NCBI GenBank assembly: GCA_018711525.1
Contig: DVIF01000084.1
Location: 1 to 44,075 of the forward strand
Direction of reading: 5' to 3'
Length of the DNA: 44,075 bases
Source of the DNA: Candidatus Ornithospirochaeta stercorigallinarum
Lineage (GTDB): Bacteria; Spirochaetota; Spirochaetia; Sphaerochaetales; Sphaerochaetaceae
In this document: one piece after another, positions 1 through 44,075 of the stretch
Position numbering within the stretch: the first letter of the stretch is position 1
How the letters are laid out: every line of letters begins with the position of its first letter
Notes under the pieces: model-generated
The model's database searches: none
Told to the model about the DNA's origin: nothing
What the model saw: only the letters and a program-made list of their open reading frames with translations
Position numbers and translations under genes: made by a program

Positions 1-1
1 C

Positions 2-412
2 AGAGATGGAAAAGAGAATTCCTATCCCTTGGACTTCGTCGTTGCCATACGCAACCAGCGCTCTGCTGCCGGGATATATGACCTATACACAATAGGATAC
101 CCAAACGGAGGGGACCAGGTGATAGCGCTTCTAGGGCTTGAATACGATGTACTCGACAGATATGAAATCGGAGGAGCAATCGAATATCGCCTCTTTGGAA
201 GAAACAACCTTATGACAGTATACATGAAAAAAGACGAAGAAGGAGTATACACCCACCTTTTGAAGCTTTTCCTTTCAGGAGAATATGAGATAAACAGCCA
301 AATGAAGATTGGAGGTTCCATCACTGAGAACATTTACTTCGATTATGGCAATGAAAAGGGAAGATTTGAAAATGATTTCTCAGTTACTGTTTCGTACACC
401 TTAAATATCTAA
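2..412 (+). CDS. C-terminal end of a beta-barrel-like envelope protein (partial)
   Basis: The reading frame is open from the first bases of the window, so the gene begins upstream; the TTG at 29 is not convincing as a start. The visible 136 residues alternate polar and hydrophobic residues in short strands separated by turns (for example YEIGGAIEYRLFG and QMKIGGSITENIYF). The protein ends in SYTLNI, an alternating aromatic/hydrophobic C-terminal strand typical of outer-membrane barrels. That is a structural impression only; no family could be named. The next gene follows 72 bases later with its own promoter-like sequence, so this one is probably the last gene of its unit. Confidence 0.5.
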   Translation, partial: RDGKENSYPLDFVVAIRNQRSAAGIYDLYTIGYPNGGDQVIALLGLEYDVLDRYEIGGAIEYRLFGRNNLMTVYMKKDEEGVYTHLLKLFLSGEYEINSQMKIGGSITENIYFDYGNEKGRFENDFSVTVSYTLNI

Positions 413-427
413 AAATAAATAATTTTC

Positions 428-456
428 TTGCATTGAGGGAAATACACCATTAAACT
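428..456 (+). promoter_or_regulatory. Putative sigma-70 promoter of the histone-like gene
   Basis: TTGCAT (428-433) and TAAACT (451-456) are separated by 17 bases. They lie about 30 bases ahead of the small ORF starting at 485, which has a GGTGG element four bases before its ATG. The match to consensus is moderate. Confidence 0.4.
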
Positions 457-484
457 AAAGAAAATATTCAAGGATGGTGGTTGT

Positions 485-667
485 ATGACAGTACATGAAC
501 AACTTATTCAGAATTGGGACGCTTACATCAAGGAAAACGCCCGATATGAAGAAAAGGGAATCAAAGCATCCAAGGTCAGAGCAAGAAAGGCTCTGATGGA
601 ACTTGCCAAGCTCGCAAAAGAGAGAAGGAAAGAACTCAGGGATGCTGATACCCAGGAAGAAGAATAA
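485..667 (+). CDS. Histone H1-like (Hc1-type) small basic DNA-binding protein
   Basis: A 60-residue, highly charged, helix-rich protein. Its core KGIKASKVRARKALMELAKL, followed by KERRKELRD, resembles the short Hc1-like proteins annotated as histone H1 in Bacteroidetes, Chlamydiae and other bacteria, in which a G-K-A-x-x-x-R-A-R-K block leads into an amphipathic helix. Such proteins bind DNA non-specifically and are thought to compact the nucleoid. The acidic tail (DTQEEE) lacks the long lysine-rich C-terminus of chlamydial Hc1. The gene is monocistronic, with its own promoter-like sequence and a strong hairpin directly after the stop. Family assignment is by motif recognition only. Confidence 0.6.
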   Translation: MTVHEQLIQNWDAYIKENARYEEKGIKASKVRARKALMELAKLAKERRKELRDADTQEEE

Positions 668-670
668 TGA

Positions 671-693
671 AAGGCCGTGGTTTCCACGGCCTT
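671..693. terminator. Bidirectional terminator hairpin between the histone-like gene and valS
   Basis: AAGGCCGTGG (671-680) and CCACGGCCTT (684-693) form a perfect 10-bp stem with a TTT loop. It lies between two convergent genes, 3 bases after the plus-strand stop and 8 bases after the end of valS. The flanks are mixed rather than pure T runs. Confidence 0.75.
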
Positions 694-701
694 CATTCTT
701 G

Positions 702-3353
702 TCAGATGCTCTTCAGCAGCTCGATATGAGCACTGCTCTTTTCGATTATCTCCTCAGCTTCAGCTTTCTTCTTCCTCTCCTTCTCAACGGCCTCGGCCTT
801 CGCATTGTTCACGAACTGAGGATTTGAAAGCTTCTTCTCTGAAGATTCCAAAAGCTTCTTTGCCTTCTCTATTTCAGCACTGAGCTTCTTGATCTCCGCA
901 TCCACATCGATTGCATCCCTTACGAAAAGGAAGCACTCATAGCCCGCTCCTGATGTCGGAACAGAACCCTTCGTATCCTCCTCTCCCCTCTCATCTACAA
1001 TGAAAGAACCTGCTCCCACCAATGAGGAAACGAATGTAAGCTCACTCTTTATCAGGGCGAGGGCTGGGAAATCGGAAGAGACACGGAGCACTGCCTTGAG
1101 CTTCTTCTCAGGTGGTATCTGGAGGTTGCTTCTAAGGCTTCTGATGCTCTTTACGATATCCTTGAGAGCCTCGACTTCTGCAACTTCCGCTTCAAATGAG
1201 AGAGCTTCATCATATTCAGGATAGCTCTGTACGATGACATCACCATCATGGTTTGGAAGCTTCTGATAGATCTCCTCTGTAATGAATGAGAGGAAAGGAT
1301 GCATCAGGCGCATGCTCTTTTCCAGTATGTCCATAAGGATGGAGATCTGGAGGTTCTTCTCCTCTTCGCTTCCATGCAGAAGCTTCTGCTTGGAGGCCTC
1401 GATATACCAGTCGCAGAGGTCATTCCAGAAGAATGAGTAGATTGCTGATGCGGCATCGTTGAATCTGTAGCCCTCCATCGCAGTCTTTATATCCCTTGCA
1501 GCACTGTTGAGCTGACTGTATATCCACTTATCCATCGTATCAAGTTCTTCAATGCGGAAAGGAACGAGATTTCTACCCTCAAGATTCATCAAAAGGAATC
1601 TTGTTGCGTTCCAGATCTTGTTTGCAAAACGTGAGCCCATCTTGAATGAGTCGTTGTCGATAAGCACATCCTGCCCCTGTGCCGCCATATAGCAGAGTGT
1701 GAACTTCATCGCATCCGCCCCGTACATGTCTATTATCTCAATCGGATCGACACCGTTTCCAAGGCTCTTGCTCATCTTCCTGCCCTGCTTGTCGCGGACA
1801 AGACCTGTGATTACGATATCCTTGAAAGGTGCTACATGCAAAAACTCCTCACTGCTCATGATCATCCTGGAGATCCAGAAGAAAATGATGTCGTAGGCGC
1901 TTACAAGACAGCTTGTAGGGAAGAAACGGAAGAGATCCTCGCTCTTTTCCGGCCATCCAAGTGTGGAAAACGGCCAGAGCCAGGACGAAAACCAGGTATC
2001 CAGGACGTCGCTGTCCTGCTCGATGTTGTGGCTATGGCAGTGAGGACACTCTGTTACATCCTCTCTCGATACGATCTCCTTACCGCAGTCCTTGCAGTAC
2101 CATACAGGGATTCTGTGCCCCCACCATAGCTGACGGGAGATGCACCAGTCGCGGATGCTCTCAAGCCAGCGTGAGTATGTGTTCTCCCATCTCTTCGGAT
2201 AGAACACGATATCGCTCTTCTCAAGTGCTTCCATAGCCTTGTCGGCAAGGCTTCTCATCTTGACGAACCACTGGTCGGAGAGATACGGCTCTACGATGGT
2301 ATGACAGCGGTAGCAGTGTCCGACCTCATGGTTATGCTCTTCTATCTTCTCGATGTAGCCACCCTTCTCAAGGTCCTCCACAACGAGCTTACGTGCATCC
2401 ACAGCCTGAAGGTTGCGGTACATCTCGGGACAATTGTCATTGAGCGTTCCATCCGGGTTGAGGATGTTTATCGCCTCCAGATTGTTCCTCTTTCCGCACT
2501 CGAAGTCGTTCGGGTCATGAGCCGGGGTGATCTTTACCATACCTGTTCCGAACTCACGGGAGACGAAGGCATCTGCTATTATCTTTATCTTCCGCTCTGT
2601 AAGAGGCAGATCGAGGCTCTTGCCGACGATGGCCTTATAGCGCTCATCCTCGGGATGAACCGCAACGGCAGTATCGCCGAACATCGTCTCAGGACGTGTG
2701 GTCGCAACGATGATATACCCCGAGCCGTCGCTGTACGGATAGCGTACATGATAGAGCTTTCCCGGCTCCTCCTCGTACTCGACCTCATCATCAGAAAGCG
2801 CCGTCCCACACTTAGGACAGTAGTTTACAAGATATTTGCCCTTATATATCAGGCCGCGCTCATAAAGGGATACAAAAGCCTCCCTTACCGCACGGCTGAG
2901 CCCTTCATCCATGGTGAATCTCTCATGGTCCCAGTCACAGGAGCATCCCATCTTCTCAAGCTGGCTCTTGATTATGTCATGGTGCTTCTCCTTGACCTGC
3001 CATGTACGCTCAAGGAACTTCTCACGCCCAAGGTCCTGCCTTCTGAGCCCCTCTTTCTTCAGCTGACGCTCAACCACGTTCTGAGTTGCGATTCCAGCAT
3101 GGTCGGTCCCCGGAACCCAGAGGGTCGGGCGGCCTGTCATTCTATAATACCTGATGATAATATCCTGAAGACTGTTGTTGAGGGCGTGCCCCATGTGAAG
3201 GATGCCGGTGACATTAGGTGGTGGCATGACAATGGAGAAGTGCTCTCCTTTTCCTTCCCTTGGCCTGAACTCACCCTTCTCCTTCCAAGAGGCATAGATA
3301 CGCTCTTCGAAGTCTTTCGGGTTATATGATTTTGCTAATTCAACTGCTTTCAT
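702..3353 (-). CDS. valS: Valyl-tRNA synthetase
   Basis: Class I aminoacyl-tRNA synthetase charging tRNA-Val in the cytoplasm. At 883 residues it is normal length. It has PPPNVTGILHMGHALN with the HIGH-type box HMGH at 53-56, the CP1 editing signature TTRPET at 218-223, and KMSKS at 526-530. The Cys pairs at 180/183, 420/423 and 436/439 look like the zinc-finger pairs common in bacterial ValRS. The C-terminal 70 residues form the expected tRNA-binding coiled coil rich in Lys and Glu. The ATG has GGAGG six bases upstream. The gene lies 60 bases downstream of an unknown ORF in the same direction and is probably transcribed with it. Confidence 0.98.
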   Translation of the reverse strand: MKAVELAKSYNPKDFEERIYASWKEKGEFRPREGKGEHFSIVMPPPNVTGILHMGHALNNSLQDIIIRYYRMTGRPTLWVPGTDHAGIATQNVVERQLKKEGLRRQDLGREKFLERTWQVKEKHHDIIKSQLEKMGCSCDWDHERFTMDEGLSRAVREAFVSLYERGLIYKGKYLVNYCPKCGTALSDDEVEYEEEPGKLYHVRYPYSDGSGYIIVATTRPETMFGDTAVAVHPEDERYKAIVGKSLDLPLTERKIKIIADAFVSREFGTGMVKITPAHDPNDFECGKRNNLEAINILNPDGTLNDNCPEMYRNLQAVDARKLVVEDLEKGGYIEKIEEHNHEVGHCYRCHTIVEPYLSDQWFVKMRSLADKAMEALEKSDIVFYPKRWENTYSRWLESIRDWCISRQLWWGHRIPVWYCKDCGKEIVSREDVTECPHCHSHNIEQDSDVLDTWFSSWLWPFSTLGWPEKSEDLFRFFPTSCLVSAYDIIFFWISRMIMSSEEFLHVAPFKDIVITGLVRDKQGRKMSKSLGNGVDPIEIIDMYGADAMKFTLCYMAAQGQDVLIDNDSFKMGSRFANKIWNATRFLLMNLEGRNLVPFRIEELDTMDKWIYSQLNSAARDIKTAMEGYRFNDAASAIYSFFWNDLCDWYIEASKQKLLHGSEEEKNLQISILMDILEKSMRLMHPFLSFITEEIYQKLPNHDGDVIVQSYPEYDEALSFEAEVAEVEALKDIVKSIRSLRSNLQIPPEKKLKAVLRVSSDFPALALIKSELTFVSSLVGAGSFIVDERGEEDTKGSVPTSGAGYECFLFVRDAIDVDAEIKKLSAEIEKAKKLLESSEKKLSNPQFVNNAKAEAVEKERKKKAEAEEIIEKSSAHIELLKSI

Positions 3354-3413
3354 ACTTCCTCCGACTAACGGGAAATAATAATAGCAGAGTAAGAGGAAAA
3401 AGAGAACAGCCTC

Positions 3414-4301
3414 TTAGAGGATAAGGGTGATGGTATCCTCACCATGCTCCCCGTTTCCGATTGAAATGCGGTCGGATGAGAGTGCTGGGATTACGAAGAG
3501 GTTTTTTATCATCTCCTTGTCCAGGGAGAAGAGAAGCGAGAGCTCATCGAACGTATATGCCCTTCCCTTCTCCATCTTCATCGATAAAAAGAGGATTGCA
3601 TACTCGCTCTGATGCTTCATCTCGAAAAGCTGGTCGGCAGCCCTCGTGATTCCATCGAGCACGCACTCGGTCAAGAAGAGAGTCATCCTCTCATGCCCAT
3701 CCTCTTCAAGCGCAGCCTGATGCTCCTCACGCCTTATCAGCATCGCCTCTTCTACGTTTATTCCCGCAAAGCGTGCATCAATGCCGATCAGCGAGCTGTA
3801 AAGGTCGAGACGTGCGAGAATCGGCAGCAGTGGATATAAAGATGATGTGTTCATTATCCTCTTGTACTTGTATGCGATGCGCTCATATACCCCGGCAGGG
3901 CTGTTTTTAAAGAGAAGGGAAGCCTCTTTCGATACGGTTTTGAAAAGAGAGAGGACCTCGTTCTTTCTCACGGCATCGGCGTTCGCATCGCTTTTCAGGA
4001 ACGAGCGTATGGCATTGCTTCCCTTCGAGTCGAGAAAAGCATAATCCAGTTCTCCATACGCCTGTGTCAGACGCAGCTCGAGAGGATAGAAGCCGCCATC
4101 CGAGTCCTGAAACATAATCGAAGATATGCCACTATCATAATTTCTTGTCTGATATAATCTTATGGAATTATTCGCTTTGGCGTTCCCATTTGTCATTATG
4201 AGGGATTCGTTGTTGTATATATCTCCAATCCTGTGGTCCAGAACAGTCGCAATCCTGATGATCCTGTTCTGGGCACGGCTTAAATAGTCATTGTTTTCCA
4301 T
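3414..4301 (-). CDS. Conserved hypothetical protein downstream of a sigma/anti-sigma pair
   Basis: A 295-residue protein that I do not recognise. It has no signal peptide or membrane segment and looks cytoplasmic. It is rich in helices in the middle (roughly 100-270) with a more beta-like N-terminal part containing SGISSIMFQDSDGGFYPLEL. The segment after residue 245 (AYTFDELSLLFSLDKEMIKN) could be a small winged-helix or helix-turn-helix. No catalytic motif was found. It starts 38 bases after the anti-sigma stop and precedes valS in the same direction, so it may be part of the sigma-factor unit. No good ribosome binding site precedes the ATG, which leaves the start slightly uncertain. Confidence 0.6.
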   Translation of the reverse strand: MENNDYLSRAQNRIIRIATVLDHRIGDIYNNESLIMTNGNAKANNSIRLYQTRNYDSGISSIMFQDSDGGFYPLELRLTQAYGELDYAFLDSKGSNAIRSFLKSDANADAVRKNEVLSLFKTVSKEASLLFKNSPAGVYERIAYKYKRIMNTSSLYPLLPILARLDLYSSLIGIDARFAGINVEEAMLIRREEHQAALEEDGHERMTLFLTECVLDGITRAADQLFEMKHQSEYAILFLSMKMEKGRAYTFDELSLLFSLDKEMIKNLFVIPALSSDRISIGNGEHGEDTITLIL

Positions 4302-4339
4302 ATGTTGAAAGATACAAAATTAAATGCCGTTGGGCAATA

Positions 4340-4867
4340 TCAGTCGACCTTCTCAATACCACGTATGGAGATATCGACATCGTAGCCTTTCGAGTCCAGG
4401 TACTCCAGGATCTCCTCCAGGCTGTACTGCTCGAGGCTGCTCGTCTTCTGCGATACGAACTGGACATTGGAGGAGTCGGCATGAACGGAGAACGAGGGGA
4501 GGATCTGCTCCGTCTGGACATCATTCGAGCCGAAGAACATGAAGCCTCCGACAAAGATGAAGACGACGGCAGCGGCAGCCGTTATGAGGCTGGGAAGGGA
4601 CATCTCAATCTTCCTTCTCATGAAGGATTTCTTCTTGTCGGAAAGGAAGTACTTCTCTTCAAGACGGGAATAGATCCTGTCCTTGTTCCTCAACAGCGTC
4701 CCCTCATCGACCTTCAATGCCTTTATATCCTCTGAGAGTCTTTTGAAATCATTCAGACGTTCCCTGCATGCCTGACAGTAGCCAAGGTGCTCCCTTACCT
4801 GGGTGCAGTACGGCTCCTTCAGGTCCCCATCAAGATAGGATGAAAGCATCTGATCATCAATACACAT
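4340..4867 (-). CDS. Anti-sigma factor with zinc-finger (zf-HC2) domain and one membrane helix
   Basis: 175 residues. The N-terminal domain has the anti-sigma zinc-binding pattern: SYLDGDL at 10-16 and H27-x3-C31-x2-C34 (HLGYCQAC). A charged linker leads to one membrane helix at about 92-113 (LITAAAAVVFIFVGGFMF) and a roughly 60-residue C-terminal domain outside the cytoplasm. In this family the zinc domain sequesters the cognate ECF sigma factor until an envelope signal releases it. The ATG at 4867 is chosen because AAGGAGG sits just upstream, inside the sigma gene. The two genes overlap by 11 bases, so translation is coupled. The inducing signal cannot be read from the sequence. Confidence 0.88.
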   Translation of the reverse strand: MCIDDQMLSSYLDGDLKEPYCTQVREHLGYCQACRERLNDFKRLSEDIKALKVDEGTLLRNKDRIYSRLEEKYFLSDKKKSFMRRKIEMSLPSLITAAAAVVFIFVGGFMFFGSNDVQTEQILPSFSVHADSSNVQFVSQKTSSLEQYSLEEILEYLDSKGYDVDISIRGIEKVD

Positions 4868-5387
4868 CTCTTGCCTCCTTGCCAAGGAGTTCCTCGAGCT
4901 TCTTACGCGCCCTGTGAACCCTGACTTTGACATTCGTTTCGGAGATGCCGAGTATCCTTCCTATCGCCTTGTAGTCCAGTCCGCTGAACTCCTTGAGTTG
5001 AAGGGCCAGACGAAGGTGCTCCGGAAGATTTGCAATGGCTTTCCTCAGGCTCTCAAGGCGCTCGCTTCTAATGGCTTCATCCATACCGTCGGCACTCTTC
5101 TGCTGATATGGGAGCTTCTTCACTTTCTCCACCATCTCCGCTTCCCTCTTGTTTCTTCTCACATAGTTGAGGGCAAGGTTCTTTGCGACCCTTAAAAGCC
5201 AATACCTGGCATCATCCTCGCTTGGAAAACCCATATTCTTCACATAGAACCTTTCGAACGACTCCTGGGTAAGGTCCTCAGCGACATCGATGTCGTAGAC
5301 TATGTGGACCACCACCTGCATCAGAAGCTCGTAGTTCTGATCATATATGAGTTTGAAATCCTCACGATCGGTACTTTTTATATTCAT
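4857..5387 (-). CDS. ECF-family RNA polymerase sigma factor
   Basis: 176 residues with the two-domain layout of extracytoplasmic-function sigma factors. Region 2 lies around 15-80 and contains DVAEDLTQESFERFY (34-48), the core-binding and -10 recognition part. Region 4 lies around 115-168 and contains LPEHLRLALQLKEFSGLDYK and the helix-turn-helix IGRILGISETNVKVRVHRAR. It directs transcription of an envelope or stress regulon under control of the overlapping anti-sigma gene. It lies only 27 bases after cysS, with no clear promoter or strong ribosome binding site of its own, so co-transcription with cysS is likely. Confidence 0.92.
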   Translation of the reverse strand: MNIKSTDREDFKLIYDQNYELLMQVVVHIVYDIDVAEDLTQESFERFYVKNMGFPSEDDARYWLLRVAKNLALNYVRRNKREAEMVEKVKKLPYQQKSADGMDEAIRSERLESLRKAIANLPEHLRLALQLKEFSGLDYKAIGRILGISETNVKVRVHRARKKLEELLGKEARDVY

Positions 5388-5414
5388 AATGCTAACAACG
5401 TCCAGATGAAAAGG

Positions 5415-6812
5415 TTACACGGATTTCTCAAGATAGCTGCCCGATGGAGTGTCTTTTACGACATAGCCCCTTTCCATGAGGATTTTCCTTATCTCATCGG
5501 CTCTGGCGTAGTCCTTGTTCTTCTTCGCCTCACTCCTCTCATTCAAAAGTGCTATATCCTCATCACTGCCGACCCTCTCAGCAGTGACCTTGTCCAGGCT
5601 GAGAGCGAAGACATTGTCCATATAGGATATAAGGGCAAGCTTCTCCCCATCCCTTACCCCGCCGTCCTTCAGAAGAGACCACAGTGCTGCAAGCGCCTGA
5701 GGGGTATGAAGGTCGTTATCCAAGGCATCATCGAACTCCTTCTTATATAAGAGCGCCTTCTCAGAGAGGTCCTTTGCAGGCTCTGATGATGCTTTGAGAG
5801 CCTTGACCTTCTCAATGAGGGAAAGACGTGCGCTCCTGGCGTGGTCAAGTGCCTCATAGCTGAACTTGAGCTGGCTGCGGTAATGGGCGCCGAGACAGAG
5901 ATAACGGTAGTCAAGAGCATCATAGCCATGCTTTAGAAGCGTGGAGAGTGTGAGGAACTCGCCACTGCTCTTGCTCATCTTGCCCTTGTCGTTGATGAGG
6001 AATTCGCCGTGGCACCAGTAGTGCACCCAGTCCTTCTCCCCTGTCGCGGCCTCGCTCTGGGCGATCTCATTCGTATGATGCACAGGGATTGCATCGATTC
6101 CTCCGCAGTGGATGTCGAAGTGCTTTCCAAGGTATTTCATGCTCATGGCAGTGCATTCTACATGCCAGCCTGGATATCCGATTCCCCAGGGGCTGTCCCA
6201 TGTCATCGCCTGGTCCTTGAACTTGCTGTTTGTGAACCAGAGTACGAAATCCTTCGGGTTCCTCTTTGCACTGTCCACTTCGATCCTCGCACCTTCCCTG
6301 AGCTCTTCAAGATTCAACCTGGCGAGCTTCCCATAGTCGTCTATGGTATCGATTGAGAAATAGACATTGCCGTCTGCTGTGTATGTATGACCTCTCCTCT
6401 CAAGCTCTTTTATCACCTCGATCATATCGGCTATATGGTCCGTCGCCTTGCAGATGATCTTCGCCTTCTCGATGTTGAGGCTGGTAATGTCATCCATGAA
6501 CGCCTTGGTGTAGAATGCGGCGATATCCCAGACGCTCCTGCCCTGCTCCTTGGCACTCTTGGACATCTTGTCCTCGCCGTCATCACCATCGCCTGTAAGA
6601 TGGCCGACATCGGTTATGTTCATGACATGCTTGACATCATATCCGTTCTTCTCCAAGACCCTTCTCAGGACATCCTCGAAAATATACGTCCTCAGGTTTC
6701 CGATATGTGCATAGTTATATACAGTAGGTCCGCAGCAGTACATTCCGACCTTTCCCTGCTCTATGCTCTCAAAAGGCTCCACCGAGCGGCTCATTGTATT
6801 GTATATTCTCAT
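5415..6812 (-). CDS. cysS: Cysteinyl-tRNA synthetase
   Basis: Class I aminoacyl-tRNA synthetase for tRNA-Cys, 465 residues, normal length. It has GMYCCGPTVYNYAHIGNLRT with HIGN at 36-39 and KMSKS at 278-282. The expected zinc ligands for cysteine discrimination are C27, C220 (WHVEC), H245 and E249 (HHTNEIAQSE). The start ATG has AGGAG five bases upstream. It is the first gene of a minus-strand cluster, followed by the ECF sigma factor. The start is only 60 bases from the divergent MurB-like gene, so both promoters must lie in that gap. Confidence 0.98.
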   Translation of the reverse strand: MRIYNTMSRSVEPFESIEQGKVGMYCCGPTVYNYAHIGNLRTYIFEDVLRRVLEKNGYDVKHVMNITDVGHLTGDGDDGEDKMSKSAKEQGRSVWDIAAFYTKAFMDDITSLNIEKAKIICKATDHIADMIEVIKELERRGHTYTADGNVYFSIDTIDDYGKLARLNLEELREGARIEVDSAKRNPKDFVLWFTNSKFKDQAMTWDSPWGIGYPGWHVECTAMSMKYLGKHFDIHCGGIDAIPVHHTNEIAQSEAATGEKDWVHYWCHGEFLINDKGKMSKSSGEFLTLSTLLKHGYDALDYRYLCLGAHYRSQLKFSYEALDHARSARLSLIEKVKALKASSEPAKDLSEKALLYKKEFDDALDNDLHTPQALAALWSLLKDGGVRDGEKLALISYMDNVFALSLDKVTAERVGSDEDIALLNERSEAKKNKDYARADEIRKILMERGYVVKDTPSGSYLEKSV

Positions 6813-6832
6813 AAAGTTCTCCTAATGCAATC

Positions 6833-6865
6833 TATCATAAGTTAACACTTTGCCTTATCATAAGT
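6833..6865. promoter_or_regulatory. Repeated inverted motif between divergent cysS and murB-like genes
   Basis: TATCATAAGT occurs at 6833-6842 and again at 6856-6865. The second copy sits in the palindrome CTTAT-C-ATAAG. The spacing of 23 bases, about two helical turns, in a 60-base divergent intergenic region suggests a shared operator or overlapping promoters. No clear -35/-10 pair could be fixed. Confidence 0.3.
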
Positions 6866-6872
6866 CTATCGT

Positions 6873-7757
6873 ATGCATGACAATTTAAGTTTTAAGGGTG
6901 AAAAAATCAAGCTTGAGGAGGACAAGAGCCTCTCAGGCCTCACATTCTTCACATCCAGGGGAAGGGCCCGGTATTTCGCAAGACCTGAAACGATAAGGGA
7001 GCTGAGGGAAGTACTTAAAACGGCTCAGGAGAAGAACCTCGATATAAAGGTCATCGGAAGCGGCACCCATGTGATCCTCCCTGATGGAGGGTTTGACGGC
7101 ATGCTCATCTCCACAGAGTCCCTTAAGGGAATGACCATAAAGGGCTCACTCATAACCGCCATGGCGGGAGAGAGCCTAGATGATGTCATAAATACGGCTA
7201 TAGAGCACAACCTCATGGGCCTTGAGGAGTTCGGGGGGATTCCGGGGACGATCGCGGCGGCAATCAAGATCAACGCCACAAGCCAGAACAAAAGCATCGG
7301 GGACTACCACTTCTACACAGACACTATGAGCAGGGATGGAAGGATACACCGCAAACCTGACTATTTCGATTTCTTCAACAGTACGAGGAACATCATAGAC
7401 GAGGAGGAGATAATACTCTCGACGACACTAAGGCTCAAGGAAGGAAAGAGGACTGCGGAGGCGAGAATCAGGAAAGAGAGGTTCATAGAACTCTTCTTCA
7501 TCCCTCCGTGCAAGAACTTCATAGGAAACGTCTTCAAGGATGGAAAGGACTATAAGGCCTCGGAGCTGATAAAAAAAGCAGGGATGACGGGAGACAAGGG
7601 GCTTTTATGCGAGTTCTCCTCTTTCCAGAGCAACTGCCTTTTCTGCTATCCAGAGTGCCAGGTGAAAGATGTCCTTACCCTTATTGAAATGACAAGGGAG
7701 AGAGTCAAGGAGCTTTTCGGCATCGCTCTCTCGCTGAGCATCACAATCGTGTCATGA
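6873..7757 (+). CDS. Divergent MurB-like (UDP-N-acetylenolpyruvoylglucosamine reductase family) flavoprotein
   Basis: 294 residues. The FAD-binding half is recognisable: SGLTFFTSRGRARYFARP (21-38), IGSGTHVILPDGGFDG (61-76) and GLEEFGGIPGTIAAAI (116-131) match MurB motifs. MurB reduces enolpyruvyl-UDP-GlcNAc with NADPH in peptidoglycan synthesis. The catalytic part is degraded. The usual Tyr-Arg-x-Ser motif reads FFNST (167-171). The Gly-Ser-x-Phe-Lys-Asn-Pro proton-donor loop reads IGNVFKDG (217-224). The C-terminal Leu-x-x-Glu is replaced by LSLSITIVS. It could be a lineage-specific active variant or a repurposed flavoprotein. The start has no Shine-Dalgarno. The gene ends 4 bases from the convergent neighbour. 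Confidence 0.65.
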   Translation: MHDNLSFKGEKIKLEEDKSLSGLTFFTSRGRARYFARPETIRELREVLKTAQEKNLDIKVIGSGTHVILPDGGFDGMLISTESLKGMTIKGSLITAMAGESLDDVINTAIEHNLMGLEEFGGIPGTIAAAIKINATSQNKSIGDYHFYTDTMSRDGRIHRKPDYFDFFNSTRNIIDEEEIILSTTLRLKEGKRTAEARIRKERFIELFFIPPCKNFIGNVFKDGKDYKASELIKKAGMTGDKGLLCEFSSFQSNCLFCYPECQVKDVLTLIEMTRERVKELFGIALSLSITIVS

Positions 7758-7761
7758 TGCC

Positions 7762-8769
7762 TCAGAACGAGAGTTCAACCTTCACCCTGAAAGCACCTCC
7801 TTCCACTTCAAGCATCACACCCCTTCCCATCTTGCAGCGTATGAACGCACCAGTGCTCCTCATCCCGATCTCCAGGGGAATCCTTTTCAAGCTGAAAAGC
7901 AGCCGTCCTTTGCTGTCATAAGAGACCATGAGGCCGTCATAACCGATTGCAAGGCGTTCGACATGCTCCCTTTCGGCACTGCTTGAAAAAGAGAAATCCG
8001 AGGTATGGCTGAAACTGAACAGCCCGTATTTGAACGAAAGACGGTACAGAGAGCTGTAGGAGCGGAAGAAATCCGTATAGTATGAGCCCTCGTCGTATCT
8101 TATCGAATAGTCGAAATCGACATGTTTTGTCTTTATTCCTGATTCCACGGAGAAAAGGCCGTCGCTTCCAGAGAGGAACGTGTTTCCGTAGCTGAGAGTC
8201 AGAAAAAGGCCGTCATAGCTTGCGCGGACGCGATAGAAGCCGTCGATGCCGAGATGAGGGGAATAGCTGAGAACCGTGATGAAATCCAGATAGCTCCTAT
8301 AGCCAGTGTGGATGATAAGACTGTAGATATCCCTCTTGTCCTTCCTTCTGTAGTTGTAGATCACATCCTTTTCATCACGCTTCAACAGGTCGTAGTAGAC
8401 CAATGAGATATCCAGATATCTTCCATCATAGCTTAGTGCGGTCGTGAAAGCCTCTCCTGAGGAAAAGGAGAGGGAGAAGTCCGAGAGACTGAGGCGCAGA
8501 CCTCTTAGCCCCTTTCCATTTCCATCACTTACACTCAGTCCCGTATTATGGTACTTCCTGTAAGGGTTGAAGAGGGTCGAATAGACAGAGAACCTGTCGA
8601 GCCTGCCATAAGAGAAGTATCTTCCCTTGAAATAAAGATCCAAGGACGGGAGGCTGAGACTGAAATTCCTCTCCCTTATGAGAAAGGAACCGTCACCTAT
8701 CTCGAAACTTAATGCCTGAAGAGGCAGAAACGAAAACAACAATATTGCTACTAGTATGAATTTTCTCAT
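7762..8769 (-). CDS. Exported beta-rich protein of unknown function
   Basis: 335 residues from the ATG at 8769, chosen because the protein then begins MRKFILVAILLFSFLPLQALS, a standard signal peptide with cleavage near residue 22. A TTG eight codons upstream is less likely. The mature part is almost entirely alternating aromatic/polar strands (SLPSLDLYFKGRYFSYG, FRSYSSLYRLSFKYGLFSF) with many Tyr, Ser and Phe. It ends FRVKVELSF, so a small outer-membrane barrel is plausible. I recognise no family. It is convergent with the MurB-like gene. Confidence 0.6.
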   Translation of the reverse strand: MRKFILVAILLFSFLPLQALSFEIGDGSFLIRERNFSLSLPSLDLYFKGRYFSYGRLDRFSVYSTLFNPYRKYHNTGLSVSDGNGKGLRGLRLSLSDFSLSFSSGEAFTTALSYDGRYLDISLVYYDLLKRDEKDVIYNYRRKDKRDIYSLIIHTGYRSYLDFITVLSYSPHLGIDGFYRVRASYDGLFLTLSYGNTFLSGSDGLFSVESGIKTKHVDFDYSIRYDEGSYYTDFFRSYSSLYRLSFKYGLFSFSHTSDFSFSSSAEREHVERLAIGYDGLMVSYDSKGRLLFSLKRIPLEIGMRSTGAFIRCKMGRGVMLEVEGGAFRVKVELSF

Positions 8770-8868
8770 ACTAATTAATACCGTAACCCTCAAAGACGTC
8801 TACCATTTCACACCGAATTGTGATAAAATTCCTCTTCGTCAATTGAAACTGATTAAGGAGTTGAAATA

Positions 8869-10233
8869 ATGGTTATTCTTACCCTGAACTGCGGTTCATC
8901 ATCTGCAAAATACCAGGTTTATGATTGGGACAACAAGGACGTGCTCTGCGTGGGTGTCGTCGAAAGGATCGGACTTGAGTACTCTACCATCGAGCAGAAC
9001 TCAATAGGCAAAGAGGAATATGAGGCGAAATTCAGCAGCCCTACCCACAAGGAAGCCATCGAACTCATCCTGAAAATGCTCGTGGATGAGAAATACGGAT
9101 GTATCAAGAGCCTTGATGAGATTGGAGCTGTAGGCCACCGTGTACTCCATGGCGGAGAGATGTTCAAGAAGTCGACACTCGTTACAGATGAGGTCGTTGA
9201 GAAGCTGAAGACCATCATTCCACTCGGACCACTTCACATGCCTGCCAACATAATGGGAATCGAAGCTGCCAGAAAGCTCATGCCGAACGTCCCACAGGCG
9301 ATAGTAATGGATACTGCATGGCATCAGACAATGCCCAAGGAGGCATTCATGTATGCCGTCCCTTACGAATGGTATGAGAAGTACAACGTAAGACGCTACG
9401 GCTTCCATGGAACAAGCCACCTCTATTGTGCAAAGAGAGCGGCAGTCCTCCTTGGAAAGGAGAACAAGGATACGAACGTAATCATCCTCCACATCGGAAA
9501 CGGTGCTTCCGCATGTGCGGTCAAGAACGGAGTTTGTATCGACACATCAATGGGATTGACCCCGCTTGAAGGACTTGTGATGGGAACAAGGAGCGGAGAC
9601 ATAGACCCTGCAATCATCTCATACATCTCAACGAACACCGGTATGGATGCCCAGCAGCTCGATACCATGCTCAACAAGAAGAGCGGACTGGTAGGACTTT
9701 GTGGAATGTCAGACAGACGCGATGTGCATGAGGCTGCCAAGAACGGGAACGAGATGGCTCAGCTTGGAATAGATATGGAAGCCAGAAGAATCAAGAAATA
9801 CATCGGTTCCTATGCAGCACTCCTCGGAAGAGTAGATGCCATCGTATTCACAGCAGGTGTTGGAGAGATGGGAGAGCATATCAGGAAAGCCGCATGTGAG
9901 GGCCTTGAGAGCTTCGGAATCGAAATCGATGAGGAGAAGAACGACCTTTCACACTGCCGCAACGCAGAGACATGCATCAGCAAGGATTCATCAAAGGTGA
10001 AGATTTTCGTAATCCCGACAGATGAGGAGCTTGTGATGACGGAGGATGCTTTCGCCCTGATGAACGGAACATATGACATCCATACGAACTTCCACTACAC
10101 ATTCGAGAGCCCTGACTACGTCAACAAGGCCCGTGCAAGAGGTCTCAAGGAGAACCTCAAGAAGAAGCCTGAGCTTGAGAGGATCATAGCAGTTCCTCCA
10201 AAGAAGAGCTCCTGCTCGACTTGCGGCTGCTGA
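8869..10233 (+). CDS. ackA: Acetate kinase with C-terminal extension
   Basis: 454 residues. It interconverts acetyl phosphate + ADP and acetate + ATP, the ATP-yielding step of acetate fermentation. Family motifs are present: LTLNCGSSSAKYQ (4-16), GHRVLHGG, FHGTSHLY, HIGNGASACAV, GTRSGDIDP and VFTAGVGEMG. The catalytic core ends at the conserved VIPTDEEL near residue 385. About 50 further residues follow the usual end of the family, closing with KKSSCSTCGC. RBS AAGGAG lies nine bases before the ATG. No pta neighbour is present, and the gene is followed by a strong terminator, so it is probably monocistronic. Confidence 0.97.
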   Translation: MVILTLNCGSSSAKYQVYDWDNKDVLCVGVVERIGLEYSTIEQNSIGKEEYEAKFSSPTHKEAIELILKMLVDEKYGCIKSLDEIGAVGHRVLHGGEMFKKSTLVTDEVVEKLKTIIPLGPLHMPANIMGIEAARKLMPNVPQAIVMDTAWHQTMPKEAFMYAVPYEWYEKYNVRRYGFHGTSHLYCAKRAAVLLGKENKDTNVIILHIGNGASACAVKNGVCIDTSMGLTPLEGLVMGTRSGDIDPAIISYISTNTGMDAQQLDTMLNKKSGLVGLCGMSDRRDVHEAAKNGNEMAQLGIDMEARRIKKYIGSYAALLGRVDAIVFTAGVGEMGEHIRKAACEGLESFGIEIDEEKNDLSHCRNAETCISKDSSKVKIFVIPTDEELVMTEDAFALMNGTYDIHTNFHYTFESPDYVNKARARGLKENLKKKPELERIIAVPPKKSSCSTCGC

Positions 10234-10239
10234 AAAAAA

Positions 10240-10259
10240 ACAGGGGACTGATCCCCTGT
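10240..10259 (+). terminator. Hairpin directly after ackA
   Basis: ACAGGGGA (10240-10247) pairs with TCCCCTGT (10252-10259) around a CTGA loop, six bases after the ackA stop and preceded by an A run. No T run follows, so it probably acts with the second hairpin downstream. Confidence 0.5.
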
Positions 10260-10270
10260 CCATATAAGAG

Positions 10271-10300
10271 AAGAGAGGGAAAAAAGCCCTCTCTTTTTTT
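10271..10300 (+). terminator. Rho-independent terminator of ackA
   Basis: AAGAGAGGG (10271-10279) and CCCTCTCTT (10287-10295) form a 9-bp stem with a 7-base loop, running into seven T. The reverse strand carries the matching A/T context, so it may also serve the convergent gene ending at 10302. Confidence 0.85.
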
Positions 10301-10301
10301 C

Positions 10302-11375
10302 TCATATTATGTAGTTGATATCCTGCTCACTCGGAATCGGGATATAGCCTATCTCTGTACCACTTACACTCTTTAAAGCGTTATGCACGTTCACACAGTT
10401 GATTCTCCTGTCCGTATATGGAGAGAAGTAGTAGTTGCCTGTCTCCGAGCACATTACCGTTATGCAGAGGCTCTGCTCGTAGTGGTCGCTGTCACTGGAC
10501 TCTCTCAAGAGCCCCTCCGGGATATCTACAACTGCGAAGTTGTGGAACATCCTTGTAACAGAATCTATCTCATCACTTCCTTTGGGTGCGAACATCTTCG
10601 TAAAGGCGATACGTGTGAATCTAGCAGGTGACGAGTAGCCGCCAGGAAGACCGAAGCTTCCACCGGTCCCTACTCCGAATGCTGAGAACGTCTCCCCGAG
10701 GATATCTACAGGAGGGGTGTCGAGATTCGAGATGGCGACATAGTTTTTAAGATTAGTCTTCTGCCACTCATAACCAGGTGCGTTCGCCATGACACCGATG
10801 GTGTTCCTGTGGACGCTTATCCCTCCCTCGTCAGGCTCGACGATCATCGCCTCGCCCGTACTGTCGGAGATGATGTAGTGCACACTCATCTTCTCTCCGA
10901 ATATGAGCTCGTCAGTGAGATTTATGTTCTCAATCGCCTTTGCCGCCTCCTCCACAGAAGCACAGTTTCCAAGAATGTAGCCGAGGAAGAATGACGGATG
11001 GATGTCTAAAGCCCCCTCCTTGTCATTGGTATTGTAAACCGCATATCCCGGATAGTTCAGAAGACATGCCATAAGTCCCTTTTCGTTCATTCCATCGATT
11101 ATGATGGGAGATGAGAGCCCCAACATTGACTGAGCAATGAAGCCGTACTTTACTTCTGCCGTCTCGGTACCCTCCGGATTAAGAGCATAATCATAGCCCA
11201 CGGGGACAATGCTTATGCGGTTAGCCTCAAGCGTTCCAAAGTAGTCATATGTACGTCCGAGGAAATGCAATGACTCGTCCTGATTGGACCAGGCGAAACT
11301 CGTGCAATCAGCTACTGCAGGTAAAGTTGAAAGTGCCGTTAATGTAACCATAAGAATTATTAGAAGTTTTTTCAC
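10302..11375 (-). CDS. Exported choloylglycine hydrolase / penicillin acylase family Ntn-hydrolase
   Basis: 357 residues from a GTG start at 11375, chosen because AAGGAGG lies just upstream and the product then begins with a good signal peptide (KKLLIILMVTLTALSTLPAV). Right after it comes Cys24 in ADCTSFAW, the expected N-terminal nucleophile of this linear-amide C-N hydrolase family. Other family residues are visible: GRTYDYFG (R41, D44), IDGMNEKGL, VMANAPGYEWQ with the conserved Asn, and PARFTR with Arg. Relatives cleave conjugated bile salts or acyl-amide compounds; the substrate here cannot be decided. Export suggests action in the periplasm or outside. It appears monocistronic. Confidence 0.88.
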   Translation of the reverse strand: MKKLLIILMVTLTALSTLPAVADCTSFAWSNQDESLHFLGRTYDYFGTLEANRISIVPVGYDYALNPEGTETAEVKYGFIAQSMLGLSSPIIIDGMNEKGLMACLLNYPGYAVYNTNDKEGALDIHPSFFLGYILGNCASVEEAAKAIENINLTDELIFGEKMSVHYIISDSTGEAMIVEPDEGGISVHRNTIGVMANAPGYEWQKTNLKNYVAISNLDTPPVDILGETFSAFGVGTGGSFGLPGGYSSPARFTRIAFTKMFAPKGSDEIDSVTRMFHNFAVVDIPEGLLRESSDSDHYEQSLCITVMCSETGNYYFSPYTDRRINCVNVHNALKSVSGTEIGYIPIPSEQDINYII

Positions 11376-11489
11376 TTTCTCCTCCTTCAATAATTCATTA
11401 TACCACAATAACAAATAAATTGTTTAAAATGTTTGGGCTTCCGGCCTTGGTGCAGAATGGCGGGAAAAAGAATGTCTATGCCGTGAGCA

Positions 11490-12053
11490 TCAACCGTTTT
11501 CGACCATCGGGTACATTGAGAAGTCGAAAGCCTCAAAATACCTGTCCTCAAGAGGCATCCAGAGGGATGTGAAGGTCTCCAGCTTCTTCTCTCCGCTCCG
11601 GGCTTTTATCCTGGCAATCCTTGCATCATACGATGCAGAGAGTACATAGCCGAGGTCGTAGGCATCCCGGAAGAGAGGATGAAGCGAATACACACCTTCG
11701 ACAAGGATGAAAGGCTTGTCGACCTCTACAATCCTGTCGCTCAGGGCCATCAGAGAACAGTCGAAGGGACGATAGGAGAAAGGTATTTTGCTCCTCAAAG
11801 GATTGATGACCTCAGTCAGGAACCGCTCTGAATCCACATTACCACCGGCTGTGGCATAACGCTCAGCCGTCCTCTTCTCCTTTGGAAGGAAGAAATCATC
11901 CATATGGATCGTGCTTACTCCTGCACAGGCTTCTATGAGCCTGGCAAGATGGCTTTTACCTGTACCGCTCTTTCCATCGATTGCGACTACTACACGCTTT
12001 CTCTCTTTTATGATGAGCTCAGCTTCTCCTAGAATCCTGTTGAGGGCGTCCAT
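11490..12053 (-). CDS. Uridine kinase-like P-loop nucleoside kinase
   Basis: 187 residues. It has the Walker A motif DGKSGTGKSH (26-35), a HMDDFFLP segment typical of the uridine/phosphoribulokinase fold, a YRPFDCS motif, and PFILVEGVYSLHP matching the EG.Y/F.L strand of uridine kinases. It probably phosphorylates a nucleoside or similar small molecule; it is shorter and more divergent than Udk. ATG 12053 is preferred because GGAAAGG lies nine bases upstream; the ATG at 12062 abuts that element. No operon partner is evident. Confidence 0.75.
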   Translation of the reverse strand: MDALNRILGEAELIIKERKRVVVAIDGKSGTGKSHLARLIEACAGVSTIHMDDFFLPKEKRTAERYATAGGNVDSERFLTEVINPLRSKIPFSYRPFDCSLMALSDRIVEVDKPFILVEGVYSLHPLFRDAYDLGYVLSASYDARIARIKARSGEKKLETFTSLWMPLEDRYFEAFDFSMYPMVENG

Positions 12054-12317
12054 ATCCACCATCCTTTCCAATTCACTTTTAGTGGTTTTCTATACTATCA
12101 TCAATGAAAATACGATACAACAAAATAATCTCTTGTGGGGAAACACAGGAAGACACATTATTTTCAAATTAAATGTCATATACAGAGAAAGAAACTTGAT
12201 TTTATGGATTCTCATTAGATTTTAAAGTGCTGGAGCAGAACGTACGGCAAGCCCCATGCCATTGATAGCATTCCAAGACAAAATGATAAGAGGGCCCATG
12301 GACATTCCACATCCCCA

Positions 12318-12710
12318 CTAATCAAGAAATCGTCCATAAAAGTCGGAAACACTGATAATTTCAGGATCTGAGGGGAAATGCTTTAGATTCCCTATCACCA
12401 GAACAGCGCCGGAAGCCTTGGCGACCTCAAAGAATTTTCTATCTGACTCATCGTTGAAAGAGATGCTTCTCAACGGACGTGCGACGATATGAATCCCATA
12501 TTCCTTTATCAGCGATAATATTGCCTCAATGTCATTTTCATCAAACTTGAACTTCTCATATCGCAGAACATTCTCATATTCATCCATGATCCTCGAATCA
12601 AAAACCATCTGATGATCACCGAAGACCACAGCCTGGAGTATGCTGTATGCCTTACGCCCGGGAGAAAGCATTGCGGAAACCAGAACATTGGTGTCAAGAA
12701 CGACATTCAT
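12318..12710 (-). CDS. PIN-domain toxin (putative RNase)
   Basis: 130 residues of the PIN family annotated as a toxin-antitoxin component (COG1569 type). It has VVLDTNVLVSAML with D6, the MDEYENVL acidic residue near 44, the NDESDRKFFEVA pair D87/D90, and VLVIGNLKHFP. The four acidic residues form the metal site of a single-strand RNA nuclease. The start overlaps the antitoxin stop by 4 bases (ATGA), so the two are translationally coupled. The antitoxin-first order is the usual one for such modules. Confidence 0.9.
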   Translation of the reverse strand: MNVVLDTNVLVSAMLSPGRKAYSILQAVVFGDHQMVFDSRIMDEYENVLRYEKFKFDENDIEAILSLIKEYGIHIVARPLRSISFNDESDRKFFEVAKASGAVLVIGNLKHFPSDPEIISVSDFYGRFLD

Positions 12711-12979
12711 GCTTTCCTCGCTTCTTTTATTGCTTCATCAATCTCCTCATCGGACATAAAACCGTTCTTTTCCGCATTACTCCTCATCCTCTCCATTGCA
12801 GCTATCGCCTTAGCCTGCCTGAAAGCACGTACAGTCTCATCAAACCTTCCTTCAGGTATCCCAACCATTAAAGCATATGGCTTTCCATTGTTGGTTATTA
12901 CGACGTCATTCTCCTTTGAAAGTTCTTCCCAAATCGATTTTGTGTTGGTTCTGAGTTCTCTTACCGAATAGAATTCCAT
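12707..12979 (-). CDS. Phd/YefM-family antitoxin
   Basis: 90 residues beginning MEFYSVRELRTNTKSIWEEL, then VVITNNGKPYALMV, the DNA-binding Phd/YefM N-terminal domain. A helical, charged C-terminal arm (40-90) should bind and block the PIN toxin. The ATG at 12979 is chosen for GGAGG five bases upstream rather than the start four codons earlier. As in related systems it probably represses its own promoter, which carries two direct repeats immediately upstream. Confidence 0.88.
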   Translation of the reverse strand: MEFYSVRELRTNTKSIWEELSKENDVVITNNGKPYALMVGIPEGRFDETVRAFRQAKAIAAMERMRSNAEKNGFMSDEEIDEAIKEARKA

Positions 12980-12995
12980 ATCTTCCTCCATAAAT

Positions 12996-13032
12996 AATAT
13001 ACATTATTGTAATACAATTGGCAATACAATTG
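12996..13032 (-). promoter_or_regulatory. Promoter and likely autoregulatory operator of the toxin-antitoxin pair
   Basis: Reading the minus strand, TTGCCA (13024-13019) and TATATT (13001-12996) are 17 bases apart, close to the sigma-70 consensus. The -35 region is embedded in two direct copies of AATACAATTG (13011-13020 and 13023-13032) spaced 12 bases, each containing the palindrome CAATTG. This suits a Phd-type repressor binding site. Confidence 0.6.
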
Positions 13033-13084
13033 TGTATACATTTTAAGCACGAAATATAAATATAAGCTACGTCTTTACTATGCC

Positions 13085-13851
13085 ATGAATACTATACCTC
13101 TCTTCGAAGGTGAGAAGTCTTGGCAGCTTGAAAAGCGTCCTGCGATCATATTCGCTTCCGGCGGGGCATTCAGGAAATGCTCTCCAAGGGGAGGAGACCC
13201 TATTGCCATCAATTTCTTGAAATCCGGATTCAACGTCTTCACACTCTACTATGCCTTAGAAGAGGATGCTACGTATATGCATCTTCTCAAGGATGCATCC
13301 ATGGCTCTCTGGAAGGTAAGGGAGAATGCCGAGAGATGGCATATAGATCCGGAGAAGATCGCTTTCGGAGGATTCTCTGCAGGAGGGACTGTAGCTGCAA
13401 TGCTTGGAACAAAGTGGAACAGTACAGACCTTGGCAGAGAGATGGACATGCCGTACGGCATCAACAAGCCGAATGCACTAATCCTGGGCTATGATCCGCT
13501 TGTGTTCGATAAAAAAGGGAAAACCCTGGGAAGACAAACTTAAAACCGGGTGCTCTTATCGAGGAGAACAGAGAGGAGATAAATACATACAGATTCGTTG
13601 GAAAACACACTCCGCCCTCATTCATCTGGCACACATATGAAGACACCAAGGTCCCCTGCTCCAACGCGCTACTCTTCGCATCCGCCCTGAATGAAAACGG
13701 CATCCCGTTCGAACTGCACATATTCCAGCACGGGGAGCATGGGCTCTATACCGCAACCGATTTGACTATGTATGGAAATGAAATACCTGTCAATACCGAC
13801 AGCTGGATCGACATGTGCTCATCCTGGCTCAGGAAGTTGTTTGACTTCTGA
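13085..13851 (+). pseudogene. Frame-broken alpha/beta-hydrolase esterase (acetylxylan esterase / BD-FAE-like)
   Basis: The first frame encodes MNTIPLFEGEKSWQLEKRPA and onward through AFGGFSAGGTVAAMLGT, then stops at 13543 after LVFDKKGKTLGRQT. The homologous C-terminal part continues in another frame to 13851, with PPSFIWHTYEDTKVP and FELHIFQHGEHGLY. The full catalytic triad (Ser in GFSAGG, Asp in YEDTKVP, His in HGEHGL) is therefore preserved across the break. The break lies between 13505 and 13545, where A6, G3 and A4 runs occur; a net loss of one base would restore about 255 codons. Either a recent inactivation or a sequence error. No Shine-Dalgarno is seen. Confidence 0.8.
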
Positions 13852-13856
13852 CTGAA

Positions 13857-13882
13857 AGAGGGCATGCTTCTGCACACCCTCT
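13857..13882 (-). terminator. Terminator hairpin at the end of the ilv/leu operon
   Basis: An 11-bp stem (13857-13867 with 13872-13882, two G-U wobbles) and a four-base loop sit 7 bases after the ilvB stop. The U tract after it on the minus strand is short, so this is a probable, not certain, terminator. Confidence 0.5.
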
Positions 13883-13889
13883 GAAAACC

Positions 13890-15566
13890 TCAGTCACCCA
13901 TGTCGATGAAACCGATCATATCACTGATTGACGCTCCTGGGGCGACCATCGGATAGACCTTGTCATCTGTAGGAATCTCACAATCGACGACTACTGCCTC
14001 ACCGAGCTCGACAGCGGCCTTCAATACCGCCTCAGGGTCGTCATCTGCACTCAGGCGCATGCCTTTGACGCCGTAGGCGTTTGCAAGTGCAACCCAGTCG
14101 ATCGGGGTATCGAGAGTGGTCTCGGAATAGTGCTTGTCATAGAAAAGGGTCTGCCACTGCCTTACCATTCCAAGACAATGGTTGTTCATCACGAGGATGA
14201 TGATGGGAAGACGGTAGCGTGCGATTGTCGCAAGCTCATTGCAGTTCATCCTGAACGAGCCGTCTCCCGCGATGTTCACAACCTTCGTCTCAGGATGGGA
14301 GACCTGGGCGCCGATTGCAGCTCCCGTTCCAAATCCCATTGTCCCAAGTCCACCGCTTGTAAGATATCTTCTCGGTCTTATCGATTTGAGATACTGGGTA
14401 GCCCACATCTGATGCTGTCCGACTTCTGTCGAGATGATATTATCCTCTGGAAGCACACGCTCAAGAGCAGCAAGGATCTCCCTGCTTCTCCTGCTTTCCG
14501 TAGTAATCCTGAGAGGGAAGCGTCTTCTGTTGTCTTCAATCACCTTCATCCACTCCTCATGACTGAGCTGAGGTGTGCGATGGAGAAGCTTCTCGAGGAT
14601 GACCTTCACATCCCCTATGACATGCTGATGGGAATAGATGTTCTTATTAATCTCCGCAGGGTCCACATCGATCTGAAGAACCTTAGCCTGACGGGCGAAA
14701 GTACTTCCGTTGGAGATGACCCTGTCGGAGAAGCGGGCACCGATTACGACCAGAAGGTCGCACATGTTGACACTCATGTTGCTCAGTTTCGTGCCATGCA
14801 TGCCTACCATGCCTGTGAAGCGCGGGTTATCAGCACTTACAGATCCCAGCCCCATGAGAGTGGAGCAGCATGGTGCATCGACCTTCTCCAGGAACTTGTT
14901 CAACTCCTCTGATGCATCACTTCTGATGACACCTCCTCCGATGTAGAACATAGGACGCTTTGCGGCCTTGAGCATCTCGACAGCCCTATCTATGTCCTTC
15001 TCCTCGAGGCGGTCGACACGTGGAAGAACCTTCTCACTCTCCTTCCTCTCGTACTCGACAGTGCCGACCTGGAGGTCCTTCGGTACATCTATGAGCACAG
15101 GACCCGGACGGCCCTCCCTTGCAATCCTGAACGCCTCCCTCACGGTATCGGCAAGCTCCTCTATATCCTTGACGATATAGTTATGCTTTGTTATGGGCAT
15201 GGTTATGCCCGAGATATCGACCTCCTGGAAGCTGTCACGTCCAAGAAGGGAAAGTGGGACGTTTCCCGTGATGGCCACAACAGGGGATGAATCCATGTAT
15301 GCAGTAGCAAGACCTGTTACGAGGTTTGTTGCTCCCGGTCCGCTGGTTGCGATGCAGACTCCGACCTTTCCCGTGCTTCTGGCATAGCCGTCAGCCGCAT
15401 GGCTTGCACCCTGCTCATGTGCAGTAAGGATATGCCTTATCCTTCCCTTGTATTCATATATCGCATCATAAAGAGGTATGACCTGACCGCCTGGATAGCC
15501 GAAGACAGTATCAACACCCTCTTCCAAAAGACATTCGATGATTACTTCTGCTCCTGTCAACCTCAT
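13890..15566 (-). CDS. ilvB: Acetolactate synthase large (catalytic) subunit
   Basis: 558 residues. A ThDP- and FAD-dependent enzyme making acetolactate from pyruvate, or acetohydroxybutyrate with 2-ketobutyrate. It has GYPGGQVIPLYD, catalytic Glu51 in LTAHEQGASH, SGPGATN, and the ThDP-binding motif GDGSFRMN...ARYRLPIIILVMNN near residues 430-460. It is the last gene of the branched-chain operon: its ATG overlaps the ilvD stop in TAATG, with GGGAGGAG ahead. The regulatory partner IlvN is encoded at the opposite end of the same operon, an unusual separation of two subunits that normally sit side by side. Confidence 0.96.
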   Translation of the reverse strand: MRLTGAEVIIECLLEEGVDTVFGYPGGQVIPLYDAIYEYKGRIRHILTAHEQGASHAADGYARSTGKVGVCIATSGPGATNLVTGLATAYMDSSPVVAITGNVPLSLLGRDSFQEVDISGITMPITKHNYIVKDIEELADTVREAFRIAREGRPGPVLIDVPKDLQVGTVEYERKESEKVLPRVDRLEEKDIDRAVEMLKAAKRPMFYIGGGVIRSDASEELNKFLEKVDAPCCSTLMGLGSVSADNPRFTGMVGMHGTKLSNMSVNMCDLLVVIGARFSDRVISNGSTFARQAKVLQIDVDPAEINKNIYSHQHVIGDVKVILEKLLHRTPQLSHEEWMKVIEDNRRRFPLRITTESRRSREILAALERVLPEDNIISTEVGQHQMWATQYLKSIRPRRYLTSGGLGTMGFGTGAAIGAQVSHPETKVVNIAGDGSFRMNCNELATIARYRLPIIILVMNNHCLGMVRQWQTLFYDKHYSETTLDTPIDWVALANAYGVKGMRLSADDDPEAVLKAAVELGEAVVVDCEIPTDDKVYPMVAPGASISDMIGFIDMGD

Positions 15567-17239
15567 TACTCCTCCCTTAGAACGGCACCCTTGTCTGCAG
15601 ATGAAACATGCAGTGAATACCTATAGAGGTAACCCGACTTAATGGGGCACTCCTTTATCTTCAGATTCCTTCTTCTCTCTGCGAGGATCTTCTCATCAAC
15701 AAGAAGGTTGAGGCTGTGCTTGTCGATATCGATCTCGATCATATCACCCTCCTCCACCAGTGCTATCGGGCCTCCGTCCGCAGCCTCCGGGGAGCAATGC
15801 CCGATTGAGGCGCCTCTCGTAGCTCCCGAGAACCTTCCATCTGTGATGAGAGCGACTTGCTTATCGAGTCCCATGCCTGCGATTGCGGATGTGGGTGAAA
15901 GCATCTCCCTCATTCCCGGGCCTCCCTTAGGACCTTCGTAGCGGATTATTACGACGTCCCCGCTCTTTATCTTCGAGCTGTAGATGGCATCAATCGCCTC
16001 CTCCTCGCTGTTGAAGACACGTGCCGGCCCTGTATGCTTCATCATCTCAGGGGCAACCGCACTTCTTTTGACGACAGCCCCATCCGGAGCAAGAGTTCCA
16101 GAGAGGACTGCAAGCCCTCCCGTCTGGGAATAAGGCTCTTCAATAGGCCTGATCACCGAGCTGTCGTAGTTCTTCGCATTCGCAAAGCTCTCTCCGATGG
16201 TCTTTCCTGTGACTGTGATCAAATTTCTATGAAGGAGATCCTTCTTATCAAGCTCATGCATGACGGCCATCACCCCTCCTGCAAGCTCGAGATCCTCCAT
16301 ATGGTGGCTTCCCGCAGGTGCAAGATGACAGAGGTTCGGCACCTCAGCACTGTACCTGTTCGCATCAAAGATGTCGATCTCAATCCCCACCTCGTGTGCG
16401 ATTGCAGGGATATGAAGCATCGTATTCGTGCTGCAGCCAAGTGCCATATCCACCTTGAGGGCATTCTCGAACGCCTCCTTTGTCAGGATGTCCCTTGGCC
16501 TGATATCCTTCTCAAGAAGCTCCATGATCTTATATCCCGCCTCTTTTGCAAGACGCTCCCTGGCGGCATATACAGCAGGGATCGTACCGTTTCCAGGAAG
16601 GGCCATTCCAATAGCCTCTGAAAGGCAGTTCATGCTGTTTGCAGTATACATTCCCGAGCAGGAGCCGCAGGTAGGACAAGCAGAGTTCTCCCATGCGAGG
16701 AACTCCTCATCGTCCATCTTTCCCGCCTTTCTCCTTCCTACAGCCTCGAACATGCTGCTCAGGCTCATGCCTCTCTTATCCCCGCCGCGCACATGGCCTG
16801 CAAGCATCGGACCGCCTGAGACGAAGATTGAGGGAAGATTCATCCTTCCTGCGGCCATGAGCATCCCCGGTACGATCTTGTCGCAGTTGGGAATGAATAC
16901 GAGAGCATCGAACGGGTGTGCTGTCGCCATCACCTCGATGCTGTCCCTGATCAGCTCACGGGAACAGAGGGAATACTTCATTCCCGTATGCCCCATGGCA
17001 ATTCCGTCGCAGACTCCGATTACAGGGAATGACACTGGATTGCCCCCAGCCTCCCTTACTCCTGCCTTTACGGCCTCGACAATACGATCAAGCTCCTTGT
17101 GGCCAGGGATTATCTCGTTGAAACCTGAGACGATTCCAACGATTGGCATCGCTATCTCCCTGTCTGTCCAGCCAAGAGCCTTCATCAATGATCTATGAGG
17201 GGCTTTCTCCTCCCCCTTCTTCATGCTGTCGCTTCTCAT
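15566..17239 (-). CDS. ilvD: Dihydroxy-acid dehydratase
   Basis: 557 residues. An Fe-S enzyme dehydrating 2,3-dihydroxy-isovalerate/-methylvalerate to the keto acids, the common third step of valine and isoleucine synthesis. Motifs: [34 protein letters not shown] and [17 protein letters not shown] provide the cluster cysteines, and [14 protein letters not shown] lies near the C-terminus. The ATG at 17239 is used because it overlaps the leuB stop (ATGA) with GGGAG upstream and gives the family N-terminus; an in-frame start 28 codons earlier would run into leuB. Confidence 0.97.
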
Positions 17240-18303
17240 TTCATCATCTCCCTGATCTTTTCTCCCATCTCCTTTGTTCCGATATGGCCTTCTCCATCCC
17301 TTGCGATATCGAAAGTACGCCATCCTGCATTGATGACATCTTCAACCGCATTCTCTATCGCCTCAGCCTCAGCATCCATATCGAAGCTGTAGCGGAGCAT
17401 GGAAGCTGCAGAGAGTATCGTGGCTATCGGATTTGCGATATCCTTTCCTGCGATATCAGGGGCGGAGCCGTGGATGGGCTCGTACATACCCCTCCTTCCA
17501 CTTCCAAGGGATGCGGATGAGAGCATTCCTATGCTGCCTGTGATCATGCTTGCCTCGTCCGAGAGGATGTCTCCGAACATATTCTCGGTGACTATGACAT
17601 CGAACTGCATAGGATTCCTTACAAGCTGCATTGCAGCATTGTCCACATACATATGGTTGAGCTCCACTTCCGGGTAGTCCTTTGCGACCTCTGTGACGAC
17701 CTTCCTCCAGAGTCTGGATGTCTCCAGGACGTTGGCCTTATCGACACTTGTGACCTTCCTTCTCCTCTTCATTGCTGCATCGAAGGCCTTACGTGCGATC
17801 CTGTCGATCTCCTCGACGGAATACTTCATAAGGTCAGAGGCCCATGAGGAGTCCGAGGCAAGTGTCTTCTCTCCGAAATAGATGCCACCTGTGAGCTCAC
17901 GGACGATCATAATGTCGATTCCATCCCCTATGATGCTGCTCTTAAGAGGAGATGCATCTTCAAGGGCCTTGTACATCAGGGCCGGACGGAGGTTGCAGAA
18001 AAGACCAAGTCCGCTTCTCAGTCCCAGGAGGGCCTTCTCTGGTCTGAGCTTTCCTTCCATCTTATCCCATTTGGGACCGCCGACAGCTCCAAGAAGGACA
18101 CTGTCCGCACTTCTGGCCCTCTCAAGGGTCTCATCTGTGAGAGGAACGCCATACTCATCTATCGAGGCTCCTCCTGCAAGAAGGTATTCGAACTCGAATT
18201 CATGCCCATAGAGAGAGGCCACCTTCTCAAGGGTCTGGACCGCCTCGTTTATGATATCCGGTCCGATACCGTCCCCTGCTATTACTGCAATATGCTTCTT
18301 CAT
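17236..18303 (-). CDS. leuB: 3-isopropylmalate dehydrogenase
   Basis: 355 residues. NAD-dependent oxidative decarboxylation of 3-isopropylmalate to 2-ketoisocaproate in leucine synthesis. Family marks are [13 protein letters not shown] at the N-terminus, [47 protein letters not shown] with the metal-binding aspartates, and [18 protein letters not shown] for the NAD site. Its start overlaps the leuD stop by one base (TGATG) and its stop overlaps ilvD. Confidence 0.97.
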
Positions 18304-18794
18304 CAGTAGTTCTCCTTCATGTACGCTGCAAGACCGCCTGCATTGATCAGATCCTGCATGAAAGGAGGGAACGGCTCTGCATGATATACCTTTCCCGTCG
18401 TCTCATCCGTGATCGTCCCGCTTGTGAAATCGACTTTGACCTCATCCCCCGCATTGATCTCCCTGCTTGCATCCTCACACTCAAGGATCGGCAGTCCGAT
18501 GTTTATGGAATTACGGTAGAAGATACGGGCGAATGATGTAGCGATCACACAGCTTACTCCGCTTTCCTTTATGGCGATCGGAGCATGCTCGCGTGAGGAT
18601 CCGCAGCCGAAGTTCCTCCCTGCCACGATGATATCCCCATCTTTCACATTCTTGATGAAATCCTTGTCTATGTCCTCCATGCAGTGGGAGGCAAGCTCCC
18701 TGGGGTCGCTTGTGTTCAAATAACGGGCAGGGATGATTACATCCGTATCCACGTTATCATTATACTTGAAAACCTTACCCTCTCTTACCATCAT
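18303..18794 (-). CDS. leuD: 3-isopropylmalate dehydratase small subunit
   Basis: 163 residues, the short archaeal/clostridial form. It has [38 protein letters not shown] and [15 protein letters not shown]-like swivel-domain motifs. With LeuC it isomerises 2- to 3-isopropylmalate. The start was set at 18794 (ATG overlapping the leuC stop, GGAGG four bases upstream); the next codon is also ATG and is equally possible. The open frame extends 64 codons into leuC but that part is not homologous to the family. Confidence 0.95.
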
Positions 18795-20056
18795 CTGACC
18801 TCCTCGAGACTGGATGGATCCGTGATATAACCTGTAACAGCACTTGCCGCAGCCGCATAAGGGCTGGCAAGGTAGACCTCGCTCTTTATATGCCCCATCC
18901 TGCCGACGAAGTTGCGGTTTGTCGTGCTGATACATCTTTCCCCTTCTGCAAGGATACCCATATAACCGCCAAGGCAGGGTCCGCATGTAGGTGTAGAGAC
19001 CACAGCTCCCGCTTCAATGAAGATATCGAAAAGACCTTCATCCATTGCCTCCTTCCATATCTTCTGAGTTGCCGGGATTATGATGCACCTTACATCCGGG
19101 GATACCTTCCTTCCCTTGAGGACCTCCGCTGCGGCCCTCATGTCGCTGATTCTTCCATTCGTGCAGCTTCCGATTACGACCTGGTCGATCTTTATGGAGG
19201 ATGAATCCTTTACAAGATGTGTGTTCTCAGGAAGATGAGGATAGCTTACTGTAAGGTCGATCTGCGATAAATCAAGTTCTATCACCTCGGAATACTCTGC
19301 ATCCTCATCGGCTGTGAATATCTTAGGCTCTCTAGCCCCAGAGGCTCTCAGATATTCAAGAGTCTTCTCATCCACTGGGAATATTCCAGTCTTTCCACCT
19401 GCCTCGATGGCCATGTTGGAGATTGTGAACCTGTCGTCCATGCTGAGCTCTGCAACCCCTGGTCCTGTGAATTCAAGACTCTTATAAAGTGCACCGTCGA
19501 CACCGATCTTTCCAATCAGGTGCAGGATGACATCCTTTCCTGTGACATATCTCCTGAGCCTGCCTGTAAGATTGACCTTGATCGTCTCAGGGACTTTGAA
19601 CCAGGCCTTTCCTGTTGCCATTCCACATGCCATATCGGTCGAACCGACACCGGCGGAGAAAGCTCCAAGCGCACCATATGTACATGTATGGCTGTCGGCT
19701 CCGATAACGACATCCCCTGCTGTCACAAGCCCTTTCTCCGGGAGGAGGGCATGCTCTATACCCATTCTTCCGACTTCAAAATAATTCTTTATCTCTTCAG
19801 ATTTTGCAAAAGCTCTTACACAGGCACACTGCTCTGCCGCCTTGATATCCTTATTAGGAACGAAATGGTCTGGCACAAGTGCTACCTTGGTCTTATCGAA
19901 TACATGTTCCTTGCCGAACTTCGGGAACTCCCTTATGGCGACTGGACTTGTGATGTCATTGCCAAGGACCATATCAAGGTCCGCCATTATAAGCTGTCCT
20001 GGATGCACGGAATCCAGATGTGCTCCGTGCGCCAGGATCTTTTCAGTCATGTTCAT
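18791..20056 (-). CDS. leuC: 3-isopropylmalate dehydratase large subunit
   Basis: 421 residues, aconitase-superfamily [4Fe-4S] dehydratase, the short HACN/LeuC-2 type that pairs with a ~163-residue small subunit. Motifs: [33 protein letters not shown] and [13 protein letters not shown] supply the three cluster cysteines. The start overlaps the leuA stop (TAATG). This type can act on isopropylmalate, homoaconitate or citramalate-derived substrates. The operon setting with leuA, leuB and leuD makes leucine synthesis by far the most likely role. Confidence 0.95.
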
Positions 20057-21660
20057 TATTCTTCCACCCCGCTTTTATCTGTATGGCCCATGAGCATATC
20101 GTTCTCAAAACTCATCTGAACTGCACTCTGGCTCGTTCCGATGGCTTTCGAATTCTCACTGAGCATCTTGTTCACCGCATTCAAACACGCAAGGATGCTT
20201 GCCTCGATTACGTCTGTGGAAACACCCCTGCCCCTGTAGACTCCGCTCTGGTCGGAAATCTTCACAAAGACCTCTCCAAGGGCATCCCTGTCCTCGGTTA
20301 CAGCTGTAAGCTGGTACTCCTCAAGGCTGAAAGGATGCTTGATGATCTTCTCAACACATCTGAGGGAGGCATATACAGGACCCGTTCCGCTTGCAACCTC
20401 CTGATAGATCTTCTCATTGTTCTTCTTCAGTGAGATGCATGCAGTGCTTGTCATCCTGTTTCCGCTGTTGACGACGAATGAATCGAGCGCCCATGTCTGG
20501 GTCTCAGGATTCTCAAGGGCCTCAACAAGGGCGATGAGGTCACGGTCGGTGATGTTCTTCTTCCTGTCGCAGGTCTTCTTGAACTCTGAGAAAAGGGCAT
20601 CCTCCCTCTCTTTGGTAAGATTGTATCCGAGCTCCTGCATCTTCTTGGAGAAGGCATGCTGCCCGGAGTGCTTTCCAAGTACGAGGTTCGTCTTGACAAC
20701 GCCAACCGACTCAGGTGTCATTATCTCATATGTAAGGCTGTTGGCCATCATCCCATGCTGGTGGATTCCCGACTCATGGGCGAAGGCATTATCCCCGACG
20801 ATGGCTTTAGATGGGTTGATCTTCACACCTGTAGTACTGGAAAGAAGGCGTGCGGACCTTGCAATCTCCTCGGTCACGATTCCTGTGTAGAAACCGAATT
20901 TGTCCCCTCTTGTCTTGATAGCCATGACGATCTCTTCAAGAGCTGCGTTGCCCGCTCTCTCTCCGATTCCACAGACGGTGCACTCGACCTGTCTGGCTCC
21001 AGCCTCGATTCCAGCAAGGGTGTTGGCAACGGCAAGTCCGAGATCGTTGTGGTTGTGCATGCTTATGATCGCCTTGTCTATGTTCTTGACATGCTTCTTG
21101 ACATAGTCGACCATCGCGGCAATCTCTGTCGGAGTCGCATAGCCGACTGTATCTGGAAGGTTTACAGTCGTAGCTCCGCACTCGATTGCTGTCTCCACTG
21201 CAAGTGCAAGGTATTCCAGATCGGTTCTGCTTGCATCCTCGCAGCTGAACTCTATGTCGTCACAAAGGCTCTTTGCGTATGTGACATTCTCCCTGATCCT
21301 CCTTATGGCCTCCTCCCTGCTCATCTTGAGCTTATATTCAAGATGAAGGTCGCTGGTAGCCAGAAAGACATGGATCCTCGGATGCTTTGCGTTCTTTACG
21401 GCATTCCATGCGGCATCTATATCCTTTTTAAGTGCACGTGCAAGGGATGCCACAACGGGCTTCTCGACGGCTGAGGCGATTGCCTCAACCGATTCGAAGT
21501 CACCGGGGGATGAGATGGCAAAGCCCGCTTCGATAATATCTACGCCCAGTCTCTCGAGCTGGCGTGCCATCCTGATTTTCTCTTCCAGGTTCATACTATA
21601 GCCCGGAGCCTGTTCTCCATCACGGAGAGTGGTGTCGAATATGTAAATCCTCTCTGCCAT
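20056..21660 (-). CDS. leuA: 2-isopropylmalate synthase
   Basis: 534 residues. It condenses acetyl-CoA with 2-ketoisovalerate, the committed step to leucine. The TIM-barrel part has [16 protein letters not shown] (metal and catalytic Asp/Arg), [12 protein letters not shown], and [16 protein letters not shown] with the metal-binding HNH. It also has [13 protein letters not shown] and [10 protein letters not shown]. The C-terminal ~130 residues (after about 400) fit the LeuA allosteric domain that binds leucine for feedback inhibition. Citramalate synthase (CimA) is the main alternative, but the TIM-barrel motifs and the leuCDB neighbours favour LeuA. It lies 19 bases after ilvC. Confidence 0.95.
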
Positions 21661-21679
21661 CTGCGTCCTCCAAAAGTTC

Positions 21680-23216
<1,537 letters not shown>

Positions 23217-23232
23217 CCCCTTCTCCTCCTTC

Positions 23233-23275
23233 AAAATAAAAAAAATCAGCCCATGGAATTAATACTTCCACGGGC
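23233..23275 (-). terminator. Attenuator terminator in the ilv/leu leader
   Basis: On the minus strand GCCCGTGGAA (23275-23266) pairs with TTCCATGGGC (23258-23249) through a 10-bp stem with one G-U pair and a 7-base loop. TGA and eight T follow. It sits before the ilvN ribosome binding site, so it would stop transcription before the operon. Confidence 0.85.
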
Positions 23276-23311
23276 CTATGCAAAACATATACTGCAACCG
23301 TGGTTCAGTAT
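23268..23311 (-). promoter_or_regulatory. Antiterminator and pause hairpin segments of the ilv/leu attenuator
   Basis: CCACGG (23303-23298, minus strand) can pair with CCGTGG (23273-23268), which is also the 5' arm of the terminator, so the two structures exclude each other. The same CCACGG can instead be enclosed in a hairpin formed by ATACTG (23311-23306) and CAGTAT (23294-23289), which overlaps the leader stop codon. This is the classic 1:2 / 2:3 / 3:4 arrangement. Confidence 0.7.
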
Positions 23312-23376
23312 GTAATGAGTAGGACTAGAACTAGAAGAGAAGAAAGAGATAATATAGTATTCTTAATAGATGTCAT
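23305..23376 (-). CDS. ilv/leu operon leader peptide (attenuation)
   Basis: A 23-codon ORF with a strong ribosome binding site (AGGAGGGG, seven bases before the ATG). Twelve of its 23 residues are branched-chain: 7 Leu, 2 Val and 3 Ile, clustered as LSSLLVLVLLI near the end, with three CTA leucine codons. The stop codon falls inside the first leader hairpin. A ribosome stalled for lack of charged tRNA-Leu, -Val or -Ile would let the antiterminator form; one that finishes would favour the terminator. This is inferred from position, composition and structure, and matches the ilv/leu leader logic known from enterobacteria. Confidence 0.85.
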   Translation of the reverse strand: MTSIKNTILSLSSLLVLVLLITY

Positions 23377-23421
23377 ATTATTTCCCCTCCTCCCTAAAAT
23401 GATATTCTTGTTTATGCTCTC

Positions 23422-23451
23422 CTTTTACTCCAAAGGATATTTTCTTGTCAA
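23422..23451 (-). promoter_or_regulatory. Promoter of the ilv/leu operon
   Basis: A perfect TTGACA (minus strand, 23451-23446), an 18-base spacer and TAAAAG (23427-23422) precede the leader peptide ORF by about 45 bases. The -10 match is imperfect. Confidence 0.55.
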
Positions 23452-23946
23452 TCTGAAATAATCACTTTTTTATTCAACTTTTGCAAAATAATGATTATTC
23501 AAGGAATATTTATGCAGAATCAATCATTTTTCACACTTATTTCCAGTCTTTTTCCTCATTTTCAGCTCTGACATACCGCTGGTTGCGGCTTGTAGGCTTG
23601 TTTAGAATCGTCATCTTCAGCCCCCCTTTCCAAGCAAGGGAACAAGGTACCTGGAACGGAAACTCTTTTTATCTGAAAGATCCAGAAAATCCATTATCTC
23701 AATTACACTGCGAGGCGTAGCGGTACAAAAGAGGATTATATTACTTTCTGTTTCTGTAACTTGGGGAACTACTTTTCCAGATTATATTCTATCTGTAAGA
23801 GGGATATAAAATCAAAAATGGAAAGAGCTATCAGAGAAAAAGAAATAAAGCAAAGAAAAAGACCTGAGAAAGTACCCTATTTGATAGGGGTATTGAAAGG
23901 GGATTGAAAAAGAGAATGGCCTCCAGATCTAGAGGACGTTGATAGG
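23452..23946. other. Gene-poor stretch between the ilv/leu promoter and a small membrane protein gene
   Basis: About 500 bases without a convincing gene. A 79-codon open frame at 23481-23720 has no ribosome binding site and no family resemblance. The palindrome AATAATGATTATT lies near 23487-23499 and a small CCCTAT/ATAGGG hairpin at 23875-23889. I see no tRNA or insertion sequence. The region may be decayed accessory DNA. Confidence 0.5.
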
Positions 23947-24474
23947 TTATAAATCGGCTTCTGAAAAGGCAAAAGGAACTATTCTAAGCTCTATTTCATA
24001 GCCTTTGCTATATTCTATAGTTCCGCTTGTTGTATCAAATTCAACGTTTTCAAATTCAACGTTTTCAAATTCAACGTTTTCTATTCCATCTTGGATAGCT
24101 GTTGATAGTTCATCACCTCTCTTGAATTCGATTGTTTTTGATTCTTTTTTGTCGTTTGGATATGTCACAGAATATGATACCTTTATTCTGTTTGTGTCGG
24201 CTGGTATTTTCTGAGGGTTGAATATAAAAATCAACTTATTCCCTGCTGTTTTATTAATGCTTTTCTTTTTACCTTTGGTCTTGTAAATCAAGGACACGAT
24301 ATAGACACCAAGAACACCACTCAGCACATAAACAGCAGTAATGATAATAGCAGCAAAAGATGCATTAGTAATCATACCCTGGTGGATTAAAGCAGAAACA
24401 ATATTACGTGATATTGTTTGACCTATCACACCCAAAAAGCAGAATGCCAATACTTGAAATACTATTTTCCACAT
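23947..24474 (-). CDS. Small two-helix membrane protein with ENVEF repeats
   Basis: 175 residues. Two hydrophobic helices (about 4-22 and 40-64) are followed by a roughly 110-residue soluble domain that looks beta-rich (KLIFIFNPQKI, RIKVSYSVTYPNDKKESKTI). Near residue 133 a five-residue unit, ENVEF, is repeated three times in perfect tandem. I do not recognise a family. Base composition is more AT-rich than the flanking operons, in keeping with an accessory gene. It is transcribed in the same direction as the regulator gene upstream (start 24763). Confidence 0.55.
   Translation of the reverse strand: MWKIVFQVLAFCFLGVIGQTISRNIVSALIHQGMITNASFAAIIITAVYVLSGVLGVYIVSLIYKTKGKKKSINKTAGNKLIFIFNPQKIPADTNRIKVSYSVTYPNDKKESKTIEFKRGDELSTAIQDGIENVEFENVEFENVEFDTTSGTIEYSKGYEIELRIVPFAFSEADL
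24036..24080 (-). repeat. Three tandem copies of a 15-bp unit inside a coding region
   Basis: CAAATTCAACGTTTT occurs three times without a mismatch at 24036-24050, 24051-24065 and 24066-24080. It encodes ENVEF repeats in frame. Copy number changes would keep the frame. Confidence 0.95.
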
Positions 24475-24508
24475 ATCAAAGCCCTTAACAATAGAGCCAT
24501 CACAAGAT

Positions 24509-24554
24509 AGCTTTACTAGTATAGCTTGATTCTATGCTATAAGCATAGAGTCAA
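24509..24554. repeat. Two adjacent inverted repeats between the membrane protein and regulator genes
   Basis: AGCTTTACTAGTATAGCT (24509-24526) is a near-perfect 18-bp palindrome. Directly next to it TTGATTCTATGC (24526-24537) and GCATAGAGTCAA (24543-24554) form a 12-bp stem with one G-U pair and a 5-base loop. The second overlaps the stop codon of the regulator gene and may end its transcription, although no U run follows. Confidence 0.6.
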
Positions 24555-24763
24555 TTTGAACTTTTTTCGATTTTCTCCCTTAAGGCCTCCTTGATGACAC
24601 ATTGCCGACTCTTTCCCGCTGCTACCTCTCTATCAAGATAGCCTATTATATCGCTATCTGTAGATTTCATTAAATTCAGGCCTATAAATACTTTATTTCT
24701 TTTCTCCCATAGACTACGCTTTTCTTTATCTAGACCTTTTCTTCTTTCTTTCTCTTCTTCCAT
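24551..24763 (-). CDS. Small ribbon-helix-helix-like DNA-binding protein
   Basis: 70 residues. A very basic N-terminal arm (MEEEKERRKGLDKEKRSLWE) precedes a domain reading KVFIGLNLMKSTDSDIIGYL then KSRQCVIKEALREKI. The pattern 'beta strand, D-x-D-I-I-x-x-L, then S-R-Q-x-x-I-K-x-x-L-R' resembles small ribbon-helix-helix proteins common on plasmids and integrative elements. It is probably a repressor of itself and/or the divergent small gene, because three GGTTTAAC-type sites lie between the two. Family assignment is from pattern only. Confidence 0.6.
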   Translation of the reverse strand: MEEEKERRKGLDKEKRSLWEKRNKVFIGLNLMKSTDSDIIGYLDREVAAGKSRQCVIKEALREKIEKSSN

Positions 24764-24822
24764 TTTTTTTGCCGACCTTTACAAAAAATTTTATTACATA
24801 GTAATAATAGCAGAAAAAATGA

Positions 24823-24906
24823 GGTTTAACTACATTTTTTCTAAAAAGGTACTTGACAGTGGTTTAACCTACGCAGTATTGTGTAGTTGTAAATGGGTTA
24901 AACCCA
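24823..24906. promoter_or_regulatory. Divergent promoter region with three GGTTTAACC-type operator sites
   Basis: GGTTTAAC lies at 24823-24830, GGTTTAACC at 24861-24869, and its reverse complement GGTTAAACC within the palindrome TGGGTTAAACCCA at 24894-24906. A plus-strand promoter, TTGACA (24853-24858) with TATTGT 18 bases on (24877-24882), has the second site in its spacer. On the minus strand TATTAT, with a weak -35 overlapping the first site, could serve the regulator gene. Confidence 0.6.
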
Positions 24907-24934
24907 TACGAAAAATCTATTAAGGAGGCCAAAA

Positions 24935-25151
24935 ATGGCAAAGAAAACAACAGTTAAGAAGGAAGTGAAGAAAGTGGAAGTGATGGGAGCTGTCAAGGTA
25001 GCAGCTAGCAAAAAAAAATGTAGGACTTGCTCTTACCCTCAAAAGGAAGGGGAATAATGAATGGATTACTTGCAAAGTGTTTACAGTCTACTTCTCTATC
25101 GACAAGGGTATGAAGGGCAAGTGCGCGATTCAAGCTGTTTTGGTACTGTGA
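24935..25151 (+). pseudogene. Tiny lysine-rich gene whose frame changes at a run of nine A
   Basis: AAGGAGG lies six bases before the ATG at 24935. The initial frame gives 40 residues (MAKKTTVKKEVKKVEV...) and stops at 25057 after a short Cys-containing tail. At the A9 run (25010-25018) the +1 frame continues for 44 codons (VGLALTLKRKGNNEWITCKV and on, ending AIQAVLVL) to a TGA at 25149-25151. It has a more protein-like composition. With one A fewer the product would be 71 residues. It could be a broken gene, a sequencing error in the homopolymer, or a gene using polymerase slippage. No family recognised. Confidence 0.5.
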
Positions 25152-25180
25152 TTTTTTTTATTGCCTAAGGCATGCGTCTT

Positions 25181-25208
25181 TTGAATTAGCGTCAATGTCT
25201 ATTATTGT
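25181..25208 (+). promoter_or_regulatory. Candidate promoter upstream of the purine operon
   Basis: TTGAAT (25181-25186), a 16-base spacer and TATTGT (25203-25208) would give a roughly 190-base leader before purE. The match is moderate and other A/T-rich candidates exist nearer the gene. Confidence 0.3.
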
Positions 25209-25277
25209 TTTTTTGTTGCAATTTCAGCAATATTAATTCAGCAACTTGTTCTTTCAGAGAAGAAAAGCACAGAAAGT

Positions 25278-25316
25278 TGCAACATTTTAGTAAAATACAA
25301 CATTTCTGCAACATTT
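25278..25316 (+). repeat. Three CAACATTT repeats in the purE leader
   Basis: TGCAACATTT (25278-25287), TACAACATTT (25296-25305) and TGCAACATTT (25307-25316) lie about 90 bases before purE. They could be operator half-sites. No purine-riboswitch core was found. Confidence 0.45.
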
Positions 25317-25401
25317 TTGGTATTGTAATCTTCTTTCTCTTTTGTGTATGGTTAGGACTGTATTTGTTTTTCGTCCGATTTGTTATTTTGAGGAGAGAGC
25401 A

Positions 25402-25890
25402 TTGAAAAAAGTAGCAATCATAATGGGTAGCGCTTCAGATAAGGAAGTCGCATCGATTGCCGTTGAGACCCTGAAAGGTCTCTCCGTACCTTACACGGTA
25501 CGAGTTCTTAGTGCACACCGTACTCCGGATGAGGCAACAGCCTTTGCAAAATCACTTGAAGAGAATGATTATGCCGTAGCAATAACAATTGCAGGAAAGG
25601 CCGCACATCTGGGAGGCGTAATCGCCGCAAACACGACACTTCCCGTTGTCGGGATTCCTGTCAAAGGCTCTGACCTCGGAGGCATGGATGCCCTGCTTTC
25701 GACAGTTCAGATGCCGCCCGGGATTCCTGTTGCATCCATGGCCATAAACGGAGCAAAGAACGCAGCAATATTCGCAGCGGAGATCATCGCACTCACCGAT
25801 GATTCACTGAAAGAGAGAATCAAGAAAGAAAGAGATGCAATGAGGGAGAGCGTCCTCAAAGCAGACAGAGAGGTAGAGGGATTATTATGA
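25402..25890 (+). CDS. purE: N5-carboxyaminoimidazole ribonucleotide mutase / AIR carboxylase catalytic subunit
   Basis: 162 residues from a TTG start at 25402, chosen for GAGGAGAG just upstream and the family N-terminus KKVAIIMGSASDKE. It has LSAHRTPDEA, IAGKAAHLGGVIAANTTLPV and TVQMPPGIPVASMAI, as in other PurE proteins. It forms CAIR in step six of purine synthesis. No purK is present in the operon, so either PurK is elsewhere or this PurE works directly with AIR and CO2; sequence reading alone does not settle this. First gene of the purine operon; overlaps purC by ATGA. Confidence 0.95.
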   Translation: MKKVAIIMGSASDKEVASIAVETLKGLSVPYTVRVLSAHRTPDEATAFAKSLEENDYAVAITIAGKAAHLGGVIAANTTLPVVGIPVKGSDLGGMDALLSTVQMPPGIPVASMAINGAKNAAIFAAEIIALTDDSLKERIKKERDAMRESVLKADREVEGLL

Positions 25891-26600
25891 AGAAAGAACA
25901 GATGTATGAGGGAAAGGCCAAAAAGATCTTCTCCACCGAAAACGAGAACGAGTGCATCGTTTCCTACAAGGATGATGCAACTGCTTTCAATGGTCTTAAG
26001 AAAGGAACGATCAGAGGCAAGGGCGAGATAAACAACCGAATGACCAACTATCTTATGACAAAGCTCGAGAAGGAGGCAGGAATCCCTACACACCTTATAA
26101 AGGAGCTTTCAAACACCGATACACTTGTAAAGAAAGTGCATATCGTCCCACTCGAGGTGATTGTAAGGAATGTGATTGCAGGAAGCCTCTCAAAGCGTCT
26201 TGGTGCTCCAGAGGGAACTGAGCTTAAGTGCCCCGTCCTCGAATTCTGCTATAAGGATGATGAGCTCGGAGATCCGATGGTCAACGACTACCATATCCTT
26301 GCAATGGGATGGACAGATAAGAAGACGCTTGACCAGATAAAGGATTATGCATTCAGAATCAATGATTACCTTGTTAAGTTCTTCAAGGAAATCGGGATAG
26401 ATCTGATCGATTTCAAGCTCGAATTCGGAATCACGGCAGACGGCACTCTCGTTCTTGCAGATGAAATCAGTCCCGACACATGCCGCTTCTGGGATTCAAA
26501 AACAAAGGAAAAGCTCGACAAGGACCGCTTCAGAAGGGACCTTGGAGATGTGGAGGGCGCCTATCAGGAGATGATAAAGCGCGTTTTCTCCCATGAATGA
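25887..26600 (+). CDS. purC: SAICAR synthetase
   Basis: 237 residues. It ligates aspartate to CAIR with ATP. Motifs: MYEGKAKKIF at the N-terminus, DDATAFNGLKKGTI, HIVPLEVIVRNVIAGSLSKR, LEFCYKDDELGDPMVNDYH, DFKLEFG and LADEISPDTCRFWD. Start ATG overlaps the purE stop; the 3' end overlaps purF by 8 bases. Confidence 0.97.
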   Translation: MKKEQMYEGKAKKIFSTENENECIVSYKDDATAFNGLKKGTIRGKGEINNRMTNYLMTKLEKEAGIPTHLIKELSNTDTLVKKVHIVPLEVIVRNVIAGSLSKRLGAPEGTELKCPVLEFCYKDDELGDPMVNDYHILAMGWTDKKTLDQIKDYAFRINDYLVKFFKEIGIDLIDFKLEFGITADGTLVLADEISPDTCRFWDSKTKEKLDKDRFRRDLGDVEGAYQEMIKRVFSHE

Positions 26601-28017
26601 GATCCACGAGGAGTGCGGGCTCTTCGGCATCGCACTTAAGAAGAAGAAAAAGATCGCATACGATGCATATTACGCTCTCTATGCCCTTCAGCACAGGGGG
26701 CAGGAGGGAGCGGGAATCGCCATAAGCAATGACGGTGTCATTTCCCTCCATAAGGATGCAGGGCTTGTGAATGAGGTATTCACCCCTCAGGTCCTTAGAG
26801 GCATGAGCGAAGGGGAAAGAGCAGTCGCCCATGTACGCTACAGCACAACAGGAGCGGACAAAAGGCTCAACGCACAGCCGTTGATGATAAACCACCTCAA
26901 AGGGAGGATGGCGATCGCCCATAACGGGAACCTCACAAATGACAGAGAGCTGAGGGAGGAGCTTGAGAGGAAGGGATCCATCTTCCACACTACAAGCGAC
27001 ACCGAAGTCATCGCCTATACGATAACAAAGCACCGCTTGACATCATCCTCGCTGGAAGAGGCCGTCTCGAAGACCATGGATGATATCAAAGGTGCTTTTT
27101 CTCTTCTCCTGATGAGCCCTTCAAAACTCGTTGCGGCAAGGGACCCCTGGGGCTTCAGACCACTCTGCATGGGCTCCTATGAGGGTGGTTATGTCTTCTC
27201 AAGCGAGAGCTGCGCGTTCGATGCCATAGGTGCTGAGTTCATCCGTGACGTCGAGCCTGGGGAGATCATAACAGTCCACGAAGACGGCACAATCACCGAG
27301 GATAAGAGCCATACGAAAAAGGAGAGGAAAAGCCTCTGCGTATTCGAGTTCATATATTTCGCACGACCTGACAGCATAATAGACGGCTCATCGGTGCAGA
27401 ACGCCAGACAGAGGGCTGGGGCATTCCTTGCCCTTGAGTCCCCTGTACAGGCAGATATAGTAATCGGAGTCCCCGATTCCGGGATAGAGGCTGCGCTCGG
27501 CTATGCAAGACAATCGGGCATCCCCTATGGAATAGGCCTGATCAAGAACAAATACATCGGAAGGACATTCATAAGCCCGGGGCAGGCATCGAGGGAGAAC
27601 AGTGTCAGGATAAAACTCTCCCCCGTAAGGTCTGCTGTAGACGGAAAAAGGGTAATCCTTGTCGATGACTCGATAGTAAGAGGCACGACAAGCAAGAGGA
27701 TAGTCAAGCTGCTCAGGGATGCAGGGGCCAAGGAGGTGCATTTCATGAGTTCTGCTCCGAAGTTCCTCTATCCTTGTTATTTCGGAACAGACATCGACTC
27801 GAGTGAGAATCTCTTTGCATACAAACATACCGATGAGGAGATGAGGAAGATCCTCAATGTCGATTCAATACACTTTTTATCTGTCGAGAGTGTTGTAAAG
27901 CTCACAGATAACGGAGACAGGGGATTTTGTACCGCTTGTTTTTCATCCATTTACCCCACCCCGCCACCGGCGGAAGGAAAGAAGGACAGGTACAGCCGGC
28001 CCATAAGAAAGGATTGA
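26593..28017 (+). CDS. purF: Amidophosphoribosyltransferase
   Basis: 474 residues. First committed enzyme: PRPP + glutamine to phosphoribosylamine. A short propeptide (MNEIHEE) precedes Cys8 (ECGLFGIA), the glutaminase nucleophile exposed after processing. The PRPP-binding strand is RVILVDDSIVRGTTSKRIV. Cys residues in SLCVFEFIYFARPDS, YPCYFGTD and GFCTACFSS match the four ligands of the [4Fe-4S] cluster in Bacillus-type PurF, so oxygen sensitivity is likely. It starts inside purC without a strong ribosome binding site, implying coupled translation. Confidence 0.97.
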   Translation: MNEIHEECGLFGIALKKKKKIAYDAYYALYALQHRGQEGAGIAISNDGVISLHKDAGLVNEVFTPQVLRGMSEGERAVAHVRYSTTGADKRLNAQPLMINHLKGRMAIAHNGNLTNDRELREELERKGSIFHTTSDTEVIAYTITKHRLTSSSLEEAVSKTMDDIKGAFSLLLMSPSKLVAARDPWGFRPLCMGSYEGGYVFSSESCAFDAIGAEFIRDVEPGEIITVHEDGTITEDKSHTKKERKSLCVFEFIYFARPDSIIDGSSVQNARQRAGAFLALESPVQADIVIGVPDSGIEAALGYARQSGIPYGIGLIKNKYIGRTFISPGQASRENSVRIKLSPVRSAVDGKRVILVDDSIVRGTTSKRIVKLLRDAGAKEVHFMSSAPKFLYPCYFGTDIDSSENLFAYKHTDEEMRKILNVDSIHFLSVESVVKLTDNGDRGFCTACFSSIYPTPPPAEGKKDRYSRPIRKD

Positions 28018-28021
28018 AGGA

Positions 28022-29065
28022 ATGAACAAGATAAGCAGAAGTGAAAGCTATAGGAAAAGCGGAGTGGACATCGAGGCAGGATACAGGGCCGTGGAACTGA
28101 TGAAGGAGAGCGTCATGGCGACCAGGACGGCTCTCTCCTACGATGAGATCGGAGGATTCGGAGGAGCTGTAGACATTACCAATGTCGAAGGGAACGTACT
28201 TGTAAGCGGAACCGATGGGGTTGGAACAAAGCTCAAGATCGCATTCCTGATGGACAGGCACGATACTGTCGGCATCGACTGTGTCGCAATGTGTGTCAAC
28301 GACATCATCTGCACAGGAGCCCGCCCTCTTCTCTTTTTGGACTACATAGCATGCGGGAAGAACACGCCAGAGAAGATTGCGACCATCGTGGAAGGTGTTG
28401 CAAAGGGATGCATTGAAGCAGGATGTGCGCTTGTCGGAGGAGAGACTGCAGAGATGCCCGGCTTCTACAAAGAGGATGAATACGACCTTGCAGGCTTTTC
28501 AACAGGAATCGTCGACAAGGATAAGATGCTCGACAAGAAAAACGTCAAAGAGGGGGATGTGGCAATCGCCATCGCCTCATCCGGCGTCCATTCAAATGGA
28601 TTTTCCCTTGTAAGGAGAATATTCGACATCGACAGCAATCCCAAGGTGCTTGAGGAAAGATACGACAGCCTTGGAGGAAGGACTCTCGGAGATGTGCTGA
28701 TCGAGCCTACGAGGATTTATGTACGCCCTGTTCTCAAGCTCATCGAGAGTGTGGATGTGAAATCCATCAGCCACATAACAGGAGGTGGATTCTATGAGAA
28801 CATTCCCCGCTCCCTTCCTGATGGCCTCACAATCTCAATCAAGAAGGAAAACGTGAAGGTCCTTCCAATCTTCTCCCTCATACAGGAGAAGGGAGGCATT
28901 CCCGAGCGCGACATGTTCAACACCTTCAACATGGGAGTCGGTATGATTGTCATCGTCCCAAAGGAAAATGAGGAGAAGGCTTTAGGCATACTGGATTCGA
29001 TGGGATTCGATGCCTATCATCTGGGAACTGTCGAGAAAGGGGATGAAGGGGTGAGACTATGGTGA
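28022..29065 (+). CDS. purM: Phosphoribosylformylglycinamidine cyclo-ligase (AIR synthetase)
   Basis: 347 residues. ATP-dependent ring closure of FGAM to AIR. Motifs: GVDIEAGYRAVELMK, LVSGTDGVGTKLKIAF, VAMCVNDIICTGARPLLFLDY, GGETAEMPGFY and HITGGGFYENIPR. It starts 5 bases after the purF stop with GAAGGA ahead, and overlaps purN by 7 bases. Confidence 0.97.
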   Translation: MNKISRSESYRKSGVDIEAGYRAVELMKESVMATRTALSYDEIGGFGGAVDITNVEGNVLVSGTDGVGTKLKIAFLMDRHDTVGIDCVAMCVNDIICTGARPLLFLDYIACGKNTPEKIATIVEGVAKGCIEAGCALVGGETAEMPGFYKEDEYDLAGFSTGIVDKDKMLDKKNVKEGDVAIAIASSGVHSNGFSLVRRIFDIDSNPKVLEERYDSLGGRTLGDVLIEPTRIYVRPVLKLIESVDVKSISHITGGGFYENIPRSLPDGLTISIKKENVKVLPIFSLIQEKGGIPERDMFNTFNMGVGMIVIVPKENEEKALGILDSMGFDAYHLGTVEKGDEGVRLW

Positions 29066-29661
29066 ACATAGCCGTCCTGACAAGCGGAGGGGGAACGAAC
29101 CTCGAAGCGATACTGAATGCAGAAGAGAGAGGGGATATCAAAAGCGGAAAAGTCCAGATTGTCATTGCAGATAGAGCCGGGTGCTACTCCCTCGTGCGTG
29201 CCGAGAACCATAAAAAAAAGAATCTTCTTTTAAACAGGAAGGAGCTTGGAAGAAAGGAATTCGAGAAAAGGCTGGTAGAGACACTTATCTGCGAGAAGAT
29301 AGACCTCATTGTGCTTGCAGGCTTCCTTTCAATCCTCTCAGAGGATTTCACAGAGTTCTACAGAGACAGGATCATAAACATCCACCCCTCCCTCATTCCA
29401 TCGTTCTCAGGGGAAGGATACTATGGCCTTAAGGTGCACGAGGCGGCTTTGAAGCGTGGTGTCAAGGTAACAGGAGCGACAGTGCATCTTGTAAACGAAA
29501 TCCCCGACGGAGGAAAGATCCTCTTCCAGAAGGCCGTGGAGGTAAAGGATGGTGACACACCCGAGGCCCTGCAGAAGAGGGTCATGGAGGAAGCAGAATG
29601 GATCATACTGCCGATGGCAGTCGAATATATGGCAGATAAGATAGATAAGGAGAGAGTATGA
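29059..29661 (+). CDS. purN: Phosphoribosylglycinamide formyltransferase (folate-dependent)
   Basis: 200 residues. Transfers formyl from 10-formyl-tetrahydrofolate to GAR. Motifs: VLTSGGGTNLEAIL (phosphate loop), IDLIVLAGFLSILS, INIHPSLIPSF with the catalytic Asn-His, and VKVTGATVHLVNEIPDGG with the catalytic Asp region. The Ser-Phe in SFSGEGYYGLKVHEA is the family substrate loop. Overlaps both neighbours, ATGA with the fusion gene downstream. Confidence 0.96.
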   Translation: MVNIAVLTSGGGTNLEAILNAEERGDIKSGKVQIVIADRAGCYSLVRAENHKKKNLLLNRKELGRKEFEKRLVETLICEKIDLIVLAGFLSILSEDFTEFYRDRIINIHPSLIPSFSGEGYYGLKVHEAALKRGVKVTGATVHLVNEIPDGGKILFQKAVEVKDGDTPEALQKRVMEEAEWIILPMAVEYMADKIDKERV

Positions 29662-31493
29662 CGATAAGAGAATACTTAAGTTCAAAAAAATACCCCGGAA
29701 GATTCCTTCTTGCAGGAGTCAGCTCAAATGGTGAAGAGGTACTCGCATACGCCATCATGGGAAGAAGCGAGAACAGCAGGAACAGGATATTCACCCTGGA
29801 AGACGGGGTTCTGAGGACAAAAGCCTACGATGAGAGCAAAGTCGAGGACCCGAGCCTCATCATATACAATGCGAAACTTGAAGATGAAGAGCACATCGTC
29901 CTTACAAACGGGGACCAGAGCGACACGATAATGGATGCCTTGAAAGAAGGGAATACTCTTGAAGATGCACTTATCAAGAGGACATACGAACCGGACGGCC
30001 CGAACTACACCCCCCGCATCTCTGTGGTCTTCAACAAGAAGGATTCATCATACACCCTCTCGATCATTAAAAAGAATGAAAGCGACATGGGTACTGAGAG
30101 GAAGATCTACTTCTATCAGGGAGTAAAAGGCTTTTGCCATGTGATCCACACATACCTTGATGACGGCTCTCCCCTCCCCTCCTTCAACATCGACCCGCCG
30201 TCCTTCATCATCCCGGACGACATAACCCTTTTGAAGAACGCACTCTGGGAGAGCCTTGATGAGGAGAACAGGATAAGCCTCTATGTCAGGGTTGGAGAAA
30301 AAGAGGAGATCATAAACAAAATGGAGAACGAGCTGAAGCTCAAGTATGGATGCAATCCGAACCAGAGCGAGAGCAGCATAAGCACACCATTTCCCCTCCC
30401 TGTGAAAATACTTAACGGAAGACCGGGATACATAAACCTTCTTGATGCACTCAACGGCTACCAGCTGGTAAGGGAGCTCAAGGAGGTCACAGGACTGGCA
30501 GCTGCTACCTCATTCAAGCATGTATCTCCTGCAGGGGCAGCCGTCTACTGCCCTCTCAGCGAAAAAGAGAAGAGGATGTATTTCGTAAAGGACTCGGACG
30601 AGCTCACAGAGCTCTCAGTCGCATACATAAGGGCAAGGGGTGCCGACAGGATGAGCAGCTTCGGAGATTTCATCTCCCTCTCCGACAAATGCGACAAAGC
30701 AACGGCGAAGATAATCTCAAGAGAAGTCTCAGATGGAGTAATAGCTCCCGGCTACGATGAGGAGGCACTTGAGATCCTCAGTAAGAAAAGAGGGGGCTCG
30801 TACTGCGTACTCTCCATAGACCCCGGCTACATCCCAGAGAAGAAGGAAATGAAGACGGTATACGGCATCACATTCAAGCAAAATCATAACGACTATCTTC
30901 CATCGGAAAAGGATTTTGAGAACACAGTCACAGAGAACAAGGAAATCACAGATGAAGCAAGAAGGGACCTGACTGTCGCTCTCATCGCACTCAAATACAC
31001 CCAGTCCAATTCAGTCTGCTATGCAAAGAGAGGACAGACGATCGGGGTCGGCGCAGGCCAGCAGTCCAGAATACACTGCACACGCCTTGCAGGGGGAAAG
31101 GCGGACCTATGGAATCTCAGGCAGAGTGAGAAGGTGCTCTCCCTGCCGTTTAAAGAGAATCTTTCAAGAAACGACAAGGACAATGTCATCGAACAATACC
31201 TCTCGGAAGACCCGGAGATAGATATCTTCTCGTCCTGGCAGGATTATTTCACAGCACCTCCAGAGCCTTTCACAAAAGAGGAAAAGAGAAAATACCTCGA
31301 CTCAATCAGCGGCATATCCCTTGCAAGTGATGCATTCTTCCCCTTCAGGGACAACATCGACAGGGCCGCAAGAAGCGGGGTCAGGTATGTCTCAGAGCCG
31401 GGCGGCTCGAAAAGGGACTCAGATGTGATAGCAGCTGCGGATGAGCATGGCATGACGATGTTCTTCACAGGCGTCCGTCTGTTCCACCACTAA
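29658..31493 (+). CDS. Fusion: archaeal-type IMP cyclohydrolase (PurO) + AICAR transformylase
   Basis: One continuous 611-residue frame with two domains. Residues ~10-215 match PurO-type IMP cyclohydrolase (Ntn-like fold): GRFLLAGVSSNGEEVLAYAI, PSLIIYNAK, VLTNGDQSDTIMDAL, EPDGPNYTPRIS and HTYLDDGSPLPSF. Residues ~224-611 match the ~390-residue stand-alone AICAR transformylase seen in Clostridia: LKYGCNPNQ, LNGRPGYINLLDALNGYQLV, SFKHVSPAGAAV with catalytic Lys287/His288, RGADRMSSFGDF, YTQSNSVCYA, GVGAGQQSRIHCTRLAGGKA and the terminal FFTGVRLFHH. Together they do the last two steps, AICAR to FAICAR to IMP, like PurH but with an unrelated cyclohydrolase domain. It overlaps purN by 4 bases. Confidence 0.88.
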   Translation: MTIREYLSSKKYPGRFLLAGVSSNGEEVLAYAIMGRSENSRNRIFTLEDGVLRTKAYDESKVEDPSLIIYNAKLEDEEHIVLTNGDQSDTIMDALKEGNTLEDALIKRTYEPDGPNYTPRISVVFNKKDSSYTLSIIKKNESDMGTERKIYFYQGVKGFCHVIHTYLDDGSPLPSFNIDPPSFIIPDDITLLKNALWESLDEENRISLYVRVGEKEEIINKMENELKLKYGCNPNQSESSISTPFPLPVKILNGRPGYINLLDALNGYQLVRELKEVTGLAAATSFKHVSPAGAAVYCPLSEKEKRMYFVKDSDELTELSVAYIRARGADRMSSFGDFISLSDKCDKATAKIISREVSDGVIAPGYDEEALEILSKKRGGSYCVLSIDPGYIPEKKEMKTVYGITFKQNHNDYLPSEKDFENTVTENKEITDEARRDLTVALIALKYTQSNSVCYAKRGQTIGVGAGQQSRIHCTRLAGGKADLWNLRQSEKVLSLPFKENLSRNDKDNVIEQYLSEDPEIDIFSSWQDYFTAPPEPFTKEEKRKYLDSISGISLASDAFFPFRDNIDRAARSGVRYVSEPGGSKRDSDVIAAADEHGMTMFFTGVRLFHH

Positions 31494-31504
31494 GGAGGGC
31501 GAGG

Positions 31505-32773
31505 ATGAACGTACTCGTATTGGGCTCCGGAGGGAGGGAGGATGCAATCTGCACAAAGCTTTGTGAGAGTAAGAATCTCGATAAGCTCTATGCCATGCCT
31601 GGAAACGGTGGAATCGGGAAGAAGGCCAGCCTCATTCCCGGCTCCGTAATGGATAAGGATGCCGTATACAAGGCATGCCTTGATCATGATATCCAGTATG
31701 TCGTCGTCACCCCTGACGACCCTCTTGCCGACGGCATGGTCGATTTCCTTTCACAGCGTGGGATCAAAGCGTTCGGTCCTGATAGAAAAGCAGCCAGGAT
31801 CGAGTCAAGCAAAGCCTTTGCAAAAGAGCTTATGAGGAAGTATTCGATTCCTACTGCCGGCTATGCGGTATTCTCAGATTATGAAAAAGCTCTTGAATAT
31901 GTGCTCTCCCATGGATTTCCGACCGTCATAAAAGCAGACGGCCTTGCACTTGGAAAAGGTGTCACCATTGCCCAGAGTCCTGCTGAAGCTAAGAAGGCAC
32001 TCAAGGATGCGATGCTCACTCACAGGTTCGGGCACGCCGGGGAGACTGTCGTAATAGAAGAGTTCCTCTCGGGGCCTGAGATATCCGTGCTTGCATTCAC
32101 CGATGGAAGGACAATCCGGCCGATGGTATCGAGCATGGACCATAAGAGGGCCTACGACAACGATGAGGGGCCGAACACAGGTGGAATGGGTACGATAGCT
32201 CCGAACCCATATTATGATGAGAAGACTGCAAAGGAGTGCATGGAGAAGATATTCATCCCTACAATCAGGGCAATGGAAAAAGAAGGCTCTCCATTCAAAG
32301 GATGCCTCTATTTCGGACTGATGAAGACAGAAGAGGGAGTAAAGGTGATCGAATACAATTCCCGTTTCGGAGACCCTGAGACACAGGTGGTCATTCCCCT
32401 GCTTTCTTCCGATCTTTTAGAGATCATGATGGCAACCACGGATTGCAAGCTCAACGAAGTCGATATCAAATGGAAGGAAAAAGCATCATGTGCAATCACA
32501 ATCACATCCTCAGGCTACCCCGGAGAATATGAAAAAGGTAAGAAGATAACCATAGCCCCTGATTTCAATGCCACACTTTTCATTGCCGGGGCAAAGGAAG
32601 AGGACGGCGTGCTTTATACCACAGGAGGTCGTGTCCTCAATGTCGTCTCAACGGCAGTGACACTGAAAGAGGCGGTTCAGGATGCCTACAGGAATGCAGG
32701 GAAGGTCCAATTTGAGAAATCATTCTACCGCCACGATATCGGAAAAAGAGCTCTGGAGGCACTCAATGGTTAG
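31505..32773 (+). CDS. purD: Phosphoribosylamine-glycine ligase
   Basis: 422 residues, ATP-grasp enzyme making GAR from phosphoribosylamine and glycine. Motifs: MNVLVLGSGGREDAI, TPDDPLADGMVDFL, KADGLALGKGVTIA, VIEEFLSGPEISVLAF, DNDEGPNTGGMGTIAP, YNSRFGDPETQVVIPLL and FIAGAK-type C-terminal strand. AAGGAGG precedes the ATG; the 3' end overlaps purL by 8 bases. Confidence 0.97.
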   Translation: MNVLVLGSGGREDAICTKLCESKNLDKLYAMPGNGGIGKKASLIPGSVMDKDAVYKACLDHDIQYVVVTPDDPLADGMVDFLSQRGIKAFGPDRKAARIESSKAFAKELMRKYSIPTAGYAVFSDYEKALEYVLSHGFPTVIKADGLALGKGVTIAQSPAEAKKALKDAMLTHRFGHAGETVVIEEFLSGPEISVLAFTDGRTIRPMVSSMDHKRAYDNDEGPNTGGMGTIAPNPYYDEKTAKECMEKIFIPTIRAMEKEGSPFKGCLYFGLMKTEEGVKVIEYNSRFGDPETQVVIPLLSSDLLEIMMATTDCKLNEVDIKWKEKASCAITITSSGYPGEYEKGKKITIAPDFNATLFIAGAKEEDGVLYTTGGRVLNVVSTAVTLKEAVQDAYRNAGKVQFEKSFYRHDIGKRALEALNG

Positions 32774-35700
32774 AAAGATATTCGTTGAAAAGAAGAAAGG
32801 AATAAGCGCAGAGGCGGATAATCTGAAAAGAGACATATTCGAAAGTCTTGCAATAGAGCTCGATAAGATAAGGATTCTGACCAGATATGATGTGGAAAAC
32901 ATCTCCGACGAGCTCTTTGATGTGGCAGTGATGCAAGTCTTCTCAGAGCCTCCTGTCGATGATGTCTACATAAGCCTTCCACCATATGATAATGCCTTCC
33001 AGGTAAGCTATCTTCCAGGGCAGTTCGACCAGAGGTCGAAGAGTGCCGAGGAGTGCATCTCCTTCATCTCTCCCCAGTCGAGGGTCAAGGTGAAATCAAG
33101 CAGGGTGTATCTCCTCTATGGAGAGCTCGGGAATGAGCAGCTTAAGAGAATAGAGTCATATCTCATAAATCCCGTAGAGGCATTCCTGGACAGTCTTGAT
33201 GATGTAGAAACACTCTCAGAGGAATATGCAGATGGAGAGGATGTCGGGATTCTTGAAGGTTTCATCGGCAGAGACGATGAAGAATTGGGGACGATCAGGG
33301 AGGAATACTCACTTGCAATGGATGAAGATGACCTCAGATGCATCAAGACATATTTCAAAGGCATGGACAGGGACCCGACAATCACGGAGCTGCGTGTCCT
33401 TGACACCTACTGGTCCGACCATTGCAGGCACACCACATTCCTCACAGAGCTCAAGAACATCGAATTTCATGATGATGAGGTGAAGGAAAGCTATTCAAGA
33501 TATCTTTCCCTCAGGAGAGAAGTGAATGATTGCAAACCCGTTTCCCTTATGGATATTGCAACACTGGGAGCGAAGGTTCTGAAAAAGAGAGGAGATCTTC
33601 CTGAGCTCGATGAATCCGAGGAGATAAACGCATGCTCGATAAATGTGAATGCGGATATCGATGGAAAGCATGTCCCCTACCTTTTGATGTTCAAGAACGA
33701 GACACACAACCATCCTACTGAGATCGAACCGTTCGGAGGGGCGGCAACCTGCATAGGAGGTGCAATCAGGGACCCGCTCTCAGGGCGGAGCTATGTCTAT
33801 CAGGCGGCAAGGATCACAGGAAGTGGAGATATCCTTAAAAGCTATAAGGACAAGATGGAAGGTAAGCTCAGCCAGAAGAAGATAGGCATCACCAGTGCAT
33901 CAGGCTATTCCAGTTACGGAAACCAGATCGGGCTTGCCACCGGCATCGTGGATGAAATCTACCACCCCGGGTATGAAGCCAAGCACATGGAGCTAGGTGC
34001 GGTCGTAGCCGCAGCCAGGAAAGAAAACGTCGTAAGGCTCTGCCCGGAACCAGGAGATATCGTAATCCTTCTTGGGGGCAGGACAGGAAGGGATGGAATC
34101 GGAGGTGCGACAGGAAGCAGCAAGAGCCATGAGAAGAAGAGCGTAGAGAAATGCTCGAGTGAAGTTCAGAAGGGAAACGCCCCTGAAGAAAGGAAGCTGC
34201 AGCGCCTCTTTCGTAATCCGGAATGTGCACGCATGATTAAGCGCTGCAACGATTTCGGGGCAGGAGGTGTCGCAGTAGCCATAGGAGAGCTCGCTCCCGG
34301 TCTTGTCATCGACCTTGATAAAGTGAAGAAGAAATACATGGGGCTTGACGGGACGGAGATTGCAATCTCGGAAAGCCAGGAAAGAATGGCTGTAGTCATA
34401 GACAAGGGGGATGAAGAGAAGTTCCTCTCCCTTGCAAAAAAAGAGAACCTCGAGGCTACGACAGTCGCCACAGTCACATCTGATGATAAACTCATCATGC
34501 TATGGAGAGGAAAGAAGATCGTAGAGCTGGATAGAAGCTTCCTCGATACGAATGGTGCGAAGAAGGAGACAAGTGTATGTGTCGAAGGAAAGAAAGATAT
34601 AAAGAAGGAAGAACAAAGCCTCAAGGAAAGGCTTTCCTCTCTGATGCACTGCTCCAGAGAGGGACTCAGCGAGCGATTTGATTCGACAATCGGAGCATCA
34701 ACCCTCCTTATGCCGTTCGGAGGGAGATATCAGAAGACATCCCCATCTGCCATGGCCGCCCTTCTGCCGACGGATGAAGGAGAGATGAATACCGCAAGCA
34801 TATTCTCCTATGCATATGACCCATACCTGAGTACAGGCGATCCCTACAAAGGGGCAAAGAATGCAGTGTTTGAATCGATTGCAAAGATAATAGCCACAGG
34901 GGGAATGAGGAAAGGCACATATCTCACATTCCAGGAATACTTCGGCAAACCCGGCAGGAGCAAAGAGAAATGGGGTCGCCCTCTATCTTCCCTTCTTGGA
35001 GCACTCGATGCCCAGATTGAGACAGGATGTGCCGCAATCGGGGGAAAGGACAGCATGAGCGGGACGTTCGAGGATATCGACGTGCCGAACACCCTTGTCT
35101 CTTTTGCGATAAACACTGTGCCAAAGGACAAGGTGAAATCACCTGAGTTAAAAAAAAGCGGCAGCTATGTCTACCTGCTTGAGAAAAAGGAAGATGAAGA
35201 GATCGCACAGTTCTTCGACAGGGCTGGGAGAATCATCGGGAAAAAGTGCATACTCTCTGCATCAACAGTCCCTTACGGGGATATCGATGTGACATTGGCA
35301 AAGCTTTCTTTCGGCAACATGATAGGTCTCTCACTATATTCAGACCACAAAGAGAAGACAGACAGCTACTCCTTCCTGCTTGAAGCAGATGAAGAAATAG
35401 ATGATGCTCTTCTGCTGGGAAGAACCGTAAGTGCTCCATATTTTGCAAGAGAGAGCCTTTCCGACCTCCTCTCTTCATACGAGGGGACTCTTGAAAGCAT
35501 CTACCCTATGAAGGATGGAAAGGAAGAGGAAATAATTCCTACCTTGGTCTATGACAAGAGGCCAATCAGGGAATTCTCAATCACAAAGAACGCCCGCCCA
35601 AGAGTTTTAATCCCAACATTCCCAGGAACAAACTGTGAGTATGACAGCAAGAGGGCGTTCGAAAGAGCTGGAGGAGATGCAGAAATCTTCATAGTCAACA

Positions 35701-36392
35701 ACCTCGATGAGGAGGCACTGAGAGAGAGCATCCAGACATTTACCCTAAAGCTGAAGGAAGCGAACATATTATTCATCCCAGGAGGCTTCTCTGGAGCTGA
35801 TGAGCCTGACGGATCGGGAAAGTTCATAACGGCATTCCTTAGGAATCCCAAGATTATGAATGAGATTGAGACACTTCTAAGCTCAAGGGACGGCCTTGTC
35901 GGAGGAATCTGCAACGGCTTCCAGGCCCTAATAAAGCTCGGCCTCATTACCGAAGGAAGGTTTGCTGAACTTAAAGAGGACAGCCCCACCCTCACCTTCA
36001 ACACCATCGGCAGACACCAGAGCAGGCTTGTAAGGACGAGGATTGTAAATGCGTCCTCTCCTTGGCTCATGCACTATGAGACAGGAGATATCGAATCTGT
36101 ACCGGTCAGCCATGGGGAAGGAAGGATACTGATGGAGAAGAGACAGGCAGAAGAACTCTTCAAGAGAGGACAGATAGCCAGCCAGTATGTGGATCTGAAC
36201 GGCTATGCGACAATGGATATCGCATATAACGTGAACGGTTCCGTCTATGCCATCGAAGGACTCACAAGCCCAGATGGAAAGGTCTTTGGCAGGATGGGAC
36301 ACATAGAGAGGGCGAAACCCGATCTATATAAGAACGTAGTAAGCTACGACGGTCTAAGGTTCTTCCAAGGTGCAATAGATTATTTCTCATGA
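32766..36392 (+). CDS. purL: Phosphoribosylformylglycinamidine synthase, single-chain
   Basis: 1208 residues from ATG 32766, chosen for GGAGG six bases upstream and the family N-terminus MVRKIFVEKKKG. It converts FGAR to FGAM. The synthetase part has YWSDHCRHTTF, FKNETHNHPTEIEPFGGAATC and CAAIGGKDSMSGTFED. The glutaminase domain (last ~260 residues) has RVLIPTFPGTNCEYDSKRAF, GGICNGFQALIKLGL with the nucleophile Cys, and VSHGEGR with His/Glu. The fused large form resembles the Clostridial ~1,240-residue type rather than the PurLQS complex, so no purQ or purS is needed. Last gene of the operon. Confidence 0.97.
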   Translation: MVRKIFVEKKKGISAEADNLKRDIFESLAIELDKIRILTRYDVENISDELFDVAVMQVFSEPPVDDVYISLPPYDNAFQVSYLPGQFDQRSKSAEECISFISPQSRVKVKSSRVYLLYGELGNEQLKRIESYLINPVEAFLDSLDDVETLSEEYADGEDVGILEGFIGRDDEELGTIREEYSLAMDEDDLRCIKTYFKGMDRDPTITELRVLDTYWSDHCRHTTFLTELKNIEFHDDEVKESYSRYLSLRREVNDCKPVSLMDIATLGAKVLKKRGDLPELDESEEINACSINVNADIDGKHVPYLLMFKNETHNHPTEIEPFGGAATCIGGAIRDPLSGRSYVYQAARITGSGDILKSYKDKMEGKLSQKKIGITSASGYSSYGNQIGLATGIVDEIYHPGYEAKHMELGAVVAAARKENVVRLCPEPGDIVILLGGRTGRDGIGGATGSSKSHEKKSVEKCSSEVQKGNAPEERKLQRLFRNPECARMIKRCNDFGAGGVAVAIGELAPGLVIDLDKVKKKYMGLDGTEIAISESQERMAVVIDKGDEEKFLSLAKKENLEATTVATVTSDDKLIMLWRGKKIVELDRSFLDTNGAKKETSVCVEGKKDIKKEEQSLKERLSSLMHCSREGLSERFDSTIGASTLLMPFGGRYQKTSPSAMAALLPTDEGEMNTASIFSYAYDPYLSTGDPYKGAKNAVFESIAKIIATGGMRKGTYLTFQEYFGKPGRSKEKWGRPLSSLLGALDAQIETGCAAIGGKDSMSGTFEDIDVPNTLVSFAINTVPKDKVKSPELKKSGSYVYLLEKKEDEEIAQFFDRAGRIIGKKCILSASTVPYGDIDVTLAKLSFGNMIGLSLYSDHKEKTDSYSFLLEADEEIDDALLLGRTVSAPYFARESLSDLLSSYEGTLESIYPMKDGKEEEIIPTLVYDKRPIREFSITKNARPRVLIPTFPGTNCEYDSKRAFERAGGDAEIFIVNNLDEEALRESIQTFTLKLKEANILFIPGGFSGADEPDGSGKFITAFLRNPKIMNEIETLLSSRDGLVGGICNGFQALIKLGLITEGRFAELKEDSPTLTFNTIGRHQSRLVRTRIVNASSPWLMHYETGDIESVPVSHGEGRILMEKRQAEELFKRGQIASQYVDLNGYATMDIAYNVNGSVYAIEGLTSPDGKVFGRMGHIERAKPDLYKNVVSYDGLRFFQGAIDYFS

Positions 36393-36397
36393 ATTAT

Positions 36398-36419
36398 GGG
36401 GAGCGTTTCTGCTCCCCAA
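36398..36419. terminator. Hairpin between purL and the convergent lipoprotein gene
   Basis: TGGGGAGC (36398-36405) pairs with GCTCCCCA (36412-36419) in an 8-bp GC-rich stem with a six-base loop, six bases after the purL stop. Neither flank is a pure T run, but on the minus strand the 5' flank has a GTTTTG; a shared terminator is likely. Confidence 0.6.
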
Positions 36420-36440
36420 AACACTTTAAATGAAGTGATG

Positions 36441-37787
36441 TCAGTCATCGAACCACTGATACTCATATGGTCCATAGGATACGCTTATCCCCCTATGCCA
36501 ATCATCATCAAAGAGGAATCTCTCCCTGCCTTCGATGTCTTCCTCAAGGATGTCATCATCAAGGTCAAGATAGTCCTCTATGAAATCTTCACTCAATGGT
36601 TTTGCTGTAATAAGCTTTTTAATCAATACTGAATCATTGGTTTTATATGATGTACCATCCCATTTTGCTACGTATTGATTATTCCTATCATCTTCAGGTC
36701 CTAGACTACCATATTCAATGCTGTTATTCGCGCCGAGAATTGTTTTCCCTGAAGCATTCTTCACAACAGAATGATAGTATACTACACCATCTACATAAGG
36801 AGCTACGGAGTTCACTATTACAAGATTGGATGAATTTGCAGCCTTGATGATTTCATTTACCATCAAACCATTCACCACACCACGGGCATTAGTAAGCTTA
36901 CCTACCGAGCAGTTTCTGAAGTCGATTTCAAAATCATCATCCTTCCCAAATAGAGAATAATCAAACTCGTCGAAATTGATGTTTCTGAATTCAAGCTCAA
37001 GTTCAAACTCTTCTACATATGGAAGTTTTGGAATACCTATATTAGTTATTGTTGTCTTATCATCCCCTATGATATTCCATGATGAATCGTTATAGCCTCC
37101 GATGATCTTGAGCTCCAACTCTATTTCATCATCTCCATATCCCCATGAAAGTCCACTTAAGTCAAAATCAAAAGGGCCTGTTGCAAGTTTGATTGTCAAC
37201 TCATCGTCATCATATCTTCCTTTTGTATTATTGAAATACTGCTCAAGTTCTGTCTTAATATTTTCACCTGATTCGACATAGATTCCCCTGTCAAAACTCG
37301 GACGGATATACTTGATATACTCAGGCTTGATCCTTATCGTCTCGTTGTCACCCCTGGTTGCAACCCATATCTCCTTAAGTACATCCCACCATGCATCTTT
37401 GTAATCCTGCATGATAGCTCTGCGGTTTACAATTTTCCATTCATCAAATACAAAGCCATTCTCATGCTCCACCCTGTAGGTTACCATATCTCCAATTACT
37501 GAGACATCCGCCTCAAATACGACATCATTATTTGAAGTCTGATTCTGCTGTTCTGGATCTGTTGCGGAAACCGGCTTAAGCTGATCTGTAATTTCCTTGT
37601 CTCCGACAAAGACCTTTCCAGAACCGAAACTTAGATTTGATGCAACAGCACGTGTTTTTTCTACGGCTGTTCCGATTACTCTTACCTCTGCTTTTGTCTC
37701 ACGTCCAGGATCAGAGCAGGATGTAGATGTGAGAACGAGGACAATCGCTAAGAAGGCAAGCAGGAAAACTTTTCTGTTTGTTTTCAT
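36441..37787 (-). CDS. Acidic lipoprotein of unknown function
   Basis: 448 residues. The N-terminus MKTNRKVFLLAFLAIVLVLT leads to STSC24, a loose lipobox of the kind used by spirochaetes, so the mature protein should be lipid-anchored. The rest is strongly acidic (runs such as DDDELT, DLDDDILEEDIEG) with many beta-type segments. SSNLVIVNSVAPYVDGVVYY suggests possible repeated strands of a beta-helix. I do not recognise the family. GGGAGAG lies just upstream of the ATG. It is monocistronic and divergent from the GltD-like gene. Confidence 0.65.
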   Translation of the reverse strand: MKTNRKVFLLAFLAIVLVLTSTSCSDPGRETKAEVRVIGTAVEKTRAVASNLSFGSGKVFVGDKEITDQLKPVSATDPEQQNQTSNNDVVFEADVSVIGDMVTYRVEHENGFVFDEWKIVNRRAIMQDYKDAWWDVLKEIWVATRGDNETIRIKPEYIKYIRPSFDRGIYVESGENIKTELEQYFNNTKGRYDDDELTIKLATGPFDFDLSGLSWGYGDDEIELELKIIGGYNDSSWNIIGDDKTTITNIGIPKLPYVEEFELELEFRNINFDEFDYSLFGKDDDFEIDFRNCSVGKLTNARGVVNGLMVNEIIKAANSSNLVIVNSVAPYVDGVVYYHSVVKNASGKTILGANNSIEYGSLGPEDDRNNQYVAKWDGTSYKTNDSVLIKKLITAKPLSEDFIEDYLDLDDDILEEDIEGRERFLFDDDWHRGISVSYGPYEYQWFDD

Positions 37788-37945
37788 AGTGTGTTCTCTC
37801 CCTTAAGAGTTTTCTGAGAGTTATCTCTCTAAAGACACTTCTATCATGAGAATCCGATATCCGCAAGAAAAATCTGCCTGCTCTATAAAGATTTAACCGA
37901 AAATTAACATTGTTTGTTTTCCATATCAAAACAAATACTTATTGA

Positions 37946-37957
37946 TTTATCGATAAA
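37946..37957. repeat. Perfect 12-bp palindrome TTTATCGATAAA (copy 1)
   Basis: TTTATCGATAAA lies in the divergent region between the lipoprotein and the GltD-like gene, followed directly by GAATTATTTT. The same 12-mer recurs at 40733-40744, again with GAATTATTTT nearby. Confidence 0.6.
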
Positions 37958-38012
37958 GAATTATTTTAATGTGAAAAATGGTATATTATTGTTGAAACTG
38001 CATTATTTTTCC

Positions 38013-38041
38013 TTTTCAAGTCTTTATTAAGATGGTAGAAT
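38013..38041 (+). promoter_or_regulatory. Candidate promoter of the GltD-like gene
   Basis: TTTTCA (38013-38018) and TAGAAT (38036-38041) are 17 bases apart, 32 bases ahead of the ATG. The -10 match is good and the -35 weak. GGAGGG serves as ribosome binding site. Confidence 0.4.
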
Positions 38042-38073
38042 TTCTGCTGGATAATTTTTAGGAGGGTGCAAAA

Positions 38074-39294
38074 ATGATACACGTTATCGAAGAGGCCAAC
38101 CGCTGTCTTCAGTGCAAGAAACCGATGTGCACGACCGGTTGCCCTATTTCAACAAATATTCCAACCATGATCAAGCTTTTCAAGGAAGGGAATGTCAAGG
38201 AAGCAGGTCAGATGCTTTTTGAGAACAACCCGCTTTCAGTAGTCTGTTCCCTGGTATGTGACCACAAGAAACAGTGTGAGGGGCACTGTGTACTTGCCCG
38301 TCGTGGACAGGGAATCCATATTTCAAGCATTGAGAACTATATTTCAAATGCCGTCCTGGATACCATCGAGGTTCCGATGGCGCCGAAGAACGGAAAGATG
38401 GTTGCCGTCATAGGAGCAGGTCCTGCGGGAATCACAATCGCCATTGAAATGGCAAAGAAGGGATACGGAGTGACCATCTTCGATTCGAAAGACAAGATCG
38501 GAGGTGTCTTGCAGTACGGCATCCCTGATTTCCGTCTTCCAAAGACAATCCTTGTGCGTTATAAGAAGAAGCTTGAGTCGATGGGTATTCTCATAAGGCC
38601 GAATACGACCATCGGAGGAGCACTGGTCATCGACGACCTCTTCCGTGATGGTTACAAGGCCATCTTCATCGGAACAGGTGTTTGGAGGCCGAAGAAACTC
38701 GGTGTACCGGGAGAGAGCCTTGGAAACGTACATTTCGCAATCGATTTCCTTGCAAACCCGAGTGCATACAACCTCGGAGAGGATATCGCAATCATCGGAG
38801 CGGGAAACACTGCGATGGATGTGGCACGTACAATACTGAGAAGCGGACACCACAACGTCACAATCTATGCCAGAAGGAACAAGATCGACGCATCCGAGGA
38901 GGAAAAGGACTATGCATCACTCGATGGTGCAAACTTCGAATATTGCATGAAGGTCGACCATATCACACCTGATGGACCTGTATTCAAGAAGAACATCGTA
39001 GATGAAGAGGGAAACATCGTAGGAGAGAGTGAAGAGCTCTACCCTGTCCATGCCGATAATACATTCATCGCTATCAGCCAGGGACCTAAATCGAAGCTTG
39101 TAGACACAACAGAAGGTCTCAAACCATCGAAGAACGGTCTTCTGCTTACAAACGAGAAGGGAGAGACGACACATCCCGGCATCTTCGCAGCTGGTGATGT
39201 TGTCCTTGGAGCAAGGACCGTAGTAGAAGCCGTTGCTTATGCAAAGAAGGTTGCAGAGAGCATGGATGAATACATCAAAGGCCTTGAGGACTAA
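38074..39294 (+). CDS. Stand-alone GltD-like NAD(P)H-dependent Fe-S flavoprotein oxidoreductase
   Basis: 406 residues. The N-terminal Fe-S domain has two cysteine groups: C11, C14, C19, C23 (CLQCKKPMCTTGC) and C58, C62, C68, C72 (VVCSLVCDHKKQCEGHC). The FAD motif VIGAGPAGITIAIE lies at ~112-125, a substrate-loop GGVLQYGIPDFRLPK follows, and a second nucleotide-binding motif, IAIIGAGNTAMDVAR, comes after it. GIFAAGDVVLGARTVVEAVA closes the FAD site. The family includes the glutamate synthase beta chain, NfnL/SudA-type transhydrogenase subunits and sulfide dehydrogenase. No gltB or ferredoxin-reductase partner is adjacent, so the electron acceptor is unknown. It overlaps the convergent tag gene by 4 bases. 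Confidence 0.88.
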   Translation: MIHVIEEANRCLQCKKPMCTTGCPISTNIPTMIKLFKEGNVKEAGQMLFENNPLSVVCSLVCDHKKQCEGHCVLARRGQGIHISSIENYISNAVLDTIEVPMAPKNGKMVAVIGAGPAGITIAIEMAKKGYGVTIFDSKDKIGGVLQYGIPDFRLPKTILVRYKKKLESMGILIRPNTTIGGALVIDDLFRDGYKAIFIGTGVWRPKKLGVPGESLGNVHFAIDFLANPSAYNLGEDIAIIGAGNTAMDVARTILRSGHHNVTIYARRNKIDASEEEKDYASLDGANFEYCMKVDHITPDGPVFKKNIVDEEGNIVGESEELYPVHADNTFIAISQGPKSKLVDTTEGLKPSKNGLLLTNEKGETTHPGIFAAGDVVLGARTVVEAVAYAKKVAESMDEYIKGLED

Positions 39295-39848
39295 GCTTTT
39301 GCATAGCAGAAGCAATAGCTCATGTGGTCGTTGATTATACCTACCGATTGAAGGTAGGAGTACACTGTTACAGAGCCGAGGAAGGAAAATCCTCGGCTTT
39401 TCAAATCAGAGGCGATAGTATCTGAAAGCTCGTTACGGGCGACCATGTTGCCATCCGCATGCTCAGGATATCTCATGACCTTGCCCTCTGTGAACGACCA
39501 GATGTATCTGGAAAATGATTCAAATTCATCCTGTATCCTGAGAAATGCCTTCGCATTGCTTATGACAGCCCTTATCTTGCGCTCAGACCTGATTACGTTC
39601 TCCGCTCTTATGATCCTATCGACATCTGAAGAGTCATATTTTGAGACGGCAGCAGGATCAAAGTCCGAGAATGCCGCTCTGAGGGCCTCTCTCTTTCTCA
39701 GCACGGTCATCCAGCTCAGACCGCACTGCATCACCTCAAGGCTGAGGGCCTCGAAATGAAGGCGGTCGTCAAACAACGGCATCCCCCACTCCGTATCATG
39801 GTATTTTTCAAGCAAAGGGTCTCCATCGGCCCATCTACATCTTTCCAT
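39291..39848 (-). CDS. tag: DNA-3-methyladenine glycosylase I
   Basis: 185 residues, HhH-superfamily base-excision repair enzyme removing 3-methyladenine. Family marks: MERCRWADGDPLLEKYHDTEWG at the N-terminus (Cys4 zinc ligand, Glu for base binding; read as two adjacent pieces), LSLEVMQCGLSWMTVLRKR, and FLGSVTVYSYLQSVGIINDH followed by the zinc-binding H-x3-C-F-C. No Shine-Dalgarno is seen before the ATG. A terminator-like hairpin ends only 13 bases upstream, so expression may depend on read-through from the kinase-like gene. Confidence 0.95.
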   Translation of the reverse strand: MERCRWADGDPLLEKYHDTEWGMPLFDDRLHFEALSLEVMQCGLSWMTVLRKREALRAAFSDFDPAAVSKYDSSDVDRIIRAENVIRSERKIRAVISNAKAFLRIQDEFESFSRYIWSFTEGKVMRYPEHADGNMVARNELSDTIASDLKSRGFSFLGSVTVYSYLQSVGIINDHMSYCFCYAKA

Positions 39849-39853
39849 ACAAA

Positions 39854-39883
39854 AAGAAGACAGGGAGCTTTTTAGGCTCCCTG
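39854..39883 (-). terminator. Terminator/attenuator hairpin between the kinase-like gene and tag
   Basis: On the minus strand CAGGGAGC (39883-39876) pairs with GCTCCCTG (39868-39861), an 8-bp stem with a 7-base loop, followed by TCTTCTTTTT. It sits 19 bases after the end of the upstream gene and just before the tag start. Confidence 0.75.
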
Positions 39884-39902
39884 AAAACTTAAGAAACTCC
39901 TT

Positions 39903-40484
39903 TTATTTCCCCTTTGCAAAGCTGACAATAGATTCAACTATTGCATCGATTCCCAAATCACTGGAATAGACCAGATGGTAGCCGTCGCTCGCTCCCCACT
40001 TCTTACCCGTGTAGTGGTTGTAGTAGTTGGCTCTCTGCTTATCCATCTTGTTAAGATACTTCTTATAGTCTTTCTCTATCTCGTGGTATGTATCACGGAC
40101 ACGCTCGATCCTCTGTTCAAGAGGAGCATGGATGAATACGTTCAGCACATCCTTCCTTTCCCTGAGGACATAGTCTGCACAGCGGCCGACGATGACACAT
40201 GGTTCCTTATCGCTTACCTCCTTAATGACTTTGGACTGGGCGATATAAAGCTGATCTTCAAGAGGAAGGTTCCTACTGTCGATGTACATACCATAGAAGA
40301 ACGACTGTATTCTTCTCATATCGGTATCTTTTACATACTCCTCAGCAAATCCACTCTCTTTGGCGATAAGCTGAATGAGAAGCTTATCATAAAGTTTGAT
40401 TCCAAGCTCCTGGGCGACCTTCTCCGCTACAGTTCTCCCCCCTGAGCCATGCTGACGTCCTATTGTAATAACTGGATATCTCAT
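39903..40484 (-). CDS. Cytidylate kinase-like family protein
   Basis: 193 residues. It begins MRYPVITIGRQHGSGGRTVA, the variant phosphate loop (GRQ.GSGGR) of the cytidylate-kinase-like family common in Clostridia and spirochaetes. LYDKLLIQLIAKESG, CVIVGRCADYVLRER and a Lid-like segment with RIERVRDTYHE follow. It probably phosphorylates a nucleotide or similar compound but its substrate is not known, and it is distinct from true Cmk. AAGGAGGAG precedes the ATG. Confidence 0.85.
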   Translation of the reverse strand: MRYPVITIGRQHGSGGRTVAEKVAQELGIKLYDKLLIQLIAKESGFAEEYVKDTDMRRIQSFFYGMYIDSRNLPLEDQLYIAQSKVIKEVSDKEPCVIVGRCADYVLRERKDVLNVFIHAPLEQRIERVRDTYHEIEKDYKKYLNKMDKQRANYYNHYTGKKWGASDGYHLVYSSDLGIDAIVESIVSFAKGK

Positions 40485-40777
40485 AGCAACTCCTCCTTAA
40501 GTATCCATATTTTAACCCTCTAGAAGACAAAATGCAAATTCATATTCCCTTTTGCAGCAGCAATTCCTACCATCATCAGTCCGCCTTTTGCTTGAAAAAC
40601 CTTTCTATCTCATTTCTCTTAAATAATTTATAAAAGGAATTTCCATGCTTTGTTTTTCTTGTTTTTTTATATTTCCTGTAGCAATTGAAAAATAGGAAAT
40701 ACTGGAGGAAAGGCAGTGCAATCGAATATTATTTTATCGATAAAAATTTATAAATTATTATTATGAAAAGAATTATT
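40485..40777. other. AT-rich intergenic region, no gene seen
   Basis: About 290 bases of AT-rich sequence between divergent genes with no credible ORF. It contains the second TTTATCGATAAA palindrome (40733-40744). I see no RNA gene. Confidence 0.6.
40733..40744. repeat. Perfect 12-bp palindrome TTTATCGATAAA (copy 2)
   Basis: Identical to the palindrome at 37946-37957. Here it lies 34 bases upstream of the -35 of the methyltransferase promoter, and GAATTATTTT follows at 40770-40779. Confidence 0.6.
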
Positions 40778-40806
40778 TTGAGAATCCGGAAATTGCATGA
40801 TACACT
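40778..40806 (+). promoter_or_regulatory. Promoter of the methyltransferase gene
   Basis: TTGAGA (40778-40783) and TACACT (40801-40806) are exactly 17 bases apart and 22 bases ahead of the ATG, leaving a very short untranslated leader with AGGAGGG. Confidence 0.6.
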
Positions 40807-40827
40807 TAGGACAAACAGGAGGGACTT

Positions 40828-41415
40828 ATGATTGAAGCTATTTATGATACCAATGCAAAGGAATTCATCGAAAGCTGGCTCAGTGCCGACATGCATGACC
40901 AGTACAAGGCGTTCGAGACACTTGTCCACCCGGGAGCTAAAATCCTGGACGGAGGATGCGGAAGCGGAAGGGACAGCCTGTACTTCCTGCAGAAAGGATA
41001 TGTCGTAGATGCATTCGACCCGTCTGATGAGATGATCAAATACGCAAGTGAGTTCACAGGGCTTAAAGTAAACAAGATGAAATGGGAGGATCTTGATGCA
41101 AAAGAGGCATATGATGCCATCTGGGCAAGTGCATCACTGTATCATGTGGCACGACCGGACATGGCCCCGACATTCAAAAAGATAGCCAATGCCCTCAAGA
41201 GCAAGGGGATACTCTTTGCATCCTTCCGTGACAAGGAGAACGATTTCGTCGACAGCGAGGGAAGAGCCCTGACATCCTTTAATAAAGAAACCCTCACCTC
41301 ATTCTTATCCACACTGGGACTTTTCGATATCGTGGCACTTTCAGAGAGGAAGGACACGAGGAAGAACAAACAGGATGAGGTCTGGCTGTTCGCACTTCTG
41401 AGAAAAAAGATCTAA
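40828..41415 (+). CDS. Class I SAM-dependent methyltransferase
   Basis: 195 residues with the Rossmann methyltransferase layout. Motif I is ILDGGCGSGRDS (39-50), an acidic residue in VVDAFDPSDEM binds SAM ribose, and AIWASASLYHV is the motif IV strand. The final strand is WLFALLRKK. It resembles small TehB/UbiE-like enzymes; the substrate is unknown. It has its own promoter and is convergent with azlD, ending within 4 bases of it. Confidence 0.85.
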   Translation: MIEAIYDTNAKEFIESWLSADMHDQYKAFETLVHPGAKILDGGCGSGRDSLYFLQKGYVVDAFDPSDEMIKYASEFTGLKVNKMKWEDLDAKEAYDAIWASASLYHVARPDMAPTFKKIANALKSKGILFASFRDKENDFVDSEGRALTSFNKETLTSFLSTLGLFDIVALSERKDTRKNKQDEVWLFALLRKKI

Positions 41416-41711
41416 ATCAGAAGCAATAAGAGAGTTGCAACCAGAGCAAGGATGATGGCGACTATCATGGACGTACGCTTCAGCCCTGCGAGGAACGCAA
41501 CAACAACTCCCCCGAGCCCGGCATACCATGCAGAAGAGAAATCCGTAAGGGCAAGGGGGAATATCAATGACCCGAGGGCCGCTGTAGGCAACAGCAGCAT
41601 CGCCTTTTTAATGACCTTTGGAAGCTTGTCGAGTGAGCTTATATACTGAGGAACGATTCTTGCGGCCATCGTAACAAGGGAACAAAGAAGAATCATAAGA
41701 ACCTTATTCAT
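41412..41711 (-). CDS. azlD: AzlD-family branched-chain amino acid exporter small subunit
   Basis: 99 residues, almost wholly hydrophobic with three or four membrane helices (LMILLCSLVTMAARIVPQYI, AALGSLIFPLALTDF, AGLGGVVVAFLAGL, IVAIILALVATLLLLLI). Size and pattern match AzlD, which works with AzlC to export branched-chain amino acids. ATG 41711 was selected (GAGGAGG nine bases upstream); the longer frame lies inside azlC. The genes overlap by 8 bases. Confidence 0.85.
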   Translation of the reverse strand: MNKVLMILLCSLVTMAARIVPQYISSLDKLPKVIKKAMLLLPTAALGSLIFPLALTDFSSAWYAGLGGVVVAFLAGLKRTSMIVAIILALVATLLLLLI

Positions 41712-42405
41712 TGTCAAAAACCTCCTCATCGGTATAGATGAAACAGGCGAACACAACCGAGACGATCATGCTGATGATGAAGCTCAGCCCTGTTGAGAGT
41801 CCCAAGCCCAATATGAACAGGCTGTTGAGTGCTGCAGAGACTCCGACTACTGCAACCGCCTTAACATTACGGCTCACCTCATTGCCGAAGAGGGATGCGA
41901 ACATCGCATATATCGTGATGAGGGCAGCTTTCTGCACAATCTCCGGCAGGATGTTGCCGACAAGATATCCTATGGCGGTACCGCTCACCCACCCCGAGTA
42001 TGATGTAAGCATAAGAGCAATCAGATAGCTGTAGCTGAGCTTCTCACCTTTGAAGGAGGCGACGGCAAAAGCCTCATCGACGGTTCCCGCACCTACAAAG
42101 AAACGCCCGATGATGCTCTTCCTGTCCTTCAGACGCTGATTAAGACTTGCACTCATGAAAATATATCTTGCGTTGATGAAGAACACAGAGAGGACGATCT
42201 CTAAAAGGAACGCACCTCCGTTATAGAGGTTCATCATCAGAAACTGTCCGCTTCCTGCGAAATTCGTAAGGCTTGTAAGCACCCCCTCTACGAAAGTGAA
42301 TCCGCTTGAACGTGTCAGCAGTCCAAATGCGAGAGCTGTCGTGAAATATCCTAAAAATATGGGACTGCCGTCCTTTATCCCTTCCCTGATCGCACTTTTT
42401 TCCAT
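41704..42405 (-). CDS. azlC: AzlC-family branched-chain amino acid exporter large subunit
   Basis: 233 residues. The N-terminal signature KDGSPIFLGYFTTALAFGLL, then GVLTSLTNFAGSGQFLMMNL, LSVFFINARYIFMSASLNQR and GAGTVDEAFAVA, are typical of AzlC permeases with seven or more helices. It exports branched-chain amino acids or related compounds. ATG 42405 is preferred; a GTG two codons earlier is possible. No strong ribosome binding site is visible. The pair ties functionally to the ilv/leu operon in this window. Confidence 0.9.
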   Translation of the reverse strand: MEKSAIREGIKDGSPIFLGYFTTALAFGLLTRSSGFTFVEGVLTSLTNFAGSGQFLMMNLYNGGAFLLEIVLSVFFINARYIFMSASLNQRLKDRKSIIGRFFVGAGTVDEAFAVASFKGEKLSYSYLIALMLTSYSGWVSGTAIGYLVGNILPEIVQKAALITIYAMFASLFGNEVSRNVKAVAVVGVSAALNSLFILGLGLSTGLSFIISMIVSVVFACFIYTDEEVFDNE

Positions 42406-42486
42406 AGCCACGGAATATATTAGGCTTTTCAGAAAAGCACTTCAAGGTTGTGGACGAAAGAAAAACAACTATCTAGAATGGAGAAG

Positions 42487-44075
42487 ATGAATATCCTGAG
42501 TGTTGAGAATCTTGAGAAGACAGTAAAAGACGAGCCGCTTTTCTCCGCCCTCACCTTCGGTCTTGAAAAAGGTGAAAAAGTCGGGATAGTAGGGAAGAAC
42601 GGTGCAGGAAAGAGCACACTGCTGAAAGTGCTTGCAGGCATCATATATCCGGATGAAGGCACTATAAGCATTAAAAACGGTGCCGACATCTCATATCTCG
42701 AGCAGAATGTCTCATTCTGCGATGACGACAGCCTGGAGGATTTCTTCTTCTCTTCAGTATCGGAAAAGACAAAAAAACTTAAAAGATATTACGATTCCTT
42801 GAAACAAAACAATGAGAAGGAGCAGATGAGGCTCTTTGAAGAGGTTGAGAAGGAAGGACTCTTCAGCATCGAAAGAAGATATTATGCACTACTTTCGGAA
42901 TTAGGTGTCCCCTATTCAAAAGAGGACAAGGTCTTTCAGCTCTCAGGCGGAGAGCAGAAGAAGATGGCACTTGCCCGTGCCTTTGCCACAGGAAGTGAGA
43001 TAATACTCCTTGATGAGCCTACGAACCATCTGGATATCAGGACGATAGAGAAGATGGAGGAGATGCTCAGGGATGAAAAGACCAGTGCGATCATCGTGAC
43101 CCACGACAGGCACATCCTCGACAGCGTCTGCACAACCATCTTCGAGCTGGACAGGTCCTCATTCTACCGCCATCCCGGAGCCTACTCATCATACCTTGAA
43201 AGAAAAGCAGAACGCCTTACCATGGCTCAAAAGCAGAAGGAGAGGATGGAGAGCGTACTGAGAAGGGAGCTCAAATGGCTTCAAAGGGCACCGAAGGCAA
43301 GAACGGGTAAGGACAAGGGAAGAATCGAGAGGGCTGAAAAACTGAAAGAGGCCCAGAACACTCCAGTCTATGAGAAAAGGATAAGGGAGTTCTCCAGCGA
43401 GAAAAGAAGGCTCGGAAAGAAGATACTTGAAGTCGATTCAATAACAAAGAGCTACGACGGGAAGAAGATATTCTCCCCCTTCTCTTTCATCTTTGAGAAG
43501 AACATGAAGATAGCACTGGTCGGAGACAATGGATCGGGCAAGAGCACTTTCCTCGATGTCATCACTGGAAACATAGCTCCCGACAGCGGAACAGTGGAAA
43601 AAGGAGTCAACACCGTCTTCGGATACTATGACCAGAAATCGAGACTTCTGAATGAGAACAAGAGTGTGATCGAATACATATCAGACATCGGGGAGAACAT
43701 TGAACTGAGCGAAGATGAGAAGGTGAGCGCAGCACGTTTCCTCGAGCTCTTCGGTTTTCCTCAGTCGATGCACCGCTCTCCTATCTCGATACTTTCAGGA
43801 GGGGAGAAAAGAAGGCTGTATCTGATCTCCCGTCTTGTCGCAAACCCGAACTTCCTGATACTCGATGAACCGACTAACGACCTGGATATCGACACGATGG
43901 AAAGCCTTGAGGATTACATCTCGTCATTTCCCGGCCCTGTTCTGATCTGCTCGCATGACAGGACCTTCCTGGATATCACTACAGAGACGACACTGCATAT
44001 AAAGGATGGTATCATCCAATACTTCGCAGTTCCCGTCTCAACATTCCTTGAGGAGGAGAAAGAGAGGGAGAAGGA
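42487..44075 (+). CDS. ABC-F family ATPase, Uup-like (partial, cut by window end)
   Basis: 529 codons visible, still open at the edge. It has two nucleotide-binding domains and no membrane part. The first has VGIVGKNGAGKSTLLKVL, LSGGEQKKMALARA and IILLDEPTNHLD; the second has IALVGDNGSGKSTFLDVI, LSGGEKRRLYLISRL and FLILDEPTNDLD. The inter-domain linker WLQRAPKARTGKDKGRIERA is the Uup-type signature. ABC-F proteins act at the ribosome rather than in transport. The start at 42487 gives the typical MNILSVENL; an in-frame ATG at 42478 is possible. It is divergent from azlC. Confidence 0.93.
   Translation, partial: MNILSVENLEKTVKDEPLFSALTFGLEKGEKVGIVGKNGAGKSTLLKVLAGIIYPDEGTISIKNGADISYLEQNVSFCDDDSLEDFFFSSVSEKTKKLKRYYDSLKQNNEKEQMRLFEEVEKEGLFSIERRYYALLSELGVPYSKEDKVFQLSGGEQKKMALARAFATGSEIILLDEPTNHLDIRTIEKMEEMLRDEKTSAIIVTHDRHILDSVCTTIFELDRSSFYRHPGAYSSYLERKAERLTMAQKQKERMESVLRRELKWLQRAPKARTGKDKGRIERAEKLKEAQNTPVYEKRIREFSSEKRRLGKKILEVDSITKSYDGKKIFSPFSFIFEKNMKIALVGDNGSGKSTFLDVITGNIAPDSGTVEKGVNTVFGYYDQKSRLLNENKSVIEYISDIGENIELSEDEKVSAARFLELFGFPQSMHRSPISILSGGEKRRLYLISRLVANPNFLILDEPTNDLDIDTMESLEDYISSFPGPVLICSHDRTFLDITTETTLHIKDGIIQYFAVPVSTFLEEEKEREK

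Follow-up and report, generated by a model that had tools for sequence, protein, structure and literature searches.

A candidate ribosome-mediated attenuator ahead of the ilv-leu operon of an uncultured spirochaete and its relatives

Introduction

What controls an eight-gene ilv-leu operon carried on a spirochaete contig, and can the short ORF rich in Leu, Val and Ile codons ahead of its first gene, ilvN, be read as the leader peptide of a transcription attenuator, as an initial annotation of the sequence had proposed? Most known cases of attenuation by stalled ribosomes come from Proteobacteria and Actinobacteria, and examples from Firmicutes were added later. In the enterobacterial ilvGMEDA (ilvL) and leuABCD (leuL) attenuators, a Leu/Val/Ile-rich leader precedes competing 2:3 and 3:4 stems and a U-tract terminator, and the leuL leader contains rare CUA codons. 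The T-box senses uncharged tRNA directly. Here, we combine sequence reading, RNA folding against shuffled controls and comparison across spirochaete genomes to assess how this operon may be regulated.

Host genome and operon

The stretch of DNA analysed (the window) is a whole contig of 44,075 bases from a 1.93-Mb genome that is 83% complete. The nearest relatives of its ilvN lie in uncultured Spirochaetaceae and Spirochaetales genomes and in Candidatus Ornithospirochaeta stercoripullorum, and 19 of 28 related ilvN loci are spirochaetal, the other 9 belonging to Bacillota. These relatives identify the host as a spirochaete, a point that the initial annotation had left conditional, and we take its genus to be that of Candidatus Ornithospirochaeta. 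The uncultured host probably comes from the gut, judging from the Candidatus Ornithospirochaeta relative only. Eight minus-strand ORFs, running from 23216 down to 13890, encode proteins that match NCBIfam models of the named enzymes in the order previously given, ilvN-ilvC-leuA-leuC-leuD-leuB-ilvD-ilvB. The features discussed below, all on the minus strand, are as follows, from the presumed promoter to the end of the operon.

23446..23451, minus strand: -35-like hexamer TTGACA of the presumed operon promoter (sequence; 39/41 same-genus loci)
23427-23422, minus strand: weak -10, TAAAAG, with an 18-nt spacer (reading of the sequence)
23384..23394, minus strand: Shine-Dalgarno of the leader, GGGAGGAGGGG (sequence)
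23305..23376, minus strand: leader ORF, MTSIKNTILSLSSLLVLVLLITY and stop; ATG at 23376, stop TGA at 23307-23305 (sequence, genus conservation)
23289..23311, minus strand: predicted stop-codon hairpin of the 1:2 type, AUACUG...CAGUAU, which would sequester region 2 (fold, -7.0 kcal/mol, z -2.4)
23298..23303, minus strand: region 2, CCACGG, 1 nt past the leader stop (sequence)
23268..23273, minus strand: region 3, CCGTGG, partner of region 2 (antiterminator) or of region 4 (terminator) (CCCGTGG in 40/40 genus leaders)
23248..23258, minus strand: region 4, TTCCATGGGCT, terminator 3' arm (fold, -18.6 kcal/mol, z -5.8)
23238..23245, minus strand: T8 tract of the predicted intrinsic terminator, 21 nt upstream of the ilvN start (sequence)
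22665..23216, minus strand: ilvN, acetolactate synthase small subunit, first gene of the operon; ATG at 23216 (NCBIfam TIGR00119, E 5e-57)
13890..22741, minus strand: ilvC, leuA, leuC, leuD, leuB, ilvD and ilvB, the rest of the presumed operon (closely spaced or overlapping ORFs, NCBIfam matches)

Parts of the attenuator in the window

The leader has 23 codons, 12 of which specify branched-chain residues (7 Leu, 3 Ile, 2 Val). Its first half reads ATG ACA TCT ATT AAG AAT ACT ATA TTA TCT CTT TCT and its second half TCT CTT CTA GTT CTA GTC CTA CTC ATT ACA TAC TGA, so that the control codons, numbered -10 to -3 before the stop, are CTT CTA GTT CTA GTC CTA CTC ATT; the rare CTA accounts for 3 of the 7 Leu codons. 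The predicted terminator stem (23276-23248) is followed by GA and then by the T8 tract, and the leader stop lies 88 nt from the ilvN start with the terminator and T8 in between. The Shine-Dalgarno, the leader with its composition, the hairpin spanning the stop, the competing CCACGG and CCGTGG pairings and the T8 terminator ahead of ilvN are thus all found as the initial annotation had described them, in the minus-strand sequence and, for the structures, in the fold. The 183-nt leader region as a whole folds to -49.1 kcal/mol, against a mean of -35.5 for dinucleotide shuffles (z -3.4; 1 of 200 as low).

To gauge how singular this arrangement is, both strands of the 44-kb window were scanned with a detector that asks for a Shine-Dalgarno, a short ORF in which 6 or more of 8 successive codons are Leu/Ile/Val, and a hairpin with a T-run no further than 110 nt away. 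It returned one site, the ilvN leader; when the terminator condition was dropped it returned 10 leader-like ORFs, 9 of them besides the ilvN leader. Among the parts of the attenuator, confidence is lowest for the promoter. The hexamer TTGACA claimed for it is present, and 39 of 41 same-genus loci have it ahead of the leader, but the element at 23451-23446 was not listed by a promoter consensus scan of the window because its -10 (TAAAAG, 18-nt spacer) is poor. Among these 39 loci, 24 carry GTATAA 12-30 nt downstream of the hexamer, and the window locus is not one of them.

No Rfam family reached its gathering score anywhere in the window, T-box RF00230 included, and over 23200-23500 a search up to E 10 gave no leader family, the 7 matches belonging to unrelated families far below their thresholds. 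T-boxes themselves are present throughout the genus, with matches (E <= 0.001) in all 48 genomes, 41 of them over the gathering score; that of the window's own genome lies before thrS and not before ilv (G000:C68:16838-17066, L213). A genus search for a his leader, by five His codons in a row, showed none among the 30 loci listed.

Conservation across the genus

The same-genus set comprised 48 genomes, including the window's own, of which 41 had an ilvN match (E <= 0.001); all 41 upstream regions were read. A Leu/Ile/Val-rich leader precedes ilvN in 40 of the 41 loci, window included, and an SD-like motif accompanies the leader ORF in the same proportion (40/41). The detector for leader plus terminator found 38 of 41 sense and 0 of 41 antisense regions, and the detector for the leader by itself 40 of 41 and 5 of 41. 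The exception, L067 (G032), has ilvN and an upstream region without leader, CCACGG switch or terminator; it is perhaps a natural loss of the attenuator. The spirochaete loci among the 28 ilvN relatives carry the same leaders, but overlap the same-genus genomes and were not counted again, and no such leader was seen on reading the upstream regions of the 9 Bacillota relatives.

Aligning the 40 leaders at their stop codons reveals a nearly fixed geometry, although the sequences are related and the counts therefore not independent. Leu, Ile or Val stands at both -3 and -4 in all 40 (codon -3: Ile 33, Leu 7; codon -4: Val 21, Ile 10, Leu 9), at codon -2 in 4 (Leu or Ile; other residues in 36) and at codon -1 in none. 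Region 2 begins 1 nt past the stop in 34 leaders, directly after it (0 nt) in 5 and 2 nt past it in 1, and is itself nearly invariant (CCACGG 35, CCACGA 3, CCGCGG 2); region 3 is invariant. The last 13 codons of the 40 leaders include 167 Leu codons, 34% of them CTA; the share of CTA is 2.4% in 20 genes of the window (752 Leu codons) and 1.7% in the ilvN genes of the genus (707 Leu codons). What is directly observed is the sequence of the parts, how far the genus conserves them, and this spacing.

Folding and covariation

For each of the 40 leaders (37 distinct sequences), three segments were folded and each was compared to 100 dinucleotide shuffles. The mean z was -1.6 for the stop hairpin, -2.6 for the antiterminator 2:3 and -3.5 for the terminator 3:4, with at most five shuffles as low in 21, 29 and 32 of the 37 sequences, respectively. 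In several genomes the stop-codon hairpin folds no better than shuffles (z about 0: L039, L043, L044, L065) and therefore may not be general. Some genomes have a predicted 2:3 pairing that exceeds 3:4 in stability (for example L048: -14.7 versus -10.3 kcal/mol), and termination there would therefore depend on a ribosome masking region 2. In silico, mutually exclusive antiterminator and terminator stems and a U tract are found before the first gene.

The initial annotation had looked to related genomes for conserved branched-chain codons and for covariation in the two stems. The codons are conserved, as set out above, but covariation is limited: a consensus fold on a MAFFT alignment predicts the terminator with two-sided change in 1 of 6 pairs. 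Few such changes are expected if region 3 must pair with both region 2 and region 4, and the alignment gives no positive proof. Changes in the stop hairpin that may be compensating are visible by eye in the folds, for example UGCU/AGCA to AGCU/AGCU. A separate pairing, prominent in the minimum-energy fold, between the leader Shine-Dalgarno and the leader's own pyrimidine-rich codons was considered and rejected, since it is barely above synonymous recodings (mean z -0.7 over the 40 leaders; window z 0.0).

Proposed mechanism and rival explanations

From sequence and folding models, we put at roughly 90% the probability that this locus is a ribosome-mediated transcription attenuator by which the eight-gene ilv-leu operon answers the charging of tRNA-Leu, tRNA-Val and tRNA-Ile; genus conservation, fixed spacing and folds set against shuffles all support the attenuation originally claimed. 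From these data we infer that the ribosome is coupled to transcription, that termination takes place and which way the operon responds. Translation of the leader would start just behind RNA polymerase. With branched-chain amino acids ample, a ribosome at the stop codon would mask CCACGG (region 2), region 3 would then pair with region 4, and transcription would stop at the T8 tract. With Leu, Val or Ile short, the ribosome would stall at codons -10 to -3, three of which are the rare CTA; region 2, left free, would pair with region 3, no terminator would form and the polymerase would run into ilvN. If the leader were not translated, region 2 would be hidden by the stop-codon hairpin and termination favoured.

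This scheme makes a geometrical prediction, namely that stalling at codon -3 should place the front edge of the ribosome just short of region 2. Passages of PMC4833913 state that a ribosome covers ~12 nt beyond the codon it translates. With the P site at codon -4 and an empty A site at -3, a cover of ~12 nt would reach the leader stop and leave region 2 just free; counted from codon -3, the same 12 nt would by simple arithmetic reach 1-2 nt into region 2. The expected geometry, in which a stop-bound ribosome covers region 2 and a stalled one does not, therefore fits well only to within about one codon. Stall geometry would also explain why the last shared control codon is at -3, with other residues at -2 (36/40) and -1 (40/40).

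A different use of the peptide would be as a nascent-chain arrest sequence that senses a drug or metabolite and not codon supply, its arrest motif being the conserved SS-LLLSVLVITC end. Some residues of that end do recur (Ser at -7 in 30/40, Thr at -2 in 28/40, Cys at -1 in 28/40), yet codon -1 lies inside the predicted stop-codon hairpin in many genomes, which can explain part of this conservation, and Thr-Cys gives way to Arg-Ser, Thr-Arg, Lys-Arg, Asn-Ser or Thr-Tyr. Leu, Ile and Val swap at -3 and -4, and also at -6 and -5 with 1 and 2 exceptions, while the residue class is kept; such interchange at control positions points to one sensor common to the three amino acids and speaks against a sequence-specific arrest peptide. 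Since rare CTA codons are enriched and the downstream operon makes Leu, Ile and Val, we consider an arrest peptide very improbable.

Slightly less credit still is due to a constitutive intrinsic terminator preceded by a fortuitous hydrophobic ORF, such as one for a small membrane protein. Small hydrophobic ORFs are indeed common, with 9 terminator-less examples elsewhere in the window, 5 among the 41 antisense upstream regions and a second one further upstream in several relatives; however, a single site in the window unites leader and terminator, and a plain terminator would have no use for CCACGG:CCGTGG pairing or for a constant spacing between the stop and region 2. The faintest chance of the three goes to a leader that acts by translational coupling or reinitiation at ilvN, and not through transcription termination. 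Passages of PMC4833913 propose reinitiation where leader genes lie near structural genes, Spirochaetales included, but the 88 nt between leader stop and ilvN exceed the peaks of 10-16 bp described there and contain a strong predicted terminator with its T8 tract.

Distribution among other spirochaetes

To follow the attenuator beyond the genus, ilvN was used to retrieve 13 genomes of the same family from five further genera, and their upstream regions were read. One genus (g5: L106, L108, L109, L111, L113) has the full design in 5 of 5 genomes: region 2 lies 1 nt past the stop, Leu-Ile occupies -4 and -3 with other residues at -2 and -1, and CCGTGG and a T-tract are present, the terminator arms being identified by reading. 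The remaining eight genomes, from four genera (g9: L102, L103, L105, L107; g2: L101, L104; g6: L110; g7: L112), keep the leader and an antiterminator-like pairing. There, the stop of a long Leu/Ile/Val-rich ORF with uncertain start codon lies 0-1 nt upstream of CCACGG (TCACGG in L101), or 6 nt upstream in L110, and CCGTGG (CGTGG in L112) follows 15-25 nt past CCACGG. Codons -3 to -1 are Leu, Ile or Val in all eight, and the spacing rule of the genus therefore does not hold there. Sphaerochaeta is presumably among these four genera.

No clear T-tract terminator was seen in the eight-genome group: five consecutive T are absent ahead of ilvN in 7 of the 8 and occur only in L110, at a distance of 40 nt from the gene. 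A loose terminator test over the family set gave weak candidates before ilvN in L103 and L110. Separately, reading shows a CCGTGG...CCACGG hairpin following in L101, L104 and L110, with no T-run directly behind it. It is possible, though we hold the idea only tentatively, that the eight genomes join the same sensor to another output, such as termination that depends on Rho or accessibility of the ilvN start site, the intrinsic-terminator version of the window being one of two outputs. Sister leaders of this kind offer a test of one sensor joined to different outputs. An RNA model (R1) run over 392 genomes of the phylum gave 20 matches, 16 in the window's genus (g1) and 4 in genus g5 of the same family, and is not a sensitive survey, having missed G363 (L106), whose leader is plain by reading.

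We also surveyed 56 ilvN loci from 24 other families of the phylum, picked from the matches listed and not a random sample; the survey covers the fetched ilvN stretches, some of them short (less than 200 nt upstream in L140, about 70 nt before ilvB in L222). The leader-plus-terminator detector found 5 sense and 0 antisense cases, and reading added two (L168, L217). Together these are branched-chain attenuators of unrelated-looking sequence before ilvD-ilvB-ilvN (L160, L214, L215, L216, L217, L168, L220), in family f24 (5/5 examined) and family f42 (2/2 examined). These leaders stop at TAG or TAA. Next comes GGCGGCGG, GGCAGCGG or a close variant, after it CCCGCTGCC or a close variant, and finally CAGCGGG with a T-run. 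By their sequence, these second-type leaders appear to be built on the same logic as the ilvN attenuator in other letters. The leader-plus-terminator filter gave nothing at the remaining 49 of the 56 loci.

Relation to known systems

The spirochaete leader resembles enterobacterial ilvL and leuL in its branched-chain codons, its rare CUA, its 2:3 and 3:4 stems, its U-tract terminator and the cognate operon downstream. Unlike them, it has no detectable Rfam relation, its region 2 begins 1 nt past the leader stop, and one attenuator would control a joint ilv and leu operon headed by ilvN. With the T-box (RF00230) it shares control of RNA by amino acid supply through terminator and antiterminator, but the window contains no RF00230 match. 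Short ORFs with runs of Ile/Val/Leu codons and terminator hairpins are described before ilv in Corynebacterium, Mycobacterium and Streptomyces in parts of PMC1262725, PMC10272879 and PMC11857589; as far as those passages go, the present leader is similar in its runs and terminator and differs in phylum, gene order and sequence. For Streptomyces coelicolor, a passage of PMC1262725 describes candidate codon changes without effect on ilvB regulation. A Firmicutes branched-chain attenuator peptide figures in part of PMC5794164. Among spirochaetes, the Leptospira ilvB motif WRC-14-1 (7 sequences, discussed as a possible riboswitch in a section of PMC8632094) is likewise a structured RNA candidate before a branched-chain gene, set apart from ours by its description there.

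Our literature search found no spirochaete leader-peptide attenuator; it did not extend to the Lopatovskaya 2010 survey, and absence from print is not established. In our reading, the locus is a real attenuator by a known mechanism, not a new mechanism, in a phylum for which no report was found. Two unrelated-looking spirochaete leaders in different families add to the case for repeated origin of attenuation, and the nearly fixed distance from the last control codon to region 2 across the 40-genome set provides a natural ruler for the reach of a stalled ribosome.

Further observations in the genus

Seven of the 48 same-genus genomes (G003, G004, G005, G014, G030, G031, G040) gave no ilvN match and are perhaps branched-chain auxotrophs or incomplete assemblies; G003, G004, G005, G030 and G031, all in this group, have more than one T-box match. 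At a number of other loci (L039, L043-L046, L048, L049, L053, L055-L058, L060, L062), a second small hydrophobic ORF of the MEAIIICLLGGIIIWALVKK type lies upstream of the attenuator, about 250-327 nt before ilvN.
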